Shown: positions 1 to 64,000 of the stretch, one piece after another | Layout: each line of letters starts with the position of its first letter | Numbering within the stretch: the stretch's first letter is position 1 | Origin: Acidimicrobiaceae bacterium | GTDB lineage: Bacteria > Actinomycetota > Acidimicrobiia > Acidimicrobiales > RAAP-2 | NCBI GenBank assembly: GCA_003155915.1 | Contig: PMFA01000006.1 | Span: 53,313 to 117,312, forward strand | Direction: 5' to 3' | DNA length: 64,000 bases | Notes under the pieces: generated by a model | What the model saw: only the letters and a program-made list of their open reading frames with translations | Database searches by the model: none | What the model was told of the DNA's origin: nothing | Program-made: the position numbers and the translations under genes

Positions 1-342
1 TCACCACTGCACGCACGTTCGGTGTGGCGCGCGAACGCCTTCGGCGACGCCATCAACGCGGCGCCGTTGCTCGTGGCGATCGGCGCGGTCGCCTCGGTGC
101 TCGGTGACGTGATGATCGACCCGCGCGGTGGCGCGCCGACGACCGGACTCGGCTATCGAATCGGTGCCGCCCTATGCGTACCTTCGAGTGAGGATCAGAT
201 GTTGCGTACCCGCTCGCTGTTGGGTGACGTGCCACTGGTGGCGCTCGGTCCGACCGGCGTCGTGTGCCACGACGGTGAGCGGTGGAGTGTGGTCACCGGT
301 GACGTCGTGGTGACGCGAGGCCACGACGTCGTCGAGCTCTAG
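1..342 (+). CDS. C-terminal part of an unidentified protein (cut by window start)
   Basis: The reading frame is open from the first base and ends in TAG, so this is most likely the last 113 residues of a longer gene. A GTG at 22 could also start a 106-residue protein, but it has no ribosome-binding site. The visible part has an Ala/Val-rich hydrophobic stretch, a Gly-rich turn (DPRGGAPTTGLGYR) and a C-terminal end rich in beta-type Val/Gly segments. I do not recognise the family. Its stop codon shares the tetranucleotide CTAG with the stop of the convergent isomerase gene. Confidence 0.5.
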   Translation, partial: SPLHARSVWRANAFGDAINAAPLLVAIGAVASVLGDVMIDPRGGAPTTGLGYRIGAALCVPSSEDQMLRTRSLLGDVPLVALGPTGVVCHDGERWSVVTGDVVVTRGHDVVEL

Positions 343-890
343 GACTCGGTGATCGTCACCGACTCGATGACGACGTTCTCTTTGGGCTTGCCGGAGGACG
401 TCCCAATGCCGTTGATCGCTTCGACGACGTCGAGGCCCTTGACGACCTTGCCGAAGTGCGCGTAGAGCGGCGGGAGGCGAACGCCATCCGGTCCGGAGAT
501 GACGAAGAACTGCGAACCGTTCGTGTTCGGACCGGCGTTCGCCATCGCGAGTGAACCGAGTTCGTAGCGACCGGGCTTGGGCAGTTCGTCGTTGAACTTG
601 TAGCCCGGACCACCGGCGCCAGTACCCGTGGGGTCACCGCCTTGCAGGACGAAGCCGGGAATGACGCGGTGAAAGACGATGCCGTCGTAGTAGTGCCACC
701 GCGCGAGGTAGACAAAACTGTTCACCGTCGCCGGCGCGCCGAGCGCGTCGAGGACGATTTCCAACGTGCCTTTGGAGGTCACCATGGTGGCGGTGTAGTT
801 CTTCGACGTGTCGATGATCATCGGCGGTGCGGCGTTGAACTTCTGGCGCTTCTCGCTCGAACCGTCGGGGTTGGGTATGTGGTCGCTCAT
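339..890 (-). CDS. Cyclophilin-type peptidyl-prolyl cis-trans isomerase
   Basis: This 183-residue protein belongs to the cyclophilin family, which catalyses cis-trans isomerisation of Xaa-Pro bonds during protein folding. The family core is clear: FHRVIPGFVLQGGDPTGTG, then LAMANAGPNTNGSQFFV, then HFGKVVKGLDVVEAI. These contain the usual active-site Arg, Phe and Gln. There is no signal peptide or membrane segment, so it should be cytoplasmic. The ATG at 890 is chosen because it overlaps the stop of the upstream FKBP gene as ATGA, which implies translational coupling. A longer reading frame upstream is only antisense overlap with that FKBP gene. The two isomerase families therefore form a two-gene operon. 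Confidence 0.93.
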   Translation of the reverse strand: MSDHIPNPDGSSEKRQKFNAAPPMIIDTSKNYTATMVTSKGTLEIVLDALGAPATVNSFVYLARWHYYDGIVFHRVIPGFVLQGGDPTGTGAGGPGYKFNDELPKPGRYELGSLAMANAGPNTNGSQFFVISGPDGVRLPPLYAHFGKVVKGLDVVEAINGIGTSSGKPKENVVIESVTITES

Positions 891-1537
891 TTGCTCAACT
901 TTATGAGGTCGATGATGAAAATGAGCGTGTCGTTCTTCGCAATCCCGGCACCGGGTGACGTGTCTTGGTAGCCGTCCACTGGTGGCAGGATGAGCTCGCG
1001 GCGGCCCCCGACCTTCATTCCCTTCATTCCGGCAACCCATCCGGGGATCAAACCGCCCGGTTCGAGCGTGGAGGAAAAGGCTTGGGAGGTCCAGGACGTT
1101 TGAACGACCTTGCGAGTTGAGTACGTGGCGAGCATGTACTGGACCGTGAATTTGTCGCCGTCCACTGCACCGGGTCCAGTGCCGGTGATCAGGTTGGCGA
1201 GCTCGGGCTTCGTGGGTGGTGATCCGGGCGGGACGACGAGCGTCGGCTCTTTGCCCCACACACCGGCCGGCGACGGGTCGGTGAGCGGCGAGAAGACGAT
1301 GCTCGCTGGGTTCACTACGGGAGCCGCGGTCGTGGTCGTGGTGGGCGCTGCGGTGGTCGTCGTCGTGGTAGGTGACTTGCTGGAGAAGAGCAGTGCGCCG
1401 GTGCCGAGCACCAGGACCGCGACGATCGCGACGATGATGCCGCGACGGGTGTTTTGTCGACGCTTCGCGCGTCGCTGCATCTCTTCCATCTTGATTCGGC
1501 GCGCGGCCTTTTGACGTTCACGTTTCGTAGTTGCCAT
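887..1537 (-). CDS. Membrane-anchored FKBP-type peptidyl-prolyl cis-trans isomerase
   Basis: This 216-residue protein starts with a very basic segment (residues 1-32). One transmembrane helix follows (about 33-52), then a low-complexity Thr/Ala/Pro linker (about 56-73), then an FKBP domain to the C-terminus. Typical FKBP features are GGLIPGWVAGMKGMKVGGRR and a final strand TLIFIIDLIKL. The topology suggests an extracytoplasmic foldase held at the membrane with the N-terminus inside. It is the first gene of an operon with the cyclophilin gene. No Shine-Dalgarno sequence precedes the ATG, but a TAAAGT hexamer lies 8 nt upstream, suggesting a leaderless transcript. Confidence 0.88.
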   Translation of the reverse strand: MATTKRERQKAARRIKMEEMQRRAKRRQNTRRGIIVAIVAVLVLGTGALLFSSKSPTTTTTTAAPTTTTTAAPVVNPASIVFSPLTDPSPAGVWGKEPTLVVPPGSPPTKPELANLITGTGPGAVDGDKFTVQYMLATYSTRKVVQTSWTSQAFSSTLEPGGLIPGWVAGMKGMKVGGRRELILPPVDGYQDTSPGAGIAKNDTLIFIIDLIKLSK

Positions 1538-1545
1538 GGGTAGTG

Positions 1546-1551
1546 ACTTTA
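1546..1551 (-). promoter_or_regulatory. Probable -10 element (leaderless) of the FKBP gene
   Basis: TAAAGT on the minus strand lies 8 nt before the ATG at 1537, placing transcription start at or next to the start codon. It fits the repeated TANNNT-N6-8-start pattern in this window. Confidence 0.5.
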
Positions 1552-1584
1552 CTCGGCCACCTGAGGGGCCCCGATTGCCTCAAG

Positions 1585-1590
1585 TAACGT
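1585..1590 (+). promoter_or_regulatory. Probable -10 element (leaderless) of lysC
   Basis: TAACGT lies 7 nt before the lysC ATG at 1598, with no Shine-Dalgarno sequence between. The -35 region shows no good consensus. Confidence 0.5.
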
Positions 1591-1597
1591 TGATTCC

Positions 1598-2815
1598 ATG
1601 GCGTTGATCGTTCAAAAGTTCGGTGGTACGTCCGTCGGCGACGCCGATCGCATCCGGGCCGTGGCCGATCACGTGGCGAGAACGAAGAATGCGGGCAACG
1701 ACGTCGTCGTCGTGGTCTCAGCCATGGGCAAGTTCACGGATGACCTGATTCGACTGGCCGACGACGTCTCGCCGACTCGACTGCCGCGCGAACTCGACAT
1801 GCTTCTCACCGCCGGGGAGCGGATCTCGATGGCGCTCGTCAGCATGGCGCTCGGCGCGTGCGGCGTGGAGGCGGCGTCTTTCACCGGAAGTCAGGCCGGC
1901 ATCATCACCGACACGGATCACACTCGCGCCAAGATCCTCGAGATGCGTCCCGATCGGATTCGCGATGCACTCAATGCAGGACTCGTGCCGGTCGTCGCCG
2001 GATTTCAAGGCGTTTCCACCGAGCGCGACATCACGACCTTGGGCCGCGGCGGTTCGGACGTCACGGCGGTCGCGCTCGCGGCGGCCCTGAAGGCCGACGT
2101 CTGTGAGATCTACACCGACGTGACGGGTGTCTTTTCGGCCGATCCTCGCGTGGTCGTGAAGGCCCGTCGAATTCCCAAGGTCTCTTTCGACGAGATGATG
2201 GAGATCTCAGCGACGGGCGGTCGAGTCTTGATGCTTCGATCGGTTGAGTTCGCGCGTCGACACGGAGTGCCGCTACACGTGCGCTCGAGTTTCACCTGGG
2301 AACCAGGCACCTGGATTGTGGAGGAGGACCCCACCATGGAAGAAGCCGTCGTATCGGCAGTGACCGATGACACGTCTGAAGCGAAGATCACCGTAGGGGG
2401 AGTGCCGGACCGGCCGGGTATCGCCGCGCGCCTCTTTCGACAACTCGCCGACCGGGGTATCAACGTCGACATGATTGTGCAGAACACGAGCGCCAAGGGG
2501 ATCACTGACATTTCCTTCACCGTTGCCAAGACCGACCTCGCCGCCGCGAGTGAGACCTGCGACAAGGTGAAGGACGAGATCGGCGCGACCGAAGTGACGA
2601 GTGACGACAACATTGGTCGCGTGTCGATCATCGGGGCCGGCATGAAGTCGAATCCCGGTGTCACCGCTCTGATGTTCGAGACCTTGTTCCAAAACGACAT
2701 CAACATCGAGATGATCTCCACGAGCTCAATTCGAATCTCGTGCGTGATGCGCGCCGAAAAAGTCGCCGAAGCGGTGCGCCACCTTCACACCGCCTTCGGA
2801 CTCGACGCCGCGTAG
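1598..2815 (+). CDS. lysC: Aspartate kinase
   Basis: This 405-residue enzyme phosphorylates L-aspartate with ATP, the first step towards lysine, diaminopimelate, threonine and methionine. The amino-acid kinase domain (about 1-245) opens with KFGGTSV at residues 7-13 and contains [15 protein letters not shown]. Two ACT regulatory domains follow (about 265-405), starting at [17 protein letters not shown]. The architecture matches the lysine/threonine-inhibited aspartokinases of actinobacteria and Bacillus. asd follows 32 bases downstream. A strong internal ribosome-binding site at 2322-2327 could give a separate beta subunit made only of the ACT domains. Confidence 0.97.
2322..2338 (+). promoter_or_regulatory. 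Internal ribosome-binding site and start for an aspartokinase beta subunit
   Basis: A perfect AGGAGG (2322-2327) lies 8 nt before an in-frame ATG (2336) at codon 247 of lysC. Starting there gives a 159-residue ACT-domain protein ending with the same stop at 2815. Corynebacterium and Bacillus aspartokinases are known to use such in-frame beta-subunit starts at about this position. The lysC start itself has no such site. Confidence 0.65.
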
Positions 2816-2835
2816 CGCGTGAAAATCGCGTCCCG

Positions 2836-4538
<1,703 letters not shown>

Positions 4539-4544
4539 CGACAA

Positions 4545-4550
4545 AGGCTA
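4545..4550 (-). promoter_or_regulatory. Probable -10 element (leaderless) of phoU
   Basis: TAGCCT on the minus strand lies 6 nt before the ATG at 4538. No ribosome-binding site is visible. Confidence 0.45.
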
Positions 4551-4604
4551 CCGCCGGGTTACAGGGCATATCTATGGTGGGAGTGTCCGGACGAAAGGGA
4601 TCGA

Positions 4605-5918
4605 ATGGTTGCAGTGCTTAGCGCCGTCGTGGGCCTCGCTCTGGGGGTGGCGATTACGTGGGTCCTCACGGTGAAGCACGCGCAGTCGCTTCGCGAAGAT
4701 GTCCTGAGAGCCGAAGCCGACCTCAAGGTGCGCGACTCACAACTGTCCGAGTCGAACGAACGACTCGAGCGTCAGCGCGTCGACCACGAGACGTCCATGA
4801 CCCAGATGGGCCAGACCTTCAAGGTCCTCTCCACCGAAGCACTCGATGAGACGGTGCAGCGTTTCAATCAATCTCAAGAAGAGACCCACAAACTTCGTGA
4901 GTCGAAATTGGATTCGACGCTGAAACCGCTCGAAGAACTGCTGGGCGAATACAAGAAGAATCTCGCGGACTTCAACACCTTGAATGCCGGTGCGCTGTTC
5001 GACGTCAAGAGCAAAGCGGCCGAACTGCTCGAAGCCCAACAGAAGACGCAGTACGAGACGCGCCGCTTGAATCAACTCCTTGGACGAAGTTCGCAGCGCG
5101 GCGCGTGGGGCGAGATCCAACTCGCCAACGTGATGAACGCCTCGAGGCTTCGTCAAGGCATCGACTACGAACTGCAGGTGACGGCGACGAACGAAGACGG
5201 ACGATCACTTCGACCCGACTGTGTCGTCAATCTGCCCAACGGCATCAAGCTCGCGGTTGACGCGAAGTTCCCCTACGACGCCTTCGAGCGTTCGTTGGAC
5301 GAAGAGGACGCCGACGCGCGGCGCGAGTTGCAGTCCAAGCACGCCCGTGACTTGCGCAGTCACGTGAAGACCCTCCGAGAGAAGAGCTACTGGGAGGCCG
5401 TATCACCGTCGCCGGAGTTCGTGGTGTGCTTCATCCCCAGTGACTTCGCGATGTCGGCCGCCCTCGACGCCGATCCGGATCTGCTGGCCTTCGCGGCGAA
5501 CGAGCGAGTCGTCATCGTCGGGCCGACGAACCTGCTGTCGCTGTTGTGGTCGGTTGGCTTCATGGTCCATCAACAACAGATCGCCGTGAACGCTGAACGG
5601 ATCGCCCAAAACGCGAATACATTATTCGACCGAATTCGAAATGTCGCTGAACCCGTCGGGAAGATGGGCAAATCGCTCGACACTGCGGTTCGCGACTACA
5701 ACGCGATGTTGAGCTCCATCGAAGGTCGATTGATCCCGATTGCGAAAAATATGCGTTCCTTCGGGGGCGCCCAGCGCGCGAAGGACCTACCCGAACTCGC
5801 GTCGGTCGATCGACTCACGACTCCGTTGAATGAAGGCAAGTGGGGGATCGATGACGAGAACGCGCTTCCCGAAGGCGCCTCGGAGATCATCGAACTCGAC
5901 ATCTTCGACGACGAGTAA
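4605..5918 (+). CDS. rmuC: RmuC-family DNA recombination protein
   Basis: This 437-residue protein has an N-terminal membrane helix (about 3-22), a long coiled coil (about 28-150) and the RmuC nuclease-like core. Core motifs are GRSSQRGAWGEIQLANV and LPNGIKLAVDAKFPYDAF; the DAKFP stretch corresponds to the presumed active site. RmuC in Escherichia coli limits inversions at short repeats. The C-terminal tail is acidic. An AAAGGG sequence a few bases upstream supports the ATG at 4605. A following gene starts 31 bases downstream on the same strand. Confidence 0.92.
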   Translation: MVAVLSAVVGLALGVAITWVLTVKHAQSLREDVLRAEADLKVRDSQLSESNERLERQRVDHETSMTQMGQTFKVLSTEALDETVQRFNQSQEETHKLRESKLDSTLKPLEELLGEYKKNLADFNTLNAGALFDVKSKAAELLEAQQKTQYETRRLNQLLGRSSQRGAWGEIQLANVMNASRLRQGIDYELQVTATNEDGRSLRPDCVVNLPNGIKLAVDAKFPYDAFERSLDEEDADARRELQSKHARDLRSHVKTLREKSYWEAVSPSPEFVVCFIPSDFAMSAALDADPDLLAFAANERVVIVGPTNLLSLLWSVGFMVHQQQIAVNAERIAQNANTLFDRIRNVAEPVGKMGKSLDTAVRDYNAMLSSIEGRLIPIAKNMRSFGGAQRAKDLPELASVDRLTTPLNEGKWGIDDENALPEGASEIIELDIFDDE

Positions 5919-5934
5919 GAAAATCAACGACGAC

Positions 5935-5940
5935 TAAGTT
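5935..5940 (+). promoter_or_regulatory. Probable -10 element (leaderless) of the membrane-protein gene at 5949
   Basis: TAAGTT lies 8 nt before the GTG at 5949. There is no Shine-Dalgarno sequence. Confidence 0.35.
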
Positions 5941-5948
5941 CTTGGTTC

Positions 5949-6950
5949 GTGGCCCGTACACGCGCGCAGCGCCGCCGACATTCGTTGTTTCTCACGATTG
6001 CGCTGGTCGTGACGCTGGTCGTACTGGTCTTCGCGCGCGACATTGCGCGCTCGGCCCACGGCGCGATCACGAACCAGCGAAGTGAGAATCGAAGTTTCGC
6101 GGCACTCGCCAACACACTGATCGTTCAAGAGAATGACTTCGACGCGCGCACGGCTCGACTGCTGGGAAGCGGCGCGACGTTGTCGCGACCGGTCTTCGAC
6201 GCGCGCCTCAACCAACTCGACCACCAGTTGTCGTACTTGTCGACGTCGGCCGAGTTACTTCGACGGCCCAAACTCGCTCACGACATCAACGACAAGATCG
6301 CCGACATCACGGAAACGCGGGTTGACGACTACGAGGAGATGTTCGCGAAGATCGCGCACGCCCTCACGATGCCGGCGCCGTCACCGAGTTTCAACGGCCC
6401 GTCCTCGCCTGACCCGGCCCACTCGCTCAACGAGTCGGCGCTGACGTGGAACCAAGATCGATTCGCGCTCCGTCACGAACCGGGGACCGTTCGCCTGGAC
6501 GCGTTGACGCTCGTGAGCGCGAAACTGTTCGAGGCCAACGGTGTCGTGGATCTAACGGCGTCGCCGTCACTCGCCGTCGTTCGCGGCATCGGCATCGCCG
6601 CAGTGTCGGTGGTCCCGGCGCCGTTACCGGCCCGAAAAGGCGTGATACTCCTGCCGCCGGTCTCGAAGATGCAACTGGGCGTGTCGGTCGTGAACACCGG
6701 TTTCGTCGAGCAACGGGTCACACTGGTGGTGTCGATGAAGCCGACCAACGGACCGCTCTCGGCGCAGAGTCAGACCTTCCACGTCGAACTGGCACCCCTG
6801 CAGTCCTACGCCTTTACGCCCCGAGCAATCGGCCTCGTACCGAGCGAACGCGCCACGCTCGACATTCGAATCTCGGGGGCGCCTGACTCGCCAAACCTGG
6901 CGCGTTCCAAGAGTTACCGAGTGGAGTTGTCACCCTCCGGTCACTCGTGA
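5949..6950 (+). CDS. Membrane-anchored protein of unknown function
   Basis: I do not recognise this 333-residue protein. It has a basic N-terminus followed by one hydrophobic helix (about 12-29). The remainder is probably extracytoplasmic: a helical part with coiled-coil character (about 45-140), a Pro/Ser-rich linker (about 143-162), and a beta-rich C-terminal half. The last 100 residues look like an immunoglobulin-like fold, with alternating Val/Leu strands around LGVSVVNTGFVEQRVTLVV and a final RVEL strand. A cell-surface or envelope role is inferred from topology alone. It lies between rmuC and gltA. Confidence 0.6.
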   Translation: MARTRAQRRRHSLFLTIALVVTLVVLVFARDIARSAHGAITNQRSENRSFAALANTLIVQENDFDARTARLLGSGATLSRPVFDARLNQLDHQLSYLSTSAELLRRPKLAHDINDKIADITETRVDDYEEMFAKIAHALTMPAPSPSFNGPSSPDPAHSLNESALTWNQDRFALRHEPGTVRLDALTLVSAKLFEANGVVDLTASPSLAVVRGIGIAAVSVVPAPLPARKGVILLPPVSKMQLGVSVVNTGFVEQRVTLVVSMKPTNGPLSAQSQTFHVELAPLQSYAFTPRAIGLVPSERATLDIRISGAPDSPNLARSKSYRVELSPSGHS

Positions 6951-6977
6951 ATTGGCGGCGCTACCGGTGAGTTGGCA

Positions 6978-6983
6978 TACGAT
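6978..6983 (+). promoter_or_regulatory. Probable -10 element of the gltA promoter
   Basis: TACGAT lies just after the stop of the upstream gene. It predicts a transcript starting near 6990 with about 25 nt of leader before the GTG at 7015. A TTGGCG at 6952-6957 is 20 bp upstream, too far for a standard -35. Confidence 0.35.
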
Positions 6984-7014
6984 GGACCAGCCCCCATTTA
7001 TGAATCGAGGAACT

Positions 7015-8286
7015 GTGTCTGAGTCCATTACCGTGACCGACAACCGCACTGGTGAAACTCGAGAGATTCCCATCGACAAAGGTGGCGTGGCCGCCAAGGA
7101 GTTCTCTAATGCCGTGCCGGGTGTGTGGTTCTACGACCCCGGGTTCCTCTACACCGCGGCCGCGGAGTCCGCGATCACCTTCGTCGACGGCGACCTCGGC
7201 ATCCTGCGCTATCGCGGCTACCCGATCGAACAACTCGCCGAGCACTCCACGTACCTCGAAGTCGCCTACCTGCTCAATTACGGCGAACTGCCCAACGAAG
7301 TCCAGGCCGAGGAGTGGAAGCAAGAGGTCACGCACCACACGTACATTCACGAGAACGTCCGTAAGCGCTTCCTCGAAGGTTTCAACTACGACGCGCACCC
7401 GATGGGCATGCTCGTCTCGGCGATCGCCGCGCTTTCGACGTACTACAAGGACGCGAAGATCCTCGACGATCCCGAGATCCTGCACCGTCAAGTCGTTCGC
7501 CTCATCGCAAAGATGCCCACGCTCGCCGCGGCCGCCCACCGATTCTCGGTGGGGATGCCGTTCGTCTATCCGGACAACACCCTGGGCTACACGGAGAACT
7601 TCCTCTCGATGATGTGGAAGGTCGCCGAGCCCCGCTACGAGCCGGATCCCGTCCTCGCCCACGCCCTCGACGTCTTGTTCATCTTGCACGCGGACCACGA
7701 GCAGAACTGTGGCACGACCGCGATGCGCGTGGTCGGCTCGTCGCACGGTGACCCGTACTCCGCGACCGCCGCCGCCACGGCCGCGCTCTACGGTCCGCGC
7801 CACGGCGGCGCGAACGAAGCGGTCCTGAAGATGCTCACCAAGATCGGCAGCATCGACAACATCCCGGCGTACATCGATACGGTGAAGCAGGGCAAGGCCC
7901 TGCTCGAGGGATTCGGTCATCGCGTCTACAAGAACTTCGATCCGCGCGCCACGATCATCAAGAAGACGGCCGACGATGTCTTCCAGGTCACCGGCAAGAA
8001 TCCACTGTTGGACATCGCCTTGAAGCTCGAAGAGATCGCGCTCGCCGACGACTACTTCATCTCGCGTCGCCTCTATCCGAACGTCGACTTCTACTCCGGA
8101 TTGATCTACCAGGCGATGGGTTTCCCGCTCGAAATGCTCACGGTACTGTTCGCCATTCCGCGAACCTCGGGGTGGCTCGCGCACTATCAGGAGTTGCTCG
8201 CCCAGGACGTGAAGATCGCTCGGCCGCGCCAGCTCTACATCGGCGCCGAAGAGCGCAAGTACGTGCCAATGTCGGCGCGCACCTGA
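7015..8286 (+). CDS. gltA: Citrate synthase
   Basis: This 423-residue enzyme condenses oxaloacetate and acetyl-CoA to citrate at the entry of the TCA cycle. Conserved stretches are GILRYRGYPIEQLAE, LHADHEQNCGTTAMR, GPRHGGANEAV and GFGHRVYKNFDPRA (catalytic His residues), and LYPNVDFYSG (catalytic Asp). The GTG at 7015 is chosen because GAGGA precedes it and translation then begins SESITVTDNRTGE, the usual start region. ATG codons at 6982 and 7000 would add 5-11 residues without a ribosome-binding site. The convergent DinB-like gene ends one base away. Confidence 0.95.
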   Translation: MSESITVTDNRTGETREIPIDKGGVAAKEFSNAVPGVWFYDPGFLYTAAAESAITFVDGDLGILRYRGYPIEQLAEHSTYLEVAYLLNYGELPNEVQAEEWKQEVTHHTYIHENVRKRFLEGFNYDAHPMGMLVSAIAALSTYYKDAKILDDPEILHRQVVRLIAKMPTLAAAAHRFSVGMPFVYPDNTLGYTENFLSMMWKVAEPRYEPDPVLAHALDVLFILHADHEQNCGTTAMRVVGSSHGDPYSATAAATAALYGPRHGGANEAVLKMLTKIGSIDNIPAYIDTVKQGKALLEGFGHRVYKNFDPRATIIKKTADDVFQVTGKNPLLDIALKLEEIALADDYFISRRLYPNVDFYSGLIYQAMGFPLEMLTVLFAIPRTSGWLAHYQELLAQDVKIARPRQLYIGAEERKYVPMSART

Positions 8287-8287
8287 T

Positions 8288-8752
8288 TTAGGAGTTCACG
8301 GCTTCTAAGAGTTGTGCGCCGTGCGCGTGCGGATGTTGGGTGTAGACCTCGAGCCACGTCGCGAGCGTGTAGCGACCGGATTCGGAGTGTTCGCCGTAAC
8401 ACTCGAGGTCGACCTCTCGAATCCGTCCGAGCACGTCCAGTGACGCGAGTCGCACGGCCTTGAAGACCTCGAGCGAGTGCACCACGGGCAGGTCACGGTA
8501 GCCGAGCTGCGGACACTCGGCCCACGCGGCCTCGTCGTAGCCCTGGATGACCGAGCCGGCCGGTTCGGCGAGCAGGCGACGGAGCCGCGCGTAGGACTGT
8601 GCTTCGGAATCGGCGATGTGGTGGATCACTTGACGCGCGCTCCAACCGCCCTCGACGTGGCGATCGAGGTTGTCGTCATTCACGATTTCGGCGTCGTGTA
8701 AGAACTGCGACGTGGCCATGCTGTAGGCCGCGACGTCATCGTTGAGACTCAT
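8288..8752 (-). CDS. DinB-like four-helix metal-binding protein
   Basis: The 154-residue protein has the helical pattern of the DinB/YfiT superfamily. It includes GGWSARQVIHHIADSEAQSY early on and a C-terminal TLATWLEVYTQHPHAHGAQL, whose His residues probably bind a divalent metal. Some members of this superfamily are thiol-dependent transferases; the substrate here cannot be told. The ATG at 8752 is preferred over a GTG three bases upstream because AGGAG lies 5 nt before it. It is the second gene of an operon with tesB, 10 bases downstream of its stop. Confidence 0.75.
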   Translation of the reverse strand: MSLNDDVAAYSMATSQFLHDAEIVNDDNLDRHVEGGWSARQVIHHIADSEAQSYARLRRLLAEPAGSVIQGYDEAAWAECPQLGYRDLPVVHSLEVFKAVRLASLDVLGRIREVDLECYGEHSESGRYTLATWLEVYTQHPHAHGAQLLEAVNS

Positions 8753-8762
8753 CACTGCTCCT

Positions 8763-9632
8763 TTACCTGGTGGGGTCGATTGCTCGAGTGAGTCCCTCTT
8801 GGACCATTGAGGTCATCAATTGACCGGATTCATTGAAGAGGAAGCCACGCGCGAGGCCCCGGCCACCGTGGGCGATGGGCGAGTCCATGTCGTAGAGCAG
8901 CCAATGATCGGCGTGAACTTCGCGGTGGAACCACATGCAGTGATCCAAACTCGCGACCATGAAGGAGCCGTTGTCCCAGCGGATCGAATGTGGCGCGAGG
9001 ACCGAGTCGAGGAGGCTCATGTCACTGGCGTAGGTGATCACGCACGCGTGCAGCAGTGGATCGTCGGGCAACTCTCCGTCGGCCTTGATCCAGATCTGCT
9101 GGCGCGGCTCTTTGCTGCGAGTTGGACTCCAAGGGATTTCGCCGACGAAGCGTTGGTCGATGGGGTGCTCGCGCTTGGCCCATTCATCGATGGTGCCGAA
9201 CTCGTCCTTAATTCGTTCGTCGAGTCGAGCGATGGTTTCGGGTCTAGGAACGTCGGGCATCTCGAATTGGTGCTCAATACTGACCTCTTCGGTGTGAAAA
9301 CTGGCCTGCATGTTGTAGATCGCGCGGCCGTGTTGAATGGCGACCACGCGACGCGTGGTGAAGCTTCGCCCGTCACGGATTCGGTCGACTTCATAGAGGA
9401 TCGGGATGCTGGGATCGCCCGGTCGCAGGAAGTACGAGTGAAGGGAGTGCACGCGACCGACCTCGACCGTTCGTCCCGCTGCCATCAGGGCCTGGGCCGC
9501 CACTTGTCCGCCAAACGTGCGCTGACGCTCCTCTTCGGGGTGTCGACCTCGAAAAGTATTGACCTCGATTTGTTCGAGGTCGAGCAAATCGACAAGCAAC
9601 ACAAGGGCTTCGGACATGTTCCATTGTTGCAT
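8763..9632 (-). CDS. tesB: Acyl-CoA thioesterase II
   Basis: The 289-residue protein is a double hot-dog acyl-CoA thioesterase that releases free fatty acids and CoA. It carries ERQRTFGGQVAAQALMAAG and HSLHSYFLRPGDP in the first half. The second half has the ITYASDMSLLDSVLAPH segment with the active-site Asp, then LDHCMWFHREVHADHW. The ATG at 9632 has GAAGG 6 nt upstream; a second ATG at 9617 (MSEAL) matches the family's usual start and is possible. It is co-directional with the DinB-like gene and divergent from the first GtrA gene. Confidence 0.93.
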   Translation of the reverse strand: MQQWNMSEALVLLVDLLDLEQIEVNTFRGRHPEEERQRTFGGQVAAQALMAAGRTVEVGRVHSLHSYFLRPGDPSIPILYEVDRIRDGRSFTTRRVVAIQHGRAIYNMQASFHTEEVSIEHQFEMPDVPRPETIARLDERIKDEFGTIDEWAKREHPIDQRFVGEIPWSPTRSKEPRQQIWIKADGELPDDPLLHACVITYASDMSLLDSVLAPHSIRWDNGSFMVASLDHCMWFHREVHADHWLLYDMDSPIAHGGRGLARGFLFNESGQLMTSMVQEGLTRAIDPTR

Positions 9633-9673
9633 CTCGGGCCTTCGGCCCTAGGGGCTCGACACCGAAGAGGAAT

Positions 9674-9679
9674 TAGACT
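9674..9679 (+). promoter_or_regulatory. Probable -10 element (leaderless) of the first GtrA-family gene
   Basis: TAGACT lies 7 nt before the ATG at 9687, with no Shine-Dalgarno sequence between. Confidence 0.5.
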
Positions 9680-9686
9680 GGATTCA

Positions 9687-10226
9687 ATGCGCAAACGATT
9701 CGACTCGTTCCAGGCGTGGTCTAAGACCCGCCAAGGCAAGAAGCTCATTCGTTACACCGCCAGTTCGGTCATCACGACCGGCGTCTCATTTTCGGCGATC
9801 TTCATCTTCTACGGACTCAAGATCATTCCCGGCGTCATCTGGGCGACGCTCGCGGGCAACGTCATCGCGACCTTGCCGTCGTATCACCTCAACCGACTCT
9901 GGGCCTGGGGCAAGCGCGGGCCGAGCGCCTTTCGCAAGGAGATCGTCCCGTACTGGTCACTGGCCTTCGCCGGCATCGCCTTCAGCCAGATCGGTGCCTT
10001 CACGGCGCGCGACATCGTTCGTTCGCACCAGTGGAGCCACCTGGCTAATACGGCGCTGGTCTCTTTCACCAATCTGGTGTGCTTCGCGATCTTCTGGGTC
10101 TTGAAGTTGGTCGTGTTCAACAAGATCTTCCACTTCGACAAACTCAAGGTGATCGACGAGGAGCTCGTGGCCGAGGAGCTTTCCGCCATTCCCGATGCGA
10201 CGGTCGACCCGATCTGGAACGACTGA
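9687..10226 (+). CDS. GtrA-family membrane protein, copy 1
   Basis: This 179-residue protein has about four transmembrane helices and the GtrA-like pattern: KLIRYTASSVITTGVSF, LAGNVIATLPSYHLNRLWAWG, then two C-terminal helices ending in CFAIFWVLKLVVFNKIFHF. GtrA-like proteins are thought to move polyprenyl-linked sugars or assist glycosyltransferases at the membrane. The true start is the ATG at 9687; the frame upstream is only the antisense of tesB. A close paralogue follows 74 bases downstream. The C-terminal 30 residues are acidic. Confidence 0.82.
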   Translation: MRKRFDSFQAWSKTRQGKKLIRYTASSVITTGVSFSAIFIFYGLKIIPGVIWATLAGNVIATLPSYHLNRLWAWGKRGPSAFRKEIVPYWSLAFAGIAFSQIGAFTARDIVRSHQWSHLANTALVSFTNLVCFAIFWVLKLVVFNKIFHFDKLKVIDEELVAEELSAIPDATVDPIWND

Positions 10227-10287
10227 CACGTCGCCATCGTCGTTGTCGCCGTGTCGGGCCCACCCATTGACGTCAGAGCGGCGAAAC

Positions 10288-10293
10288 TAAGGT
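10288..10293 (+). promoter_or_regulatory. Probable -10 element (leaderless) of the second GtrA-family gene
   Basis: TAAGGT lies 7 nt before the GTG at 10301. A TTGACG at 10267-10272 is 15 bp upstream, slightly closer than usual for a -35 element. Confidence 0.5.
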
Positions 10294-10300
10294 TCTCGTA

Positions 10301-10807
10301 GTGCTCACTCGTCTTCACTCGCTGCGGTCCTGGTCCAAGACTCACCAGGGCCGAAAACTCATTCGCTACACGATGGTCTCGGGCAGTTCGACGATCGTCT
10401 CGTTCGTCGCCCTTTCGGCGTTTTACGGACTGAACATCATCCCGAGCGTCATCTGGTCAACCCTCGCGGGCAATCTCGTCGCTTCGATCCCGGCCTATCA
10501 ACTCAATCGCCGTTGGACGTGGGGCAAGCGCGGCAAGAGCCAGTTCCGGCGAGAGGTCGTGCCGTTTTGGGCGCTCACCTTCCTCGGCATCGGCGTGTCC
10601 CAACTCGGCGCTCTCTGGGCGCGCCACGAAGTGCGCGCCCATCACTGGAGTCATCTCGCCAACACTGGACTCGTCGTCTTTACCAACCTGGCGAGCTTCG
10701 CCATCTTCTGGGTGTTGAAACTCATCGTCTTCAATCGGATATTCCGCGTGGACACGGTCGAAGAGATCGACGAGCACCTCAACATCGAAGAGGTGACCGG
10801 GACTTAG
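10301..10807 (+). CDS. GtrA-family membrane protein, copy 2
   Basis: The 168-residue protein aligns with the preceding GtrA protein essentially without gaps. Shared blocks include QGxKLIRYT, FYGLxIIP, TLAGN, WGKRG, WSHLANT and FAIFWVLKL. It therefore arose by tandem duplication. Four transmembrane helices are predicted, with a short acidic C-terminus. Each copy has its own apparent leaderless promoter, so they may be expressed separately. Its stop overlaps that of convergent yajQ (TTAG). The nearby MptB-like mannosyltransferase (11521-13161) also uses polyprenyl-linked sugars, but a functional link is only a guess. Confidence 0.82.
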   Translation: MLTRLHSLRSWSKTHQGRKLIRYTMVSGSSTIVSFVALSAFYGLNIIPSVIWSTLAGNLVASIPAYQLNRRWTWGKRGKSQFRREVVPFWALTFLGIGVSQLGALWARHEVRAHHWSHLANTGLVVFTNLASFAIFWVLKLIVFNRIFRVDTVEEIDEHLNIEEVTGT

Positions 10808-11292
10808 TCCCGGAAGTTGGTGAACTGCAGGGGGACCGCGAGGTCGGACTCCTTGAAGAAGGCAATCGCCTTTTGGAGGTCGTCGCGTTGTTTGCCGGTG
10901 ACGCGCACCTGATCACCCTGGATCGAGGAACTCAGGTTCTTCACGCCCATCTCCTTGACCATCTTGTTGATCTGCTTGCCGACGTCTTGGGTGATGCCGG
11001 CCTTCAGGGCGACCTTCTGACGGGCGGTGCCCTGACTGGCCTCTTCGATCTTGCCGGGGTCGAGGGACTTGAGCGACACCGAGCGCTTCACGAGCTTCTC
11101 TTCGAGGAGCTGGTAGAGCGCGCGCAGGCGATCCTCGGTCGAGGCCGACAGGCGCAACTCCTTGTCGGAGAATTCGATGACGGGGTTGGTGTTCTTGAAG
11201 TCGAAGCGTGTGCCGGCCTCGCGGCTGGCTTGGTCGACGGCGTTGCGCACTTCTTGAAGATCGAGTTCGGAGACGATGTCGAAACTGGGCAT
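10804..11292 (-). CDS. yajQ: YajQ-family nucleotide-binding protein
   Basis: The 162-residue protein matches the YajQ (DUF520) family throughout: SFDIVSELDLQEVRNAVDQA at the start, RFDFKNTNPVIEFSDKEL, then KQINKMVKEMGVKNLSSSIQ and a terminal LQFTNFRD. Family members have two ferredoxin-like domains and bind nucleotides; some bind cyclic di-GMP. The ATG at 11292 gives the family's usual N-terminus; a TTG two codons upstream is less likely. It is divergent from tRNA-Tyr and convergent with the second GtrA gene. Confidence 0.9.
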   Translation of the reverse strand: MPSFDIVSELDLQEVRNAVDQASREAGTRFDFKNTNPVIEFSDKELRLSASTEDRLRALYQLLEEKLVKRSVSLKSLDPGKIEEASQGTARQKVALKAGITQDVGKQINKMVKEMGVKNLSSSIQGDQVRVTGKQRDDLQKAIAFFKESDLAVPLQFTNFRD

Positions 11293-11340
11293 GGGCAAAT
11301 GGTAGACCGGCGCGCTCGGAATGCGTCACGGTGGCTCAAC

Positions 11341-11346
11341 TATGAT
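11341..11346 (+). promoter_or_regulatory. -10 element of the tRNA-Tyr promoter
   Basis: TATGAT lies 7 nt before the first base of the mature tRNA. Transcription should start at or within a base of the mature 5' end. Confidence 0.6.
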
Positions 11347-11353
11347 GCTTCAC

Positions 11354-11438
11354 GGGTCAGTGCCCGAGTGGCCAATGGGATCTGGCTGTAAACCAGACGG
11401 CTTAGCCTACGGGGGTTCAAATCCCTCCTGGCCCACCA
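11354..11438 (+). tRNA. tRNA-Tyr (anticodon GTA)
   Basis: The acceptor arm GGGTCAG pairs with CTGGCCC (one G-T wobble), followed by discriminator A and an encoded CCA. The anticodon arm is TCTGG-CTGTAAA-CCAGA with GTA at 11388-11390. The extended variable arm fits the class II tyrosine tRNA, and the T arm GGGGGTTCAAATCCCTCC is present. Confidence 0.96.
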
Positions 11439-11439
11439 A

Positions 11440-11466
11440 GGCCAATCCAGCGTGGCTGGATTGGCC
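11440..11466 (+). terminator. 12-bp hairpin right after tRNA-Tyr
   Basis: GGCCAATCCAGC (11440-11451) pairs perfectly with GCTGGATTGGCC (11455-11466) around a GTG loop. It starts one base after the encoded CCA. There is no T-run after it, so it may be a processing signal or a non-canonical terminator. Confidence 0.5.
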
Positions 11467-11520
11467 ATGCCCGAAACGGCCCGAACGAAATAAGGTGGCG
11501 ATGGGCAGGGGAGGAGTGGT

Positions 11521-13161
11521 GTGAACCGGCTTAGGTCGACGGCGAGTTTGGTGCGCCGCAACTACGAGCGAGTGGCCGAGCGATTCGAATCCGGTGTCAC
11601 ATTGCTCGAACGCCGCTACACGCCGCTCGGCCGTTTCACTCCCGGACCCTTTGAGGGCTGGAGGTTCCTCTGGCAGCCCGCGCTGCTCGGTTTCGTCGCG
11701 ATGTCCTTCATCCTCGCCGGATGCTCATTCACCAATTCTCCGTTCAAGCTCGACCTGCCCAGCACGTGGTTCTTCGGCGAACCGTCGGCCAAATACGTCG
11801 TGACGCCGAGTGAGACGAAGTACATCCTCTCGGTCGTCCTGGTCTACGGCGGGCTGTTGCTGTTGATGCGGGTCTGGTTGCGCCTGGCCGAGATCATGAA
11901 GTTGCACCCCGGCGCAAAACTGAAGTCGCTCTGGTGGATGCTGTTGCTCTGGGCGACGCCCATGATCATCGCGCCGCCACTCTTCAGCCGCGACGTCTTC
12001 AGTTACGCGGCCCAGGGCGAGATGACCTTCGGCAACATCAGCCCATATCTCTACGGTCCCTTCACCCTGGGATCGACTCCCTATGTCACCCCGGTCGATC
12101 CTCTCTGGGGTAATACACCCGCGCCCTACGGGCCGTTCTTCCTCTTCCTCGACGGCAAGATCGACTGGATCTCACAGCACCACGAGCTCTGGACCGTTGT
12201 CGGGCTTCGCCTGCTCGAGACTTTCGCCGTGGCGATGATCGGCTACGGCGTCGTGATGTTGGCCCGGGGCCTGGACCGCGACCCCGGCGAGGCGTTCGTG
12301 CTCTCGGCGATGAACCCGCTGGTCTTGCTCACGTTGATCGGGGGAGCACATAACGACGCGATCATGGCCGGATTTCTGGTCGTCGGCATCGCGCTCGCGG
12401 TAAAGAAGCATCCCATCTGGGCGCTGTTCTTCTGTTCGTGCGCCGCGGCGATAAAAGCCCCGGCCGCCATAGGCCTGGCCTTCGTGGCCTGGACGTGGCT
12501 CGGGCCGAAAGCGTCCATCCGAGATCGCCTGCGACCGATCGCGATCGCCGGGCTCGTCGCCGCCGCGACGCTCGGCGTCTGGACGTGGCTCGCCGGATTC
12601 GGGTTCGGGTGGGTGGGCAACTTGCTCTCGAACGGGACCGTTCGCTCCTGGGCCGCGCCGGCGACGGCGCTCGGACTGGCCCTGACGAACACCTTGCACG
12701 CCGTGGGCTTTCACGGCGTCGAGGTGGGATCGGTCCTCTCGGTGACTCGGCTCATCGGACTGCTGGTGGCGGCCGGCTTCACGTTCTGGCTGTTGTGGCA
12801 CGCCGAAGAGCGGGGCTGGGTGCGTTCCTTGGCGCTCTCGTTGATCCTCTTCGTCGAACTCGGACCGGTCGTGCAGCCGTGGTACCTCGCGTGGGGTCTC
12901 ATGCTGCTCGCCGCGAGCTACAAGGGTCGTGAGCACTTCTGGCTCTTGGCGCTCTCGATTACGGGGCCGTTCATCGGTCTGCCCGGAGGAAGAGCGCTAT
13001 TGGCCGACCTCGTGCACTCCAATCCGCTCCTGATCGCCGTCGCCGTCGCGATCCTCGGTGGGGTCTTGATCATCCCGATGGGACGCTGGACGCAGTGGTC
13101 CTGGCCGGCCAAGGAGTCGGAGTTCGCGAGTTCGCTGCCTAGCGTGAGCGAGTCGGCATAA
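11521..13161 (+). CDS. Polyprenol-phosphate-mannose-dependent mannosyltransferase (MptB-like)
   Basis: This 546-residue protein has about 12 transmembrane helices. It matches GT-C glycosyltransferases of the mycobacterial MptA/MptB type, which add alpha-1,6-mannose to lipomannan-like glycolipids outside the membrane. Diagnostic stretches are PPLFSRDVFSYAAQGEM (with the catalytic Asp in an extracytoplasmic loop), NTPAPYGPFFLFLD, and ALSPL-like FVLSAMNPLVLLTLIGGAHND. The GTG at 11521 has GGGGAGGAG just upstream. The presence of this gene suggests a mannosylated envelope lipoglycan. The convergent GNAT gene overlaps its last 23 bases. Confidence 0.82.
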   Translation: MNRLRSTASLVRRNYERVAERFESGVTLLERRYTPLGRFTPGPFEGWRFLWQPALLGFVAMSFILAGCSFTNSPFKLDLPSTWFFGEPSAKYVVTPSETKYILSVVLVYGGLLLLMRVWLRLAEIMKLHPGAKLKSLWWMLLLWATPMIIAPPLFSRDVFSYAAQGEMTFGNISPYLYGPFTLGSTPYVTPVDPLWGNTPAPYGPFFLFLDGKIDWISQHHELWTVVGLRLLETFAVAMIGYGVVMLARGLDRDPGEAFVLSAMNPLVLLTLIGGAHNDAIMAGFLVVGIALAVKKHPIWALFFCSCAAAIKAPAAIGLAFVAWTWLGPKASIRDRLRPIAIAGLVAAATLGVWTWLAGFGFGWVGNLLSNGTVRSWAAPATALGLALTNTLHAVGFHGVEVGSVLSVTRLIGLLVAAGFTFWLLWHAEERGWVRSLALSLILFVELGPVVQPWYLAWGLMLLAASYKGREHFWLLALSITGPFIGLPGGRALLADLVHSNPLLIAVAVAILGGVLIIPMGRWTQWSWPAKESEFASSLPSVSESA

Positions 13162-13672
13162 CGTACTGAAACTCGACCACGTCGAGCCAGACGCCCTGCT
13201 TTCGGCCGACCTCGATTTCCGTTCCGACCAGGGTGAAGCCGCATTTCTCGTGGAGTCGTATCGAACTGGCGTTCTCGCCCACGATGCGCGCGATCAACGA
13301 GTGAAAGCCCGATTCACCGGCGAGTGCCATCAACTGACGCAACAGCACCTCACCGACGCCGCGACCGCGCGCCGCTCGACAGACGTAGACCGAGTTCTCG
13401 ACGGTCGTGGCGTAGGCCGGGCGGTCGCGAAACGGCGAGACGAGCGCGAAACCCAGTATTCGCTCACCCCGAGCGCCGAGTTCGCCGACGTCGTCGTCCT
13501 CATTGACCGCGACGATGCAGGGATGCGTGTCGAGGTGGCGACCGATCCACTCCTCTTGCTGGGCCAGTGTGCGCGGGACGAGATCGAAGCTGATGGAGGC
13601 CTCGTTGACTTCGGGGTTGTAGATGTTCATCACCGCCGTGGCGTCGTCCACTTCGACCAGGCGCGTTCTCAT
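13139..13672 (-). CDS. GNAT-family N-acetyltransferase
   Basis: The 177-residue protein resembles the phosphinothricin/methionine-sulfoximine acetyltransferase group (PAT/MnaT): VYVCRAARGRGVGEVLLRQL is the acetyl-CoA-binding loop, followed by NASSIRLHEKCGFTLVGT. Such enzymes acetylate amino-acid-like amines; the substrate is not predictable here. The ATG at 13672 is chosen because the protein then starts MRTRLVEVDDATAV, as the family does, and TACCCT lies 8 nt upstream. A 12-residue extension is possible. Its 3' end overlaps the mannosyltransferase gene on the other strand. Confidence 0.82.
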   Translation of the reverse strand: MRTRLVEVDDATAVMNIYNPEVNEASISFDLVPRTLAQQEEWIGRHLDTHPCIVAVNEDDDVGELGARGERILGFALVSPFRDRPAYATTVENSVYVCRAARGRGVGEVLLRQLMALAGESGFHSLIARIVGENASSIRLHEKCGFTLVGTEIEVGRKQGVWLDVVEFQYVMPTRSR

Positions 13673-13680
13673 GAGACATA

Positions 13681-13686
13681 AGGGTA
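13681..13686 (-). promoter_or_regulatory. Probable -10 element (leaderless) of the GNAT gene
   Basis: TACCCT on the minus strand lies 8 nt before the ATG at 13672. Confidence 0.35.
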
Positions 13687-13722
13687 CAGGTGGCTGGGTG
13701 GAAGCCATAGGCTCGTTCGGAG

Positions 13723-13728
13723 TACAAT
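13723..13728 (+). promoter_or_regulatory. -10 element of the tRNA-Thr/tRNA-Met/rpmG promoter
   Basis: TACAAT matches the -10 consensus well and lies 27 nt before tRNA-Thr. The -35 region is poor. Confidence 0.5.
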
Positions 13729-13755
13729 TTTCTCCGCGCCAAAGTGGACGCGAGC

Positions 13756-13827
<72 letters not shown>

Positions 13828-13832
13828 CGCCA

Positions 13833-13909
13833 GGCGGCGTAGCTCAGGTGGTTAGAGCACACGGCTCATAATCGTGGTGTCGCGGGTTCGACTCCCGCCG
13901 CCGCTACCA
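13833..13909 (+). tRNA. tRNA-Met (elongator, anticodon CAT)
   Basis: The cloverleaf is complete with an encoded CCA. The anticodon CAT is at 13867-13869 in the arm CACGG-CTCATAA-TCGTG. It lacks the three G-C pairs of initiator tRNA, so it is the elongator; a tRNA-Ile2 with lysidine is possible but less likely given the conserved actinobacterial order Thr-Met-rpmG. The first acceptor pair is an unusual G1-T72 wobble. Confidence 0.92.
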
Positions 13910-13950
13910 GGCAGGACGCAAGTCCAGAGAAGTGATACGAGGAGAGAACG

Positions 13951-14115
13951 ATGGCGAAGAACGAAAAGCGGATACAGGTCACCCTGGCGTGTGAGGACTG
14001 CAAACGCCGTAATTACATCACGATGAAGAACAAGGTCAATGACCGTGAGCGCATCGAGATGAAGAAGTACTGCCAGTGGGAGCGCAAACACACCACGCAC
14101 AAGGAGACGCGCTAG
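13951..14115 (+). CDS. rpmG: 50S ribosomal protein L33
   Basis: The 54-residue protein begins [20 protein letters not shown] and ends KHTTHKETR, a clear L33 of the large-subunit E site. GAGGAGAG lies a few bases upstream of the ATG. The first zinc pair is intact (Cys14, Cys17). The second is not: Cys41 is present, but the residue three later is Glu44 (CQWE instead of CxxC). It lies between tRNA-Met and tRNA-Trp, as in mycobacteria and streptomycetes. Confidence 0.95.
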
Positions 14116-14143
14116 TTAGACCCCTCGGGGAGGGTGGTAAGAT
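14116..14143 (+). promoter_or_regulatory. Promoter of tRNA-Trp-secE-nusG
   Basis: TTAGAC (14116-14121), 16 bp, TAAGAT (14138-14143). A 7-bp hairpin (CAGTCAC/GTGACTG, 14162-14178) lies between the predicted transcript start and the tRNA. Confidence 0.45.
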
Positions 14144-14187
14144 TCATCTTCCCTACGGCCTCAGTCACGTTGTGACTGGCGTCACGA

Positions 14188-14260
14188 AGGGCAGTGGCTC
14201 AATTGGTAGAGCACCGGTCTCCAAAACCGGTGGTTGGGGGTTCGAGTCCCTCCTGCCCTG
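14188..14260 (+). tRNA. tRNA-Trp (anticodon CCA)
   Basis: The acceptor arm AGGGCAG pairs with CTGCCCT, with discriminator G. The anticodon arm CCGGT-CTCCAAA-ACCGG carries CCA at 14221-14223, and the T arm GGGGGTTCGAGTCCCTC is present. The 3' CCA is not encoded. Its place just before secE is conserved in actinobacteria. Confidence 0.96.
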
Positions 14261-14308
14261 CGCGAAGAGTTTCTTCGATGGAAATGTAGTGCGAACGAGA
14301 GACGTGAG

Positions 14309-14605
14309 ATGAACCGCGAACAGAAGCGAATGATGCAGCGACAGGGTCAGGTGGGTGCCGACGGCACCCCCGCGCCGCGCCGTGCCTCAACGCAAGACGT
14401 CCAGCGTCGCCGTCGCCAGCGCACCGGTCCGCGCCAGTTTTTCCGCGAGATCCGAGAAGAGATGCGCCAGGTCTCCTGGCCCACCCGGCCCGAGGTCATC
14501 AACTACACCCTGATCGTGTTCTTCGTCCTGGTCTTCATGACCTCACTCATCTTCGGACTCGGCTACGGCTTTTCCAAGTTCGTCACGTTCCTCTTCCAGA
14601 AGTAA
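14309..14605 (+). CDS. secE: Preprotein translocase subunit SecE
   Basis: The 98-residue protein has a basic N-terminal extension (about 1-45). Next come the SecE amphipathic helix signature EIREEMRQVSWPTRPEV and one transmembrane helix (about 66-90). SecE clamps the SecY channel in the membrane. The ATG at 14309 is used because an upstream start would run into the tRNA-Trp gene. nusG follows 7 bases downstream, as in most bacteria. Confidence 0.95.
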   Translation: MNREQKRMMQRQGQVGADGTPAPRRASTQDVQRRRRQRTGPRQFFREIREEMRQVSWPTRPEVINYTLIVFFVLVFMTSLIFGLGYGFSKFVTFLFQK

Positions 14606-14612
14606 GGCGACC

Positions 14613-15278
14613 ATGAGCGATATTGAGACCCCAACGACCGATCACGACACCGTCCCCGACGACGAGATCCTCGAGATCACGATCCTCGATGAGGACTTAG
14701 AAGAGCCCGTCGCCGAGAGTGCCTTCGACCGACCCGGTCGTTGGTACATCGTGCACACCTTCGCCGGCCACGAGCAGAAGGTCATTGGCGCCCTGCGCAA
14801 CATCATCAAGAGCCGCGAGCTCGAGGACCAGATCTACGAGATCTACCTGCCCGAAGAGGACGTGACCGAGTTCAAGTCCGGCAAAAAGGTCACCGTCTCC
14901 AAGCGCATGTTCCCGAGTTACCTGCTGATCCGTTGCGAGCCGGACCCCGAGATCTTCTACGTGATCGGCTCGACGCCGGGCGTCACCGGCTTCGTGGGCG
15001 CCGAGAAGACCCGCCCGACGGCCCTGACGCGTCGCGAAGTCGACAACATCATCCACCCGTTCGTCGAGGGTGTCGAGGTCGCGCCGACCAAGCGCCGCAT
15101 GCCAACCCACGAATTTGAAGTCAACGACACGGTGCAGATCAAAACCGGTCCCTTCGCCACGTTCTCGGGCCACGTGGCCGAGATCAACGAGGACCAGCTG
15201 AAGGTCAAGGTGCTCGTGGACATATTCGGACGAGAGACCCCGGTGGAGCTCGACTTCACCCAGGTCACCAAGCTCTAG
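14613..15278 (+). CDS. nusG: Transcription termination/antitermination factor NusG
   Basis: The 221-residue protein has an acidic extension of about 40 residues. The NGN domain follows, opening [15 protein letters not shown] and with [15 protein letters not shown], then a C-terminal KOW domain ([19 protein letters not shown]). NusG binds the RNA polymerase clamp, stabilises elongation, and contacts Rho or ribosomal S10. An acidic N-terminal extension is common in actinobacterial NusG. It sits between secE and rplK. Confidence 0.97.
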
Positions 15279-15297
15279 AACGCCTAAGGAGAGAACC

Positions 15298-15723
15298 ATG
15301 GCCAAGAAGATTGTCGCAGTCGTCAAGATCCAGCTCGAAGCGGGCGGCGCCACGCCGGCCCCGCCGGTCGGCACGGCCCTCGGGCCACACGGCATCCAGA
15401 CGATGGAGTTCTGCAAGCAGTACAACGCCGCGACCGAGTCCATGAAGGGCACGGTCATCCCGGTTGACATCACGATCTACGACGACCGATCCTTCTCGTT
15501 CATCTTGAAGACCCCACCGACGCCGGTGCTGTTGCGCCAGGCCGCCGGGGTGGCCAAGGGCGCGCACCTCGCGGGCCGTGAAGTCGTGGCCTCGGTGACG
15601 ATGGACCAGATCGAAGAGATCGCGAAGACCAAACTGAAGGACCTCAACACCGATGACATCGAAATGGCGAAGCTCCAGGTAGCTGGCACCGCTCGTTCGA
15701 TGGGCATCTCGGTCGCGAGCTAG
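15298..15723 (+). CDS. rplK: 50S ribosomal protein L11
   Basis: This 141-residue protein binds 23S rRNA at the GTPase-associated centre and is needed for RelA activation in many bacteria. The N-terminal Pro-rich segment [14 protein letters not shown] is the thiopeptide-binding region, and the C-terminal RNA-binding domain ends [14 protein letters not shown] precedes the ATG. Length is normal. rplA starts 7 bases downstream, the classic L11 operon. Confidence 0.98.
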
Positions 15724-15730
15724 GAGAGAT

Positions 15731-16447
15731 ATGAAGCACGGCAAGAACTACCGCAACGCCCTGGCCCAGGTGGACCGCGAGGAACTCCTCAGCCTCACCG
15801 ACGCCGTGGAGAAGGTGAAGACCCTCTCGAGCGCCAAGTTCGACGAGACCGTCGAACTAGCCATCCGACTGGGCGTCGATCCCCGACGCGCCGAGCAGAT
15901 CGTGCGCGGCACGCTCTCACTGCCCGCGGGCACCGGCAAGACGAACCGCGTCGCGGTCTTCGCCGCCGGCGAAGCGGCCCAGGCCGCCCGAGACGCCGGG
16001 GCCGACGAAGTCGGTGCCGAGGACCTCGTGGCCAAGGTCGCCGGGGGATTCCTCGACTTCGATGTCGCGATCGCGACCCCGGACCTGATGGGTCAGGTCG
16101 GTGGGCTCGGTCGAGTCCTCGGACCGCGTGGTCTGATGCCGAACCCCAAGACCGGCACCGTCACGATGGACGTCGCCAAGGCCGTCACCGAGTTCAAGGG
16201 TGGCCGAGTCGAGTACCGCACTGACAAGATCGGCAACGTGCAGCTGCGCGTCGGCAAGGTCAGCTTCAGCCGTGACGACCTCATCAAGAACGTGCGCGCG
16301 GTCGTCGATGAAATCGTGCGCGTGAAGCCCGCGAGCGCCAAGGGCCGCTACATCATGAGCATCACGGTCTCATCGACCATGGGACCGGGCGTGAAGGTCG
16401 ACCCGACCAAGGTGAAGGACCTCGAAGAGGTCGCCGTTCCGGCCTGA
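15731..16447 (+). CDS. rplA: 50S ribosomal protein L1
   Basis: The 238-residue protein is complete L1 of the large-subunit L1 stalk, involved in release of the E-site tRNA. Conserved segments are [39 protein letters not shown] and the C-terminal [18 protein letters not shown]. In other bacteria L1 represses its own operon by binding the mRNA; nothing here shows that directly. A strong promoter follows immediately downstream for rplJ. Confidence 0.98.
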
Positions 16448-16455
16448 GTCGCTTT

Positions 16456-16484
16456 TTGACGAGGCCGGGCCTCGCGACTACGAT
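16456..16484 (+). promoter_or_regulatory. Promoter of rplJ-rplL
   Basis: TTGACG (16456-16461), 17 bp, TACGAT (16479-16484). This is the best sigma-70-like promoter in the window, predicting a start near 16491. A 6-bp hairpin (16460-16474) lies inside the spacer. Confidence 0.72.
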
Positions 16485-16490
16485 GTATAT

Positions 16491-16654
16491 CCGCACGAAA
16501 CCTGTGCCACAGATTTGCAAAGAACGCCGAAGACATCCGGTGGGGAAACCCATAAGGGCCAGTGGTCCGCCTGACGAGGAGTTCGAGTCTCTGCTGAGAC
16601 TCGTTCGCTTGGATGTCCCGGCCCGAACCGGGCGGTATCCGGCGAAGGAGCAGT
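16491..16654 (+). promoter_or_regulatory. L10 leader RNA (autoregulatory)
   Basis: The 164-nt untranslated region is highly structured. GACATCC (16532-16538) can pair with GGATGTC (16611-16617), enclosing a GGGGAAACCC hairpin and an 8-bp hairpin CGAGTCTC/GAGACTCG (16584-16603). A further stem CCCGG/CCGGG (16617-16632) would compete with the closing stem. This position and layout match the L10 leaders to which L10-(L12) complexes bind in other bacteria. AAGGAG lies at the end. Confidence 0.62.
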
Positions 16655-17467
16655 ATGAGCAAGGTTCAGCCGGCCAAGGTCGCCACCATCGACGAGGTCA
16701 AGTCGCGCATCGCCACCTCGAGCACGGCCGTCGTCACCGAGTACCGCGGCCTCACGGTCGCCCAAATCTCGACCCTTCGACGCCAGCTGCGCACGCTGGG
16801 CGCCGACTACAAGGTCTTCAAGAACACGCTGGTTCGCCGCGCGATCGCCGGTACCGACGTCGAGTCGCTCGCCGAGTTCCTCGTCGGCCCGACCGCGATC
16901 GCCTTCGTTGACGGCGACGTCTCGGCCGTCGCCAAGGCCCTGCGCGACTTCGCGCGCGAGACGCCCAAGCTGATCGTGAAGGGCGGCGTCGTCGACGGCA
17001 AACCGCTCTCCATGAAGGACCTCAGCGCGCTGGCCGACCTGCCGAGCCGCGACGTGCTCTTGGCCCAGATCGCGGGCCTGTTGGCCTCGCCGCTTCGCAC
17101 CATGGCCGGCCTCTTGAAGGCCGTCCCGCAAAACTTCGCCTACGGCCTGTCGGCCTTGATCGAGGCCAAGGGCGGCGTAGCCGCCCCGGCCGAGGACAGG
17201 GTCGAAGAGGTCGCCGAGACTCCGGCCGGGGTCGAGGAAGCTGCTCCGGCAGCGAGCGACGACGACGCGACACCCGTCGCGGAAGCCGCAGTCGAGGACG
17301 AGGCCCCCGCGGCCGAGCCCGAGGCTGAAGCGCCCGTCGAGGACGAGGCCCCCGCGGCCGAGCCCGAAGCTGAAGTGCCCGTCGAGGACGAGGCCCCCGC
17401 GGCCGAGCCCGAAGCGGACGCTACCGAGGCGCCCACTGAGGACGCCGCGGCCGAACCGGCCGAATAA
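16655..17467 (+). CDS. rplJ: 50S ribosomal protein L10 with long acidic C-terminal tail
   Basis: Residues 1-175 are a standard L10, the base of the L7/L12 stalk (VTEYRGLTVAQISTLRRQLR, FKNTLVRRAI, LLASPLRTMAGLLKAV). The protein has 270 residues against 165-190 usually. The extra C-terminal part (about 185-270) is almost only Ala, Glu, Pro, Asp and Val and contains three near-identical repeats of VEDEAPAAEPEAE. The ATG at 16655 has AAGGAG just upstream; an in-frame ATG further up would lie in the leader RNA. rplL follows 36 bases downstream. Confidence 0.96.
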   Translation: MSKVQPAKVATIDEVKSRIATSSTAVVTEYRGLTVAQISTLRRQLRTLGADYKVFKNTLVRRAIAGTDVESLAEFLVGPTAIAFVDGDVSAVAKALRDFARETPKLIVKGGVVDGKPLSMKDLSALADLPSRDVLLAQIAGLLASPLRTMAGLLKAVPQNFAYGLSALIEAKGGVAAPAEDRVEEVAETPAGVEEAAPAASDDDATPVAEAAVEDEAPAAEPEAEAPVEDEAPAAEPEAEVPVEDEAPAAEPEADATEAPTEDAAAEPAE

Positions 17468-17503
17468 CCAAGTCAACGAAGTACGAAAGAGAGAGGAATC
17501 ACC

Positions 17504-17899
17504 ATGGCTGCAACATTGACCAAGGAGCAAATCCTTGACGGCATCGCAGAGCTTTCCGTTATTGAGCTGAGCGAGCTGTTGAAGGAGTTCGAAGAGAAGT
17601 TCGGCGTCACCGCCGCGGCCCCGGCCGCGGTCGCGGCACCGGCCGCCGCGGGCGGCGGAGCCGCTGACGCGCCGGCTGCGGACGAGAAGAGTGACTACGA
17701 CGTCATCTTGACCTCGGGTGGCGAGAAGAAGATCCAGGTGATCAAGGAAGTGCGCGCACTCACCAGCCTGGGACTCAAGGAAGCGAAGGACCTCGTCGAC
17801 AGTGCCCCCAAGCCCGTGCTCGAGAAGGTCTCCAAGGCCGACGCCGACAAGGCCAAGGCCTCGCTCGAAGCCGCCGGTGCGACGGTAGAAGTCAAGTAA
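17504..17899 (+). CDS. rplL: 50S ribosomal protein L7/L12
   Basis: The 131-residue protein has the N-terminal dimerisation domain (about 1-40), an Ala/Gly-rich hinge (about 42-64) and the C-terminal factor-binding domain. The latter includes [27 protein letters not shown]7/L12 dimers form the mobile stalk that recruits EF-G, EF-Tu and other GTPases. GAGAGGAAT precedes the ATG. An intrinsic terminator lies just after the stop. Confidence 0.98.
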
Positions 17900-17919
17900 T
17901 TAAAGGCTTTTAGAGAGGT

Positions 17920-17953
17920 GTCCCGGCCGAGGAGTCGGCCGGGACATTTTCTT
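17920..17953 (+). terminator. Intrinsic terminator after rplL
   Basis: GTCCCGGCCGA (17920-17930) pairs perfectly with TCGGCCGGGAC (17935-17945) around a GGAG loop, followed by ATTTTCTTT. It is the only clear Rho-independent terminator I found in the window. It may leave partial read-through into rpoB. Confidence 0.85.
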
Positions 17954-17966
17954 TGGGGGGGAGTAC

Positions 17967-17995
17967 TTGACCCCGGGCCGGAACCTGCCTAGGGT
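17967..17995 (+). promoter_or_regulatory. Promoter of rpoB-rpoC
   Basis: TTGACC (17967-17972), 17 bp, TAGGGT (17990-17995), predicting a transcript from about 18002 and a leader of about 180 nt. A small hairpin (CCGCT/AGCGG, 18004-18015) would be at its 5' end. Confidence 0.6.
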
Positions 17996-18044
17996 TACCG
18001 CAACCGCTCTAGCGGCCGCGCGTCTCCAAAGGGAGGAGCGCCAG

Positions 18045-18074
18045 TTGCGCATACCCTGAATTTCCCGCTAGAGT
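18045..18074 (+). promoter_or_regulatory. Possible second promoter of rpoB-rpoC
   Basis: TTGCGC (18045-18050), 18 bp, TAGAGT (18069-18074). It is weaker than the upstream candidate but similar to the putative rplC promoter. Confidence 0.35.
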
Positions 18075-18181
18075 TGTTAGACCGTGTCCTTGCACCTAAC
18101 TTTGTCATCCCCTGACGCCGTTTTGTACGTGTTCCCGGCATATGCCAGCAGTAACCACCCACCAACACGGAGGATAGACCG

Positions 18182-21100
18182 TTGACGTCTCGGTCCACTA
18201 GCCCAGAGCGATTTAACTTCTCGGCACTCGGTGAAGCTCACCCCCTGCCCAACCTTCTCGAAATTCAGCGAGACAGCTTCGACCTGTTCATGAAACAGGG
18301 TCTGCGCGAGGCCTTCGAGGCCATCTCGCCGATCACGGACTTTACCGGTCGACTCTCGCTCGAACTGGAGTTCGACCCCGACGACGCGGACTTGAAGAGT
18401 CCGCCGAAGTTCACCGTGGAAGAGTGCCGTCAGCGCGCCACCACGTACTCCCAGCCGATCTTCGTTCGCGCGCGTTTCCTCAACTCCGAAACCGGTGAGA
18501 TCAAAGAGCAGACGGTCTTCATGGGCGACTTCCCGATCATGACCGAACAGGGAACGTTCATCATCAACGGCACCGAGCGTGTCGTGGTCAGCCAGCTCGT
18601 GCGTTCACCGGGCGTGTTGTTCCAGCCCGGCAAGGACGAGAAGGTCGCCTTCGAAGGCACGATCCACCCGAGTCGCGGTGAGTGGCTCCAGGTCGACCTC
18701 GAAGAGAAGAAGAACAAGGCGGCCAACGCCGGCGCGCGCATCGCGCGCAAGCGTCGCATCTCGATCTTCACGCTGCTGCGCGCGCTCGACACCGTCATGG
18801 ACGAGGCGTTCTTCGAGAAGTTCGTCGCGCACTTCGACTTCTTAGAGGACCAGTTCCACGCGGACTGGAAGAAGGCGCACCTCGAGATCGCCAAGCACAT
18901 GGACAAGTACAACCTCGAGGACACGCCCGAGAACTTCGTTCGCGCCAGCCAAGAGACCGCGTGGCTCGAGATCTACCGACGCGCGCGTCCCGGCGAAGTG
19001 CAGACCATCGAAGCGGCCCGTCAGTACTTCGAGGGCGCCTTCTTCTCCGAGAAGCGCTACGACCTCAGTCGCGTCGGTCGCTACAAGCTTGACCGCAAGC
19101 TCGGCGACGAAGTCGCCAAGAACGTCGAACTCTTCGGCGACCTGTTGGAGCGTCCGAACGTCACCATGCACGTGCTCTCCAAGGCCGAGGTCCTGGCCAC
19201 GGCGACGTACCTGTTGAACCTGGCGCGCGACCGCACCGCCAAGGAGACCACGTACCATATCGACGACCAGGACCACTTCGCCAACCGCCGCATCCGCAGC
19301 GTCGGCGAACTGATCCAGAACGCCCTGCGCACCGGCCTCTCGCGCATGGAGCGCGTCGTGCGCGAACGCATGAACACCCAGGACGTCGAAGCGATCGCGC
19401 CCCAGACGCTCATCAACATCCGTCCCGTGATGTCGGCGATCAAGGAGTTCTTCGCGACCTCCCAGCTCAGCCAGTTCATGGACCAGAACAACCCGTTGTC
19501 CGGTCTGACGCACAAGCGTCGTCTCTCGGCACTGGGACCAGGCGGACTCTCACGTGAGCGCGCCGGCCTCGAAGTCCGTGACGTCCACTCCTCGCACTAC
19601 GGGCGCATGTGTCCGATCGAGACGCCCGAAGGCCCGAACGTCGGACTCATCGGCTACTTGGCGAACTACGCGCGCATCAACGAGTACGGCTTCATCGAGA
19701 CGCCGTACCGCGTCGTCACGGCAGGCAAGGTCACCGGTGAGATCAAGTACTTCACCGCCGACGAAGAAGAGCGCTTCGTCATCGCCCAGGCCAACACCGA
19801 AGTCGATGACAAGGGCGTCATCCGCGCCGAGCGCGTGCTCGTGCGTCGTGGCCCCGTCGGCACCGGACTTCGCGTCGGTTCGTCCAACAAGTCGTCGTCC
19901 ACGACGTCTGAGATCGACTTCGTCAAGCCCGACGAGGTCGAGTTGATGGACGTGTCGACCAAGCAGATCATCTCGGTCGCGACCTCACTCATCCCCTTCG
20001 TCGAGCACGACGACGCCCAGCGCGCACTCATGGGCGCCAACATGCAAAAGCAGGCCGTGCCGCTCATCATGCCCGAGGCGCCGTTCGTCGGTACCGGCAT
20101 GGAGGCGCGCGCCGCACTCGACTCCGGCGACGTTCTGATCGCCGAAGGCGACGGCGTGGTGAAGCTGGTCTCGGGTGACCGCATCGTCGTCGAGTACGAC
20201 AAGGACGTCACCGACCGCTACGGCAAGGCCCTCGGCAAGAAGCAGTACAACCTCAACAAGTTCCGCCGCTCCAACCAGGACACCTCGATCAACCAGAAGC
20301 CGTTGGTCTTCGGTGGCGAGGTCGTCAAGGACGGCGACCTGCTCGCCGACGGCACGAGCACGTTCAACGGCGAGCTCGCGCTCGGCAAGAACCTGCTCGT
20401 CGCCTACATGCCGTGGGAGGGCTACAACTACGAAGACGCCATCATCTTGAACGAGCGTCTCGTGCGTGACGACGTACTGACGTCGATCCACGTGAAGGAG
20501 TACGAGATCGACGCTCGCGACACCAAGCTCGGTGCCGAAGAGATCACTCGCGACATCCCGAACCTGCCCGATGACATCCTCGCGGACTTAGACGACCTCG
20601 GCATCGTGCGCATCGGCGCCGAAGTCGAGCCCGGCGACATCCTCGTCGGCAAGGTCACGCCCAAGGGTGAGACCGAGCAGTCGCCCGAAGAGCGCCTGTT
20701 GCGCGCGATCTTCGGTGAGAAGGCGCGCGAAGTGCGCGACACCTCACTGAAGGTTCCCCACGGTGAGTCCGGCAAGGTCATCGACGTCAAGGTCTACAGC
20801 CGCGACGAAGACCACGAGATGCAGCCCGGCGTGAATCAGTTGGTGAAGGTCTACGTTGCTCAGAAGCGCAAGATCTCCGAGGGCGACAAGCTCGCCGGAC
20901 GTCACGGCAACAAGGGCGTCATCTCGAAGATCTTGCCCGAAGAGGACATGCCCTTCATGTCCGACGGCACGCCCGTCGACATCATCTTGAGCCCCCTCGG
21001 TGTACCGAGTCGAATGAACGTCGGCCAGGTCCTCGAGAGTCACCTCGGGTACGCCGCACGTCACGGTTGGGCGGGCATCGACGTCAATCCGACGGTCGGC

Positions 21101-21861
21101 ACCTCCGGTCACGCTGACCAGGCCGACCCCGCGACTCGTCCGTACCGCAAGACCCGTCCGCGCACCGAGCCGGCCGTCTACGTCGCGACCCCGTCCTTCG
21201 ACGGCGCGCACTGGGACGAGACCGAGCGCGCCAAGGACAAGCCGACGATCCAGCACACCTTCGAGACGCTCAACGTCGACGGTCAAAACGGCAAACGTTT
21301 GCTCGACGGGGACAACGACGGCAAGGTCACGCTCTACAACGGTCGCACCGGTGAGCTTTACGACAGCCCGATCTCGGTCGGCTACGCCTACATCTTGAAG
21401 TTGGCCCACATGGTCGACGACAAGATCCACGCGCGCTCGACCGGCCCGTACTCGATGATCACCGCCCAGCCACTCGGTGGCAAGGCGCAGTTCGGTGGTC
21501 AGCGCTTCGGGGAGATGGAAGTCTGGGCCCTCGAGGCCTACGGCGCCGCCTACGCGCTGCAGGAACTTCTGACCGTCAAATCCGACGACATGAAGGGCCG
21601 CGAGCGCGCCTACGAGGCGATCGTGAAGGGCCAGAACCTGCCGGAGCCGGGTATCCCCGAATCCTTCAAGGTCCTGATCAAGGAGATGCAGTCACTCTGT
21701 TTGAACGTAGAAGTGCGCGACAAGGTCGGGGCCCACGTGGACCTGGCCGACACCGAAGAGGACTTCTTCTCAGTAACGCGCGAACTCGGCATCGACATCA
21801 GTCGACCGGAGCGCGGATCTGACGAAGAGGACGCTCGACGCGCCGCCGAAAGGAAGTTGTC

Positions 21862-21865
<4 letters not shown>
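18182..21865 (+). CDS. rpoB: DNA-directed RNA polymerase subunit beta
   Basis: This 1227-residue protein is full-length beta. The rifampicin-binding region reads [20 protein letters not shown] and then [16 protein letters not shown]; the residues most often changed in resistant mutants (Asp, His and Ser) are the sensitive type. Downstream are [37 protein letters not shown] and the C-terminal clamp segment [20 protein letters not shown]. The start is TTG, with GGAGGA 7 nt upstream. The stop overlaps the rpoC start as ATGA, implying coupled translation of the two subunits. Confidence 0.98.
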
Positions 21866-25893
<4,028 letters not shown>

Positions 25894-25930
25894 CGAATGG
25901 TCCGTCCGAAGCCTTCGGGCTGGGGCGGGC

Positions 25931-25960
25931 TTGCCGTTAGAGGGTGTTTTGTCGTAGGAT
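25931..25960 (+). promoter_or_regulatory. Promoter of rpsL-rpsG-fusA
   Basis: TTGCCG (25931-25936), 18 bp, TAGGAT (25955-25960), in the 132-base gap between rpoC and rpsL. The predicted leader is about 58 nt. I found no strong terminator for rpoC in this gap. Confidence 0.55.
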
Positions 25961-26025
25961 TGATAGTCCGCGTGCGAAGTCTCTGGCACGCTCCAGCAAC
26001 GAAGTTCAACTAGAAGAGGTTCCGC

Positions 26026-26397
26026 GTGCCCACAATCGCACAGTTGGTCCGAAAGGGTCGACAGGACAAGGTATCCAAGACCAAGACGCCGGCCCTGAAG
26101 GGGGCCCCGCAGCGTCGTGGTGTGTGCACCCGCGTCCACACGGTAACCCCGAAGAAGCCGAACTCGGCCCTTCGCAAGGTGGCGCGTGTGCGTCTGACCT
26201 CGGGCGTCGAGGTCACGGCCTACATCCCCGGCGTTGGCCACAACCTCCAGGAGCACTCGATCGTCCTCGTGCGAGGCGGCCGTGTGAAGGACCTGCCGGG
26301 CGTTCGCTACAAGATCATCCGCGGCGCGCTCGACACCTCGGGTGTGCGTGACCGCAAGCAGGCCCGTAGTCGCTACGGCGCCAAGAGGGAGAAGTAA
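26026..26397 (+). CDS. rpsL: 30S ribosomal protein S12
   Basis: The 123-residue protein of the decoding centre contains [18 protein letters not shown] and [14 protein letters not shown]. Both lysines linked to streptomycin resistance are the sensitive type. The conserved [11 protein letters not shown] loop is present. The start is GTG with GAGG upstream. It heads the str gene cluster, with rpsG 3 bases downstream. Confidence 0.98.
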
Positions 26398-26400
26398 ACA

Positions 26401-26871
26401 ATGCCTCGTAAAGGCCCCGCCCTTCGTCGTGAAGTACCCGTCGACCCGATCTACAAGTCGGTCCTGGTCACCCAGCTGACCAACAAGATTCTCGAGCGCG
26501 GCAAGCGCACCATCGCCGAGCGCATCGTCTACACCGCCTTAGAGCAGGTCGAGCAGAAGACCGGCACCGACCCCGTCGCGACCCTGAAGCGCGCCCTCGA
26601 GAACGTTCGACCCGAGTTGGAAGTCAAGAGCCGCCGCGTCGGTGGCACCACGTACCAGGTGCCGATGGAGGTTCGTCCTCGTCGCGCCACTACACTGGCT
26701 ATCCGCTGGTTGACGGATTTCGCGAAGAAGCGCCGCGAAAAGACCATGGCCGAGCGGCTCGCCAATGAGATCATTGACGCGAGTAACGGTGTCGGTGCTG
26801 CAGTGAAGCGTCGTGAGGACGTGGCCAAGATGGCCGAGTCCAACAAGGCCTTCGCGCACTACCGCTGGTAA
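26401..26871 (+). CDS. rpsG: 30S ribosomal protein S7
   Basis: The 156-residue protein organises the 3' major domain of 16S rRNA and contacts the E-site tRNA. Diagnostic segments are [18 protein letters not shown] at the start, [20 protein letters not shown] (rRNA contact) and [10 protein letters not shown]-type [10 protein letters not shown] at the end. Length is normal. It lies between rpsL and fusA; in other bacteria S7 represses this operon. Confidence 0.98.
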
Positions 26872-26889
26872 TCAAAGAAAGTTCTGGAA

Positions 26890-28977
26890 ATGACCGCTCG
26901 CGATATCGCCCTGGACAAGGTCCGCAATATTGGGATCATGGCGCACATTGACGCCGGCAAGACCACGACGACCGAACGAATCCTCTTTTACACCGGCAAG
27001 AACTACAAGATCGGTGAGGTCCACGACGGCGGCGCCACGATGGACTGGATGGTCCAGGAGCAAGAGCGCGGGATCACCATCACCTCGGCCGCCACGACCG
27101 CCTACTGGAACGGGCACCGCATCAACATCATCGACACCCCGGGCCACGTCGACTTCACGGTCGAGGTCGAGCGCTCCCTGCGCGTCCTCGACGGCGCGGT
27201 CGCGGTCTTTGACGCCGTCGCCGGCGTCGAGCCCCAGACCGAGACGGTCTGGCGCCAGGCCAACAAGTACAACGTGCCGCGCATCTGCTTCGTCAACAAG
27301 ATGGACCGCACCGGGGCGGACTTCTTTCGCTGCGTCGACATGATCGCCGACCGCCTGGACTGCGTCCCGGCCGTCATCCAACTGCCGATCGGCTCCGAGG
27401 GCGGCTATTTGGGCATCATCGACATCTGCTCGATGACCGCCACGATCCACCACGACGAACACGGTGAGCGCGTCGAAGTGATTGAGATCCCTGATGAGTA
27501 CAGGGCGCAGGCCGCCGAATACCGCGTCAAGCTGCTCGACATCCTCACGACCTTCGACGACAACCTGTTGGAGAAGGTCCTCGAGGGCCACGACCCATCC
27601 GTCGAGGACATTCGCACCGCCCTTCGCCACGGCACGTTGGAAGGCATCTGCGTGCCGATCCTCAACGGCTCGGCCTTCAAGAACAAGGGCGTTCAGCCCA
27701 TGCTCGACGCCGTCGTCGACTTCTTGCCCTCGCCGATCGACCTCCCGCCGACCCAGGGCACCAAGCCGGGCAAGGACGAGGTCATCGAGCGAAAGCCCTC
27801 GGACGACGAGCCCTTCGCGGCCCTCGCCTTCAAGGTCCAGACCGACCCGTACGTCGGGAAATTGACCTACCTGCGCGTCTACTCCGGCACCCTGGAAAAG
27901 GGCGACACCGTCGTCAACACCACCAAGGGCATGAAGAAGGAGCGTCTCGGACGCCTGCTTTTGATGCACGCCAACAACCGCGAGGACCTCGACACCATCC
28001 GCACCGGCGACATCGTCGCGGCGGTCGGTCTCAAGCAAGTCACGACCGGTGACACCTTGTCTTCAGTCGACCAGCCGATCCAGTTGGAGACGCTCGTCTT
28101 CCCGGAGCCGGTCATCCACGTCGCCGTCGAGCCGAAAACTAAAGCTGACCAGGACAAACTCGGACGAGCTCTCTATTCGTTGTCCGAAGAGGACCCGACG
28201 TTTCGGGTGCGCACCGACGAAGAGACCGGCCAGACCGTCATCTCGGGAATGGGCGAGTTGCACCTCGAAGTGCTCGTGGACCGCATGCGCCGCGAGTTCG
28301 CCGTCGACGCCAACGTCGGTAAGCCCCAGGTGGCCTACCGCGAGACCGTTCGTAAGACCGTTACCAAAGTCGAAGAGAAGTACGTGCGCCAGACCGGTGG
28401 TAAGGGTCAGTACGGCCACGTCGTCATCACTCTGGAGCCCACGGGCCCCGGCGGGGGATACGAGTTCGTCGATGAGATCACGGGCGGCGTCATCCCCAAG
28501 GAGTACATCCAGCCGGTCAACCAGGGCATTACCGAGGCGTTGACCTCGGGCGTGCTGGCCGGTTACCCGGTTGTCGACGTGCGCGTACGCCTCACCTACG
28601 GTTCCTACCACGACGTCGACTCCTCGGAGATGGCCTTCAAGATCGCCGGTTCGATCGCCGTGAAGAAGGCCGCGCGCTTGGCGAGCCCGGTGTTGCTGGA
28701 GCCGATCATGGCCGTCGAGGTCGTGACGCCCGAGGACTACATGGGCGACGTGATCGGTGACCTGAGCTCTCGTCGCGGACGCGTCGAGGGCATGGAACAG
28801 AAGGGCAATAGTCAAGCGATTCGGGCACTTGTGCCACTAGCCGACATGTTCGGCTACGCTACTGACCTGCGTTCTCGCACTCAAGGGCGCGCGACGTACA
28901 CCATGCAGTTCAGTAATTACGCTGAAGTACCTGACGCGATTTCGAAGGAGATCGTGGCCAAGGCCACTGGCGCGTAA
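26890..28977 (+). CDS. fusA: Elongation factor G
   Basis: This 695-residue GTPase drives translocation of tRNA and mRNA and helps recycle ribosomes. G motifs are present: [18 protein letters not shown] (P-loop), [17 protein letters not shown] and [10 protein letters not shown]. Domains II-V follow in normal order, with domain IV marked by [16 protein letters not shown] small hairpin (28981-28994) follows the stop, then a 110-base gap to tuf. Confidence 0.98.
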
Positions 28978-28980
28978 AAA

Positions 28981-28994
28981 GCTGGGTGACCAGC
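28981..28994 (+). promoter_or_regulatory. Small hairpin in the fusA-tuf gap
   Basis: GCTGG and CCAGC enclose a GTGA tetraloop 3 bases after the fusA stop. There is no T-run, so it is probably not a terminator; it may stabilise or mark a processing site in the mRNA. I see no convincing promoter in the rest of the 110-base gap. Confidence 0.4.
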
Positions 28995-29087
28995 GAAAAC
29001 AAGGTCCAAACCGTAGTCGGGGCGGGCCGAAACAAACAAGACGGATTCATGGGAACCCGTCGTTAGACAGAAAGTTAGTCCCCGACA

Positions 29088-30275
<1,188 letters not shown>

Positions 30276-30282
30276 ATAGGTC

Positions 30283-30606
30283 ATGGCCGACAACCGACAA
30301 ATGATTCGTATCCGGCTGAAGGCCTTCGACCACGGCGTCCTAGACCAGTCCACTGCGAAGATCGTCCAGACGGTCGAGCGCACGAACGCGAGGGTGCAGG
30401 GGCCCGTGCCCCTTCCCACCGAGAAGCACCGTTACACGGTCGTTCGGGGACCCCACAAGCACAAAGACAGTCGCGAGCACTTCGAAATGCGCGTGCACAA
30501 GCGCCTTTTGGACATCGTGGACCACACCGCCAAGACCGTCGACTCGCTCCAGCGCCTCGACCTTCCGGCGGGCGTGGACATCGAGATCAAGATTCGCCAA
30601 GTCTGA
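30283..30606 (+). CDS. rpsJ: 30S ribosomal protein S10
   Basis: The 107-residue protein has the S10 core [40 protein letters not shown] and the terminal [11 protein letters not shown]. Besides its role in the 30S head, S10 (NusE) couples to NusG in transcription-translation. Here it belongs to the tuf transcript (7-base gap) and is separated by 211 bases from rplC, with which it is normally closely linked. Confidence 0.98.
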
Positions 30607-30627
30607 CAGCGCCGGACCCGCGCGCCT

Positions 30628-30657
30628 TTGCGCGCGCGGGGCCCGGTGGTGTACGGT
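30628..30657 (+). promoter_or_regulatory. Candidate promoter of rplC and the S10 cluster
   Basis: TTGCGC (30628-30633), 18 bp, TACGGT (30652-30657). The -35 lies in a GC-rich hairpin after rpsJ (CCCGCGCGC 30617-30625 with GCGCGCGGG 30632-30640), which has no T-run. A start near 30664 gives a leader of about 154 nt. Confidence 0.4.
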
Positions 30658-30663
30658 TAATAG

Positions 30664-30817
30664 CCCCCACAAAGCAGTTTGGGGTGAAAAAAGAAGTGTT
30701 CAGTTGCCCTTCGGGGAACGCTGGACCAAACCAGTCGAGCGCTCCGTTCGGGTTTACTGACCCGGCGGAGCGTCTGTGTGTCGGCAACCGACGCACAGAG
30801 GAAGAGAAGAGGCACAC
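30664..30817 (+). promoter_or_regulatory. Structured leader of rplC
   Basis: Two perfect adjacent hairpins end the leader. The first is CGCTCCG/CGGAGCG with an inner CGGGT/ACCCG (30740-30772). The second is a 12-bp stem TCTGTGTGTCGG/CCGACGCACAGA with a CAA loop (30773-30799, one G-T pair). The ribosome-binding site of rplC follows directly. Smaller hairpins lie upstream, such as CTGG/CCAG at 30721-30734. The layout suggests autogenous control like the L4-regulated S10 leader of enterobacteria, but placed after rpsJ. I cannot identify a known RNA family. Confidence 0.6.
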
Positions 30818-31477
30818 GTGGCGACCAAAGCGATCGTCGGCGAGAAGGTGGGCATGACCCAGGTCTGGGACGCCCAGAACCGGGCCATCCCGGTGACGGT
30901 GGTTCGCGTCAGCCCGGCTCGCGTCGTCCAGGTAAAGACACCTGAGAAGGAGGGCTACTCGGCCGTCCAGGTGACGTGGGGAACCCGTCGCATCTCAACG
31001 CTCTCCAAGCCCGAACTCGGCCACTTCGAGAAGGCGGGCGTCACGCCCGGCAAGAAGCTCGTCGAGTTGCGCCTCGATGACGTCTCCGGTTACAGCGTGG
31101 GCCAGGAGATCCTCGCCGACGCCTTTGAAAAGGGCGAGATGATCGACGCCACCGCCGTCGCCAAGGGAAAGGGTTTCGCCGGTGCCATGAAGCGCCACAA
31201 TTTCTCGGGCATGGGCGCCGCGCACGGTAATCACAAGCACCACCGCGCGCCGGGGTCAATTGGCGCCTGCGCCACACCCGGTCGCGTGTTCAAGGGCACG
31301 AAGATGGCTGGTCGCATGGGTGGCGGCCAAGTGACGACCACCAATCTCGAAGTGATCTCCGTTGACGTCGAGCGCCACCTGGTGCTCGTCAAGGGCGCCG
31401 TGCCGGGCCCGCGCGGCGGCACCGTGGTGCTGCGCACGTCGGTGAAGAATCCGATGAAGGCCGGAGGCACACGATGA
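30818..31477 (+). CDS. rplC: 50S ribosomal protein L3
   Basis: The 219-residue protein starts at GTG (AGAAGAGG upstream) with ATKAIVGEKVGMTQVWD, the usual L3 start. The long loop reaching the peptidyl-transferase centre includes KGKGFAGAMKRHNFSG and GSIGACATPGRVFKG; Gln at the common methylation site is replaced within this region by normal bacterial variation. The protein initiates 50S assembly. The stop overlaps the rplD start as ATGA. Confidence 0.97.
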   Translation: MATKAIVGEKVGMTQVWDAQNRAIPVTVVRVSPARVVQVKTPEKEGYSAVQVTWGTRRISTLSKPELGHFEKAGVTPGKKLVELRLDDVSGYSVGQEILADAFEKGEMIDATAVAKGKGFAGAMKRHNFSGMGAAHGNHKHHRAPGSIGACATPGRVFKGTKMAGRMGGGQVTTTNLEVISVDVERHLVLVKGAVPGPRGGTVVLRTSVKNPMKAGGTR

Positions 31478-32154
31478 CCGACGTCTTTACCCTTCGCGGT
31501 CCGATCAAGAAGGACCGACCCGAGCCCGCGAAGCGCTCGGTGACCCGCAAGTCCCTTGACGGTACCGAACTCGAAAGCGTGGACTTGGAGCCGACGTTCT
31601 TCGGCATCGAGCCCAACATGGCCGTGTTGCACCAGGTGATCAAGGCCCAACTCGCCGCCAAGCGCTCGGGCACGCAGTCGACCAAGACGCGCAAAGAGGT
31701 TCGCGGTGGCGGCCGGAAGCCCTTCAACCAGAAGGGTACCGGTGGAGCCCGTCAGGGCACCATCCGCGCGCCGCAGTACCCGGGCGGTGGAATCGCGCTC
31801 GGTCCGAAGCCGCGCAAGTACGACCAGAAGACGCCCAAGAAGATGATTCGACTGGCGCTCTACTCGGCCTTGTCGGACCGCGCCTCGATGGAGCGCGTCG
31901 CGGTCGTCGACAGCTTCGCCAAGTGGGAGACGCCCAAGACCAAGGACGCGATCACGGCCCTCGGAGCCCTCGGTCTCGACGGCAAGATCTTGGTCGTGCT
32001 GGGCAGCGACGACGCGACGGCGTTGCGCTCGTTCCGCAACTTGATGAACGTGAAGACCATCGACAAGGGCGAAGTGAACGCCTACGACGTCCTCGACTGT
32101 GACTGGATTCTCTTCACCGACGAGACGTTGCCGAGTCTCAAGGAGAACAACTGA
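31474..32154 (+). CDS. rplD: 50S ribosomal protein L4
   Basis: The 226-residue protein has the tunnel-loop sequence TKTRKEVRGGGRKPFNQKGTG followed by GGIALGPKPRKYDQKTPKKM. In other bacteria L4 binds an S10-operon leader to repress transcription and translation, which makes it the natural candidate to bind the leader upstream of rplC. Start overlaps rplC; the stop overlaps the rplW start by one base. Confidence 0.97.
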   Translation: MTDVFTLRGPIKKDRPEPAKRSVTRKSLDGTELESVDLEPTFFGIEPNMAVLHQVIKAQLAAKRSGTQSTKTRKEVRGGGRKPFNQKGTGGARQGTIRAPQYPGGGIALGPKPRKYDQKTPKKMIRLALYSALSDRASMERVAVVDSFAKWETPKTKDAITALGALGLDGKILVVLGSDDATALRSFRNLMNVKTIDKGEVNAYDVLDCDWILFTDETLPSLKENN

Positions 32155-32444
32155 TGCGCGATGCCATGAGCGTCTTAATTCGCCCCGTGGTCTCGGAGAA
32201 GACCTACGCCTTGATGGATAAGGGCACCTACGTCTTCGTCGTGGACCCGCGTTCGACCAAGGTCGACGTGCGCAATGCCGTCGAGCGGACCTTCAACGTG
32301 AAGGTCACGAATGTCAACACTCTCAACCGCAAGGGTAAGTCGACGCGCAACCGTCGCACCGGCGTGGTGGGCATGAAGCCCAACACGAAGCGGGCCATCG
32401 TCACGCTTCGAGCCGGTGACACGATCAACCTCTTCGAGAACTAA
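32154..32444 (+). CDS. rplW: 50S ribosomal protein L23
   Basis: This 96-residue protein lines the tunnel exit and docks trigger factor and SRP. Conserved segments are [21 protein letters not shown] and [19 protein letters not shown]. Translation may begin at the ATG at 32154 (TGATG overlap with rplD) or at 32166 (MSVLIRPV), four residues shorter. rplB follows after 8 bases. Confidence 0.97.
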
Positions 32445-32452
32445 GGACTGCC

Positions 32453-33286
32453 ATGGCGCTACGTCAACGCAAACCCACGAGCCCCGGTCGCCGCTTCCAG
32501 ACGGTCTCGGACTTCGCCGACATCACGAAGACGCTGCCCGAGAAGTCGCTGCTCGATTCCAAGCCCAAGACCGGTGGCCGCAACAACTACGGTCGCAAGA
32601 CCTCGCGTCACCGCGGGGGCGGTCACAAGCAGCAGTACCGCATCATCGACTTCAGGCGCAACAAGGACGCCATTCCGGCGCGCGTCGCGGCCATTGAGTA
32701 CGACCCGAACCGGACCTGTCGGATCGCGTTGCTGCACTACCTCGACGGTGAGAAGCGCTACATCCTCGCGCCGAACGGCCTCAAGGTCGACGACATGGTC
32801 GAGTCCGGTCCCAAGGCCGACATCCGTACCGGCAACTCGTTGCCGATGCGCTTCATCCCGACCGGTTCCACGGTGCACAACGTCGAGCTTCGCCCCGGCG
32901 GCGGCGGCAAGATGGCGCGCAGCGCCGGCATGGGTGTCCAGATCGTCGCCAAAGAAGGTGCCTACGCCACACTGCGACTTCCCTCGACCGAGATGCGCCG
33001 TGTCCCGATCGACTGTCGCGCCACGCTCGGCACCGTCGGCAACTCCGAACACGAACTCACCTCGATCGGCAAGGCCGGACGCAACCGCTGGAAGGGTGTG
33101 CGCCCCCAGACGCGTGGTGTCGCCATGAACCCGGTCGACCACCCCCTCGGTGGTGGCGAAGGCAAGACGTCCGGTGGACGTCACCCGGTCTCCCCGTGGG
33201 GCCAGCCCGAAGGTCGTACGCGCTTGCCGAAGGCTTCGGACAAGTTAATTATTCGTCGTCGCCGTGGACGCGGCGCGCGGAGGTAG
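32453..33286 (+). CDS. rplB: 50S ribosomal protein L2
   Basis: The 277-residue protein is a primary rRNA-binding protein at the subunit interface near the peptidyl-transferase centre. Motifs are [20 protein letters not shown], and near the C-terminus [20 protein letters not shown] with the critical His, then a basic [10 protein letters not shown] end. Length and content are complete. rpsS follows after 7 bases. Confidence 0.98.
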
Positions 33287-33293
33287 GTAGAGA

Positions 33294-33572
33294 ATGTCAC
33301 GAAGTCTCAAAAAGGGTCCCTTCATCGATGCCCACCTCTTGAAGAAGGTGGACGCGATGAACGCGGCGAACGAGAAGAAGGTCATCAAGACCTGGAGCCG
33401 TCGTTCGACGGTGATCCCCGACATGGTCGGACACACCTTCGCCGTGCACGACGGACGTCGTCACGTCCCGGTCTTCGTGAACGAATCGATGGTTGGTCAC
33501 AAGTTGGGGGAGTTCGCGCCGACGCGAACCTTCCGCTTCCACGCCGGCCAGGAAAAGACGGGTAAGCGCTAA
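33294..33572 (+). CDS. rpsS: 30S ribosomal protein S19
   Basis: This 92-residue protein of the 30S head begins [18 protein letters not shown] and contains [19 protein letters not shown] and [12 protein letters not shown], all standard S19. It contacts S13 and the A-site finger. The stop shares a base with the rplV start (TAATG). Confidence 0.98.
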
Positions 33573-34293
33573 TGACCGGTCCCAAGCTGAACGAACGTCC
33601 CGGCACCCGCGCCACGCTGCGCGGCTATCACATGTCCGCGAGCAAGGCTCGCGTCGTGCTGAACCTCATCCGTGGTGAGGACATCACGACCGCGCGCGAG
33701 ATCCTCGCCGGCACGACCCGCGAGGCCGCCGACGTGATCGGCAAGGTCCTCGCCTCGGCCGTCGCTAACGCCGTCACCAACGACGCGATGCAGGCCGACG
33801 AGCTCTTCGTCTCCGCCGCCTACGCCGATGAGGGCATCACGATGAAGCGCTTCACGCCGCGCGCGCGAGGACGCGCCGGCAAGATTCGCAAGCGTTCCTG
33901 TCACATCACGGTGATCGTGAGTCGCCTCGATGACGAGCGACTCGAAACCCTTCGCAACGCGCGCAGCGCCCAGGCCGCCGTGTCGCGCACGCGACGCGTC
34001 GCGTCATCGCGCAAGCGCGCCGACCAGCAAGCGAGCCTCAACAAGCGCGAGACCGCCGCCGTCAATGCGGCCGAGAACGAAGCCCTAGAAGTCGAGGCGA
34101 ACACCTACGACGTCATCGAGGACGAGGCCAACGAGACCGACGTCATGGAGTTCGACACCGTCGACACGCCGGTGGAGGACTTGGAAGAGACCAACGACGT
34201 CGAAGCCGACGAGACCCCGGTCGAAGAAATGCCGGTCGATGAAGCACCGACCGACGAGACAGATGCAGACGACACCACTGAGGAGACGAAGTA

Positions 34294-34294
<1 letters not shown>
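33572..34294 (+). CDS. rplV: 50S ribosomal protein L22 with long acidic tail
   Basis: Residues 1-112 are normal L22: [18 protein letters not shown], the extended hairpin [20 protein letters not shown] that reaches the exit tunnel, and the final rRNA-contact strand. The protein has 240 residues against 110-130 usually. A basic stretch (about 125-155) is followed by about 75 residues made mostly of Glu, Asp, Val and Thr. The reading frame and codon use continue smoothly and the stop overlaps rpsC as TAATG, so the extension is real. Confidence 0.96.
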
Positions 34295-35244
<950 letters not shown>

Positions 35245-35246
35245 CC

Positions 35247-35684
35247 ATGTTGATGCCCCGCAAGGTAAAGCACCGTAAGCAGCAGCGCGGACGTCGCGGC
35301 GGCAACGCCAAGGGCGGCGTCGAACTGAACTTCGGCGACTTCGGCATCCAGGCCCTCGAACGGGGCTGGATCACCGCTCGTCAGATCGAAGCGGCCCGTA
35401 TCGCGATGACCCGTCACGTGAAGCGTGGTGGCAAGGTCTGGATCCGCGTGTTCCCCGACAAGCCCGTCACCCAGAAGCCGGCCGAGACCCGCATGGGTTC
35501 CGGCAAGGGCAACCCCGAGTTCTGGGTCGCCGTCGTGAAGCCCGGTCGCATCATGTTCGAGCTCGGTGGCGTCGACGAGACCCTGGCGCGCGCGGCCATG
35601 GAGCGCGCCATCCAGAAGTTGCCCATCAAGGCCAAATTCGTTATTCGTCCCGGCACCCACGGGACTCCGGAAGTGAGTATCTAA
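35247..35684 (+). CDS. rplP: 50S ribosomal protein L16
   Basis: The 145-residue protein lies near the A site of the large subunit. It begins [19 protein letters not shown] (an ATG two codons later is possible) and contains [20 protein letters not shown] and [20 protein letters not shown]. The stop overlaps the rpmC start as TAATG. Length is slightly above the usual 137-140. Confidence 0.98.
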
Positions 35685-35917
35685 TGGCGAAGACCCGTGA
35701 ACGAATTGCTGAGATGCGCCTGCTGGGCGACCGCGAACTGCTCGAGCGACTGGCCGAGTCGCGTCGCGAGCTCTTCAACATGCGCTTCCAGCTCGCCACC
35801 GGCCAGCTCGACAACTCGGCGCGACTCAATGAGGTGCGTCGCGACATCGCGCGACTCTCGACGTTCACGCGTGAGCGCGAGATCGCGGCCGCCGAGGCGC
35901 TAGGAAAAGGTGAGTAG
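35684..35917 (+). CDS. rpmC: 50S ribosomal protein L29
   Basis: This 77-residue two-helix protein near the tunnel exit has [20 protein letters not shown] and [20 protein letters not shown], typical of L29. The N-terminus is [11 protein letters not shown]. rpsQ begins 2 bases after the stop. Confidence 0.97.
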
Positions 35918-35919
35918 TC

Positions 35920-36204
35920 ATGACTGACTCGAACGAAACAAACGAAACAACCAGGGTGAATCCCCGCAAGGTCCGTGAGGGCATTGTCGTCTCGGACAAG
36001 ATGAACTCGACGTTGGTCGTCGCGGTGAACGAGCGGGTGAGCCACCCCCGTTACGGCAAGACGGTCCAGCGCACCAAGAAGCTCTACGTCCATGACGAGA
36101 AGAACGAAGCCAAGATCGGCGACAAGGTTCGCGTCCAAGAGACCCGACCGCTGTCGAAGTTGAAGCGCTGGCGCCTCACCGAAATCGTGGAGCGTGCGCG
36201 ATGA
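35920..36204 (+). CDS. rpsQ: 30S ribosomal protein S17
   Basis: The 94-residue protein has a short Asn/Thr/Glu-rich N-terminal extension (about 1-15). The S17 OB fold follows: [39 protein letters not shown] and [17 protein letters not shown]. It is an early assembly protein of the 30S body. The stop overlaps rplN as ATGA. Confidence 0.98.
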
Positions 36205-36569
36205 TTCAACAAGAGAGCCGACTCAAGGTCGCCGACAACAGCGGGGCCAAGGAAGTTCTGTGCATCCGCGTGCTCGGCGGCTCGCGTCGTCGCTACGCCT
36301 CGATCGGAGACGTCTTCATCGGCACCGTCAAAGAAGCGATCCCCGGCGCGGCCGTGAAGAAGGGCGACGTGGTGCGCTGTGTCGTCGTTCGCACGTCCAA
36401 GGAGAAGCGTCGTCCCGACGGTTCCTACATCAAGTTTGACGAGAACGCCGCGGTGCTGATCAACGACCAGCTGCAACCGCGCGGTACGCGCATCTTCGGA
36501 CCCGTGGGTCGCGAACTGCGTGACAAGAAGTTCATGCGCATTATTTCCCTGGCACCGGAGGTGCTGTAA
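36201..36569 (+). CDS. rplN: 50S ribosomal protein L14
   Basis: The 122-residue protein has [40 protein letters not shown] and the terminal [19 protein letters not shown], all standard L14. It forms part of an intersubunit bridge and binds the silencing factor RsfS in other bacteria. The stop overlaps the rplX start as TAATG. Confidence 0.98.
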
Positions 36570-36874
36570 TGAAGATTCGTAAAGGTGACGAAGTGTACGT
36601 TCTCGCGGGCAAGTTCCGCGGTGAGCGCGCCAACGTCGAAGAGGCGTTGCCGGGTGCCAACAAGGTGATCCTCGACGGCCTCAACATCGCCAAGCGCCAC
36701 ACCAAGCAGGCCGGCTCGACCATGCAAGCCGGCATCATCGACAAGTTGATGCCGCTCGACGCGAGCAACGTCGCGCTGTGGTGTGACGGTCACAAGGGGC
36801 CGGCCAAGGTCGGCTACAAGACCGAAGACGGCGTGAAGCACCGGATCTGTCGCAAATGTGGAGAGGCACTATGA
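36569..36874 (+). CDS. rplX: 50S ribosomal protein L24, zinc-ribbon-like form
   Basis: The 101-residue protein starts with a KOW motif ([18 protein letters not shown]) and is an early 50S assembly protein. Its C-terminal half has potential metal ligands Cys72, His75, Cys94 and Cys97 (CDGH and CRKC). Thermophile-type L24 proteins usually show four Cys here, so this looks like a C-x2-H/C-x2-C variant. The stop overlaps rplE as ATGA. Confidence 0.96.
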
Positions 36875-37434
36875 CCACCGCTACCCGTCCGCGTCTCAAG
36901 GTGCGCTTCGACGAAGAGATTCGTCAATCGCTCAAAGAGGAGCTGGGCCTCGACAACATCATGCAGGTCCCGCGCCTCACGAAGATCGTCCTCAACTCCG
37001 GGGTCGGTCGCGCCACCCAGCAGGCGTCACTGCTCGAGGGCGCCCAGCGCGACCTCGAACTGATCACCGGTCAAAAGCCGGTCGTGACACGCGCGAAGAA
37101 GTCGATCGCGAGCTTTAAGCTCCGCGAGGAGCAGCCCATCGGGGTGAAGGTGACCCTGCGCGGGGACCGCGCCTGGGAGTTCTTCGACCGACTGCTCAGC
37201 CTCGCAATCCCGCGTATCCGCGACTTCCGTGGCCTGTCGCCGAAATCCTTCGACGGACACGGCAACTACACGTTCGGCATCAATGACCAGTTGATCTTCC
37301 CCGAGGTCGACTATGACAAGATCGACGCGCCGCGTGGTTTCGACATCACGATCGTCACCACGGCCGCGAACGACGAGCAGGGCCGCGCGTTTTTGCGCGC
37401 GTACGGCTTCCCCTTCAAGCAGGAGAACAAGTAA
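36871..37434 (+). CDS. rplE: 50S ribosomal protein L5
   Basis: This 187-residue protein binds 5S rRNA and contacts the P-site tRNA. Conserved segments are [38 protein letters not shown] and the terminal region [20 protein letters not shown]. The ATG at 36871 is chosen because it has GGAGAGG upstream and overlaps the rplX stop (ATGA). rpsN follows after 2 bases. Confidence 0.97.
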
Positions 37435-37436
37435 AT

Positions 37437-37622
37437 ATGGCGAAGAAAGCTCTTCGAATCAAGCAGAAGCAGACCCCGAAGTTCTCAACGCGTGCCTACA
37501 CGCGCTGCGAGCGATGTGGTCGGCCGCGCTCGGTGTACCGCAAGTTCGGCCTGTGCCGTATCTGCTTGCGTCAGATGGTGCACGCCGGCGAGATTCCCGG
37601 CGTGACTAAGGCGAGTTGGTAG
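37437..37622 (+). CDS. rpsN: 30S ribosomal protein S14, zinc-binding (type Z)
   Basis: The 61-residue protein is the short zinc form of S14, with four ligands Cys24, Cys27, Cys40 and Cys43 (CERC and CRIC), followed by [18 protein letters not shown]. It sits in the 30S head near S3 and S10. The zinc site is intact, unlike in L33 and L24 of this genome. rpsH follows after 7 bases. Confidence 0.98.
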
Positions 37623-37629
37623 GTAGATC

Positions 37630-38034
37630 ATGACAATGACCGACCCCATCGCCGACATGCTCACGCGGATTCGCAACGCCAATTCCGCGATGTTCGACAC
37701 CGTGAAGATGCCCAGTTCGAAGTTGAAGGAGAACCTGGCGAAGGTGCTCGAGCGCGAGGGCTTCATCGCCGGCTTCACCGTCTCCAAGGTCGACGGCAAG
37801 CCCGGCAACCAACTCGAGATCGCGCTCAAGTACTCCGAGGACCGCAAGAAGACGATCATCGGCATCAAGCGCGTCTCCAAGCCCGGACTTCGCATCTACA
37901 AGAAGTCCGACCAGATGCCCAAGGTCCTCGGCGGCGTCGGCGTGGCCGTCGTCTCGACGAGCCACGGCCTGATGACCGACCGCGAAGCCCGCAAGGCCAA
38001 GCTCGGTGGCGAGGTGCTCTGTTATGTCTGGTAA
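37630..38034 (+). CDS. rpsH: 30S ribosomal protein S8
   Basis: The 134-residue protein starts [20 protein letters not shown] and contains [20 protein letters not shown] and the conserved [20 protein letters not shown] end. S8 binds 16S rRNA helix 21 and in Escherichia coli represses the spc operon. An ATG two codons in is an alternative start. rplF follows after 24 bases. Confidence 0.98.
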
Positions 38035-38058
38035 TCCCCGCACTTCGGAGGTCCGCTG

Positions 38059-38598
38059 ATGTCAAGAATCGGCACTAATCCCATCACCGTGCCCGCCTCG
38101 GTCTCGATCACCGTGGACGCCGGCGTAGCGACCGTGAAGGGACCGAACGGCACGATGAGCCGCGTCATCCCCGACGGCATCACGCTCGAGCAGTCCGGCG
38201 ACGTGCTGACGGTCTCGCGCGTCAACGATGAGACGCAGTACCGCTCGCTGCACGGACTGACGCGCACGCTGATCGCCAACATGGTGGTCGGCGTGACCGA
38301 CGGCTGGTCCAAGGAGCTCGAGATCATCGGCGTCGGCTACCGCGCCGCCAACGGGGGACCGGGCGTGCTCGACCTCGCGCTGGGCTTCTCGCACCCCGTC
38401 AAGTTCAACGCGCCCGACGGGATCACCTTCGAGGTGCCGGTGCCGACTCGCGTCATCGTGAAGGGCGCCGACAAGGAGGTCGTCGGTCAAGTGGCCGCGT
38501 CCATCCGCAAGATCCGTAAGCCCGAGCCCTACAAGGGCAAGGGCGTTCGCTACCTCGGAGAACGAGTAGTGCGCAAGGCTGGAAAGGCTGCGAAGTAA
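38059..38598 (+). CDS. rplF: 50S ribosomal protein L6
   Basis: The 179-residue protein begins [20 protein letters not shown] and ends [20 protein letters not shown], as L6 does. It has two similar domains and lies at the factor-binding site near the sarcin-ricin loop. CGGAGG precedes the ATG. The stop overlaps the rplR start (TAATG). Confidence 0.98.
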
Positions 38599-38954
38599 TG
38601 GCACGAACCACACTGGAGTTACGCAAGCGCCGTCACGCGCGCATCCGCCGTCGCCTCTCGGGCACGGCTGAGCGCCCGCGCGTCGCCGTCTCGCGTACCA
38701 ACAAGCACATCTCGGCCCAGATCATCGATGACGTGGCCGGGCGCACCCTGGCCTCAGCCTCGTCGGTCGAGGCCGATCTCAAGAAGAGCAGCGGTGGCAA
38801 CGTCGCCGGTGCCAAGGCCGTCGCCGAACTGCTCGCCACGCGCGCCAAAGAGGCCCACATCACCGCCGTCGTCTTCGACCGTGGCGGATTCGATTATCAC
38901 GGCCGGGTCGCGGCGTTCGCCGACACCCTTCGCGCCGCCGGACTGGAGTTTTAA
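38598..38954 (+). CDS. rplR: 50S ribosomal protein L18
   Basis: The 118-residue protein is a 5S rRNA-binding protein of the central protuberance. Diagnostic segments are [20 protein letters not shown] and the C-terminal [20 protein letters not shown]. Length is normal. The stop overlaps the rpsE start (TAATG). Confidence 0.98.
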
Positions 38955-39508
38955 TGGCTGATCTCGAACAGTACGAAGAGCGCACCATCAAGGTGAATCG
39001 CGTCTCGAAGGTCGTGAAGGGCGGACGTCGGTTCTCCTTCACTGCCCTGATGGTGATCGGCGACGGCAACGGCCGCGTCGGTCTCGGTTACGGCAAGGCC
39101 AAAGAGGCTGGCCTCGCGGTGCAAAAGGGCATCGAAGAGGCTCGCAAGAACCTCTTCGACGTGCCCCTCGCGGGCACGACGATCGTCTACCCGGTCCTCG
39201 GCGCTTCGGGCGCCGGACGCGTGTTGATGAAGCCGGCCGCTCCCGGTACCGGCGTCATCGCCGGTGGCGCGGCGCGCGCGATCCTCGAGATGGCCGGCGT
39301 GAAGGACATCATCGCCAAGTCACTCGGATCCTCCAACGGCATCAACGTGGCCCACGCCACGATCGAGGGCCTCAAGCAACTGCGTCGCCCCGAGGAGATC
39401 GCCGCTTCGCGCGACAAGCCGGCCGACCACGTCATCCCCTCGGGGACGTTGCGCGCGTACCGCGAACGTCAGCGCGAAGGTGACCTGTTCAAGGTAACGG
39501 AGGGCTGA
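38954..39508 (+). CDS. rpsE: 30S ribosomal protein S5
   Basis: The 184-residue protein has the double-stranded-RNA-binding-like domain ([20 protein letters not shown]) and the C-terminal domain ([20 protein letters not shown]). It takes part in the mRNA entry tunnel and in decoding accuracy. One base separates its stop from the rpmD start. Confidence 0.98.
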
Positions 39509-39509
39509 G

Positions 39510-39692
39510 ATGCAGTTGAAAGTCACCCAAATTCGCTCCGGCATCGCCACCAAGCCCAAGCACCGCGGAACCCTGCGCGCGCTCGGACTTCGCGGCATCG
39601 GCCAAACCAACGTGCTGCCTGATCGTCCCGAGATCCACGGGATGATCGCTCGAGTGCCGCACCTCGTGAAAGTAGAAGAGGTCAACGAATGA
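39510..39692 (+). CDS. rpmD: 50S ribosomal protein L30
   Basis: The 60-residue protein has LKVTQIRSGIATKPKHRGTL followed by LRALGLRGIGQTNVLPD, a complete bacterial L30. It is one of the less conserved large-subunit proteins; here it keeps its normal place between rpsE and rplO. The stop overlaps rplO as ATGA. Confidence 0.97.
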   Translation: MQLKVTQIRSGIATKPKHRGTLRALGLRGIGQTNVLPDRPEIHGMIARVPHLVKVEEVNE

Positions 39693-40174
39693 AGTTGCAC
39701 GATCTCAAATCACCCGAAGGCTCGATCAAGCGCAAGAAGATCGTCGGTCGTGGTATCGGTGGCCGCGGCGGCAAGACGGCCGGACGTGGCACCAAGGGTC
39801 AGAAGGCCCGTCGCCAGATCCCAGCCGGCTTCGAGGGCGGCCAGTTGCCGCTCCTCCAGCGCATCCCCAAGTTGAAGGGCTTCACCAACCCGTTCCGCGT
39901 CGAGTACACCCCGGTGAACCTCGACGCCCTCGCGGCGCTGGGTGTTACCGACATCACGCTCGACGTGCTCGTCGAGCGCGGGCTCGCGCGAAAGAAGGAC
40001 TTCGTGAAGGTCCTCGGTCGCGGAGAGCTCACGACGACGTTGAACGTATCGGCGCACCGTTTCTCGGCGTCGGCCAAGGCCGCCATCGAGGCCGCGGGTG
40101 GTACGACGAGCGAAGTGGCGCTGCCCTTCGCCGTTCGTCCTCCGGCATCGGGCAACCAACACCAGAACCGCTAG
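39689..40174 (+). CDS. rplO: 50S ribosomal protein L15
   Basis: The 161-residue protein has a Gly/Lys/Arg-rich N-terminus (VGRGIGGRGGKTAGRGTKGQ), EGGQLPLLQRIPKLKGFTN and the C-terminal domain around FSASAKAAIEAAGG. It is about 15 residues longer than usual, with a short polar end. The stop codon TAG doubles as the first bases of the putative secY -10 element. Confidence 0.97.
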   Translation: MKLHDLKSPEGSIKRKKIVGRGIGGRGGKTAGRGTKGQKARRQIPAGFEGGQLPLLQRIPKLKGFTNPFRVEYTPVNLDALAALGVTDITLDVLVERGLARKKDFVKVLGRGELTTTLNVSAHRFSASAKAAIEAAGGTTSEVALPFAVRPPASGNQHQNR

Positions 40175-40177
40175 GGT
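40172..40177 (+). promoter_or_regulatory. Probable -10 element (leaderless) of secY-adk-map
   Basis: TAGGGT, starting in the rplO stop codon, lies 6 nt before the secY GTG at 40184. No Shine-Dalgarno sequence precedes secY, in contrast to the upstream ribosomal genes. Confidence 0.42.
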
Positions 40178-40183
40178 CCAACA

Positions 40184-41473
40184 GTGCTTCGCCGACTCGG
40201 GAACATCTTTCGCGTACCGGACCTTCGCAACAAGGTTTTGTTCACGATCGGCATCATCTGCCTGTATCAGGCCGGCGCCAACATCCCGATCCCCGGCGTG
40301 AGCTGGAGCCAAGTCCAGGACCTGCAGGCGAAGGCCGGCGCCAGCGGCGTGCTCGGTTTCTTGAACCTCTTCTCCGGTGGCGCCCTGACCCGACTCGCGG
40401 TCTTCGGCCTCGGCGTCATGCCCTACATCACGAGCTCCATCGTGATCCAGTTGCTGACGACCGTCATCCCCAAGCTCACGCAGTGGCGCGACCAGGGGGC
40501 CGTCGGTCAAAAAAAGATCACCCAGACGACGCGCTACTTGACCATCGGTCTGGCGTTGCTCCAGTCGACCGGCCTGATCTACGCGTTCCACGGTCACGAC
40601 CAGGCCCTGCTCGGCTTCAACATCGACCTCATCCCCAAGTTCAACCTCTCGCTCGGTCTCTTCATGGTCGCGATCATGACCGCGGGCACGGCCTTCGTCA
40701 TGTGGCTCGCCGAACTCATCACCCAGCGCGGCATCGGCCAGGGCATGAGCCTCTTGATCTTCGCCAACGTCGTCGCGGGCATTCCCTCCGGCGGTCACGC
40801 GGTCCTCGACGAGGGTGGCCCGGTGAAGTTCGTGGTGCTCCTCCTCGTCTCGATCGCGTTGTTGGTCCTGATCGTCTTCATGGATAACGGACAACGGCGC
40901 ATCCCGGTCACCTTCGCCCGACGAGTCGTCGGTCGAAAGGAGATGGGCGGCAACTCGACCTACATCCCGTTGAAGGTCAACCAGTCCGGGGTTATCCCGA
41001 TCATCTTCGCCTCCTCGGTGCTCTACATCCCGATTCTGCTGAGCAACATCGTGCCGTGGGCGAGCTTCACGAACTTCGTGAACTCCTCCTTGCACCCGAC
41101 GAGCTTCTTCTACATCATCTCGGACTTCGTCTTGATCGTGGCCTTCACCTTCTTCTACGTCTACATCGCCTTCGAGCCGCACCAGCAGGCCGAGATGCTG
41201 CGCCAGCAGGGTGGCTTCGTGCCGGGAATCCGACCGGGCATGCCGACCGAGAAGTACTTCGCCAAGATGCTCTCGCGTATCACCGTCGTGGGAGCCTTCT
41301 TCTTGGCTTCGGTCGCCGTGGTGCCGAGCATCCTCATGGCCCTGTGGAACATCAACCGCTTCCCGTACTACGGCACGACGCTGTTGATCGCCGTGGGTGT
41401 GGCGCTGGAAACGATGCGCCAGATCGACAGTCAACTCATGATGCGTAACTACGAAGGCTTCTTGAAGCGGTAG
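40184..41473 (+). CDS. secY: Preprotein translocase subunit SecY
   Basis: The 429-residue protein has ten transmembrane helices and forms the Sec channel. Conserved stretches are GANIPIPGV in the first loop (plug region), FSGGALTRLAVFGLGVMPYI, ITQRGIGQGMSLLIF and the C-terminal RQQGGFVPGIRPGMPTEKY cytoplasmic loop that contacts SecA and ribosomes. The start is GTG at 40184. adk follows after 2 bases. Confidence 0.97.
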   Translation: MLRRLGNIFRVPDLRNKVLFTIGIICLYQAGANIPIPGVSWSQVQDLQAKAGASGVLGFLNLFSGGALTRLAVFGLGVMPYITSSIVIQLLTTVIPKLTQWRDQGAVGQKKITQTTRYLTIGLALLQSTGLIYAFHGHDQALLGFNIDLIPKFNLSLGLFMVAIMTAGTAFVMWLAELITQRGIGQGMSLLIFANVVAGIPSGGHAVLDEGGPVKFVVLLLVSIALLVLIVFMDNGQRRIPVTFARRVVGRKEMGGNSTYIPLKVNQSGVIPIIFASSVLYIPILLSNIVPWASFTNFVNSSLHPTSFFYIISDFVLIVAFTFFYVYIAFEPHQQAEMLRQQGGFVPGIRPGMPTEKYFAKMLSRITVVGAFFLASVAVVPSILMALWNINRFPYYGTTLLIAVGVALETMRQIDSQLMMRNYEGFLKR

Positions 41474-41475
41474 CC

Positions 41476-42135
41476 ATGACGTCACGTCTTAATCTGATTG
41501 TCCTAGGAAAACAGGGCGCGGGTAAGGGGACACAGTCCGCCGTGCTCTGCGAGAAGTACGCCATCCCGCACGTCTCGACCGGTGACATCTTGCGCAACGC
41601 GGTGAAGGCCGGCAGCGAACTCGGCAAGAAGGTCGCCTCGATCCTCGAGGCCGGCGACCTCGTCTCGGACGACATCGTCAATCAGCTCGTGGAAGAACGC
41701 TTCAAAGAGGCCGACGCGCAGCGCGGCGTGTTGCTCGACGGCTTTCCGCGCACGATCGGCCAAGCCGAGGCGCTCGAAGCCATGCTCGGCGACGACGGCA
41801 TCAAGCTCTGCATCAACCTGGACGTGCCGATCGAACTCGTCACCCAGCGGCTCTCGTCGCGGCGAGTCTGTCAGGAGTGCGGCACGACCTATCGCGACAG
41901 TGACGTCGAAGCGATCTCGGGCACGTGCTCGAACTGCGGCGGTGACGTCATCCAACGAACCGACGACTACCCCGAGGCGATCCGCACCCGACTGATGAAC
42001 TACGAACGTGACACCGAGCCGCTCCTCTCGTTCTACGGTTCGCGCGGCCTCTTAGTCAGCGTCAACGGTGACCAGAGCCCCGCGGACGTGACCGACGAGA
42101 TCATGAAGGTGGTCCACGAACGGGGTCTCGCGTGA
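41476..42135 (+). CDS. adk: Adenylate kinase
   Basis: The 219-residue long-type enzyme interconverts ATP, AMP and ADP. The P-loop reads VLGKQGAGKGTQS, followed by STGDILRNAV and DGFPRTIGQAEAL for AMP binding. The LID domain keeps a structural zinc site: CQECG and CSNCG. The reading frame ends in TGA overlapping the map start as GTGA. Confidence 0.97.
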   Translation: MTSRLNLIVLGKQGAGKGTQSAVLCEKYAIPHVSTGDILRNAVKAGSELGKKVASILEAGDLVSDDIVNQLVEERFKEADAQRGVLLDGFPRTIGQAEALEAMLGDDGIKLCINLDVPIELVTQRLSSRRVCQECGTTYRDSDVEAISGTCSNCGGDVIQRTDDYPEAIRTRLMNYERDTEPLLSFYGSRGLLVSVNGDQSPADVTDEIMKVVHERGLA

Positions 42136-42869
42136 GACGTTCGGCCGATGAACTGAACAAGATGCGCAAGGCCGGCAAGGTCGTGGCCGAGATGCACGAA
42201 GCGACGCGCGCCGCGATACGACCGGGCGTGACGACGATGCAGCTCAACGAGATAGCGGCCGAGGTCATCGCCAAGCGAGGGGCCCGGTCGAACTTTCTGA
42301 ACTACCACGGCTTCCCGGCCGTGATCTGCACGAGTCCCAACGACATGATCGTGCACGGCATCCCCGGCAACATCACGCTGCACGAGGGTGACATCATCTC
42401 GGTGGACTGCGGGGCGATCATCGAGGGCTACCACGGCGACGCCGCCTACACCGCGGGGGTCGGCGACATCAGCGACGAAGCGAAGCGACTCATCGAAGTG
42501 ACCGAGCGCTCGCTGTGGGCCGGCATCGACCAACTGACCAAGGGCAACCGGCTCAACGAAGTCGGGCGGGCCGTGCAGAAGGTGGCCGAGGCCGCCGGCT
42601 ACTCCGTCGTTCGCGAGTACGTCGGACACGCCATCGGGACCGAGATGCACGAGAGTCCGCAGGTGCCGAACTACTGGCCGGGCACGCCCGGGCCCACCTT
42701 GAAAGAGGGCATGGTCTTCGCGATCGAGCCGATGGTGAACGTCGGCGGTTACGAGACCTACGTGCTGGACGACGGTTGGGGCGTGATGACCCAAGACGGG
42801 AAACTCTCGGCGCACTTCGAACACACGATCGCGGTGACCGACGACGGACCGGAAGTCTTCACCGCCTAG
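42132..42869 (+). CDS. map: Methionine aminopeptidase, type I
   Basis: The 245-residue enzyme removes the initiator methionine. Metal ligands of the pita-bread fold are visible in order: VDCGAIIEGYHGDAAYTAGV (two Asp), EYVGHAIGTEMHESPQVPNY (His), AIEPMVNVG (Glu) and HFEHTIAVTDDG (Glu region). The substrate His lies in NYHGFPAVIC. The GTG at 42132 overlaps the adk stop. The stop shares CTAG with the convergent response-regulator gene. Confidence 0.96.
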   Translation: MRRSADELNKMRKAGKVVAEMHEATRAAIRPGVTTMQLNEIAAEVIAKRGARSNFLNYHGFPAVICTSPNDMIVHGIPGNITLHEGDIISVDCGAIIEGYHGDAAYTAGVGDISDEAKRLIEVTERSLWAGIDQLTKGNRLNEVGRAVQKVAEAAGYSVVREYVGHAIGTEMHESPQVPNYWPGTPGPTLKEGMVFAIEPMVNVGGYETYVLDDGWGVMTQDGKLSAHFEHTIAVTDDGPEVFTA

Positions 42870-43510
42870 TCCTTCGGGTTGGTGCGGTCCTGTTGGCGTT
42901 GGGCGAAGAGCGCGGCCTCGGTGCGACGCTGGAAACCGAGTTTGGCGAGCAGGTTGGACACGTAATTCTTCACGGTTTTCTCGGCGAGGAACATCACGTC
43001 GGCGATCTCACGATTGCTGAGGCCCTCGCTCAACAGGTCCAGTATCCGGTGCTCTTGCGGACTGAGGCTCTCCAGTCGGATCTCTTCGGTGATCTGACGA
43101 AGGAGTCGTTCCTTGGCGCGCGCGATCTGTTCGGGCGTGAGGAGCATCTCACCGTTGGCGACGCGCCGAATCGAGGTGATCAACTCGTCGCCACGGACGT
43201 TCTTCAAGACGTAGCCGCGCGCCCCGGCAAGGAACGACGCGTTGAGCGCCTCGTTGTCCGCGAACGAGGTCAGCATCAGGCATCCGAGATCGGGGCGCAC
43301 CGCGCGCAACTGTCGACAGAGGTCGACGCCGCTGCCGTCGGGCAGGCGCACGTCGAGCACCGCGACGTCGATGTCGGTGAGGTCGAGCACGAGCGCTTCG
43401 TCGAGCGAACCGGCCTGGGCCACGACCTCGAGGTCCCCTTCGGCATCGAACAACTCGCGAAGTCCCCGACGTACGATCTCGTGATCGTCAACGAGCAGAA
43501 GGCGAATCAT
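42866..43510 (-). CDS. NarL/DevR-family response regulator
   Basis: The 214-residue protein has a receiver domain (MIRLLLVDDHEIVRRG, phospho-acceptor Asp53 in VLDVRLPDGSG, Lys in GYVLKNVRGDEL). A C-terminal LuxR-type helix-turn-helix follows (LSPQEHRILDLLSEGLSNRE, then EKTVKNYVSNLLAKLGFQRR). The order and sequence resemble DevR/DosR of mycobacteria. The ATG at 43510 starts 1 base after the kinase stop, so the pair is translationally coupled. An upstream extension of the frame is only antisense to the kinase. Confidence 0.92.
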   Translation of the reverse strand: MIRLLLVDDHEIVRRGLRELFDAEGDLEVVAQAGSLDEALVLDLTDIDVAVLDVRLPDGSGVDLCRQLRAVRPDLGCLMLTSFADNEALNASFLAGARGYVLKNVRGDELITSIRRVANGEMLLTPEQIARAKERLLRQITEEIRLESLSPQEHRILDLLSEGLSNREIADVMFLAEKTVKNYVSNLLAKLGFQRRTEAALFAQRQQDRTNPKD

Positions 43511-43511
43511 C

Positions 43512-44660
43512 TCAATTGATTCTATTCGCGGTCCAGCGGACTGTGGTGCCGCTGCCGATCTTGGAGTCAATGGTGCAGTCCCCGCCCAGCTCTCGAGCGC
43601 GCGACACGAGGTTGCGCAGGCCGCGTCCCGCGCCGACGTTGGGGATGAAGCCGATGCCGTTATCGCGCACAATGACTTCGACGAGATCGCCCTTCGTATC
43701 GAGTTGGAGGTGTACCACCGAGGCGTGAGAGTGACGAACGACGTTGGAAAGGATTTCGCGTATCGCCTGCACGCAGTGTTGCGCGCAGTGGGGTCCGACG
43801 AACTCGTCGATGTCCGAGGCGATCTTCACGTCGGCGTGCACGCCGAGGCGAGACTCGACCTCGTGGGACAACGCCCTGACTCGATCCTCCAGGGTGTCGC
43901 CGACGGGGAGTTGCTGGTCGATCTCGAAGATCGTCGTACGTATCTCGTGGATCGTCGTATCCAATTCGTCCAGCACGTTGTTGATCCGACCGCGCACGAC
44001 GTCGTTTTCGATCATGGCGAGCGACGTTTGCAGCGCGAGTCCGACGCCGAAGAGGCGCTGTATCACCGTGTCGTGAAGGTCGCGCGCCAATCGTTCACGC
44101 TCTTCGGAGAGGGTGAGCTCGCGCAAATTTGATCGCATCATCGCCTGGTCGATCACCAGCCCGGCCGCGCGACCGAAGGCCTCGATGAGTTGCTGGTCCT
44201 CCTCGCTGAACACGGGGCCTTCGGCAGGATTCGTGAGATAGAGATTTCCGTAGATGTGTCCGTCACCCGTCATCACCGGTACGCCGAGGAACCGGCTCAT
44301 CGGCGGGTGGTTCGGGGGAAAGCCGACGGACCCTTCGTGAGTGCCCAGGTCGTCGATGCGCAGTGACGTGCGCCGTCGGATGATTTCGCCCAGAATTCCG
44401 CGTCCCCGGGGTTCGGGGCCGATCGCCGCGCGTTGCTCGGGATCGATCCCGTAGGTGGTGAAGCGCGAGAGCGTTATTCCGTCGCCACTGATCACCCCGA
44501 GCGCGCCGTACTTCGCACCTACGAGTTGGCTCGCGGCTTGGATGATTCGCTCGAGGAGCTCGTCCAAATCGGCGTCGAACTCGATGAGGAGGATGGCGTC
44601 GATGAGGGCGTGGAGCCGCAGGGGATCGTTGATTTTATGAAACGCCACTGAACGAATCAT
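43512..44660 (-). CDS. GAF-domain sensor histidine kinase (DevS/DosT-like)
   Basis: The 382-residue protein has one GAF domain (about 24-170) with the DevS-like segment SVGFPPNHPPMSRFLGVPV and GNLYLTNPAEGP. A HisKA_3 domain follows, with phospho-acceptor His196 in ERERLARDLHDTVIQRLFG, then a HATPase with DNGIGF and GRGLRNLVSRA. There is no transmembrane segment, so the kinase is cytoplasmic. Mycobacterial DevS and DosT sense oxygen or NO through heme in a similar GAF domain; heme binding here is possible but not shown. It lies 26 bases after the flavin-type gene and 1 base before its regulator. Confidence 0.9.
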   Translation of the reverse strand: MIRSVAFHKINDPLRLHALIDAILLIEFDADLDELLERIIQAASQLVGAKYGALGVISGDGITLSRFTTYGIDPEQRAAIGPEPRGRGILGEIIRRRTSLRIDDLGTHEGSVGFPPNHPPMSRFLGVPVMTGDGHIYGNLYLTNPAEGPVFSEEDQQLIEAFGRAAGLVIDQAMMRSNLRELTLSEERERLARDLHDTVIQRLFGVGLALQTSLAMIENDVVRGRINNVLDELDTTIHEIRTTIFEIDQQLPVGDTLEDRVRALSHEVESRLGVHADVKIASDIDEFVGPHCAQHCVQAIREILSNVVRHSHASVVHLQLDTKGDLVEVIVRDNGIGFIPNVGAGRGLRNLVSRARELGGDCTIDSKIGSGTTVRWTANRIN

Positions 44661-44686
44661 CGCACACTCGTAAAAACTTGCGGAAT

Positions 44687-45082
44687 TCAGTGTTCGCGCT
44701 GACCGATGACGATCGAGAGCGGCAGGGTCACGAGAGTGGCGCCGCCATCGGTCGTGCGCTTGAATCGCTTGGATTCGGTCCCGTCAGGGGAGGCCCCGGC
44801 GGCGATTCCGGTGACCGTGACCGACCAGGTGTGGTCGTTCGGATCGAGGCCGTCAATCTGGACCGAGATGACGTCGCCACGCCGGGCGGCCAGTAAAACA
44901 GCGTTTTCGCGGCTCGAAATCAACAGATGGTCCTCTTCCATCAGTTCGATTCGCGCCGGCAGCGCGGCCGGGAGGGCGCCCAGGGAGAGCAGGACTCGCG
45001 CGACGTCGGCCTGGTCGAGCAGACGCAGGCATTCGTCGCGAGAGAGGGGTTCGCTGGAGAGTGACGGACTCGGTGACGTCAT
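44687..45082 (-). CDS. Pyridoxamine 5'-phosphate oxidase-like split-barrel protein
   Basis: The 131-residue protein has the start of a flavin-nucleotide-binding split barrel: LSRDECLRLLDQADVARVLL, then a beta strand pattern PARIELMEEDHLLIS and a central VSVQIDGL-type strand (VISVQIDGLDPNDHTWSVTV). Proteins of this size and pattern in actinobacteria bind FMN or F420; the cofactor here is uncertain. It is the first gene of a three-gene operon with the sensor kinase and response regulator, so it may be part of the same redox response. Confidence 0.62.
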   Translation of the reverse strand: MTSPSPSLSSEPLSRDECLRLLDQADVARVLLSLGALPAALPARIELMEEDHLLISSRENAVLLAARRGDVISVQIDGLDPNDHTWSVTVTGIAAGASPDGTESKRFKRTTDGGATLVTLPLSIVIGQREH

Positions 45083-45193
45083 GTGACCATCATGGAGCCA
45101 TTTTCCTTATGACTGCTAGGGTCGTGAGTCACATTCGCGGCAACTATGATGGATAGACCGGATGGTCGCGTCGGGACGAATTCGGCCTGACTT

Positions 45194-45221
45194 TTGCGTT
45201 TTGCCGAAATTTTGGTAGAAT
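45194..45221 (+). promoter_or_regulatory. Promoter of infA-rpmJ-rpsM operon
   Basis: TTGCGT (45194-45199), 16 bp, TAGAAT (45216-45221), predicting a start near 45228 and an 86-nt leader. The 231-base gap between the divergent flavin-protein gene and infA holds no gene that I can see. Another -10-like TATGAT is at 45145-45150. Confidence 0.52.
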
Positions 45222-45257
45222 TGTCAGCCGACCTCTTGGCATGCCTCGAGGTCCATC

Positions 45258-45283
45258 CGTGAAGGAGTTTTTGTTCCTTCACG
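45258..45283 (+). promoter_or_regulatory. Hairpin in the infA leader
   Basis: CGTGAAGGA (45258-45266) pairs perfectly with TCCTTCACG (45275-45283) around an 8-nt U-rich loop. It hides a Shine-Dalgarno-like GAAGGA and ends 17 nt before the real AAGGAG of infA. It may affect translation of infA or act as an mRNA stabiliser. Confidence 0.55.
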
Positions 45284-45313
45284 TCCCGCCGTGCCGTTAC
45301 AAGGAGAAAGAAC

Positions 45314-45538
45314 CTGAGCAAGCCAAAGGAAGACGCGTTCACCGTTGAGGGGACCGTCGTCGAGCCATTACCGAACGCCATGTTTCGCGTGGAATTAGAG
45401 AACGGGTATACCGTCCTCGCGCACAGCTCAGGAAAGATGCGCATGCACCGCATTCGCATCCTTCCCGGGGACAAGGTCCAGGTGGAGATCACTCCGTACG
45501 ACATGACCCGCGGTCGCATCACCTACCGCTACAAATAG
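45314..45538 (+). CDS. infA: Translation initiation factor IF-1, CTG start
   Basis: The 74-residue protein is unmistakably IF-1: [55 protein letters not shown] and the end GRITYRYK. It blocks the A site during initiation. The frame is open from 45263 to 45538, yet contains no ATG, GTG or TTG before the conserved region. The only suitable codon is CTG at 45314, placed 7 nt after AAGGAG (45301-45306). The resulting length equals the family's usual 72-74 residues. Starting at the first internal ATG would remove the first strand. Confidence 0.93.
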
Positions 45539-45569
45539 CTCCAGTTCTAGAAGATCGAGAAAGAGAATC

Positions 45570-45683
45570 ATGAAGGTTCGCGCAAGCGTCAAGCCCATGT
45601 GTGAGAAGTGCAAGGTCATACGCAGGGCCGGTGTCGTCCGGGTTATCTGCGAGCAGCCCCGCCACAAGCAGCGCCAGGGCTAG
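45570..45683 (+). CDS. rpmJ: 50S ribosomal protein L36
   Basis: The 37-residue protein reads [20 protein letters not shown] and on to RHKQRQG. The zinc ligands Cys11, Cys14, Cys27 and His32 are all present, so this is the zinc form. It lies 31 bases after infA and 9 bases before rpsM, the usual alpha-operon order. Confidence 0.97.
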
Positions 45684-45692
45684 GAGAAGAAC

Positions 45693-46070
45693 ATGGCCCG
45701 TATTGCTGGAGTGGACATCCCGCGCGAAAAGCGCACGGTGATCGCTCTCACCTACATCTTTGGCGTTGGCCCGACCATCGCCCAGCAGGTCTGCGCCTCG
45801 ACCGGCGTCGACGAGTCGACGCGCGTGAAGGACCTCAGCGAAGCCGACGTCAACAAACTTCGCGCCTACATCGACCAGAACGTCACCGTCGAAGGTGACC
45901 TTCGTCGTGACGTCGCCCAAGACATCAAGCGCAAAATGGAGATCAACTGCTTCCAGGGGATCCGCCACCGCAAGGGCCTGCCCGTGCATGGTCAGCGCAC
46001 CCGTACGAATGCTCGCACCCGTAAGGGACCGAAGCGCACTGTCGCCGGTAAGAAGAAGGTAACGAAGTAA
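45693..46070 (+). CDS. rpsM: 30S ribosomal protein S13
   Basis: The 125-residue protein begins [20 protein letters not shown] and ends with a basic tail after [20 protein letters not shown], complete S13. It bridges the 30S head to the 50S subunit and contacts the P-site tRNA. The stop overlaps rpsK as TAATG. Confidence 0.98.
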
Positions 46071-46465
46071 TGGCTAAGCCGAATACGGTTCGTAAGGGTC
46101 GCAAGAAGGAACGTAAGAACGTCGCCTTCGGCGTCGCGCACATCAAGAGCTCGTTCAACAACACGATCGTGTCGATCTCGGACCCCGAGGGCAACGTGCT
46201 CTCCTGGGCCAGTTCGGGTCAGGTCGGTTTCAAGGGATCACGCAAGTCCACGCCGTACGCCGCGCAACTCGCCGCCGAGAAGTGCGCGCGCGCCGCGATG
46301 GAGCACGGTGTGAAAAAGGTCGACGTGCTCGTGCGCGGACCGGGATCCGGTCGCGAGACCGCCATCCGCTCGATCGCCGCCGCCGGCATCGAAGTCGTCG
46401 CCATCAAGGACGTCACGCCACTGCCGCACAACGGGTGTCGCCCCAAGAAGCGTCGTAGGGGTTAG
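46070..46465 (+). CDS. rpsK: 30S ribosomal protein S11
   Basis: The 131-residue protein has [40 protein letters not shown] and the end [18 protein letters not shown], all standard S11 of the 30S platform. rpsD follows after 2 bases. Confidence 0.98.
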
Positions 46466-46467
46466 TC

Positions 46468-47112
46468 ATGGCTCGTTACACCGGACCCGTCTGTCGCCTC
46501 TGTCGACGTGAACGCACCAAGTTGTACCTGAAGGGCGAGCGCTGCTTCACCATGAAGTGCCCCGTCGCCGAGAACTCGGACCGCCAGATGCGCGCCTTCC
46601 CGCCGGGCATGCACGGTCGTGACCGTCAACGCCAGGGTTCGGAGTACCTGACCCAGCTGCGCGAGAAGCAGAAGGCCCGTCGCATCTACGGCCTTTTGGA
46701 GAAGCAGTTCCGCAACCTCTACGAAGAGGCCAGCCGCCGTCCGGGCATGACCGGTACGAATCTGCTGCAGTTCCTCGAGCTGCGTCTCGACAACATCGCG
46801 TACCGCGCCGGTTGGGGAGCGTCACGCGCCCAGGCCCGCCAATTCGTCCGTCACGGTCACGTGACCATCGACGGCAAGCGCGTCAACATCCCGTCGTACC
46901 GCGTTCGCCCCGGCGAAGTCATCGCCCTGAAGAACGTCACGCGCGAGAACTTCAACGTGAAGCGCAATCTCGACGTCCTGGACCGTAGCGTCCCGGGCTG
47001 GCTCGAGACCGGCGACGGTGGCTTCAGTGTCACCGTGCGCATCGTGCCGCAACGCGAACAGATCGACGAGTCGATCAAGGAGCAGCTCATCGTCGAGCTG
47101 TACTCCAAGTAA
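46468..47112 (+). CDS. rpsD: 30S ribosomal protein S4, zinc-binding form
   Basis: The 214-residue protein has an N-terminal zinc knuckle (Cys9, Cys12, Cys26, Cys31) and the S4 RNA-binding domain (VRHGHVTIDGKRVNIPSYRV). S4 starts assembly of the 16S 5' domain and in Escherichia coli represses the alpha operon. The terminal segment QIDESIKEQLIVELYSK is conserved. Confidence 0.98.
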   Translation: MARYTGPVCRLCRRERTKLYLKGERCFTMKCPVAENSDRQMRAFPPGMHGRDRQRQGSEYLTQLREKQKARRIYGLLEKQFRNLYEEASRRPGMTGTNLLQFLELRLDNIAYRAGWGASRAQARQFVRHGHVTIDGKRVNIPSYRVRPGEVIALKNVTRENFNVKRNLDVLDRSVPGWLETGDGGFSVTVRIVPQREQIDESIKEQLIVELYSK

Positions 47113-47143
47113 CCAAACATTTCACAGACTTAGAGGAGTCCCC

Positions 47144-48085
47144 ATGTTGATCATCCAGCGCCCCACTATTGAAGCCCTCGGCGACGAGGTAAACAACCGT
47201 CAGTCCTTCGGCATCGGCCCGCTCGACCCCGGTTTCGGCCACACGCTGGGCAACTCGCTTCGCCGCACGTTGCTCTCGTCGATCCCGGGCGCGGCGGCCA
47301 CGCGCGTCAAGTTCGACGCGGTGCTGCACGAATTCGGTGTCATCGAAGGCGTCAAGGAAGACGTCCAGGACATCTGCCTGAACCTGAAGGACCTGCTCTT
47401 GCAAGTGCACAGCGACGAGCCGGTCATGCTGCGTCTCGACAAGCGCGGCGAGGGTCCCGTCACCGCGGCGGACCTCTCGACGACGGCCGACGTGGAGATC
47501 TTGAACGGCGACCTTCACCTCGCGTACCTGACCAACGCCAAGAGCGCGTTGACCTTCGAGCTCACCGTCGAGCGTGGCAAGGGTTACGTCGGTGCCGAGG
47601 GCAACAAGGGTTCTTCCACGATCGGCGTCATTCCCCTGGACGCGATCTTCACCCCGGTGCGTCGGGTCAGCTTCGAGATCGAGCCGGTTCGCGTCGAGCA
47701 GTCCAAGGACTTCGACCGATTGGTGATCGAGATCGAGACCGACGGTTCGATCAGCCCGCGCGAGGCGTTGGCCTCGGCCGGAAAGACCCTCGGTTCACTC
47801 GTTGAACTGATCGGCAACTTCGACGACGAGGCGCCCGCCTTGGAGTTGGGCGACGTCGGCACGGCCCAGGCCGCCGCCAGCGAGCTCGACATCCGCATCG
47901 AAGAGCTCGGTCTGACCGAGCGCTCGCGTAACTGCCTCAAGCGCGCCGGCATCAACACCATCGCGCAGTTGGTCAACGCCACCGAGCGTGACCTCACGTC
48001 CATTACCAACTTCGGCGCCACGTCGCTGAAGGACGTCAACGACCGCCTCGAAGAGCGCGGTCTCTCGCTTCGAGTCGAGGACTAA
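47144..48085 (+). CDS. rpoA: DNA-directed RNA polymerase subunit alpha
   Basis: The 313-residue subunit has the assembly domain (GPLDPGFGHTLGNSLRRTLL, VEGVKEDV-type IEGVKEDVQDICLNLKDLLL) and the C-terminal domain that binds UP elements and activators (ELGLTERSRNCLKRAGINTI). The ATG at 47144 has GAGGAG upstream; the frame further up overlaps rpsD and is not used. It assembles with beta and beta prime made at 18-26 kb. rplQ follows after 2 bases. Confidence 0.97.
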   Translation: MLIIQRPTIEALGDEVNNRQSFGIGPLDPGFGHTLGNSLRRTLLSSIPGAAATRVKFDAVLHEFGVIEGVKEDVQDICLNLKDLLLQVHSDEPVMLRLDKRGEGPVTAADLSTTADVEILNGDLHLAYLTNAKSALTFELTVERGKGYVGAEGNKGSSTIGVIPLDAIFTPVRRVSFEIEPVRVEQSKDFDRLVIEIETDGSISPREALASAGKTLGSLVELIGNFDDEAPALELGDVGTAQAAASELDIRIEELGLTERSRNCLKRAGINTIAQLVNATERDLTSITNFGATSLKDVNDRLEERGLSLRVED

Positions 48086-48087
48086 TC

Positions 48088-48450
48088 ATGCGCGGCACCC
48101 CAACGAAGGGCAAGCGATTCGGTGGCGACTCCGCTCACCAGAAAGCGATGATGGGCAACCTCGTCGCCTCGATGATCGCGGCCGAGTCGATCGTGACGAC
48201 CGAGGCCAAGGCGAAGGCCTTGCGTCCGATCGTCGAGAAGGTCGTGACGGCCGCGAAGAACTCCCCCGAGGGTTCGGTGCACGCCAATCGACGCGTCGTC
48301 GCGTTCATTCGCGATAAGGACATGACGCACAAGTTGTTCACCGAGATCGCTCCGCGTTACACCGATCGCCCCGGTGGCTACACGCGAATCCTGAAGCTCG
48401 GGCCGCGCCAAGGTGACAACGCCCCGATGGCGCGCATTGAGTTCGTCTGA
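48088..48450 (+). CDS. rplQ: 50S ribosomal protein L17
   Basis: The 120-residue protein begins RGTPTKGKRFGGDSAHQKAM and ends DRPGGYTRILKLGPRQGDNA plus APMARIEFV, a complete bacterial L17 near the tunnel exit. The truA gene starts inside its last codons. Confidence 0.98.
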   Translation: MRGTPTKGKRFGGDSAHQKAMMGNLVASMIAAESIVTTEAKAKALRPIVEKVVTAAKNSPEGSVHANRRVVAFIRDKDMTHKLFTEIAPRYTDRPGGYTRILKLGPRQGDNAPMARIEFV

Positions 48451-49288
48451 TTCACCCCAAGACGTCCAACGTTGGCGTCTGGACATCGCCTACGACGGCA
48501 ACGCGTTTTCCGGTTTCGCCTACCAACCCGAGTTCACGACGGTGGTGGGTGTTCTTCGCGAAACGCTGGCCAGCACCTTGCAAATAGATCAGCCGATGAT
48601 CGTCGGCGCCGGTCGCACCGACTCCGGCGTGCACGCCTTTGGCCAAGTGGTCCACGTCGATCTGCCCCTCACGCTGTTCTCCAAGGAACGCGATCCCGAT
48701 CCCGAGCGACTCATGCGTTCGTTGAACCAGCAGTTGCGCGGACGAATCAAAGTGCTCGCCGCCCGACCGGTCGGTCAAGACTTTCACGCCCGTTTCTCAG
48801 CGACGTGGCGCGAATACCGCTACCTGGTCCTCGAGACGTCGCCACCGGCGCTCGGTCTCACCGACGTGTGGTCGTGGTCGGTGCAGGGTCCGTTGGACAT
48901 TGACGCGATGAACCGAGTGAGCGACGAGATACTCGGACTGCACGATTTTCGTGCCTTCTGTCGTCGCCCGACCAACTCTGACGCGGACGAGCCGCTCCTG
49001 CGCCGCGTCACGGACGCGCGGTGGGAACGCCTCGCCGACGAATGGGCTCTCACGCCGGACCAGTCGCCCACACTGAAGTTCACGATTCGCGCCGAGTCGT
49101 TCTGCCACAACATGGTGCGCTGTCTCACCTCGGTCCTCGTCGCAATCGGTCAAGGGAAGATTCCTGAGACAACCGTCGCGGAGCGATTCGAGAGTCTCAG
49201 TCGCGACCACCTGCCGTCGCCGGCTCCGGCAAGCGGGTTGGCGCTGGTCGCCGTGAACTACGACAGCGATCCTCAATCCTCTCGGTAG
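48413..49288 (+). CDS. truA: tRNA pseudouridine synthase A
   Basis: The enzyme forms pseudouridine at tRNA positions 38-40. It has WRLDIAYDGNAFSGFAYQPE, the catalytic Asp in GAGRTDSGVHAFGQVVH, HARFSATWREYRY and FCHNMVRCLTSVLVAIGQG. The start is uncertain: GTG at 48413 (291 residues) or TTG at 48437 (283 residues). Both overlap rplQ and neither has a clear ribosome-binding site, so translation is probably coupled to rplQ. Confidence 0.93.
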   Translation: MTTPRWRALSSSDSPQDVQRWRLDIAYDGNAFSGFAYQPEFTTVVGVLRETLASTLQIDQPMIVGAGRTDSGVHAFGQVVHVDLPLTLFSKERDPDPERLMRSLNQQLRGRIKVLAARPVGQDFHARFSATWREYRYLVLETSPPALGLTDVWSWSVQGPLDIDAMNRVSDEILGLHDFRAFCRRPTNSDADEPLLRRVTDARWERLADEWALTPDQSPTLKFTIRAESFCHNMVRCLTSVLVAIGQGKIPETTVAERFESLSRDHLPSPAPASGLALVAVNYDSDPQSSR

Positions 49289-49291
49289 GCT
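49286..49291 (+). promoter_or_regulatory. Probable -10 element (leaderless) of the M13 peptidase gene
   Basis: TAGGCT, overlapping the truA stop codon, lies 7 nt before the GTG at 49299. No ribosome-binding site is present. Confidence 0.45.
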
Positions 49292-49298
49292 CTCGCGG

Positions 49299-51263
49299 GT
49301 GACAACCCAACCCCTGACTTCCGGCTTCGACCCTACCGACCTCTCGAAGACCGTACGACCACAAGACGATCTCTACCAGTACGTCAATGGCGGATGGATC
49401 GAACGAACGACCATGCCGGAGGACAAGGCGCGATACGGCACCTTCGACATCCTCGCCGACGGCGCCGAACTGGCGATTCGCGCCATTCTCGACGAGTCGC
49501 GCGCGGCTCCCGAAGGTGGCGAAGCCCGGAAAGTCGGCGACCTCTACTCGAGCTTCCTCGACGAAGAGCGAATCAACGCGCGCGGCGTCCGACCGCTCAT
49601 CGATCGGCTCGCGCAGGTCGAAGCCCTCGCCTCAATCAACGAACTGTTAGCGCTCATCGGCCGACTGCAGCGTCGTGGCGTGGGCGGCTTCTACGCGATA
49701 TTCGTCGACAACGACCCCGGTGACCCCGAGCGTTACGTCACGATGCTGGAACAGGGCGGCCTTTCGCTCCCCGACGAGAGCTACTACCGCGAAGAGCACT
49801 TCGCAGCGATTCGCGAAGCCTTCGTGGCGCACGTGGAACGAATGCTCGGATTCGCTGGCCTGAGTGACGCCCCCACGCGGGCGCGACGCATCTTTGAACT
49901 GGAGACGAAGATCGCCGCCGGTCACTGGAACAACGTCGACTCACGCGACAGTGAGAAGACGTACAACTTGAAGCCGTGGGCCGCGGCCTCAGAACTCTTC
50001 GGTGACGTGCCGCTCGAGGTGTGGCACAACGCACTGGAATCGCCCGTGGGCTCTTTCGACGAAGTCGTGCTTCGCCAGCCGAGCTTCGCCAGCGCCGTCG
50101 GTGCGCTCTTCACGGAGTCCAACCTCGAGGCCTGGAAGGACTGGTTGTCGTGGCAGATCGTGGCGGGCGACGCGCCGTTCCTCTCCGCCGAGTTCGTCGA
50201 CGAGCACTTCGACTTCTACGGTCGAACACTCACGGGCGCTGAGTCGATTCGTCCGCGATGGAAGCGCGCCGTCGCCCTCGTCGAAGGCGCCATGGGCGAA
50301 GCGACCGGCAAGATCTACGTGGAACGTCACTATCCGCCCGAAGTGAAGGCGCGAATGGACGTGCTCGTCGCGAACCTCATCGAGGCCTATCGACAGAGCA
50401 TCACGAATCTCGAGTGGATGGGAGAGGCGACGCGTCAGCGCGCGCTCGAGAAGCTCGACGCGTTCACGCCGAAGATCGGCTACCCCGTGCGCTGGCGCGA
50501 CTACTCGAGCCTGCGTGTCGACGCCAACGACGTGCTCGCGAACGTGCGCGCGGCCAGTGAATTCGAGTTCTGTCGGAACCTCGACAAGATCGGTCAACCG
50601 GTCGACCGTGACGAGTGGTTCATGACACCTCAAATGGTGAACGCCTATTACAACCCCGGCTTCAATGAAGTCGTCTTTCCGGCTTCGATTCTCCAACCGC
50701 CGTTCTTCGACGCCGAGCGCGAGGAGGCCGCCAACTACGGCGCCATCGGCGCGGTGATCGGTCACGAGATCGGCCACGGCTTCGACGACCAGGGATCGAA
50801 GTTCGACGGCACCGGGAAACTCGCCGATTGGTGGGAACCGTCGGACCGCGCGGCCTTCGAAGAGCGCACGTCAGCGCTCATCGAACAGTTCGACGCGCTC
50901 TCGCCGAAATTGACGCCGACCCTCCACGTGAACGGCGCACTCACCGTCGGCGAGAACATCGGCGACCTCGGCGGTCTCTCGATCGCCTGGAAGGCCTACC
51001 TGATCTCATTGAACGGAGAGGAGTCACCGGTCATCGATGGCCTCAGCGGTGCGCAGCGCTTCTTCTTCGCGTGGGTCCAGACGTGGCGTCTGAAGGCGCG
51101 AAAAGAAGAGGTGGAGCGTCTCTTGGCGATCGACCCGCACTCGCCCGATGAATTCCGGGGCAACCAGATCGTGCGCAACGTTGACGAGTTCTACGAGTCA
51201 TTTGACGTCACCGAGAGCGACGCGATGTGGTTGGAGCCGGCGGCGCGCGTCACGATTTGGTAA
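49299..51263 (+). CDS. M13-family zinc metallopeptidase (neprilysin/PepO-like)
   Basis: The 654-residue protein has the full M13 layout: an N-terminal helical domain and a C-terminal catalytic domain. The latter has the zinc motif HEIGH within GAVIGHEIGHGFDDQGSKFD (around residues 489-493), the third ligand in VGENIGDLGGL, and the terminal NQIVRNVDEFYESFDV. There is no signal peptide or membrane anchor, so the enzyme is probably cytoplasmic, as reported for several bacterial PepO-type peptidases. It likely degrades oligopeptides. The convergent clpP gene ends one base away. Confidence 0.93.
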   Translation: MTTQPLTSGFDPTDLSKTVRPQDDLYQYVNGGWIERTTMPEDKARYGTFDILADGAELAIRAILDESRAAPEGGEARKVGDLYSSFLDEERINARGVRPLIDRLAQVEALASINELLALIGRLQRRGVGGFYAIFVDNDPGDPERYVTMLEQGGLSLPDESYYREEHFAAIREAFVAHVERMLGFAGLSDAPTRARRIFELETKIAAGHWNNVDSRDSEKTYNLKPWAAASELFGDVPLEVWHNALESPVGSFDEVVLRQPSFASAVGALFTESNLEAWKDWLSWQIVAGDAPFLSAEFVDEHFDFYGRTLTGAESIRPRWKRAVALVEGAMGEATGKIYVERHYPPEVKARMDVLVANLIEAYRQSITNLEWMGEATRQRALEKLDAFTPKIGYPVRWRDYSSLRVDANDVLANVRAASEFEFCRNLDKIGQPVDRDEWFMTPQMVNAYYNPGFNEVVFPASILQPPFFDAEREEAANYGAIGAVIGHEIGHGFDDQGSKFDGTGKLADWWEPSDRAAFEERTSALIEQFDALSPKLTPTLHVNGALTVGENIGDLGGLSIAWKAYLISLNGEESPVIDGLSGAQRFFFAWVQTWRLKARKEEVERLLAIDPHSPDEFRGNQIVRNVDEFYESFDVTESDAMWLEPAARVTIW

Positions 51264-51264
51264 T

Positions 51265-51942
51265 TCAGTCGCTCTCGGTGCTTTCGATGCTGGGTGGTGG
51301 ATCGGCGGCGTCGAGAGCGAATCCGAGTCCCCTACGCGGCGCGATCACCGCGTCGATGAGACCGTAGGAAACGGCGTCGTCGGCCGTCATGAAATAGTCG
51401 CGGTCGATGTCGTGTATCACCTCGTCGACGGACCGTCCACTGTGGTGGGCGATGATCTCAGCCATTCGTCTCGTGAGCGCCAGGGCCTCTCGAAGCTGAA
51501 TCTCCATGTCACTCGGCGCGCCGCGCGCGCCCGCACTGCCCTGGTGGATCATGATGCGCGCGCTCGGTAACGCGAGGCGCTTGCCCGGCGCTCCGCCGCA
51601 GAGCACCATCGCGGCGGCGGACATCCCCATCCCGACGCAGATCGTCGACACGTCCGGGCGCACGTGTTGGATCACGTCGTAGATCGCCATGCCGCCGTAG
51701 GCCAGTCCGCCGGGGGAGTTGATGTAGAGGTTGATGTCGCGTTCGGGGTCTTGGGCTTCGAGGTACAGCATCTGCGAGATGATCAGGTTCGCGATCTGAT
51801 CGTCCACCTCTTGGCCGAGAAAGATGATGCGTTGGCGAAGGAGCATCGAATAGATATCGAAGGCCCGTTCACCTCCCTTGGACTCCTCGAGCACCATCGG
51901 CACGAGGGAGTGGCGAATCTCTCGTTGCAGGACATCGGTCAT
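51265..51942 (-). CDS. clpP: ATP-dependent Clp protease proteolytic subunit
   Basis: The 225-residue serine peptidase has INSPGGLAYGGMAIYDVIQH, the catalytic Ser108 in GMGMSAAAMVL and His133 in ARIMIHQGSAG. The Ser-surrounding GMSAAA differs from the common ASMGA, so the Met after Ser is replaced by Ala. It starts at ATG with GGAGG 4 nt upstream. No second clpP or clpX lies next to it, whereas actinobacteria usually have a clpP1-clpP2 pair, so another copy probably lies elsewhere. The C-terminal 20 residues are polar. Confidence 0.93.
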   Translation of the reverse strand: MTDVLQREIRHSLVPMVLEESKGGERAFDIYSMLLRQRIIFLGQEVDDQIANLIISQMLYLEAQDPERDINLYINSPGGLAYGGMAIYDVIQHVRPDVSTICVGMGMSAAAMVLCGGAPGKRLALPSARIMIHQGSAGARGAPSDMEIQLREALALTRRMAEIIAHHSGRSVDEVIHDIDRDYFMTADDAVSYGLIDAVIAPRRGLGFALDAADPPPSIESTESD

Positions 51943-51971
51943 GGAGCCTCCTCACCGCATCCGGGCGCGGA

Positions 51972-51977
51972 TCTTAA
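51972..51977 (-). promoter_or_regulatory. Possible -10 element of the clpP promoter
   Basis: TAAGAT on the minus strand predicts a leadered clpP transcript. The first TGCAA-N8-TTGCA palindrome lies directly upstream, in the spacer/-35 region. Confidence 0.35.
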
Positions 51978-51978
51978 G

Positions 51979-51996
51979 TGCAATCAATTAGTTGCA
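51979..51996. promoter_or_regulatory. Operator-like palindrome 1, TGCAA-N8-TTGCA
   Basis: A perfect 5-bp inverted repeat with an 8-bp spacer, in the 95-base gap between clpP and the SRPBCC gene. An identical pair of arms occurs 41 bp downstream, about four helical turns away. It is a candidate binding site for the ArsR-family protein encoded in the next operon. Confidence 0.6.
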
Positions 51997-52019
51997 TGAT
52001 AGCGGCAGCGGCGCTGCTG

Positions 52020-52037
52020 TGCAATAGAGTGGTTGCA
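52020..52037. promoter_or_regulatory. Operator-like palindrome 2, TGCAA-N8-TTGCA
   Basis: The same arms and spacer length as palindrome 1. It covers the putative -10 element (52025-52030) and ends on the A of the SRPBCC start codon, a position that would block transcription start when occupied. Confidence 0.62.
52025..52030 (+). promoter_or_regulatory. Probable -10 element (leaderless) of the SRPBCC-ArsR operon
   Basis: TAGAGT lies 6 nt before the ATG at 52037, inside palindrome 2. No Shine-Dalgarno sequence is present. Confidence 0.48.
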
Positions 52038-52366
52038 TGACAGACACCGTGTATCGAGAGTTAGATCTTCCGTGTTCACCGAGCGAAGCCTGGGAACACG
52101 TCATCGATCCGTCGTGGCTGGGCGAGGACGGCGACCTGCCGACCACGCCCGGTTCGGACGGTTGGATCAGTGACGGCGGCGACGTTCGTTACCTCATCGT
52201 CGAAGAAGTTGACGAGGACAGTCGGCTCGCCTATCGCTGGGCGAGCTTCACCGACGAACCATCGCGAGTGGAAATCGAACTCACGCCAATCGCTGAAGGA
52301 ACGCGCGTCACGATCTCGGAGTCACCGATCGAGGTGAGGGCGCAGGCCAGTCTCGCCCTTCGATGA
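52037..52366 (+). CDS. SRPBCC-domain protein (AHSA1-like)
   Basis: The 109-residue protein has the START/AHSA1-type pattern. An N-terminal strand (VYRELDLPCSPSEAWEHVID) is followed by a beta sheet with LAYRWASFTDEPSRVEIELT and a terminal strand and helix start. It is shorter than the usual 140-150 residues, lacking most of the long C-terminal helix. Such proteins bind small hydrophobic ligands and often pair with ArsR-type regulators. The stop overlaps the ArsR start as ATGA. Confidence 0.78.
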   Translation: MTDTVYRELDLPCSPSEAWEHVIDPSWLGEDGDLPTTPGSDGWISDGGDVRYLIVEEVDEDSRLAYRWASFTDEPSRVEIELTPIAEGTRVTISESPIEVRAQASLALR

Positions 52367-52707
52367 CCGACGATATCTCCACGGTTTTTGCGGCACTTTC
52401 GGATCCCACCCGGCGTCGCCTCTTCGAAAAACTCTTAGAGCATCCTCGGGGTTGCACTGCGACCGGACTCGCCGAAGATGCCCCCGTGTCACGTCAAGCC
52501 ATCGTGAAGCACCTGCAACTTCTTGCGGTCGCTGGTCTGGCAGTCGCGCGTCGTGACGGGCGAGAGGTCCGCTACCGCGCTTCGACGGACGCGGCGGAGC
52601 ACGCCTCCACCTGGCTCAGTACTCGCGCCAGCGCCTGGGACCGCCGTATCGCGGCACTCGAGAAGAGCGTTCGCGACGACCGAAGTTCGAGAACCTCGGG
52701 TTCATGA
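52363..52707 (+). CDS. ArsR-family transcriptional regulator
   Basis: The 114-residue winged-helix protein begins FAALSDPTRRRLFEKLLEH and has SRQAIVKHLQLLAVAGLAVA as recognition helix region and REVRYRAS as wing. No Cys cluster for metal sensing is present, so it belongs to the SRPBCC-linked, non-metal group. It is translationally coupled to the SRPBCC gene. The two TGCAA-N8-TTGCA palindromes upstream are its likely binding sites, suggesting autorepression. Confidence 0.88.
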   Translation: MTDDISTVFAALSDPTRRRLFEKLLEHPRGCTATGLAEDAPVSRQAIVKHLQLLAVAGLAVARRDGREVRYRASTDAAEHASTWLSTRASAWDRRIAALEKSVRDDRSSRTSGS

Positions 52708-52734
52708 GTCAATCGTATTCTCACGCACCACCCT

Positions 52735-52740
52735 TATGGT
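52735..52740 (+). promoter_or_regulatory. Probable -10 element (leaderless) of the alpha/beta hydrolase gene
   Basis: TATGGT lies 7 nt before the GTG at 52748. It sits within an inverted repeat CCACC-CTTAT-GGTGG (52728-52742), which could be an operator. Confidence 0.4.
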
Positions 52741-52747
52741 GGGTCTT

Positions 52748-53764
52748 GTGACGCACTCGGTCGAAGTCACCTGGCTGTTGGACGACATCACCATGCGTGG
52801 AACGCTGACAGTTCCCGCCGGCGACGGTCGATTTCCGGCCGTCGTGATGGTCGCCGGCAGCGGGCCCACCGATCGCGATTGGTGCTCACCTCTTCTACCA
52901 GGCACCAACGGAAGTGCCCGACTCCTCGCGGAGGCGTTCGCCGACGCCGGCATCGCGTCGCTGCGCTACGACAAGCGGGCCTCGGGCCCCGACGTGGCCG
53001 AGAGCGCGCGCATCCTGTTCGGCAAGTTCTCCATGCGCTCGCACCTCGATGAACTCGCGGCAGCTATGGGCGTCCTGGCCGAGAACGAAAGCGTCGACGT
53101 CGCACGTATCGCGGGACTCGGCAACAGTGAGGGCACGCTCCACGTGCTCCACTACGCCACGAGCTCACAGCACGTGCCTCTTGCCGGACTCGTGTTGCTG
53201 GCGCCTCCGGGTCGACCGGTCGGCGAGGTCTTGCTGTCCCAATTCGCCCTGCAAGCGACCCAGTTTCCCGGCGGCGCCGAGCTCATGCCGCTCGTGGAGG
53301 CCGCGGCGGCTCACTACTCGGCCGGAGAGCCCATGAACTCGGATCCGCGCCTTCCCGACAGCGTCAAAATGGTGCTCGCCAGCTTCGAATCACCGGCCAA
53401 CCTCCCACTGGCGCGCGAACTCTGGAATGAGGACGCCGCCGATGTCTTGTGGAAGCTTGACATCCCCACGCTCATCCTCATCGGACGCAAGGACCTCCAA
53501 GTCGACGCCACGTTGGACGGCGGCGCGCTCGAACGTGCCGCTGCGGGGAAGGACAACATCACCATTGAGTACCCGGCGAACGCCAACCACGTCTTCAAAG
53601 AGGAGACCCGCCCCACTTCCGAGGTGCTGGCCGCACCCGGCAATGGCTACAACGAAGATGGGACTCATCTCGACCCCGAGTCCCTCGCGATGATTCTCGA
53701 CTGGCTCTACGAAGTGCTCTCGATCACTCGAGAGCTCCCAATCGAGCGAAACATCGAGAAATAA
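52748..53764 (+). CDS. Alpha/beta hydrolase
   Basis: The roughly 338-residue protein has the oxyanion region VVMVAGSGPTDRDW, the nucleophile elbow GLGNSEGTLH (G-x-S-x-G), a cap region and the late PTLILIGRKDLQVDA (acid) and YPANANHVFKEET (His). The family covers serine hydrolases such as acyl-peptide and dienelactone-type esterases; substrate unknown. The start is uncertain: GTG at 52748 fits a leaderless promoter, while an ATG at 52736 would add four residues. A longer upstream frame only overlaps the ArsR gene. Confidence 0.82.
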   Translation: MTHSVEVTWLLDDITMRGTLTVPAGDGRFPAVVMVAGSGPTDRDWCSPLLPGTNGSARLLAEAFADAGIASLRYDKRASGPDVAESARILFGKFSMRSHLDELAAAMGVLAENESVDVARIAGLGNSEGTLHVLHYATSSQHVPLAGLVLLAPPGRPVGEVLLSQFALQATQFPGGAELMPLVEAAAAHYSAGEPMNSDPRLPDSVKMVLASFESPANLPLARELWNEDAADVLWKLDIPTLILIGRKDLQVDATLDGGALERAAAGKDNITIEYPANANHVFKEETRPTSEVLAAPGNGYNEDGTHLDPESLAMILDWLYEVLSITRELPIERNIEK

Positions 53765-53806
53765 GGCCCGGCCAGCGCGAATAGGGCAGCGTTCAGTGGG
53801 GGCGAT

Positions 53807-53835
53807 TTGCCCTCGAGCCTTATTTTTCCTAGACT
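53807..53835 (+). promoter_or_regulatory. Promoter of rplM-rpsI
   Basis: TTGCCC (53807-53812), 17 bp, TAGACT (53830-53835), predicting a start near 53842 and a leader of about 48 nt. Confidence 0.62.
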
Positions 53836-53840
53836 TAAGA

Positions 53841-53863
53841 GTCCTTCGGACCCGGTTTGGTCC
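53841..53863 (+). promoter_or_regulatory. Alternative hairpins in the rplM leader
   Basis: GTCC/GGAC (53841-53851) and GGACC/GGTCC (53848-53863) share GGAC and are mutually exclusive. They lie at the 5' end of the predicted transcript. L13 leaders with regulatory structure are known in other bacteria; whether this is one cannot be decided by eye. Confidence 0.4.
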
Positions 53864-53889
53864 GTCAACAATCGTTTATGGGAAGTTCC

Positions 53890-54336
53890 GTGCGCACATT
53901 TTCGCCAAAAGGCAGTGAGATCACCCGCGAGTGGCTCGTCATCGACGCTGAGGGTCTCGTCCTCGGACGTGTCGCCACGGTCGCCGCTTCGTTACTTCGA
54001 GGCAAGCACCGCGTGTACTTCGCCCCGCACATCGACTGTGGTGACAACGTCATTATCGTGAACGCCGACAAGGTCGTCCTCACGGCCAACAAGGCCGCGC
54101 AGAAGTTCGCGTATCACCACTCGGGATACCCGGGCGGTCTGCGCGCGACTTCCTGGCAGACGTTGCTGGATGAGGACCCGGTCAAATTGGTCTTTGACGC
54201 GGTGAAGGGCATGGTTCCCAAGAACCGCCTCGGTCGCGAGATTATGGGCAAGCTGTTCGTCTACGCCGGCCCCGAGCACCCGCACGCCGCACAAACACCT
54301 ACGAAGTACGACACCTCGGCGATTCGCCGCGGTTAA
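53890..54336 (+). CDS. rplM: 50S ribosomal protein L13
   Basis: The 148-residue protein starts at GTG ([19 protein letters not shown]), with GGGAAG just upstream, matching the family's usual N-terminus. It contains [31 protein letters not shown] and [19 protein letters not shown]. An ATG four codons upstream is possible. L13 is an early 50S assembly protein. rpsI starts 10 bases downstream. Confidence 0.97.
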
Positions 54337-54346
54337 GGAGAACGAC

Positions 54347-54739
54347 GTGTCATCACCTCTCACCCAGACGACCGGACGACGCAAAGAGGCCGTCGCGCGC
54401 GTGCGACTTCGCCCCGGCACCGGCACCATCACGATCAACAGTCGGGCCTTCGACAACTACTTCACGTCCGCGACGCACCGCCAGATGGTGATGGAGCCAC
54501 TTCGTCTCATTGACGCCCAGCAGACCTACGACATCGACGCCACCATCGAAGGCGGCGGCATGGCTGGCCAGGCCGGCGCCCTTCGCCTCGGTATTTCACG
54601 ATCACTGCTCGTGATCGACGAGGCCGTTCGACCGGCGCTGAAGAAGGCCGGTCTCCTCACTCGTGACTCGCGCAAGAAAGAGACCAAGAAGTACGGTCTC
54701 AAGAAGGCGCGCAAGGCTCCCCAGTACTCGAAGCGGTAA
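54347..54739 (+). CDS. rpsI: 30S ribosomal protein S9
   Basis: The 130-residue protein has [20 protein letters not shown] and the basic end [17 protein letters not shown], whose last residues contact the P-site tRNA. GTG start with AAGGAG upstream. glmM follows after 5 bases, the same order as in mycobacteria. Confidence 0.98.
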
Positions 54740-54744
54740 TTGTC

Positions 54745-56040
54745 ATGACCGTGCAATTCGGCACGGATGGCATTCGTGGGCGAGCCTCCGACCAAATCAC
54801 CAACGACCTGGCCTACCGGCTGGGACGCGCCGTCGCCTCGGTCTTCACCGCCGACGTCTTCGTCGGTTACGACACGCGTGAGAGTTCACCACTCCTGGCT
54901 CGCGCCGTGCTGGCCGGTCTTCGCGACGGCGGCGCGCGCGGCGTCAACCTCGGTTACTTCACGACGCCCGGTGTCGCGGTCATCGCCCAACAGCGCGGCG
55001 GCGTCGGGGTCGTGGTGTCGGCCTCGCACAATCCGTACTACGACAACGGTCTGAAGGTCCTCGGACTCGGCGGCGGCAAACTCGACTACGCGACGGAACT
55101 GGCGGTCGCCGAAGCGCTGAACGCCGCCGAAGCGGCTCCGACCGACTCCTTCGAAGAGTTCGAGATCGACGAATCGGCCGAGCACGATTACGCGCACCAC
55201 TTGCGCTCACTCGTGCCGGCGGACTTCTCGTCACTCCACATCGTGCTCGACTGCGCCAACGGCGCGGCCAGTCACGTCGCGCACGAGATCTTCGAGTCGA
55301 CCGGCGCGCGCGTCACGACGATTCACGACCAGCCGAACGGTCGCAACATCAACGAGAACTGCGGCTCGACGCATATCGAAGACCTCGTGGCGCACGTGCT
55401 CGAACTCCACGCCGACCTCGGACTCGCCTTCGACGGTGACGCCGATCGCCTCATCGCGGTCGACGCCGCAGGACACGTTCGCGACGGCGACGACCTCATG
55501 ATCCTCTTCGCGCTCGACTTCTTCGAACGAAACGCCCTCGGCGGGGGACTGGTCGTCACGTCCATGAGCAACCTGGGACTGCACCGCTCGATGGCCGACG
55601 CCGGGATCGCCATCGTCGAGACCGACGTGGGCGACCGCAACGTCCTGATCGAACTCGAAGAGAAGGCGTGGCCCTTCGGCGGTGAGCAGTCCGGTCACCT
55701 GATCTTTCGCTCGCTCGCGCCGACCGGTGACGGTCAACTGACCGGTCTGATGCTCGCCGACCTCATCGTGCGACGCGGACCGCTCGCCGAGCAGGCCGAC
55801 GCGGTGTGGCGGCGCGTGCCCCAGCGACTGATCAATGTCGCGCGTGACGACTATAACGACGACGAGGTGCGCAAAATGTTCGAAGAGATCAGAGCGAACT
55901 ACGGCATCGAGATCGACGACGTGCGACTTCTCATCCGTCCTTCGGGCACCGAACCGGTCGTTCGCGTGATGATCGAGGCGTTGGACGAGAACTTCGTCAA
56001 CGAATTCTCTCAACGGATTCAAAGCTTCTTCCTCCCGTAA
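54745..56040 (+). CDS. glmM: Phosphoglucosamine mutase
   Basis: The 431-residue enzyme converts glucosamine-6-phosphate to glucosamine-1-phosphate, leading to UDP-GlcNAc for peptidoglycan. The phosphoserine is Ser94 in VVSASHNPYYDNG; the magnesium loop is AFDGDADRLI; the sugar loop GGEQSGHLIF and the phosphate loop IRPSGTEPVVRVM are present. It starts FGTDGIRGRA, as usual. glmS, the preceding enzyme of the pathway, follows. Confidence 0.96.
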   Translation: MTVQFGTDGIRGRASDQITNDLAYRLGRAVASVFTADVFVGYDTRESSPLLARAVLAGLRDGGARGVNLGYFTTPGVAVIAQQRGGVGVVVSASHNPYYDNGLKVLGLGGGKLDYATELAVAEALNAAEAAPTDSFEEFEIDESAEHDYAHHLRSLVPADFSSLHIVLDCANGAASHVAHEIFESTGARVTTIHDQPNGRNINENCGSTHIEDLVAHVLELHADLGLAFDGDADRLIAVDAAGHVRDGDDLMILFALDFFERNALGGGLVVTSMSNLGLHRSMADAGIAIVETDVGDRNVLIELEEKAWPFGGEQSGHLIFRSLAPTGDGQLTGLMLADLIVRRGPLAEQADAVWRRVPQRLINVARDDYNDDEVRKMFEEIRANYGIEIDDVRLLIRPSGTEPVVRVMIEALDENFVNEFSQRIQSFFLP

Positions 56041-56072
56041 ACAACTCGCTAAGGGCCCCAAAAAGGCCCGAG

Positions 56073-56078
56073 TAGGCT
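56073..56078 (+). promoter_or_regulatory. Probable -10 element (leaderless) of glmS
   Basis: TAGGCT lies 6 nt before the glmS ATG at 56085. A 5-bp hairpin GGGCC/GGCCC (56053-56069) lies just upstream in the 44-base gap. There is no glmS ribozyme; the gap is too short. Confidence 0.5.
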
Positions 56079-56084
56079 GAGACT

Positions 56085-57926
56085 ATGTGCGGCATTATTG
56101 GGGTCGTAGGATCCGAGGACACGCTGGCGACGCTTCTCGAGGGCCTGACGCGCCTGGAGTATCGCGGCTACGACTCAGCGGGGATCGCACTGGTGCGCGC
56201 GGGCGAGACCTGGCGGGCGCGAACCGCGTCCGGCACCGAATCGGTGGCGGCCCTGAAAGAGGAGTGCCTCGCCGCCCCCAAGGGTTTCACGGCCGGGATC
56301 GGCCACACCCGTTGGGCCACGCACGGAGCCCCCGAGGCCGTGAATGCCCACCCGCACCTCGACTGCTCGGGCAACATCGCGATCATCCATAACGGCATCA
56401 TCGAGAACCACGCGGAACTGAAAGAGGGTCTCGAGTCGCGGGGCCATATCTTCACGTCGGTCACCGACTCCGAAGTCCTGGCGCACCTGATTGAAGAGCT
56501 CCGCGCCCAGGGACTCGAGCTCATGGAGGCCGTTCGTCAGGGCCTCTTGGTCGTGCGCGGCGCCTTCGCGCTCGCCGTGATGGACGCCACCGAACCGAAC
56601 GTGATCGTTGCCGCACGGCGAATCTCGCCGCTCGTGGTTGGCACCGCGCCGGGCGAGACCTATCTCGCCAGTGACGTTCCGGCGATCCTCGACAAGGCCT
56701 CGGCGTTCTACGCCGTCAACGACGACGAGATCGTTCGCTTGGGACCGGAGGGCTTTCGCGCCATCGACCTCGAAGGCGCGCCGGTTCGCCTCCGACAACT
56801 CACCATTGACTGGGACTTAGAGACCGCCGAAAAGGGCGGTCACGACGACTTCATGTCCAAGGAGATCAACGAACAGCCCGGCGCGATTCGCTCGACTCTT
56901 CTGGATCGCCGCCGCAAGGACGGGACCATCACCTTCGACGAGATGCGCATCAGCGACGAGGAACTGCGCGACGTCAAGCGCGTCTGCCTGGTCGCGGCCG
57001 GCACGTCGTACCACTCGGCGTTGATCGCCAAGTACGCGATCGAAAAGTGGGCGCGTATCGGTGTCGACGTCGACATCTCGAGTGAGTACCGCTACCGCGA
57101 CCCTATCGTCGAAGTCGGCACGCTCGTGATCGGGGTTTCCCAGAGCGGCGAGACGATCGACACGATCCAAGCGACGCGCGAGGCGCAGCGCCGTGGCGCC
57201 CACGTCGTGGCGATCTCCAACATCGTCGACTCCTCGATGGCGCGCGAAGCCGACGCGGTCATCTACACGCGCGCCGGTCTCGAAGTCTCGGTCGCCTCGA
57301 CGAAGGCCTTCGTCGCGCAGGTCGCCGCGTTGGAGCTCCTGGCGTTGCGACTCGCGCAACTACGCGGCACGCTGCCCGAATCAGAGATCGACGGGCTCTT
57401 CCAGGGTCTGAGCGCGGTGAGTGCCCAGGTGCAGGCCGTGCTCGATCGTCGCGAAAGCGTCGAACTGGTGGCCAAAGAGCTCATGGGTTCACACGACTTC
57501 TTCTTCATCGGCCGTCACGTTGGATTCCCCACGGCGCTCGAGGGCGCCTTGAAACTAAAGGAACTGACGTACCTGCACGCCGAGGGCTATCCCGGCGGCG
57601 AACTGAAGCACGGACCGCTGGCCCTCATCGAACCGGGTGTCGTCGTGATCGCGATCGCGACCGATCCGGCGATGCACGAGAAGATGCTCTCGAATCTTTC
57701 CGAGGTGAAGGCCCGCGGCGCCAGCGTCGTCGCGGTCGCGACGGATGATGACGAGATGATCGAGTCGGTCGCCGACTTCGTGTTGCGCGTACCGGCGACC
57801 GAACCGATGTTCACGCCGATGGTCGACGTCATTTCACTGCAGATGTTCGCCTACGCCGTGGCGCGCGGTCTTGGTCGAAACGTCGACCGGCCGCGGAACC
57901 TCGCCAAGACGGTGACGGTCGAATAG
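56085..57926 (+). CDS. glmS: Glutamine-fructose-6-phosphate aminotransferase (isomerising)
   Basis: The 613-residue enzyme makes glucosamine-6-phosphate. The glutaminase domain starts with the nucleophile Cys2 (MCGIIGVVGSED) and has RWATHGAPEAVNAHPH. Two SIS domains follow (AAGTSYHSALIAKYAIE, ISQSGET-type GVSQSGETIDTIQATREA) and the end is DRPRNLAKTVTVE. No Shine-Dalgarno sequence precedes the ATG. The stop TAG overlaps the acpS GTG by one base. Confidence 0.97.
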   Translation: MCGIIGVVGSEDTLATLLEGLTRLEYRGYDSAGIALVRAGETWRARTASGTESVAALKEECLAAPKGFTAGIGHTRWATHGAPEAVNAHPHLDCSGNIAIIHNGIIENHAELKEGLESRGHIFTSVTDSEVLAHLIEELRAQGLELMEAVRQGLLVVRGAFALAVMDATEPNVIVAARRISPLVVGTAPGETYLASDVPAILDKASAFYAVNDDEIVRLGPEGFRAIDLEGAPVRLRQLTIDWDLETAEKGGHDDFMSKEINEQPGAIRSTLLDRRRKDGTITFDEMRISDEELRDVKRVCLVAAGTSYHSALIAKYAIEKWARIGVDVDISSEYRYRDPIVEVGTLVIGVSQSGETIDTIQATREAQRRGAHVVAISNIVDSSMAREADAVIYTRAGLEVSVASTKAFVAQVAALELLALRLAQLRGTLPESEIDGLFQGLSAVSAQVQAVLDRRESVELVAKELMGSHDFFFIGRHVGFPTALEGALKLKELTYLHAEGYPGGELKHGPLALIEPGVVVIAIATDPAMHEKMLSNLSEVKARGASVVAVATDDDEMIESVADFVLRVPATEPMFTPMVDVISLQMFAYAVARGLGRNVDRPRNLAKTVTVE

Positions 57927-58309
57927 TGGCCACGGTCGGCGTCGGCATCGACGTCGTCGACGTGCCGCGCTTCGAAATAGTTCTCGGACGCCGACCGCGA
58001 ATCGTCGAGCGACTCTTCACCGAGGGTGAGCAGCGCGACGCCCGGGGCAAAGCCGAGCGACTGGCTGCGCGCTTCGCCGCCAAAGAGGCGGTCATGAAGT
58101 CACTCAGCGTCGGGGCCGGCTCGGTGCCGTGGAAATCGATTGAAGTGAAGCGCGCGCCGAGTGGTGCGCCGTCGGTGATGCTGCACGGTGCGGCCGCCGA
58201 ACTCGCCGCCACGCGCGGCGCCGACGAATTCCATATCTCGCTCACGCACACCGCGATGACCGCGGCCGCCTTCGTCGTGGCGAGTTCGAAAGATTCGCGT
58301 GCAGGTTGA
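57926..58309 (+). CDS. acpS: Holo-[acyl-carrier-protein] synthase
   Basis: The 127-residue enzyme transfers phosphopantetheine from CoA to acyl carrier protein. Motifs are GVGIDVVDVPRFEIVL (Asp ligand), LAARFAAKEAVMKSL (Glu ligand) and HISLTHTAMTAAAFVV. The length is normal. It begins at GTG overlapping the glmS stop and its end overlaps the alr start by 11 bases. The nnr gene that is often found here in actinobacteria is absent. Confidence 0.93.
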   Translation: MATVGVGIDVVDVPRFEIVLGRRPRIVERLFTEGEQRDARGKAERLAARFAAKEAVMKSLSVGAGSVPWKSIEVKRAPSGAPSVMLHGAAAELAATRGADEFHISLTHTAMTAAAFVVASSKDSRAG

Positions 58310-59450
58310 GGGCGTTCATCGTCCGGCGCGCGCGGAGATCTCGGCGTCGGCGATCGCGCACAACGTGCGCGCACTTAAGTCAGTAGTCGGGGAGAGTCTC
58401 TTCTGCGCCGTCGTCAAGGCGAACGGCTACGGACACGGCGCCGAACTCGCGGCGAAGGCGGCACTCATTGGAGGGGCCGACGTGCTCGCCGTCGCGATCA
58501 TCGACGAAGGGATCGAACTTCGCGAGAGCGGTGTCACGGCGCCGATCCTTTTGCTCGCGGAGGTCCCCGCGGACACCATCGCCGCGGCCCTTGAAAATTC
58601 GCTCACGATCACGATCGGCTCGCTCGAGGGCGCCCGCGCCGCGGTCTCGAAGGCCGAAGCGCTCGGCGGACGCCACCGCGTTCACGTGAAAGTCGACACC
58701 GGGATGCACCGGATGGGTGTGGCGTCCAACGACGTCGACGAGGTCGTCGACGTCCTCACGTCGAGCGCGGCGATCGACTTGGAGGGGATCTACACGCATT
58801 TCAGCGTGGCCGATGGTTCGAGCGCTGAGGACCGTGCCTTCACTCGAGATCAGATAGCGAGTTTTGACGAAGTGCTCGCGGCGCTGGCGAAGCGTGGCGT
58901 CCAGCCCCGCCTCGTGCACACCGCCAACAGCGCCGGCGCGCTCGGCTACCCCGAGGCTCGCAGAGGAATGGTTCGCGTCGGTCTCGCGCTGTACGGGTAT
59001 TTGCCCGAAGCGTGGCTGGCGTCGGCGCTGGAAGAGACCGGCGAGCGACTCGTGCCGGCGCTGACGCTTCGCGCCAACGTCGTGGCCGTTCGACGCGTCG
59101 AGGCCGGGGAGCGCCCGAGCTACCGGCGCCGCCGGGCAACCCAGAGCGCCGCCACGATCGCCACCGTCCCCTTCGGTTACGCCGACGGCTATCCCCGCCG
59201 ACTGTTCGACGCCGGCGCCAAAGTCCTCATCAACGGCCAGCGCTACCCCCTGGCGGGGATGGTCACGATGGACATGTTGGTGATCGACTGCGGTGACGAC
59301 GTCGTGAGACCCGGCGACGAGGTGGTCCTGCTCGGTCGCCAAGGCGATGAGGAGATCACGGCCGATGAGTGGGCCGAGCGCGCGGGCACCATCTCGTGGG
59401 AGATCCTCTGCGGTATTGGGGCCCGCGTGCCCCGTATTCTCGTGGACTGA
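58299..59450 (+). CDS. alr: Alanine racemase
   Basis: The 383-residue PLP enzyme makes D-alanine for peptidoglycan. The PLP lysine is in FCAVVKANGYGHGAEL; KVDTGMHRMGV and GYADGYPRRLF are present, with the catalytic Tyr region near GMVTMDMLVIDC. The GTG start at 58299 lies inside acpS. The uracil-DNA glycosylase gene begins 1 base after the stop. Confidence 0.96.
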   Translation: MQVEGVHRPARAEISASAIAHNVRALKSVVGESLFCAVVKANGYGHGAELAAKAALIGGADVLAVAIIDEGIELRESGVTAPILLLAEVPADTIAAALENSLTITIGSLEGARAAVSKAEALGGRHRVHVKVDTGMHRMGVASNDVDEVVDVLTSSAAIDLEGIYTHFSVADGSSAEDRAFTRDQIASFDEVLAALAKRGVQPRLVHTANSAGALGYPEARRGMVRVGLALYGYLPEAWLASALEETGERLVPALTLRANVVAVRRVEAGERPSYRRRRATQSAATIATVPFGYADGYPRRLFDAGAKVLINGQRYPLAGMVTMDMLVIDCGDDVVRPGDEVVLLGRQGDEEITADEWAERAGTISWEILCGIGARVPRILVD

Positions 59451-59451
59451 G

Positions 59452-60000
59452 ATGAGTCGCGACTTAGCCGAGCTTCCGACCTGCACGCGCTGCGTGCTCT
59501 CCCAAACCCGTCAGCGCGTCGTCGTCGGTTCGGGTCCGCTGAACCCGGCGTTGATGGTGATCGGCGAGGCGCCCGGTCGCGACGAGGATGAGGGCGGCGA
59601 GCCGTTCATCGGCCGAAGCGGACGACTGCTCTTTCAACTCATCCAAGAAGAGGTCGGACTCGCGCGCGCCGAATGCTTCGTCACCAACGTCGTGAAGTGT
59701 CGCCCGCCGGCCAATCGAACGCCGACGCGCGATGAACTGACGGCCTGTCGTCCGTGGCTGAGCGAGCAGTTTCTCGTCGTTCGATCCCCGCTGGTGCTCG
59801 CGCTCGGCAATACCGCGGCGAGGTCGGTCTTCGGATTCGATCAGGGCATCGGCGTGACGCACGGGCGGATCGTGGCGCTGGGGGGAGGACGGGGAATGGC
59901 GACGTACCATCCGGCCGCCGCGCTCCGCGGCGGTCCGAGCGTCGTGGACGTTATGCGCGCCGACTTGCGTGTTCTCAAGACCCTCGTGGTGGCTCCGTGA
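59452..60000 (+). CDS. Uracil-DNA glycosylase, family 4 (iron-sulfur)
   Basis: The 182-residue enzyme removes uracil from DNA. Family 4 features are the cluster cysteines CTRC near the N-terminus and further Cys in [12 protein letters not shown] and ACRPWL; the active site [20 protein letters not shown]; and the late ATYHPAAAL. The ATG at 59452 is next to the alr stop; the longer upstream frame is antisense-type overlap with alr. The stop overlaps the tsaE GTG as GTGA, placing this repair gene inside the cell-wall/t6A operon. Confidence 0.93.
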
Positions 60001-60473
60001 GTTGGCAACGATACTGCGCGACGGCCGAGGACACGATTGCGGCCGGGGAGGCGTTCGCCGCGGTCCTTCGGCCCAGCGACATCGTGTTGCTCTCCGGGAC
60101 GCTGGGCGCCGGCAAGACGACCTTCGTACAGGGCGTCGCGAAGGGGCTGGGGGTGCGCGAACGCGTGACCAGTCCGACGTTCACGATGGTGCGAGAGCAC
60201 ACGTCCTCCAACGCCCTCGGCATCGAGACGCTCCATCACTGCGACGTCTACCGGGTGGAGTCCCTCGACGAGGTCCTCGATCTGGCCCTGGGCGAATTGG
60301 TCGAGGACTCTGCGGTCGCGCTGGTCGAGTGGGGGGAGTTGGCGGCCTCGGTCTTCGGTCGCGACGTGATGACCGTAGATTTCCGTGTGGATGACGATGA
60401 TGGCCGGACGCTCACGGTCGATGGAGAACTCGCCGCCACCCGTGGCGCCCAGCTCGATCGGTGGGCGTCGTGA
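59997..60473 (+). CDS. tsaE: tRNA t6A biosynthesis ATPase TsaE
   Basis: The 158-residue protein has a Walker A motif in [33 protein letters not shown] and [11 protein letters not shown], with Walker B-like VALVEWGE. TsaE is the ATPase that supports TsaB-TsaD in forming threonylcarbamoyl-adenosine at tRNA position 37. The GTG at 59997 overlaps the upstream stop. The tsaB start overlaps its own end, so the proteins are coupled. Confidence 0.93.
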
Positions 60474-61147
60474 ACGTCCTCGCCATTGAGACCGCTACGC
60501 CCGCCTGTGCCGTCGGGGTCCGGACTGCGGCTGGCGTCGAAGTGACGCGCGTCGTTGATGATGGGCGCCGCCACACCGAGGCGTTGACCGGCGCCATGAA
60601 GGACCTGCTCGAAGAGGTCGGGTTGACGCCTCGCGAGATCGAGCGAGTCGTGGTTGACCGTGGCCCGGGCCTCTTCACGGGGCTGCGCGTCGGTATCGCC
60701 ACGGCGATCGCCCTTTCCCAGGCGCTGGGGTGTGAATTGGTCGGCGTCACCTCACTCGAGATGCTCGCGGGAGGTGCGTTCTCCTCAGGCGTGCGCGGCA
60801 CACTCGTTGCCTGCGTCGACGGGCGACGACGCGAGGTCTTCGCGCAATCTTTCCTCCTCGACAGTGACGTCGTCGCCCTCGACGAAGCCCGCGTCAGCAC
60901 CGCTCGCGAGATCGTGGCGGATTGGGAAGGAAAGGGCGCGCCGGTCACCTTCACCGGCGATGGCGTGGAGCGCTACCGCAGTGAATTCGTTGCCCCATCC
61001 TTCGCGACAATCTTCGACCAGGTCGTGCCGTCGGTTCACGCGGGACTCGTCCTGGGTGCCAGTCGTTCGCCCGAGGACGTCGTGTCTCCGCTGTACCTGC
61101 GAGAAGCCGACGCGGTCGCCAACTTCACGACTCGTGGGCGCCAATGA
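60470..61147 (+). CDS. tsaB: tRNA t6A biosynthesis protein TsaB
   Basis: The 225-residue protein has the ASKHA fold: VLAIETATPACAVGV, HTEALTGAMKDLLEEVGL and VVVDRGPGLFTGLRVGIATA. TsaB is an inactive partner that dimerises with TsaD. The GTG at 60470 (GTGA overlap with tsaE) is preferred to a GTG three codons upstream because the protein then starts NVLAIETA. The stop overlaps rimI as ATGA. Confidence 0.93.
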   Translation: MNVLAIETATPACAVGVRTAAGVEVTRVVDDGRRHTEALTGAMKDLLEEVGLTPREIERVVVDRGPGLFTGLRVGIATAIALSQALGCELVGVTSLEMLAGGAFSSGVRGTLVACVDGRRREVFAQSFLLDSDVVALDEARVSTAREIVADWEGKGAPVTFTGDGVERYRSEFVAPSFATIFDQVVPSVHAGLVLGASRSPEDVVSPLYLREADAVANFTTRGRQ

Positions 61148-61629
61148 AGATCGAGTGGAAGATCCGACTGGCCGAGCGTCGCGACATCGGAGAACTTCTG
61201 GTGATCGAAGAGGCGCAGTTCCCCGAGCCGTGGACCAAGCGGATACTGCTCGACGAGATCGAGAACACCGAAACGCGCCGCTACACGGTCGCCTACGAGA
61301 AAAATCGCATCGTGGGCTACCTGGGCGTCATGTTCGTCCTGAACGAGCTCCACATCAACACGATCGGAACGCTGCCCGAAGAAGAGGGCCGGGGGATCGC
61401 GACGTCCCTGCTCGACGACGCCCGGGCCGACGCGAAGAAACGCGGCATCACGCGCGCGACCTTGGAGGTCGCAGTGTCCAACCAGCGCGCGATCGACCTC
61501 TACTACCGCTACGGCTTTAGACCCGTGGGCGTTCGAAAGAACTATTACGAGAAGACCAACGAGGATGCCTTGATTCTCTGGGCCGATCTCTGGACCGCGC
61601 TGGAAGAACCGCCACCTACGCTGGAATGA
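61144..61629 (+). CDS. rimI: Ribosomal-protein-alanine N-acetyltransferase
   Basis: The 161-residue GNAT protein has TIGTLPEEEGRGIATSLLDD as acetyl-CoA loop and AVSNQRAIDLYYRYGFRPVG, typical of RimI, which acetylates the N-terminus of S18 in Escherichia coli. Its place between tsaB and tsaD is conserved in actinobacteria and supports the call. The N-terminal part EEAQFPEPWTKRILLDEIEN also fits. The stop overlaps the tsaD start. Confidence 0.92.
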   Translation: MKIEWKIRLAERRDIGELLVIEEAQFPEPWTKRILLDEIENTETRRYTVAYEKNRIVGYLGVMFVLNELHINTIGTLPEEEGRGIATSLLDDARADAKKRGITRATLEVAVSNQRAIDLYYRYGFRPVGVRKNYYEKTNEDALILWADLWTALEEPPPTLE

Positions 61630-62636
61630 TGGGTTTGGTCCTCGGAATCGAGACGAGTTGTGACGAAACGGCGGCGTCGGTCGTCGACGAGGAGTTTCAC
61701 GTACTTTCCTCAGTGATCGAGTCCTCGATCGACCAACATCGGGCCTTCGGTGGGGTCGTACCGGAACTCGCCGGTCGCGCGCACGTCGCCACCATCGGCC
61801 CCGTCGTTCGCCGCGCGCTCAGCGACGCGGGACTCGACCCCCACGATCCAAAGATCCTCGGGATCGCCGTGACCAGCGGACCGGGACTGATTGGCTCGTT
61901 GCTGGTCGGACTTTCGGCCGCCAAGGCCTACGCGCTCGCCTGGGGCGTGCCCTTCGTGGGCGTCAACCACCTCGAGGGTCACCTCTTCGCGCCGCTCCTA
62001 GAAAGCTCTGATCTGGAGTGGCCGCTCACGACACTCCTCGTCTCGGGCGGTCACAGTCTGATCGTGCTCCAGTCCGGACCCGGCGAGCACGTGGTCCTCG
62101 GCGAGACGATCGACGACGCGGCCGGCGAAGCGTACGACAAGGTGGCGCGATGGCTCGGTCTCGGCTATCCCGGGGGACCGGAGATCGACCACTTGGCCCA
62201 GACGGGCACGGCCGGATCACTGAAGCTGCCCCGTTCGATGACCGGCGACGACTACGACCTCTCCTTCTCGGGGCTCAAGACCGCGGTCGTTCGCGCGACC
62301 GAGAAGCAACGCGACCTCCCCGTCGCCGACGTCGCGGCGTCCTTTCAGGCCGCGGTCGCCGAACAGCTCCTTCGTAAACTTCGCCGTGCGCTCGAACATC
62401 ACCCGGTGAAAGGACTCGCACTCGCGGGCGGCGTCGCGGCCAACTCGGCCCTTCGCTCCGGCGTCACGGAACTCGCTCAAGAGTTCGGCGTCGAAGTTCA
62501 TCTGCCGACCATGGCCATGTGCACCGACAACGCCGCGATGATCGCCGCCGCGGGAACGTATCGTCTGCGCCACGACGGACCGAGCACGTGGGACCTGTCG
62601 GCCAGTCCCAACTGGCAATTGGCGGACGTCTCGTGA
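61626..62636 (+). CDS. tsaD: tRNA N6-threonylcarbamoyladenosine transferase TsaD
   Basis: The 336-residue enzyme transfers the threonylcarbamoyl group to A37 of ANN-decoding tRNAs. Motifs are VLGIETSCDETAASVVD, VVPELAGRAHV, the metal-binding GVNHLEGHLFAPLLE with two His, LLVSGGHSLIV, and the late CTDNAAMIAAAG. The ATG at 61626 overlaps rimI; a second ATG follows immediately. The stop overlaps pdxH as GTGA. Confidence 0.97.
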   Translation: MMGLVLGIETSCDETAASVVDEEFHVLSSVIESSIDQHRAFGGVVPELAGRAHVATIGPVVRRALSDAGLDPHDPKILGIAVTSGPGLIGSLLVGLSAAKAYALAWGVPFVGVNHLEGHLFAPLLESSDLEWPLTTLLVSGGHSLIVLQSGPGEHVVLGETIDDAAGEAYDKVARWLGLGYPGGPEIDHLAQTGTAGSLKLPRSMTGDDYDLSFSGLKTAVVRATEKQRDLPVADVAASFQAAVAEQLLRKLRRALEHHPVKGLALAGGVAANSALRSGVTELAQEFGVEVHLPTMAMCTDNAAMIAAAGTYRLRHDGPSTWDLSASPNWQLADVS

Positions 62637-63244
62637 GCGAGATGTGGATTCCGTTAGAGCTCGAGGACTGCGACGCCAATCCGTTCATCCAGTTCCGACG
62701 TTGGTTTGACGAGGCCAAGGGCGAGATGCTCGAGCGCGACGCGATTTCGGTGGCGACGTCGACACCCGACGGAAAGCCGAGCACCCGAATGGTCCTGCTT
62801 CGTCACGTCGACGATCACTCGGTCGGTTGGTTCACCAACTACGAATCCAGGAAAGGCCGCGAATTGATCGAGAATCCCTTCGCCTCGGTCCTCTGGTACT
62901 GCGAGCCACGCGGGCGACAGGTTCGTATGGAGGGCGCCGTCGAGAAGATGACCGCGGCCGAATCCGATGCCTACTTCGCAACCCGGGCACGTGGCAGTCA
63001 ACTCGGCGCGCACGCCAGTTCCCAGAGCCGCGTGATCGCGAGTCGTGAAGAACTCGAAACTCGCGTGAGCGAGGTCGATGAGGAGTTCTTCGGCCGCGAC
63101 GTTCCCCGACCGGAGTTCTGGGGCGGCTTTCGTCTGACGCCGAACCGATTCGAGTTCTGGCAGCATCGCCAAGACCGCTTGCACGACCGCATTGTCTACT
63201 TGCCCTCGGGAGCCGGTTGGACGTTAGAGCGTCAAGCGCCCTGA
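62633..63244 (+). CDS. pdxH: Pyridoxamine 5'-phosphate oxidase
   Basis: The 203-residue FMN enzyme oxidises pyridoxamine or pyridoxine 5'-phosphate to PLP, the cofactor of Alr above. Conserved segments are MVLLRHVDDHSVGWFTNYES, RKGRELIENPFASVLWYCEP, GSQLGAHASSQSRVI and PEFWGGFRLTPNRFEFWQHR. The GTG at 62633 overlaps the tsaD stop. Its last 13 bases overlap the convergent transporter gene. Confidence 0.95.
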   Translation: MSEMWIPLELEDCDANPFIQFRRWFDEAKGEMLERDAISVATSTPDGKPSTRMVLLRHVDDHSVGWFTNYESRKGRELIENPFASVLWYCEPRGRQVRMEGAVEKMTAAESDAYFATRARGSQLGAHASSQSRVIASREELETRVSEVDEEFFGRDVPRPEFWGGFRLTPNRFEFWQHRQDRLHDRIVYLPSGAGWTLERQAP

Positions 63245-64000
63245 GTTTCTAGTTCGTTGCTCTTCGCACTTCGCGTGGCCCGAAGGGCGACGGGGCCGAA
63301 GACGAGTGCGACGATCGTCGTGACGACGCCGGCGATCTGAAAGACCGTACGTGGGGCCACGAGGGTGAGGATGAGTCCGCCGAAGACCGTACCCAGTATT
63401 TCTGCGCTGGTGAATGCCGCGTTACTCGCCGAGAACATCCGTCCTCTTTGGGCCTCGGGCGTGCGAACGGTCATAAGCGTCGTGGATGCGACATTCACGA
63501 CGCCGACGGCGATGCCCATGACCACCAGAATCGGATAGAGGTAGCCCACGTGTTCGACGAGACCGATGAGTCCCACGAGGACGCTGACGACGATCAAACT
63601 CGCGAGCGAGGCCCTCGCGAGGGCGACGTCGTCTTGCTTCAGCCGGCTCGCCGCGACCGCGCCCGCTATGTTGCCGGCCCCGAAACTCGCCCCGACGAGT
63701 CCGTACGTGAGGGCCGAGGAGAGCAGCGTCTTGGTGATGAAAAAGACCTCGGCCACGTTGATCATGACCAGTGCCAACAAAAAGACAACAAACGTGATCA
63801 CGATGGGGCGAAGGACCCGATCGCCGAAGAGGATCCGCATCCCCGCACCCAGGTCGCGTTCGCCCCTTTTCGGACGCTCAAGCCCGGGGTCCGGTCGGCG
63901 ATCGGTCACGAGAAACCACGTGCCGATGGCCCCCAAAGCGAAACTGAGGGCGTCGAAGTACAGCGGCCAACTCTGACCGAGCAGCCCCACCAGCAGACCG
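63232..64000 (-). CDS. MFS transporter, C-terminal part (cut by window end)
   Basis: The frame is open to the end of the window, so about 255 residues of the C-terminal part are seen. There are about seven transmembrane helices, with a cytoplasmic loop (RRPDPGLERPKRGERDLGAG) between the two halves and the segment VRTPEAQRGRMFSASNAAFT, typical of the MFS_3/enterobactin-exporter-like group. The substrate cannot be predicted. A GTG near 63990 is probably internal. It is convergent with pdxH. Confidence 0.75.
   Translation of the reverse strand, partial: GLLVGLLGQSWPLYFDALSFALGAIGTWFLVTDRRPDPGLERPKRGERDLGAGMRILFGDRVLRPIVITFVVFLLALVMINVAEVFFITKTLLSSALTYGLVGASFGAGNIAGAVAASRLKQDDVALARASLASLIVVSVLVGLIGLVEHVGYLYPILVVMGIAVGVVNVASTTLMTVRTPEAQRGRMFSASNAAFTSAEILGTVFGGLILTLVAPRTVFQIAGVVTTIVALVFGPVALRATRSAKSNELETQGA

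Follow-up and report, generated by a model that had tools for sequence, protein, structure and literature searches.

CTG as the apparent start codon of infA in most Acidimicrobiales and a possible infC-like control of IF-1 synthesis

Described systems with weak start codons

Among translation factor genes, infC is well known for being regulated by way of the weak codon at which its own translation starts. UUG, by comparison, is an ordinary bacterial start, and genes that prefer non-AUG starts have reportedly been described by Gvozdjak and Samanta (arXiv, 2020). According to the excerpts available from one study (PMC5472188), infC starts with ATT in E. coli and with ATC in Streptomyces, IF3 represses non-canonical starts, and infC is autoregulated by IF3; in Streptomyces the GTC start of sigR is repressed by extra IF3, and this repression is relieved in IF3 fidelity mutants. 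Portions of a second study (PMC11497404) give the output from CUG as 0.86% of that from AUG and state that IF1 augments IF2 and IF3, while the accessible part of a preprint (PMC13345285) describes IF1 and IF3 as a joint quality control. For chloroplasts, an excerpt (PMC9845219) names UUG as the start of infA in both Chlorella vulgaris and tobacco. In the open-access literature, the matches listed contain neither a description of a CTG or ATT start of a bacterial infA nor an account that applies the infC principle to this gene.

The infA locus of the window

The window, i.e., the whole stretch of 64,000 nucleotides that was analyzed, belongs to a genome of 2.5 Mb whose assembly is 95.65% complete. 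It contains infA at the head of a same-strand run of ribosomal genes comprising rpmJ, rpsM, rpsK, and rpsD (Table 1), with which infA is probably co-transcribed. The preliminary description had reported that the infA frame lacks ATG, GTG, and TTG upstream of its conserved part and that a CTG located 7 nt after AAGGAG yields an IF-1 of the usual length. Both statements were borne out when the frame was read up to the TGA that closes it on the 5' side: it is open from 45263 to the TAG, with none of the three canonical codons ahead of the conserved IF-1 sequence, and the product reaches 121.9 bits against NCBIfam TIGR00008 (cut-off 61.15; profile positions 1-69 of 69). Solved IF-1 structures match the product in sequence comparisons as well (best E 4.8e-31). 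Judged by its sequence, the product is a plain IF-1.

Upstream of the gene, a TAGAAT at 45216-45221 resembles a -10 box. A promoter scan of the region upstream of infA called no sigma-70 site, and a search of 45050-45700 for known RNA families returned none up to an E of 1.

Table 1. Features at the infA locus (positions in the window)
Feature	Position	Strand	Remarks
In-frame stop TGA closing the infA frame on the 5' side	45260..45262	+	
Leader hairpin, stem of 9-10 bp	45258..45283	+	covaries in 36 chosen genus leaders
Shine-Dalgarno AAGGAG of infA	45301..45306	+	spacing to CTG of 7 nt
infA, translation initiation factor IF-1, 74 residues	45314..45538	+	apparent start CTG 45314-45316, stop TAG 45536-45538
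rpmJ (L36)	45570..45683	+	ATG start; downstream control gene
rpsM (S13)	45693..46070	+	ATG start; downstream control gene

The start codon across relatives

The infA start was read in three genome sets, with families and kinship taken from the labels of the genome collection searched. The first set, which includes 60 other genomes of the genus, gave infA in 94 of 100 genomes, all of which were read with the exception of a second, partial match of 30 residues in G032. In the second set infA was found in 142 of 148 genomes; all 32 sister-group genomes and 29 of the 74 other class genomes were read, and the genus counts do not include G215 and G228. The third set gave infA in 118 of 119 genomes, and 60 of the 108 outside the class were read. 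Two follow-ups, on family f71 and on the class of genome G304, matched infA in 39 and 41 genomes, and 30 loci were read in each.

In the genus, all 59 loci read have CTG as the aligned infA codon. The rest of the family has it in 3 of 3 loci and the rest of the order in 50 of 55 (54 genomes, 38 families), the others being ATC (2), TTG (2), and GTG (1). In the sister group, a grouping made for this analysis that unites class members with an AKPKDD-like N-terminus, we found CTG in 23, GTA in 5, and GTC, GTT, ATC, and ATG in 1 each of 32 loci (13 families). The codon is thus non-canonical in 114 of the 117 genus, family, and order loci, five of which (L068, L080, L330, L333, and L334, all from the order) had their start assigned by eye. 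Comparison of related genomes had been proposed as a check of the CTG start, and its outcome strongly supports this start, which is not peculiar to the genome of the window but common to most of the order and of the sister group. Two order relatives with complete contigs (L066/L287 and L329) have CTG and no canonical start before the upstream stop. Since three order families carry TTG (f14, f35) or GTG (f6) and one sister family carries ATG, the weak start is not indispensable.

Two cases deserve separate mention. Genome G067 has two infA loci (L064, L065), both with CTG after a GAGGAG- or AAGGAG-like site, and the infA of L057 contains an internal repeat, with matches to residues 1-38 and then 19-74, an apparent in-frame duplication of 60 bp.

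In the rest of the class, where 74 genomes gave an infA match, each of the 29 loci read has a canonical start 8-17 codons before the conserved Glu-Gly, including L235, which has ATC at the usual place and was counted as canonical because an ATG lies 14 codons before Glu-Gly. Outside the class, 32 of the 40 loci of the first phylum sample have a canonical start at this distance, 6 have one only 19-40 codons upstream and are ambiguous, and 2, from families f71 and f89, have none. The actinobacterial family f71 (L378-L407) has ATT in 28 and ATC in 2 of 30 loci read, both of them codons familiar from infC, and in 26 of these 30 the frame between the seventh codon and the upstream stop lacks a canonical start; its rpmJ starts with ATG in all 29 loci where it was found, and in some loci the codon preceding the infA start is near-cognate, too. 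In the two loci read from f89 the aligned codon is ATA, directly preceded by ATT or ATC. A named collection contributed 80 infA loci. Of these, 20 are acidimicrobial, 11 according to their record titles and the remainder on account of the N-terminus or a matching contig, and they have CTG in 18, ATC in 1, and TTG in 1; in each of the other 60 the start is canonical, lying 19-21 codons upstream in two of them.

A further CTG was seen outside both groups, in genome G304 of family f81 (L433, the same gene as L365), where it follows GAGGAAGAGGA and has no canonical alternative. The other 29 infA loci read in the class of this genome are all canonical, and two further f81 loci (G248, G314) have a canonical codon no nearer than 19 or 39 codons upstream.

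The weakness of the codon is kept while the codon itself changes among CTG, ATC, GTA, GTC, and GTT. One explanation for such a codon is that it arose by chance in an ancestor and was repaired by a strong Shine-Dalgarno, with no regulatory use. A strong Shine-Dalgarno does accompany the weak codon, but CTG is one base away from ATG, GTG, and TTG, and yet canonical codons are confined to three of the genus, family, and order loci; moreover, the sister-group codon shifts among weak ones, and weak codons are also present in the separate family f71. We therefore regard a neutral relic as improbable.

To judge where infA coding begins, we counted pairwise differences among 55 distinct genus sequences, from which L057 was dropped owing to its internal duplication. 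The ten codons before CTG show 542 synonymous and 8335 non-synonymous differences and codons 2-22 of infA show 10648 and 1148, respectively, while CTG itself is invariant. Coding constraint is thus absent before CTG and strong in codons 2-22, where variation is mostly synonymous, indicating that infA coding begins at CTG. Just upstream of CTG, good conservation in the genus extends to the Shine-Dalgarno and to an AAC or GAC triplet; of 58 loci, 50 have a spacing of 7 nt from the Shine-Dalgarno to CTG and 8 have one of 6 nt. Several relatives have a stop immediately 5' of CTG (a TAG in L063) or a spacer that is one base shorter, and no canonical start occurs up to the upstream stop in 66 of 149 related loci (genus 20/59, family 3/3, order 29/55, sister group 14/32). 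In the order and family loci, CTN starts are CTG without exception (49/49), whereas the internal Leu codon that precedes Glu-Gly is CTG in 14 of 46 (Fisher p 1e-14, uncorrected for kinship).

The codon could still mislead if it reflected a sequencing error, or if translation began upstream, began at the internal ATG (codon 23), or involved frameshifting. The 51 residues after the internal ATG still match the NCBIfam infA profile with 93.7 bits (cut-off 61.15), so that pipelines could accept a truncated infA. However, an ATG or GTG at 45314-45316 in relatives, named beforehand as the sign of a sequencing error, was looked for and is absent from the 59 genus loci read, and the control genes start normally: rpmJ, found in 216 of 240 loci (outgroups and some duplicates included), has a canonical start in every one, and rpsM, matched in 196 of the 240, has one in 195, the remaining match being judged false because it runs through a stop. 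A sequencing error was rejected on these grounds. An upstream start was rejected owing to the stops and the lack of coding constraint before CTG, with the spacer indels also speaking against it, and a start at the internal ATG owing to the protein-level constraint on codons 2-22. An artefact or another start is thus largely refuted and in our opinion very improbable, and it is nearly certain from the comparative data that CTG 45314 is the infA start and the sole plausible one. In three genus loci (L043, L049, L349) an in-frame ATG lies two codons upstream of CTG, 0-1 nt from the Shine-Dalgarno, and might in principle serve as the start in these loci. The infA start is likewise less certain in 10 of the 32 sister-group loci, in which an in-frame GTG located inside or next to the Shine-Dalgarno stands 14 codons ahead of Glu-Gly.

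Shine-Dalgarno strength, infC and a possible control of infA

The strength of the infA Shine-Dalgarno was assessed from predicted anti-Shine-Dalgarno pairing energies with rpmJ as the only comparison gene; the 16S tail used for all values is an assumed one, because no 16S was found when it was looked for in the source assembly. The predicted medians of infA and rpmJ are -8.3 and -5.7 kcal/mol in the genus, -9.3 and -5.6 kcal/mol in the order (where a few values are approximate, since the aligned position was used for the five starts placed by eye), and -10.1 and -5.8 kcal/mol in the sister group. Class members with ordinary infA starts gave predicted medians of -6.2 (29 loci) and -6.4 kcal/mol (12 loci). 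By median, the infA Shine-Dalgarno is thus stronger than that of rpmJ in the weak-start groups, but not where the infA start is canonical. The combination of a strong site with a weak codon is what would be expected of initiation that is efficient when allowed and yet sensitive to the codon check.

These values also bear on a simpler explanation, in which the weak codon just lowers IF-1 output relative to the ribosomal proteins encoded behind infA, at a fixed level and without feedback. The position of infA directly before rpmJ, rpsM, rpsK, and rpsD on the same strand fits such down-tuning, as does the weak CUG initiation in E. coli stated in the portions of PMC11497404. Nevertheless, a weaker Shine-Dalgarno could also give low output, and yet the median strength of the infA site exceeds that of the rpmJ site in the groups with weak codons; in addition, the separate family f71 pairs its ATT with a Shine-Dalgarno-like sequence. 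We consider fixed down-tuning unlikely, although less so than a neutral relic.

The preliminary description had also proposed that a hairpin just upstream hides an AAGGA. The hairpin is real, and its 5' arm contains AAGGA (45262-45266), but its 3' end stops 17 nt short of the working Shine-Dalgarno, which is therefore not hidden. In an alignment of 36 of the 57 distinct genus leaders, picked by eye for having the hairpin (the other 21 differ), 92% of the cells are paired, both sides have changed in 8 of 10 pairs, and double-change cells number 37 versus 13.7 in shuffles; none of 500 shuffles attained the observed value in four covariation measures, and 25 of 500 did so in a fifth, further pair types. 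The hairpin is thus conserved in part of the genus. Many of the 36 leaders carry GGAG on one side of the stem and CTCC on the opposite side. Taken as a whole, the infA leader has an unremarkable fold (z -1.07).

The preliminary description had compared infA with infC. The infC start was read in 43 of the 60 genomes with infC (of 61 searched). In the order it is ATA in 15 and ATC in 7 of 22 loci, and 21 of the 22 have no canonical start within 20 codons. In the genus it is ATC in 21 of 21 loci, well placed after the Shine-Dalgarno; 20 of these also contain a GTG in frame, three codons beyond the ATC, which makes the parallel less certain there. The genome of the window is among the 21, and its infC (L273, G000:C17:38280-39600) shows both features, with the ATC six bases after AAGGAG. 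The parallel thus appears weakened within the genus and firm in the order. The analogy itself gains indirect support from the ATA and ATC starts of infC in the order, from an infA codon that shifts mostly among weak starts, and from the strong Shine-Dalgarno that goes with it.

A changed initiator tRNA that reads CTG was considered and rejected: the assembly contains one exact match to the initiator tRNA, with anticodon CAT, and the other pattern match had 2 mismatches.

Weak infC starts, the reported repression by IF3, and the aid that IF1 gives to IF3 together lead us to propose that infA is gated by IF3 with IF1. Ordinary initiator tRNA would translate infA from CTG 45314 on the strong Shine-Dalgarno, presumably with Met as the first residue. 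Because the codon is weak, infA translation would depend on the strictness of the ribosomal start-codon check that IF3 performs with the help of IF1. At high occupancy of 30S subunits by IF3 and IF1, the CUG complex would be rejected and little IF-1 made, while at low occupancy more IF-1 would be made; the net effect would be a negative feedback of the infC type, in which we infer both the repression by IF3 and IF1 and the feedback. That IF-1 synthesis uses a conserved weak start and is limited in this manner by initiation fidelity, as an infC-like control acting on infA, is in our judgment the best explanation and a fairly probable one.

A more tentative extension, which we regard as possible but somewhat doubtful, is that IF-1 senses itself, with infA in the Acidimicrobiales and the sister group, and separately in the AUU-start family, under start-codon-dependent autogenous control in which IF1 and IF3 would form a coupled fidelity thermostat. 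At the sequence level, such self-sensing by IF1 would look no different from control by IF3 only or from a fixed low output.

If infA is indeed gated by initiation fidelity, it would be a second initiation factor gene with the infC signature, present in most of the order and the sister group and, with AUU, in another family. Start-codon strictness would then be sensed more widely, and these genomes would offer natural material on what IF1 adds to the discrimination by IF3. As gene finders assume ATG, GTG, or TTG starts, annotated genomes of this group may lack infA or list a shortened version of it.

Of the described systems, chloroplast infA is alike in having a non-AUG start on the same gene and differs in that this start is UUG, the excerpt of the source (PMC9845219) mentioning neither CUG nor AUU starts of infA. 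The sigR gene, as presented in the excerpts, is likewise an actinobacterial gene with a non-canonical start; it encodes a sigma factor with a shown response to the IF3 level and to IF3 fidelity mutants, whereas infA encodes part of the initiation machinery and is known here from sequence. The closest likeness is to infC. The gene here is infA, its codon is CTG (GTA, GTC, GTT, ATC, or ATT in relatives), and the repression by IF3 that the excerpts report for infC would have to be extended to it; what the two share is an initiation factor gene, a weak, non-canonical, and conserved start, and a proposed feedback through start-codon discrimination.
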